Below, piece after piece: positions 1-11,491 of a DNA stretch of 11,491 nt. Location: positions 1 through 11,491 of the forward strand of contig JAKSPZ010000011.1 in the NCBI GenBank assembly GCA_024404395.1, given 5' to 3'. This stretch comes from Clostridia bacterium (lineage in GTDB: Bacteria > Bacillota > Clostridia > Christensenellales > Aristaeellaceae). Position numbers and translations under genes: made by a program. Every line of letters begins with the position of its first letter. Position 1 is the first letter of the stretch. The notes beneath the pieces were generated by a model. That model was given only the letters and a program-made list of their open reading frames with translations, did not search any database and had not been told where the DNA came from.

Positions 1-506
1 GCCAATGCGATGGCGATCATCACGCGCTGACGCATACCGCCGGACAGCTCGTGGGGATACTGCTTCAGTCGGGCTTCCGGATTGGGGATCTCGACCTTCT
101 TCAGCAATTCCAGCGCACGGGCGCGGGCTTGTGCCTTGTTCATATGCTCATGGATCTTCAGAGACTCCGTCAGCTGCTGCTCAACATTGAACAGGGGGTT
201 CAGGGAGGTCATGGGATCCTGGAAGATCATGCCGATCTCCTTACCATGGATGGCGCGGAGCTCCTTGGCGTTCATCTTCAGCATGTCGCGGCCGTCGAAC
301 ACCAGACGGTCGGCGGTGATGTCCGCATAATCGGGGAGCAGTCCCATGACGGACAGCATGGTGACGGACTTGCCGGAACCGGACTCGCCGACGATGCCGA
401 TGGACTCACCGGCTTCCACGTTGAAGGAGACCTGACGGACGGCCTGAACGGTACCGACGCCGATGCGGAAGGAGGTATTCAGATTTTTGACTTCGAGCAA
501 AGACAT
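1..506 (-). CDS. oppD: Oligopeptide ABC transporter ATP-binding protein OppD, 3' part cut by window edge
   Basis: This is the ATPase subunit that powers peptide import through the OppB/OppC channel on the cytoplasmic face. The visible 168 residues begin MSLLEVKNL. They contain the Walker A motif GESGSGKS (residues 40-47), the Q-loop IFQDPMTSLNP (about 94-104), which is typical of the Opp/Dpp ATPase family, and the ABC signature LSGGMRQR (154-161). The window ends before Walker B, so the C-terminal half and its oligopeptide-transporter extension are not seen. The start at 506 is supported by AAGGAGG, which overlaps the oppC stop codon; only 12 nt separate the two genes, so it is cotranscribed with oppB and oppC. 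An oppF ATPase gene probably follows beyond the left edge (inference). DppD is the alternative name, because substrate cannot be told from the ATPase. Confidence 0.93.
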   Translation of the reverse strand, partial: MSLLEVKNLNTSFRIGVGTVQAVRQVSFNVEAGESIGIVGESGSGKSVTMLSVMGLLPDYADITADRLVFDGRDMLKMNAKELRAIHGKEIGMIFQDPMTSLNPLFNVEQQLTESLKIHEHMNKAQARARALELLKKVEIPNPEARLKQYPHELSGGMRQRVMIAIAL

Positions 507-518
507 CTTTATTCCTCC

Positions 519-1463
519 TTATTTCTTCATGCGGGGATCCAGCGCATCGCGCAGACCGTCGCCGATAAAGTTGAACGAGAACATGGTCAGGCAGATCGCC
601 GCCACGGGGAAGAGCATCTGATGAGGATACTGCGCCATGATCGGGATGGCGTCATTGGCGAGGGTGCCCCAGCTGGCCATGGGCGCGCGGATACCGATAC
701 CCAGGAAAGAGAGGAACGCCTCGGAGAAGATGGCGTTGGGGATCAGGAAAGCGGTGGAAACGATGATGGGACCCATGGCGTTGGGCACCAGATGAGACCA
801 CAGCAGATGTCCCGTGCTCGCGCCGGAAAGCCGCGCTGCCATGACATAATCGGAATGCTTCAGATGCATGACCTCGCTTCGGACCACGCGGGCGGTACCG
901 ATCCAGGAGGTAAAGCACAGCGCGAGAATGACCGAGAAGACATTGGAGCCGAAGATCAGCATGACGAGCAGAACGTACAGCAGGGAGGGCAGACTGGTCA
1001 GGATGTCGACGATGCGCATGAGCACCATATCCAGGGAACCGCCGATGTAGCCGGACAGACCGCCGTAGACGACGCCGATCAGGAAGTTGATCGCCGCCGC
1101 CACGATGCCGATGGTCAGGGAGATGCGGGCGCCGTACATGATGCGGATGAACTGGTCGCGTCCCATCTGGTCGGTACCGCAGAGGTGCTGCCAGGAAGGA
1201 CCGTTGTTCATGTGCGCCAGATCCATGCCGTCGTAGGAATACTGGGAGAACATGGGCACAAAGATGCAGGCGATGGCCATGATGATGATGACGATGGCGC
1301 CGCCCATGGCGAGGGGCTCACGGCGGAACCGCTGCCACACATCGTGCCAGTAAGTCGTACTGGGACGGACGATCTCATCCGCGTCACTGTCATCAATGCC
1401 GGGGACACACATCTCATCGGGCAGTGCGTCGTACACGTCCCGGCCGGGGATATTCAAAGGCAT
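519..1463 (-). CDS. oppC: Oligopeptide ABC transporter permease OppC
   Basis: This is the second membrane subunit of the peptide importer. The protein has 314 residues, normal for OppC. A polar N-terminal segment of about 50 residues precedes the first membrane helix (about 52-72). An external stretch follows, ending in the family motif GTDQMGRDQFIRIMYGAR (96-113), and then a five-helix permease core. The EAA-type loop that docks on the ATPase is at about 209-231 (AARLSGASTGHLLWSHLVP). The C-terminus GDGLRDALDPRMKK is typical of OppC/DppC. The gene starts 13 nt after oppB, with AAGGAGG overlapping the oppB stop codon, so translation of the two is probably coupled. The N-terminal tail is acidic and somewhat longer than in many DppC proteins. 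Peptide rather than nickel or sugar transport is inferred from the matching OppA. Confidence 0.94.
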   Translation of the reverse strand: MPLNIPGRDVYDALPDEMCVPGIDDSDADEIVRPSTTYWHDVWQRFRREPLAMGGAIVIIIMAIACIFVPMFSQYSYDGMDLAHMNNGPSWQHLCGTDQMGRDQFIRIMYGARISLTIGIVAAAINFLIGVVYGGLSGYIGGSLDMVLMRIVDILTSLPSLLYVLLVMLIFGSNVFSVILALCFTSWIGTARVVRSEVMHLKHSDYVMAARLSGASTGHLLWSHLVPNAMGPIIVSTAFLIPNAIFSEAFLSFLGIGIRAPMASWGTLANDAIPIMAQYPHQMLFPVAAICLTMFSFNFIGDGLRDALDPRMKK

Positions 1464-1476
1464 ACTTTGTTCCTCC

Positions 1477-2403
1477 TTATTTGCTCAGCTTAACGCGGGG
1501 ATCGATGATGGCCAGCAGGATGTCCGAGACCAGATTGCAGATGATGACGAACAGGCCGTAGAAGATGACGATACCCATGATCATGGTATAGTCGCGGTCG
1601 GTAACGGATCGGACGAAGTAGCGGCCGATGCCGGGAACCGCGAAGAGGTTCTCGACGACGAAGGAACCGGTCAGCAGACCCGCAACCAGAGGACCGAGGT
1701 AGGTAACAACGGGGGTGATGGCGTTCTTCAGCGCGTGCTTGGCAACGACGGCCAGCTCGCCGACGCCCTTTGCGCGGGCGGTGCGGATGTAGTCCTGCTG
1801 CAGCGCCTCAAGCATGGAAGAACGGGTCTGGCGGGCAATGTACGCGATGGGGTTGAAGGACAGGCAGGCAACGGGCAGGATGTAGTGCCTCCAGCTGGTC
1901 AGACCGAAGGACGGCAGCCAGTTGAGCACGCCCGCGAAGAGATACATCAGCAGGACGGAAATGACGAATACGGGGATCGAAATGCCGATGGTGGCGAAGA
2001 CCATGGAGAATCCGTCCATAAACTTTCCGCGATACACCGCCGCCAGCAATCCCAACGGTATGCCGATGATCAGAGACATCAGTACCGCGATGCCGCCGAC
2101 CTTGGCGGAAGACGGGAAGTGCTCGCCGATGATTGAGTTGACGGAAGTGTCGGTCTTCTTATAAGAAACGCCGAGATTTCCGTGAAGCAGCTGCTGCCAG
2201 AAGGTCACATACTGCTCCATGACGGGCTTGTCCAGTCCGTAGCTTGCGGCGATGCGCTCCAGGACCTCCGGGGGAACATTCTTCTGCTCCGCAGGACTGA
2301 AGGGGCTGCCGGGCATGGCATGCATCATAAAGAATGCGACGGTAATAAGGACCACAGCGGTCACGATACCCGCCAGCAGACGTTTGATAATATATTTCAG
2401 CAT
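1477..2403 (-). CDS. oppB: Oligopeptide ABC transporter permease OppB
   Basis: This is the first membrane subunit of the importer and the first gene of the minus-strand operon. From ATG 2403 it encodes 308 residues beginning MLKYIIKRLLAGI, the usual OppB/DppB start. The first helix is at about 9-29, followed by an extracellular domain containing YGLDKPVMEQY (55-65). The permease core follows, with the EAA loop TARAKGVGELAVVAKHALKN (208-227), the conserved FAVPGIGRYFV (254-264) and the C-terminal IIDPRVKL. An in-frame ATG at 2421 would add six residues but has no ribosome binding site, whereas GGAG lies 7 nt before 2403. A promoter with a perfect TATAAT lies just upstream, giving a leader of about 29 nt. 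Confidence 0.94.
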   Translation of the reverse strand: MLKYIIKRLLAGIVTAVVLITVAFFMMHAMPGSPFSPAEQKNVPPEVLERIAASYGLDKPVMEQYVTFWQQLLHGNLGVSYKKTDTSVNSIIGEHFPSSAKVGGIAVLMSLIIGIPLGLLAAVYRGKFMDGFSMVFATIGISIPVFVISVLLMYLFAGVLNWLPSFGLTSWRHYILPVACLSFNPIAYIARQTRSSMLEALQQDYIRTARAKGVGELAVVAKHALKNAITPVVTYLGPLVAGLLTGSFVVENLFAVPGIGRYFVRSVTDRDYTMIMGIVIFYGLFVIICNLVSDILLAIIDPRVKLSK

Positions 2404-2410
2404 CAAATCA

Positions 2411-2414
2411 CTCC
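2411..2414 (-). promoter_or_regulatory. Ribosome binding site that sets the oppB start at 2403
   Basis: On the minus strand, GGAG is followed by 7 nt and then ATG at 2403. The upstream in-frame ATG at 2421 is preceded by TGCATTTTT, with no purine-rich site. The shorter start also gives the usual MLKYIIKR N-terminus of OppB permeases. Confidence 0.75.
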
Positions 2415-2438
2415 GAAACATAAAAATGCAGTGTACCT

Positions 2439-2467
2439 ATTATAACGGTTCAAGATTAAGATTGCAA
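2439..2467 (-). promoter_or_regulatory. Sigma-A-type promoter for oppBCD
   Basis: Reading the minus strand, TTGCAA (2467-2462) is followed by a 17-nt spacer and a perfect TATAAT (2444-2439). The -35 matches the consensus at four of six positions. Transcription would start near 2432, about 29 nt before the oppB ATG. No competing -10 of this quality is seen between here and oppB. Confidence 0.75.
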
Positions 2468-2487
2468 CTCAAACTTAGGCGTTCATT

Positions 2488-2527
2488 CGTTTTTTGCCCG
2501 TTTTTTCGATAAAACTCGTGAAAAAAA
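2488..2527. repeat. Phased T/A tracts between the divergent opp promoters (possible curved DNA)
   Basis: Six-T tracts lie at 2490-2495 and 2501-2506, each within a direct repeat CGTTTTTT (2488-2495 and 2499-2506). A seven-A tract lies at 2521-2527. Their centres are about 11 and 20.5 bp apart, close to one and two helical turns, the arrangement known to give intrinsic bending. The block sits between the two promoters. A role in regulation is inference. Confidence 0.5.
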
Positions 2528-2537
2528 CCTGAAAATT
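2523..2537 (+). promoter_or_regulatory. Weak CodY-box-like site
   Basis: These 15 bases match the CodY consensus (AATTTTCWGAAAATT) at 11 of 15 positions. The right part, CTGAAAATT at 2529-2537, matches fully; the left half matches poorly. Peptide-transport operons are known CodY targets in Firmicutes. It lies 33 bp upstream of the oppA -35 box. In AT-rich DNA such a match can occur by chance, and the presence of CodY in this organism is not shown. Confidence 0.22.
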
Positions 2538-2570
2538 GAATAATTACGCTAAAAGTAAACGCATTTCTTC

Positions 2571-2598
2571 TTGACAAATCACCGATTCATGGTCTAAC
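2571..2598 (+). promoter_or_regulatory. Promoter for oppA with consensus -35 and extended -10
   Basis: A perfect TTGACA (2571-2576) is followed by a 16-nt spacer and TCTAAC (2593-2598). The -10 is weak (four of six), but TG at 2590-2591 gives an extended -10 (TGGTCTAAC). An alternative -10 is TAACAT at 2595-2600 with an 18-nt spacer. Transcription would start near 2605, giving a leader of about 70 nt before oppA. Confidence 0.7.
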
Positions 2599-2612
2599 AT
2601 TATTTTCAACCC

Positions 2613-2627
2613 TGACAAGGGGTGTCA
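2613..2627. repeat. Inverted repeat TGACA-N5-TGTCA in the oppA leader
   Basis: TGACA (2613-2617) and TGTCA (2623-2627) form a perfect 5-bp inverted repeat with AGGGG between. It starts about 8 nt after the predicted transcription start of oppA. It could be an operator or a small 5'-UTR hairpin; the sequence does not decide. Chance occurrence is possible at this length. Confidence 0.4.
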
Positions 2628-2630
2628 CAT

Positions 2631-2645
2631 GCGCTTTCAAAGCGC
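2631..2645. repeat. 15-bp palindrome in the oppA leader, operator or 5'-UTR hairpin
   Basis: GCGCTTT and AAAGCGC pair perfectly around a single central C. As RNA it can fold as a GCGCTT/AAGCGC stem with a three-base loop. An alternative pairing of ATGCGC (2629-2634) with GCGCAT (2644-2649) is also possible. It ends 17 nt before the GGAGG of oppA. Either a dimeric repressor site or an mRNA-protecting leader hairpin would fit. Confidence 0.5.
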
Positions 2646-2662
2646 GCATCCACTAATAAAAT

Positions 2663-2667
2663 GGAGG
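2663..2667 (+). promoter_or_regulatory. Ribosome binding site that sets the oppA start at 2676
   Basis: GGAGG lies 8 nt before ATG 2676. The open frame reaches back to a GTG at 2622, but that start would put 18 polar residues before the signal peptide and would use codons lying in the leader palindromes. ATG 2676 gives a normal MKKFLAALL signal-peptide start. Confidence 0.85.
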
Positions 2668-2675
2668 TTATCCCG

Positions 2676-4265
2676 ATGAAGAAGTTTCTGGCTGCTCTGC
2701 TGGTCCTGATGCTTTCTCTGTCCGTCATCGCTCTGCCCACTTTCGCAGAGGGTGAGAACATGATCCTGACCGCGATCGCCGACGACCCCGAGACCATGGA
2801 TCCCACCCCGTGCTCCTGGTCTCGGTCTCCCCGCGTTCTGCAGAACCTGTTCAAGGGCCTGTACAAGCTGGATGCCGACGGCGTCACCTATGTGCCCGCC
2901 ATGGCCGAAAGCTATGTGCTGTCCGATGACGGCCTGACCTACACCTTCACCCTGCGTGACGGCATGGTCTGGTCCGACGGCTCCCCCCTGACTGCTTATG
3001 ACTTTGAGTATTCCTGGCTCCGCGTTCTGGATCCCGAAGTCAACTCCAACTGCGCTTCCGACCTGTGGGTCGTCAAGAACGGTAAGGCTTACTACAACGG
3101 CGAGTGCGGCGTTGAAGAAGTCGGCGTCAAGGCCCTCGACGAGAAGACCTTCGAAGTCGTCGTTGAGACTCCCACCCCCTGGCTGATCAACCTGACCGCC
3201 ACCACCTCCTTCTTCCCCGTCTGCAAGGCAGTCGTCGAAGCCAACGAGAACTGGACCACCGATATCGCAACCTATATCTGCAACGGTCCCTTCATGCTCC
3301 AGGAGTACTCTTCTCTGTCCCGCCTGGTCATGGTTCCCAACCCCAACTACTACTGCGCCGACGAGATCAAGATCGACGGTGTTGTCTTCAACATCATCCC
3401 CGAAGCCGAAGCTGAGCTGACCGCTTATAAGAACGGCGAGCTGAACGTTTCCGGCAACCTGAACGGCAACGCTGTTGCTCAGTTCGCAGGCACCGACGAG
3501 TTCCACACCAGCGGCAAGATCGGTATCCAGTACTGCGACTTCAACTGCCAGCTGCCCGAGTTCTCCGACAAGCGCGTCCGTCAGGCTTTCGCAATGGCCA
3601 TCGACCGCAACGCTCTGCTGGATGCTCTCGGCATCGTCGAGCCCGCTGTCTACGGTTTCGTTCCCTACGCACAGCCCGCTCTGACCGATCCCACCAAGTC
3701 CTACCGTGAGATCGCCGGCGACATGTTCTCTGAGGACGTTGCTGCCGCTCAGGCTCTGCTTGCCGAGGCAGGCTATCCCAACGGCGAAGGCTTCCCCGTT
3801 GTCCAGATCGTCACCAAGAACGATCCCACCCAGAAGCTGATGGCTCAGATCATCGGTGAGATGTGGAAGGCCAACCTGGGCATCCAGTACGAGCCCGACA
3901 CCCGTGAGTCCAGCGTTTACTGGTCTGACCTGGCCGACGGTAAGTTCTCCGTTGACCGCAACGGCTACACCTGCGACTACACCTACTGCGGCGCCAACCT
4001 CGCCATCTGGGTCACCGGTTCCAACGCCTCCGAAAACGGCTGGGACGATCCGGTCTACGACGAGATGTACACCAACACCCTGTACATTGTCGATCCCGCT
4101 GAGCGTGAAGCTGCTCTGATCGAGTGCGAAAAGTATCTGGTCGACCAGATGCCCGGCATGCCCGTGTACTCCTACGACAACCAGTACCTGGTCAAGCCTG
4201 AGGTCAACGGTGTTATCTGCAACGCCATCGGCCACATCTACTACGAGTACTGCACCATCGGCTGA
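2676..4265 (+). CDS. oppA: Oligopeptide ABC transporter substrate-binding protein OppA
   Basis: This extracytoplasmic protein captures peptides and delivers them to OppB/OppC. It has 529 residues, a normal family length. Residues 1-24 form a signal peptide (MKKFLAALLVLMLSLSVIAL, then PTFA), with a plausible signal peptidase I cut before EGEN. The rest is an SBP_bac_5 domain: the opening TAIADDPETMDPTP, the segment LSDDGLTYTFTLRDGMVWSDG, and DKRVRQAFAMAIDR (298-311), the family's central motif. There is no lipobox cysteine, unlike most Gram-positive OppA proteins, yet the mature part has 13 cysteines. Codon use is strongly biased (CTG, AAC, TTC, CGT, GTC), suggesting high expression. The gene is divergent from oppBCD rather than in the same operon, and has its own promoter and terminator. 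Exact substrate (oligo- or dipeptide) is not known. Confidence 0.94.
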   Translation: MKKFLAALLVLMLSLSVIALPTFAEGENMILTAIADDPETMDPTPCSWSRSPRVLQNLFKGLYKLDADGVTYVPAMAESYVLSDDGLTYTFTLRDGMVWSDGSPLTAYDFEYSWLRVLDPEVNSNCASDLWVVKNGKAYYNGECGVEEVGVKALDEKTFEVVVETPTPWLINLTATTSFFPVCKAVVEANENWTTDIATYICNGPFMLQEYSSLSRLVMVPNPNYYCADEIKIDGVVFNIIPEAEAELTAYKNGELNVSGNLNGNAVAQFAGTDEFHTSGKIGIQYCDFNCQLPEFSDKRVRQAFAMAIDRNALLDALGIVEPAVYGFVPYAQPALTDPTKSYREIAGDMFSEDVAAAQALLAEAGYPNGEGFPVVQIVTKNDPTQKLMAQIIGEMWKANLGIQYEPDTRESSVYWSDLADGKFSVDRNGYTCDYTYCGANLAIWVTGSNASENGWDDPVYDEMYTNTLYIVDPAEREAALIECEKYLVDQMPGMPVYSYDNQYLVKPEVNGVICNAIGHIYYEYCTIG

Positions 4266-4280
4266 TCGCCATGGTAAATG

Positions 4281-4311
4281 CAACCCCGCGTTTTTCGCGG
4301 GGTTGTTTTTT
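4281..4311 (+). terminator. Rho-independent terminator after oppA
   Basis: CAACCCCGCG (4281-4290) and CGCGGGGTTG (4296-4305) form a perfect 10-bp stem with a TTTTT loop, followed by six T (4306-4311). It starts 15 nt after the oppA stop codon. The T tract ends one base before the ribosome binding site of the next gene, so it also acts as a boundary or attenuator for the dehydrogenase gene. Confidence 0.95.
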
Positions 4312-4326
4312 CGGGAGGGATTCTGA

Positions 4327-5121
4327 ATGAAGAGAGTTGCCATCGTCACCGGCGGGACCAGCGGCATCGGCCGCGCCGCCGTGAACGCGCTGCTGGATAA
4401 AGACGTCACCGTCTACGCCTTCTCCCGCCGCCCCGCAGACGTGGGCAGAGCGAAGCACATGGTCTGCGACGTCACCGACGAAGCAGCCGTCCGCAGCGCC
4501 GTGAACGCCGTCGCCGAAGCGGAGAACGGACAGATCGATATCCTCGTCAACTGCGCGGGCTTCGGCATCTCCGGAGCCTTTGAGTTCACCGAGTCCGAGG
4601 CCGCTCATCGGCAGATGGAGGTCAATGTCTTCGGCATGAACAACATGATCCGCGCCGTCCTCCCCCACATGCGGGCGCGAAAAGCGGGGCGCATCGTCAA
4701 TATCGGTTCCGTGGCGGGCATCGCCCCCATCCCCTTCCAGGCATGGTACGCCGCCTCCAAGGCCGCTGTTCATTCCCTGACCATGGCCGTCGCCAACGAG
4801 GTAAAGCCCTTCGGCATCACCGTCTGCGAGATCATGCCCGGCGACATCAAGACGGGCTTCACCGCCGCGCGGGACAAAAATAACGCCGGCGACGACGTCT
4901 ACGAAGGCCGCATCGCGCGGTCCGTCGCCACCATGGAGCACGATGAACAGAACGGCATGGATCCCGCCGCCGTGGGTCGCGCCATCGCCGCAAAAGCCCT
5001 GTGCCGCAACCCGAGACCCTATGTGGCAGTAGGCATCGTCTACAAAGCCCTGTCCCTCGTCGCCAAGCTCCTGCCCGCCAAACTGGTGAGATCGATCCTC
5101 TATCTCCTGTACGCCCGATAA
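4327..5121 (+). CDS. Short-chain dehydrogenase/reductase (SDR) family oxidoreductase
   Basis: This is a classical SDR, an NAD(P)-dependent oxidoreductase, probably cytoplasmic; its substrate is not identifiable. It has 264 residues. The cofactor motif TGGTSGIG is at 8-15 and NCAG at 75-78. Catalytic residues are N100, S128 (in IGSVAG), Y141 and K145 (YAASK), so the active site is complete. Arginines 34-35 at the end of the second beta strand favour NADP(H) over NAD (inference). The last 35 residues are hydrophobic and basic (IVYKALSLVAKLLPAKLV onward), suggesting an amphipathic tail that could touch the membrane or mediate assembly. GGGAGGGA lies 6 nt before the ATG. There is no room for its own promoter between the oppA terminator and the start, so it depends on readthrough or on a promoter inside oppA. 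Confidence 0.88.
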   Translation: MKRVAIVTGGTSGIGRAAVNALLDKDVTVYAFSRRPADVGRAKHMVCDVTDEAAVRSAVNAVAEAENGQIDILVNCAGFGISGAFEFTESEAAHRQMEVNVFGMNNMIRAVLPHMRARKAGRIVNIGSVAGIAPIPFQAWYAASKAAVHSLTMAVANEVKPFGITVCEIMPGDIKTGFTAARDKNNAGDDVYEGRIARSVATMEHDEQNGMDPAAVGRAIAAKALCRNPRPYVAVGIVYKALSLVAKLLPAKLVRSILYLLYAR

Positions 5122-5127
5122 AATTAC

Positions 5128-5156
5128 TTGCATTCTCATGGATATTGGGGTATAAT
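5128..5156 (+). promoter_or_regulatory. Promoter for the yloU-fakA operon
   Basis: A perfect TATAAT at 5151-5156 is preceded, after 17 nt, by TTGCAT (5128-5133), which keeps only the TTG of the -35 consensus. It starts just 6 nt after the SDR stop codon. Transcription would start near 5163, leaving a leader of about 58 nt before the ATG at 5221. A weak CTATA-N9-TATAG inverted repeat (5169-5187) lies in that leader. Confidence 0.75.
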
Positions 5157-5220
5157 TTATTTGTATCTCTATAGGTGAAATGTATAGTTTCCCGCCAATC
5201 CTTTATAGGAGGTTAGGAAT

Positions 5221-5571
5221 ATGGATTGCAAGTTCAATACCGAATTGGGTCAGATCACCGTTAACGACGAAGTCATCACCCGCGTAGCCGGCTATGCAGC
5301 GCTTGACTGCTACGGCATCGTCGGCATGGCCTCCAAGCGTTCCACCGACGGTCTCGTCCAGATGATGGGCCGCGAGAATCTTGGACGTGGCGTGAAGATC
5401 CGCGCCGCAGGCGACAAGGTTGACATCGATCTGTATATCATCGTCGAATACGGCATCTCCATCAGCGCCGTTGCCGCGTCCATCATCGAGACCGTAAAGT
5501 ATAAGGTCGAGACGCACGCGGGCGTGCCCGTCAATCGGGTCAACGTATTCGTTGAGGATATCCGGGTCTGA
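5221..5571 (+). CDS. Asp23/Gls24 family protein, YloU-like
   Basis: This is a small protein of 116 residues of the Asp23/Gls24 (alkaline shock) family. The middle carries the family pattern: VITRVAGYAALDCYGIVGM (18-36), then a glycine-rich turn, then VDIDLYIIVEYG and the closing VNRVNVFVEDIRV. There is no signal peptide or membrane segment, so it is cytoplasmic. Family members include YloU of Bacillus and the Staphylococcus envelope-stress protein Asp23, but the biochemical role is not established. GGAGG (5208-5212) lies 8 nt before the ATG. The next gene is fakA, the same pairing as yloU-yloV in Bacillus, which supports this being the YloU orthologue. The family call is firm; the function remains unknown. 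Confidence 0.9.
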   Translation: MDCKFNTELGQITVNDEVITRVAGYAALDCYGIVGMASKRSTDGLVQMMGRENLGRGVKIRAAGDKVDIDLYIIVEYGISISAVAASIIETVKYKVETHAGVPVNRVNVFVEDIRV

Positions 5572-5586
5572 CACTGATTTCAAGCA

Positions 5587-5621
5587 GTCCCCGACGGTCC
5601 TCACGGACGGTCGCATGGGAC
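5587..5621 (+). other. Imperfect 13-bp RNA hairpin between yloU and fakA
   Basis: GTCCC (5587-5591) pairs with GGGAC (5617-5621). After a three-base bulge (5614-5616), CGAC (5592-5595) pairs with GTCG (5610-5613). After a G-G mismatch, GTCC (5597-5600) pairs with GGAC (5605-5608) around the loop TCAC. The 3' base of the stem directly abuts AGGAGG, the fakA ribosome binding site (5622-5627). No T tract follows, so it is not a terminator. It may affect fakA translation or protect mRNA ends (inference). Confidence 0.5.
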
Positions 5622-5634
5622 AGGAGGATGTAGA

Positions 5635-7290
5635 ATGGTAAATGTCATTGACGGGACGATGCTTAAGGAGATGTACGCCTCCGGCGCCGCACTCCTCACG
5701 CAGAACCGCGAAAGCGTCGATGCCCTGAACGTATTCCCCGTACCGGACGGTGATACCGGTACCAACATGACGCACACGATCACCGCTGCCGTTCGCGAAA
5801 TGAACAGCAAGCGCGCGACCGCCGCGTCCGAGGTCGCCGAATATGTTTCCCGCGGCGCACTGAAAGGTGCTCGCGGCAACTCCGGCGTTATCCTGAGCCA
5901 GATCCTGCGCGGCTTCACCCGCGGTGTCGCCGATCACGAGGAGATCGATACCGCCGTTCTGAAGCAGATGTTCCGTGAAGGCGCCAACACCGCCTACAAG
6001 GCCGTCATGAAGCCCAAGGAGGGCACCATCCTGACCGTCATCCGCGTCGTTGCGGACGAGGTCGAAAAGACCGTCGACAAGGGCGGCGACATCGAAGCCG
6101 TCTTCAAGACCGTCCTGACCGCGGGCGACGCCATCCTGCGCCGCACCCCCGACATGCTGCCCGTTCTGAAGCAGGCAGGCGTCGTGGACTCCGGCGGAAT
6201 GGGTCTGATGGTCTTCTTCCGCGGCATGTACGCCGCACTCAGCGGTGAGGCCATCGAAGCCGACGTCATCGAAGGCAAGTCCGAGACCGCCCTGCCCGGC
6301 GAGTTCGTGGACGATCACGGCGATCTCGATCCCGAAGACATCAAGTTCGGTTACTGCACCGAGTTCATCGTCTCCCATCCCCGCCCGGATATGACCGAAG
6401 CCGAAGTCACCCGCCTGCGCCGCCGTCTGGAGCGCATCGGCGATTGCGTGCTGGTCATCTCCGACATGTCCGTCGTCAAGGTGCACGTTCACACCAGCGA
6501 TCCCGGCAAGGCCATGCAGTACGCACTGGAGCTGGGCGAACTGGACGCCATCAAAGTCGACAACATGTGGGAAGAAGCCCGCGAGCGTCAGGAGAAGCGC
6601 AGAGCCGCCGAGGCCGCCAAGCCCGTTGAGCTGAAGGAGTACGGCACCGTCGCCGTCGCTCTGGGCGAAGGTCTCAGCCAGCTCTTCAAGGAGCTGAACG
6701 TTGACGTCATCGTCGACGGCGGTCAGACCATGAATCCCAGCATTCAGGATCTCGCCGAAGCCGTTGACAAGACCGGCGCCAAGAACGTCTTCATCCTGCC
6801 CAACAACTCCAACATCATCCTCGCGGCTCAGCAGGCCTGCGAGCTGACCGATAAGAACGTCATCGTTCTGAGCACCAAGTCCGTGCCCATGGGCATCTCC
6901 GCCATGCTGGCCTTCGATCCCGACGCGGATGTGGAGACCAACACCGCCGCCATGAGCGAAGCGGCCGCCGCCGTGCATACCACCTCCGTCACCTACGCCG
7001 TGCGTGACACCACCTACGACAACCGCGAGATCCATGCCAATGACATCATGGGCATGATCGACAACAAGCTGGAAGTCGTCGGCAACAACATCGCGCAGGT
7101 CGCCCAGGATTGCACCGCCCGCATGGTCACCGACGAGACTTCCATCATCACCATCTACTACGGCGCAGACACCTCCGAAGAGGACGCAAACGAACTTGCG
7201 GGCCTTCTGGAGACCCTGTACCCCGACTGCGATGTCGCCGTCCAGAACGGTACCCAGCCGCTGTACTACTACCTCATCTCCGCCGAATAA
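5635..7290 (+). CDS. fakA: Fatty acid kinase ATP-binding subunit FakA (DAK2/YloV family)
   Basis: FakA phosphorylates fatty acids bound to a separate FakB protein, so that exogenous acyl chains enter phospholipid synthesis; it acts in the cytoplasm. The protein has 551 residues, the usual length. The N-terminal DhaL-like kinase domain (about 1-200) shows NVFPVPDGDTGTNM (32-45) with the Mg/ATP aspartates D38 and D40, then GARGNSGVILSQILRG (78-93) and AGVVDSGGMGL (181-191). A middle domain links to a C-terminal DegV-like part containing IVDGGQTMNPSIQDL and LPNNSNIILAAQQ. AGGAGG lies 7 nt before the ATG. No fakB is in the window. It is the last gene of the plus-strand group and ends 7 nt before a terminator hairpin. 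Older annotation as dihydroxyacetone kinase is the main naming alternative. Confidence 0.93.
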   Translation: MVNVIDGTMLKEMYASGAALLTQNRESVDALNVFPVPDGDTGTNMTHTITAAVREMNSKRATAASEVAEYVSRGALKGARGNSGVILSQILRGFTRGVADHEEIDTAVLKQMFREGANTAYKAVMKPKEGTILTVIRVVADEVEKTVDKGGDIEAVFKTVLTAGDAILRRTPDMLPVLKQAGVVDSGGMGLMVFFRGMYAALSGEAIEADVIEGKSETALPGEFVDDHGDLDPEDIKFGYCTEFIVSHPRPDMTEAEVTRLRRRLERIGDCVLVISDMSVVKVHVHTSDPGKAMQYALELGELDAIKVDNMWEEARERQEKRRAAEAAKPVELKEYGTVAVALGEGLSQLFKELNVDVIVDGGQTMNPSIQDLAEAVDKTGAKNVFILPNNSNIILAAQQACELTDKNVIVLSTKSVPMGISAMLAFDPDADVETNTAAMSEAAAAVHTTSVTYAVRDTTYDNREIHANDIMGMIDNKLEVVGNNIAQVAQDCTARMVTDETSIITIYYGADTSEEDANELAGLLETLYPDCDVAVQNGTQPLYYYLISAE

Positions 7291-7297
7291 AGCATTT

Positions 7298-7328
7298 CCC
7301 CCGACGCTCCGTGCATCGGGGGTTCTTT
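7298..7328 (+). terminator. Terminator after fakA
   Basis: CCCCCGA (7298-7304) pairs with TCGGGGG (7316-7322). A C/A mismatch follows, then GC (7306-7307) pairs with GC (7313-7314) around TCCGT. The tail is TTCTTT. It starts 7 nt after the fakA stop codon. The reverse complement has no T tract, so this hairpin serves the plus strand only. Confidence 0.82.
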
Positions 7329-7336
7329 ATATGTGA

Positions 7337-7372
7337 AAAGCCCCGACGTTTCAGACGTCGGGGCTTTGTTTT
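7337..7372. terminator. Bidirectional terminator between fakA and argD
   Basis: A perfect 13-bp stem, AAAGCCCCGACGT (7337-7349) with ACGTCGGGGCTTT (7355-7367), encloses the loop TTCAG. On the plus strand it is followed by GTTTT. On the minus strand it ends in TTTT and starts 10 nt after the argD stop codon. It therefore closes the arginine operon and gives a second stop for fakA transcripts. Confidence 0.88.
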
Positions 7373-7377
7373 ATGCC

Positions 7378-8541
7378 TTAGCAGCAAGCTGCCTTCAGGA
7401 CCTCGATGGCCTGCTTCAGCTGATCCATGGGGATGTTCAGCGCGGGCAGGAGGCGGACCTTGGTCTTGGCGGTGAGGACCAGAACGCCCTTCTCAAGGCA
7501 AGCCGCGGCGACTTCGCCGGCGGGCTTTTCGGTCTGGATGCCGAGCATGAGACCGAGACCGGTGATGCCCTTGACGCCCTCGGCGCCTTCCAGCATGCTG
7601 ACAATCAGGTCGTGACGCTCACGGACGCCCGCCAGAACGGTCTCGTCCAGACGGCTGAGGATGGACACCGCGCCGGCCGCGCAGATGGGGTTGCCGCCGA
7701 AGGTGGAACCATGGCTGGAAGCGCCCAGGGTATCCTGTGCCTTCTCGCCGATCATGCAACAGCCGATGGGCAGGCCGCCGCCGATGCCCTTGGCGGTGGA
7801 GACCACGTCGGGGGTCACGCCGAACTGCTCATAGGCGTACAGGGTGCCGGTGCGGCCGTTGCCGGTCTGCACTTCATCAACGACGAAGAGGATGTCCTTC
7901 TCGGCGCAGATCTTGGCGGTCTCCTGAACGAAGTCCTTCTCGAGGGGCAGAACGCCGCCCTCGCCCTGAACCATCTCCATCATGACGCCGCAGACTGCGT
8001 TGTTCTCGATGGCAGCCTTCATGGCGTCGATGTCGTTGGCGGGCACATAGACGAAGCCTTCAACGAAGGGACCGAAGCTGTGATGGAACACATCCTGACC
8101 CGTGGCGGACAGGGTCGCGATGGTGCGGCCGTGGAAGGAATTGATCAGGGTGATGATGGTGGGACGGGCACCCTCGCCGTACTTGTCGGAAGCGTACTTG
8201 CGGGTGACCTTGATGGCACACTCGTTGGCTTCCGCGCCGGAATTGCCGAAGAAGACCTTCTTCATGCCCGTGCGCTTGCAGAGCATTTCAGCCAGCTTCG
8301 CCTGAGGGGCGGTGTAGTACAGGTTGGAGGTGTGGGAAACGAGACCCAGCTGCGCGGTGACCGCGGCCACCCACTGCTCGTCGTTGACGCCGAAGGTATT
8401 GACTGCGATGCCGGAGCCCAGATCGATGTAGGTCTTGCCGTCGCTGCCCTTGAGGAGCGCGCCCTTGCCTTCAACGATCTCCACGGGGAAGCGCTTATAG
8501 GTGTTTGCAATGTATGTCTTATCGGTCTCAAATACGTTCAT
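7378..8541 (-). CDS. argD: Acetylornithine aminotransferase ArgD
   Basis: ArgD is a PLP enzyme that converts N-acetylglutamate semialdehyde to N-acetylornithine using glutamate as amino donor, the fourth step of arginine synthesis. The protein has 387 residues, slightly short but normal for ArgD. Visible motifs are LYYTAPQAKLAEML (74-87), FFGNSGAEANECAIK (97-111), SFHGRT (135-140), VVDEVQTGNGRTG (220-232) with PLP-contacting D222, and STAKGIGGGLPIG (248-260) with Schiff-base lysine K251. The ATG overlaps the argB stop codon by one base (TAATG), and AAGGAG lies 9 nt upstream inside argB, so translation is coupled. It is the last gene of the operon, next to a terminator. Related ornithine or 4-aminobutyrate aminotransferases are possible by family, but the operon settles the role. 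Confidence 0.95.
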   Translation of the reverse strand: MNVFETDKTYIANTYKRFPVEIVEGKGALLKGSDGKTYIDLGSGIAVNTFGVNDEQWVAAVTAQLGLVSHTSNLYYTAPQAKLAEMLCKRTGMKKVFFGNSGAEANECAIKVTRKYASDKYGEGARPTIITLINSFHGRTIATLSATGQDVFHHSFGPFVEGFVYVPANDIDAMKAAIENNAVCGVMMEMVQGEGGVLPLEKDFVQETAKICAEKDILFVVDEVQTGNGRTGTLYAYEQFGVTPDVVSTAKGIGGGLPIGCCMIGEKAQDTLGASSHGSTFGGNPICAAGAVSILSRLDETVLAGVRERHDLIVSMLEGAEGVKGITGLGLMLGIQTEKPAGEVAAACLEKGVLVLTAKTKVRLLPALNIPMDQLKQAIEVLKAACC

Positions 8542-9401
8542 TACTTCTTACTCCTTGTAAACATCGTTCCGATACCTTCATCGGTAAGCATTTCCATGAG
8601 GATGGAATGGCGGATGCAGCCGTCCAGGATGACCGACTTGCGCACGCCGCACTCGAGGGCTTCCAGACAGCAGTCCACCTTGGGGATCATGCCGCCGGAA
8701 ATGGTGCCGTCCGCCTTCAGTTCCGCCGCTTCCTCGTAGCTGATGACGGGGATCAGGGACTCGGGATCGTCCTTGTCCTTCAGGACGCCGGGAACGTTGG
8801 TCATATTGATCATGCACTCCGCCGCCATGGCGCCCGCAATGCGCGCCGCCGCGGTATCGGCATTGATGTTGTAGATGTTGCCCTCGGCATCAAAGCCGAT
8901 GGTGGAGATGACGGGGATGTAGCCGCGGCTCAGCAGGTCGAGGATGGGACGGATGTCCACCTCGGTGATCTCGCCCACATAGCCCAGCTGCTCGTCCAGC
9001 ATCTTTGCCTTCATCAGACCACCGTCGATGCCGCAGAGACCGATGGCGCGCCCGCCGATGTTTTCGATCAGCGCCACGAGGCTCTTGTTGACGCCGCCCG
9101 CCAGTACCATCTGCGCGATCTCCGCCGTCTCAAGGTCGGTGACGCGAAGTCCGTTGACGAAACTGGATTCCTTGCCCACGCGCTTCAGCATCTTGCTGAT
9201 CTCGGGGCCGCCGCCGTGCACCAGCACGGGCTTGACGCCGATGAGGGAAAGGAGGACGATGTCGCGCATGACCGCGTTCTTCAGAGATTCGTCCGTCATG
9301 GCGTTGCCGCCGTATTTCACAACGATGATCTTGCCCGCATAATCCTGAATATAAGGCAGGGCATGGACGAGGACGCTCGCCCGCTCGTTATTGCTGATCA
9401 T
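8541..9401 (-). CDS. argB: Acetylglutamate kinase ArgB, arginine-sensitive type
   Basis: ArgB phosphorylates N-acetylglutamate with ATP, the second and usually the controlled step of arginine synthesis. The protein has 286 residues and is complete. Motifs are KYGGNAM (29-35), VHGGGPEI (61-68), NINADTAAAR with D182, TNVPGVL (201-207) and SGGMIPK with K241. The N-terminal helix segment (about 5-20, ASVLVHALPYI) and the C-terminal HSILMEMLTDEGIGTM (265-280) are the features known from hexameric, arginine-inhibited kinases, so feedback inhibition by arginine is likely (inference). GGAGG lies 9 nt before the ATG, just after the argJ stop; the gap is 15 nt. It overlaps argD by one base. Confidence 0.95.
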   Translation of the reverse strand: MISNNERASVLVHALPYIQDYAGKIIVVKYGGNAMTDESLKNAVMRDIVLLSLIGVKPVLVHGGGPEISKMLKRVGKESSFVNGLRVTDLETAEIAQMVLAGGVNKSLVALIENIGGRAIGLCGIDGGLMKAKMLDEQLGYVGEITEVDIRPILDLLSRGYIPVISTIGFDAEGNIYNINADTAAARIAGAMAAECMINMTNVPGVLKDKDDPESLIPVISYEEAAELKADGTISGGMIPKVDCCLEALECGVRKSVILDGCIRHSILMEMLTDEGIGTMFTRSKK

Positions 9402-9416
9402 TTCGGTGTTCCTCCG

Positions 9417-10631
9417 TCAGGTTCTGTAGTCGCCGTTGATCTTGACGTAGTCGTAGGTCAGATCGCAGCCCCATGCGGTCGCTTCGAAGGCGCCGTCGTT
9501 GAGACCGACTTCGATGGTGATCTCATCCTCCAGCAGAACGGTCTTGGCGATCTCCTCGGAGAAGGGAACGCCCGCGCCGTTGCGGCAGACCGCCACGGTG
9601 CCCGCCTTGGAGACGAAGTCCACATCGATCTTGGTAACGTCCACATCCGCGCCGGCATAGCCGATGGCGCAGAGCACGCGTCCCCAGTTGGCATCGGCGC
9701 CGAACATGGCCGCCTTGGTCAGGCTGGAGCAGATGACGGACTTGGCCACGGTCTTGGCGATCGCCTCGGTCTTGCCGCCCGCCGCGTGGCAGACGATCAG
9801 CTTGGTCGCGCCTTCGCCGTCCTTCGCCATGATGCGGCAAAGGGTGTGGGTGACCGCCGCCAGTGCCTCGGTGAACACGGCGTAGTCATCGTTCTCGCAG
9901 GTGATGGGCGCATTGCCCGCCAGACCGTTGGCGATGATGGTCAGGGTGTCGTTGGTGGAAGTATCGCCGTCCACGGACAGCATGTTGAAGCTGTTCTTCA
10001 CGTCCGCCTTCAGGGCTTTGGTGAGCATCTCGGAGGAGATGGCCGCGTCGGTGGTGAGGAAGGCCAGCATGGTGGCCATGTTGGGATGGATCATGCCGCT
10101 GCCCTTGGAGATGCCGCCCAGGTGGCAGATCTTGCCGCCCAGTTCGAATTCTACGGCCACTTCCTTGGAAACGGTATCGGTGGTCATGATGGCACAGGCC
10201 GCCTCGATGGAGCCGTTGTCGGAAAGTTCGGCCACCAGCTGGGGCATTGCCTTTTCCACGGGCTCCGTGGAGAGGGGCTGACCGATGACGCCGGTGGAGG
10301 CGACGATGACATCGTTGGCGGGGATGCCCGTTGCCACCTCGACCAGACGACACATCTCGTTGGCGATGTCCACGCCGTCGGCGTTGCAGGTGTTGGCATT
10401 GCCGCTGTTGCAGATGATCGCGCGGGCCATGCCGTCTTCAAGGTGCGCCTTGGTCACCACGATGGGCGCGCCCTGCACCAGATTCTGCGTATAGACGCCT
10501 GCCGCCGCGCCCCGTACTTCGGAGACGATCAGTGCCAGATCTTTCTTGGTACGATTCTTGCGGATGCCGCAATGGACGCCAGAAGCCTTAAAGCCTTTTG
10601 CGGCACAGACGCCGCCTTCGATAAATTTCAT
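9417..10631 (-). CDS. argJ: Glutamate N-acetyltransferase / ornithine acetyltransferase ArgJ
   Basis: ArgJ moves the acetyl group from N-acetylornithine to glutamate, closing the acetyl cycle; some members also use acetyl-CoA for the first step. The protein has 404 residues, the normal length. The precursor is known to cut itself into alpha and beta chains before a nucleophilic threonine. Here that is HPNMATML (182-189), with T187 starting the beta chain. Other family marks are CNSGNANTCNADG (74-86), ASTGVIGQPL (111-120), TTDT (150-153) and the C-terminal INGDYRT. GGGAGG lies 9 nt before the ATG, 18 nt after argC. With ArgJ present, a separate argE deacetylase is not needed. Whether this one is bifunctional cannot be told by eye. 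Confidence 0.95.
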   Translation of the reverse strand: MKFIEGGVCAAKGFKASGVHCGIRKNRTKKDLALIVSEVRGAAAGVYTQNLVQGAPIVVTKAHLEDGMARAIICNSGNANTCNADGVDIANEMCRLVEVATGIPANDVIVASTGVIGQPLSTEPVEKAMPQLVAELSDNGSIEAACAIMTTDTVSKEVAVEFELGGKICHLGGISKGSGMIHPNMATMLAFLTTDAAISSEMLTKALKADVKNSFNMLSVDGDTSTNDTLTIIANGLAGNAPITCENDDYAVFTEALAAVTHTLCRIMAKDGEGATKLIVCHAAGGKTEAIAKTVAKSVICSSLTKAAMFGADANWGRVLCAIGYAGADVDVTKIDVDFVSKAGTVAVCRNGAGVPFSEEIAKTVLLEDEITIEVGLNDGAFEATAWGCDLTYDYVKINGDYRT

Positions 10632-10649
10632 TTGTTTATTCCTCCCGGA

Positions 10650-11390
10650 TCACGGATTCAGTCCTTCGGTCTCATCAAGTCCCATGGCGATGTTCATGCA
10701 CTGGACCGCGGCGCCGGATGCGCCCTTGCCCAGATTGTCGAATCGGGCGGTGAGCAGGATAACGCGGTCGTTGCCGTCCACGCGGATCTCCATGCTGTCA
10801 TGTCCCGCCAGCGCGTTGGCGCCGTAGAACTTGGGGGTCTCGTCGTTAATAACCTTCACCAGTTTCTGTCCCGCGTAATGATCTGCCATGGCCTCGCGGA
10901 CCGTCTGCAGCGTGGGGCAGCCCGTCATCTGCTCGGCGAACACGGGCACGGTGACCACCATGCCGGCGTAGAAGTCCGCCACGATGGGCGAAAAGGCAGG
11001 CGCGTGGGTCAGACCGGTGATCACCTGCATCTCGGGCAGATGCTTATGCACCTGCGTCATGCCGTACTGACGGGGGCTGAGGTATTCCTCGGGACGCGCG
11101 CCGTCACGGTAGGCTTCGATCATCTTGCGACCGCCGCCGGAGTAGCCGGTGATGGAATTGCAGGTCAGGAGCGTATCCTTGGGGAGCAGTCCGCAGGCCA
11201 CCAGCGGATAGACGGTGGCGATGAAGCCGCCCGCGTGGCAGCCGGGTCCCGCGATGCGCTTGCCCGCGGCAATGGCCTCGCGATGGGCCTTGGACAGCTC
11301 GGGGAAGCCGTACGCCCAGTCGGGGTTGGTTCGGTGAGCGGTGGAAGTATCAATGATGCAGACATCGGGAACCGCCAGCTCCGCCGATTC
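10650..11390 (-). CDS. argC: N-acetyl-gamma-glutamyl-phosphate reductase ArgC, short type, N-terminus missing
   Basis: ArgC reduces N-acetylglutamyl phosphate to the semialdehyde with NADPH, the third arginine step. The 246 recognisable residues begin at ESAELAVPDVCIIDTSTAHR and match the short (about 310-residue) ArgC type. They include NPDWAYGFPEL, the catalytic cysteine in AGPGCHAGGF, SITGYSGGGRKMIEAY, VHKHLPEM with the active-site histidine, and the closing ARFDNLGKGASGAA. About 64 N-terminal residues are absent, including the glycine-rich cofactor motif and the usual LPD segment. The frame stays open to the window edge, and an ATG at 11456 exists, but the residues before 11390 do not resemble ArgC in any frame; they encode a response-regulator fragment in another frame. 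As it stands the enzyme would not work. This is either an assembly join or a genuinely broken gene. Confidence 0.88.
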   Translation of the reverse strand, partial: ESAELAVPDVCIIDTSTAHRTNPDWAYGFPELSKAHREAIAAGKRIAGPGCHAGGFIATVYPLVACGLLPKDTLLTCNSITGYSGGGRKMIEAYRDGARPEEYLSPRQYGMTQVHKHLPEMQVITGLTHAPAFSPIVADFYAGMVVTVPVFAEQMTGCPTLQTVREAMADHYAGQKLVKVINDETPKFYGANALAGHDSMEIRVDGNDRVILLTARFDNLGKGASGAAVQCMNIAMGLDETEGLNP

Positions 11391-11490
11391 CCAGGCTCTT
11401 GAGTTCGTGCTCTTCAGAATCGAGTGCCGTAAAAAGCAAGATCGGCACGTCCGCATCGGTCTTTCGGATTTGCCGACAAGCCTGATGCCC
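11383..11490 (-). pseudogene. Response-regulator receiver-domain fragment fused out of frame to argC
   Basis: In the minus frame starting at 11490, 36 residues read GHQACRQIRKTDADVPILLF, then TALDSEEHELKSLGIG. They align without gaps to the middle of OmpR-type receiver domains: the G after the phospho-acceptor Asp, the IR helix, the VPILLFTA strand with its conserved Thr-Ala, and the L-x-IG that normally continues as ADDYI. The frame departs from the family after GIG, reads nine unrelated residues (GAGGSRCLH region) and stops at 11350-11352. The phospho-acceptor Asp lies beyond the right edge, and the beta-5 lysine is lost at the join. Codons such as TTG, CTT, TTT, TGT and CAA are unlike the neighbouring arg genes, though the sample is small. 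Confidence 0.78.
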
Positions 11491-11491
11491 G

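Follow-up and report, generated by a model that had tools for sequence, protein, structure and literature searches.

A probable chimeric contig end joining a response-regulator fragment to a truncated argC in a draft Clostridia genome

The minus strand at the high end of a contig from the draft genome of a Clostridia bacterium carries two partial genes that run in the same direction in two different frames, i.e. a piece of a response-regulator receiver domain and an argC deprived of its start. We consider this contig end, with a probability of roughly 0.87, to be chimeric, an artefact of assembly or sequencing and not a new gene fusion. What is observed here is the pair of partial genes in separate frames, the unusual codons of the tail, the position at the end of the contig and the bases at the join that fit both protein families. 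The window—the whole stretch of DNA analysed, 11,491 bases long—is the entire contig C13, which comes from a draft that totals 1,300,925 bases over 254 contigs, with a completeness of 68.84% and a contamination of 1.81%. Because the window is the whole contig, the join zone at 11380-11391 lies close to a contig end, 100-112 bases short of it. The features concerned are as follows:

9417..10631, minus strand: argJ, full length, directly downstream of argC (open reading frame of 404 amino acids, PF01960)
10650..11390, minus strand: argC, N-acetyl-gamma-glutamyl-phosphate reductase, type 2, without about 63 N-terminal residues (TIGR01851, alignments)
11380..11391, minus strand: 12-base join zone, GGAATCGGCGGA, which fits either gene (frame layout, relatives)
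11380..11490, minus strand: OmpR-type response-regulator receiver fragment, 37 mid-domain residues with both ends missing, likely foreign (PF00072, match to P0241, codon score)

The two partial genes and the join between them

Read on the minus strand from 11490 downward, the contig translates without a stop as GHQACRQIRKTDADVPILLFTALDSEEHELKSLGIGG. Residues 1-36 of this fragment correspond to positions 57-92 of the 111 positions of the Pfam receiver profile PF00072 (E 0.0028, 18.3 bits), the score of a fragment that stays below the gathering cut-off of 30.2 bits for the whole domain. Far stronger is the match to the regulator P0241, residues 69-105 of which are identical to the fragment at 34 of 37 positions; this identity establishes homology to a genuine full-length regulator, so that the receiver reading is not due to chance, and the gap-free receiver segment recognized from 11490 in the original prediction is borne out. 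P0241 itself has 236 residues, the precomputed domains PF00072 and PF00486 and no ArgC domain, and is found on a separate contig. Searching the protein database with the first 36 fragment residues plus two added residues gave P0241 at an E-value of 1.5e-13, accompanied by seven other proteins at 50-53%. Downstream of the join the receiver reading breaks, A-G-G standing in place of D-D-F.

Concerning argC, the frame from 11489 to 10653 scores 253.6 bits against TIGR01851 (argC_other), above the cut-off of 229.85, which identifies it as a type-2 ArgC. The match covers profile positions 70-310 only and the N-terminal nucleotide-binding domain is incomplete, PF01118 being matched just at positions 85-117 of 121 with 19.2 bits versus the 26 required. 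The ArgC-like residues begin at E34, encoded by the codon 11390-11388. Among 119 ArgC relatives—those listed as the best out of 8,000 scored, with the window's own protein left out—the residue aligned to E34 is a glutamate in 113, and the number of residues ahead of it is 63 in 52 relatives, 64 in 25 and 65 in 29, in agreement with the earlier claim that the ArgC reading starts about 64 residues into the protein. The open ArgC frame runs to the contig end, giving a product of 279 residues, the first 33 of which align unconvincingly with the ArgC relatives, in one set of 24 and another of 39.

The two readings overlap at the join, where the receiver residues G34-I35-G36-G37 are encoded by 11391-11380 and the ArgC residues E-S-A-E by 11390-11379. 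At this site P0241 has G-I-G-G-D-D, and the close ArgC relatives have E-S-A or E-A-A. The switch had been placed within 11382-11391, and there it stays; since P0241 reads G-I-G-G at this point, the shared zone has been widened to 11391-11380. Judged from the sequence, the approximately 12 bases GGAATCGGCGGA could be common to both parent genes.

The nearest proteins that bear an organism name are from Clostridia. The closest other ArgC among the listed proteins, P0002, is 71% identical in an alignment that covers 84% of the query, and the relatives of ArgJ, of about equal length, are 76% identical and below. The exact 279-residue product is recorded in the protein database as P0001, on two contigs. 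The argJ of contig C13 also occurs on two contigs, with the same longest length, and this equal contig count suggests copies of one record; the two contig records may be either such copies or two assemblies. Beyond that second contig record, in which both proteins are identical, no further same-species copy of ArgC or ArgJ, intact or broken, was found, the nearest other proteins being at 71% and 76%. The frames of argD, argB, argJ and argC are clustered at 7378-11390 of the window. It should be pointed out that the names argB and argD, as well as transporter, SDR, Asp23 and FakA-like used for other open reading frames of the window, are by-eye readings.

Origin of the regulator fragment

The codon usage of the tail was compared with a model whose training began with nine gene frames of the window and was then enlarged to 457 predicted genes from 101 contigs. 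The 36 receiver codons score -3.82. The 3,786 native coding windows average 15.64 (sd 6.19), and 20 of them score that low, while the remainder of argC, with 13.05 per 36 codons, is native-like. GC at third codon positions amounts to 0.61 in the tail versus 0.78; taken alone, this is less exceptional, being seen in 6% of windows. Three native receivers elsewhere in the genome reach 0.2, 2.0 and 8.3 over the first third of their length, and their second and last thirds lie between 15.5 and 24.3; by its place in the receiver, the tail fragment belongs to the range of these latter two. Codon models trained mostly on the longest open frames were discarded, such frames being often antisense in this genome. 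A frame of this kind, 965 codons long, is open on the plus strand at 8505-11402 of the window, opposite the arg genes; antisense frames misled the picking of genes by longest open reading frame in this GC-rich genome.

The search for a parent regulator in the genome itself yielded, as the best fragment matches elsewhere, one of 39% (E 0.045) and one of 42% over 26 residues (E 0.43), and the best match of P0241 there is 35% identical. The fragment was matched at an E-value of 0.01 or better in 17 of 60 relatives, the own genome included, the best other match being 46%. P0241 finds matches at 1e-30 in 353 of 391 genomes of the class, the best of them by E-value being 42% identical (4.9e-46). With the limit set just past this value, to 1e-46, matches to P0241 occur in none of 398 genomes of the phylum and in none of 16 genomes of the best-matching family; in the class and phylum searches, the matches listed come from at most seven candidates scored per genome, in genomes drawn from larger groups. 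A narrow scan of the contigs of other genomes with two peptide patterns gave a single weak fragment match, 46% over 26 residues. This match lies at 2154-2231 of locus L060 from the uncultured Bacteroidia isolate RUG13005 and is too weak to name the source. On viral contigs the fragment was matched neither as a protein nor by a 25-base exact pattern. Ten plasmid records match it at 41.7-50%, and towards P0241 all plasmid matches remain below 60% among the 5,000 best-scoring records. The codon usage, the weak matches in the own genome and the lack of a close parent in the lineage samples together suggest that the tail is probably derived from another organism.

Contig ends, argC loci and the genus

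The behaviour of contig ends in this draft was surveyed with 100 of the 253 other contigs, covering together with the window 549,262 of 1,300,925 bases, one end of the contig C1 being left out as C1 was covered only in part. From 201 ends, 109 have a coding neighbour and 92 of these are open to the end, two of them falling below the threshold, namely C13 (-17.6) and L091 (-11.0), the latter continuing, by eye, as an ordinary protein. Among the interior control windows, 53 of 2,742 are below the threshold and 29 of 2,742 are as low as C13, so the end-break score alone is not striking for this contig, and the genome exhibits no excess of frame breaks at its surveyed contig ends (2/92 versus 53/2,742). 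The missing start of argC was not found on the other contigs of the draft, a weak negative since that search returned no candidates at all.

The neighbourhood of argC in relatives was inspected in 25 type-2 loci, selected from 29 from other genomes by leaving out four type-1-like ones (L034-L037). Eleven further argC matches had no locus entry of their own; two of these share one genome, and some belong to genomes already represented. The flank before the argC match comprised 1,500 bases in most loci and less in some (404 in L015, 206 in L019). No regulator was detected in the flanks of the 25 loci by tblastn with three regulators (E 1e-3); argJ was present in 22 of the 25, likewise by tblastn.

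As a whole, the contig fits its genus: the FakA-like protein has copies 74%, 77% (429 of 551 residues) and 68% identical in three of the four other same-genus genomes, with no copy in the fourth, and a 70% identical copy was found in one genome of another genus. Neither argC nor argJ was detected in any of these four genomes, the completeness of which ranges from 74 to 97%. Arginine synthesis appears patchy within the genus.

Explanations of the join and comparison with known systems

The preferred explanation would be the following. The true contig would pass the other arg genes and enter argC as far as about codon 64, where a single chimeric read or a few of them, or else a false short overlap, would have added the 100-112 bases of a response-regulator gene, the donor of which would probably be another organism. 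The switch would lie within the approximately 12 bases seemingly common to both genes, and it is during library preparation or assembly, not in the cell, that the join would have arisen. Chimeric reads and chimeric contig ends are a known kind of fault in short-read metagenome assemblies. A tail of 100-112 bases is shorter than a typical short read, and the shared stretch is shorter than the usual assembly words, which favours a chimeric read or library molecule over a repeat in the assembly graph. A chimeric join near the contig end was also the reading preferred in the original prediction, and it has gained support from the window being a whole contig, from the codon usage of the tail, from P0241 having the two domains usual for a regulator and lying on a separate contig, and from the lack of regulators detected by tblastn at the 25 related argC loci. 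Pointing the other way are the record of P0001 on two contigs, the lack of an excess of faulty ends, the argC start not recovered elsewhere in the draft and the low scores of some native receiver windows.

Another explanation would be a real rearrangement in the cell, in which a deletion or illegitimate recombination through the approximately 12 shared bases would have put the truncated argC behind a partial regulator gene, possibly a horizontally acquired one, leaving a pseudogene. The shared bases would also serve recombination at microhomology, the two genes run in the same direction as after a simple deletion, P0001 stands in two contig records and the contig ends of this genome suffer from no general fault. 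Moreover, with argC and argJ undetected in the four same-genus genomes, it is plausible that arginine synthesis has been lost within the genus. Such a rearrangement has to be reconciled, however, with a join lying so close to the contig end and with the unusual codon usage of the fragment, because of which a deletion would first need a transferred gene beside argC; no regulator was detected by tblastn beside argC in the 25 related loci. The argJ is, in addition, of full length in comparison with its relatives, and the putative argB and argD, so named by eye, occupy long open frames. Recombination, the alternative named at the outset, is therefore judged unlikely, and its most specific version—argC disrupted through microhomology by a horizontally acquired regulator gene in a lineage losing arginine synthesis—somewhat less likely still.

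The remaining two explanations both draw on the ArgC frame being open to the contig end and both appear barely conceivable. A functional fusion, or a product of programmed frameshifting, would combine a receiver domain with ArgC in a protein; the 279-residue open frame would allow for the ArgC part, but the two domains lie in separate frames and neither is whole, the receiver breaking off after position 92 of the 111 in its profile and ArgC missing about 63 residues at its start, so that a working fusion is very unlikely, and a receiver domain is shown for none of the 120 proteins listed as the best of 8,000 scored. A single continuous ArgC interrupted by a sequencing frameshift, with the receiver reading a product of chance, would explain the one open frame; against it stand the poorly aligning residues 1-33, and it is refuted by the near-identity of the other frame to P0241.

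If the contig end is chimeric, as we prefer to see it, the consequences concern annotation only: about 33 N-terminal residues of the 279-residue database protein P0001 are probably spurious, and the contig end is best trimmed at the join. Were the join real, it would represent an ordinary gene disruption.

With regard to known systems, the argC of the window resembles the type-2 ArgC of TIGR01851 in its family score above the cut-off and in the adjoining argJ, and differs from it in the absence of the first approximately 63 residues. The tail resembles the OmpR-type regulator P0241, with its domains PF00072 and PF00486, over 37 mid-domain residues of the receiver, whereas the contig lacks the remainder of the receiver as well as the DNA-binding domain. 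Finally, a tail shorter than a typical read at the contig end and a short shared stretch at the join are the traits that this contig has in common with chimeric contig ends and chimeric reads.
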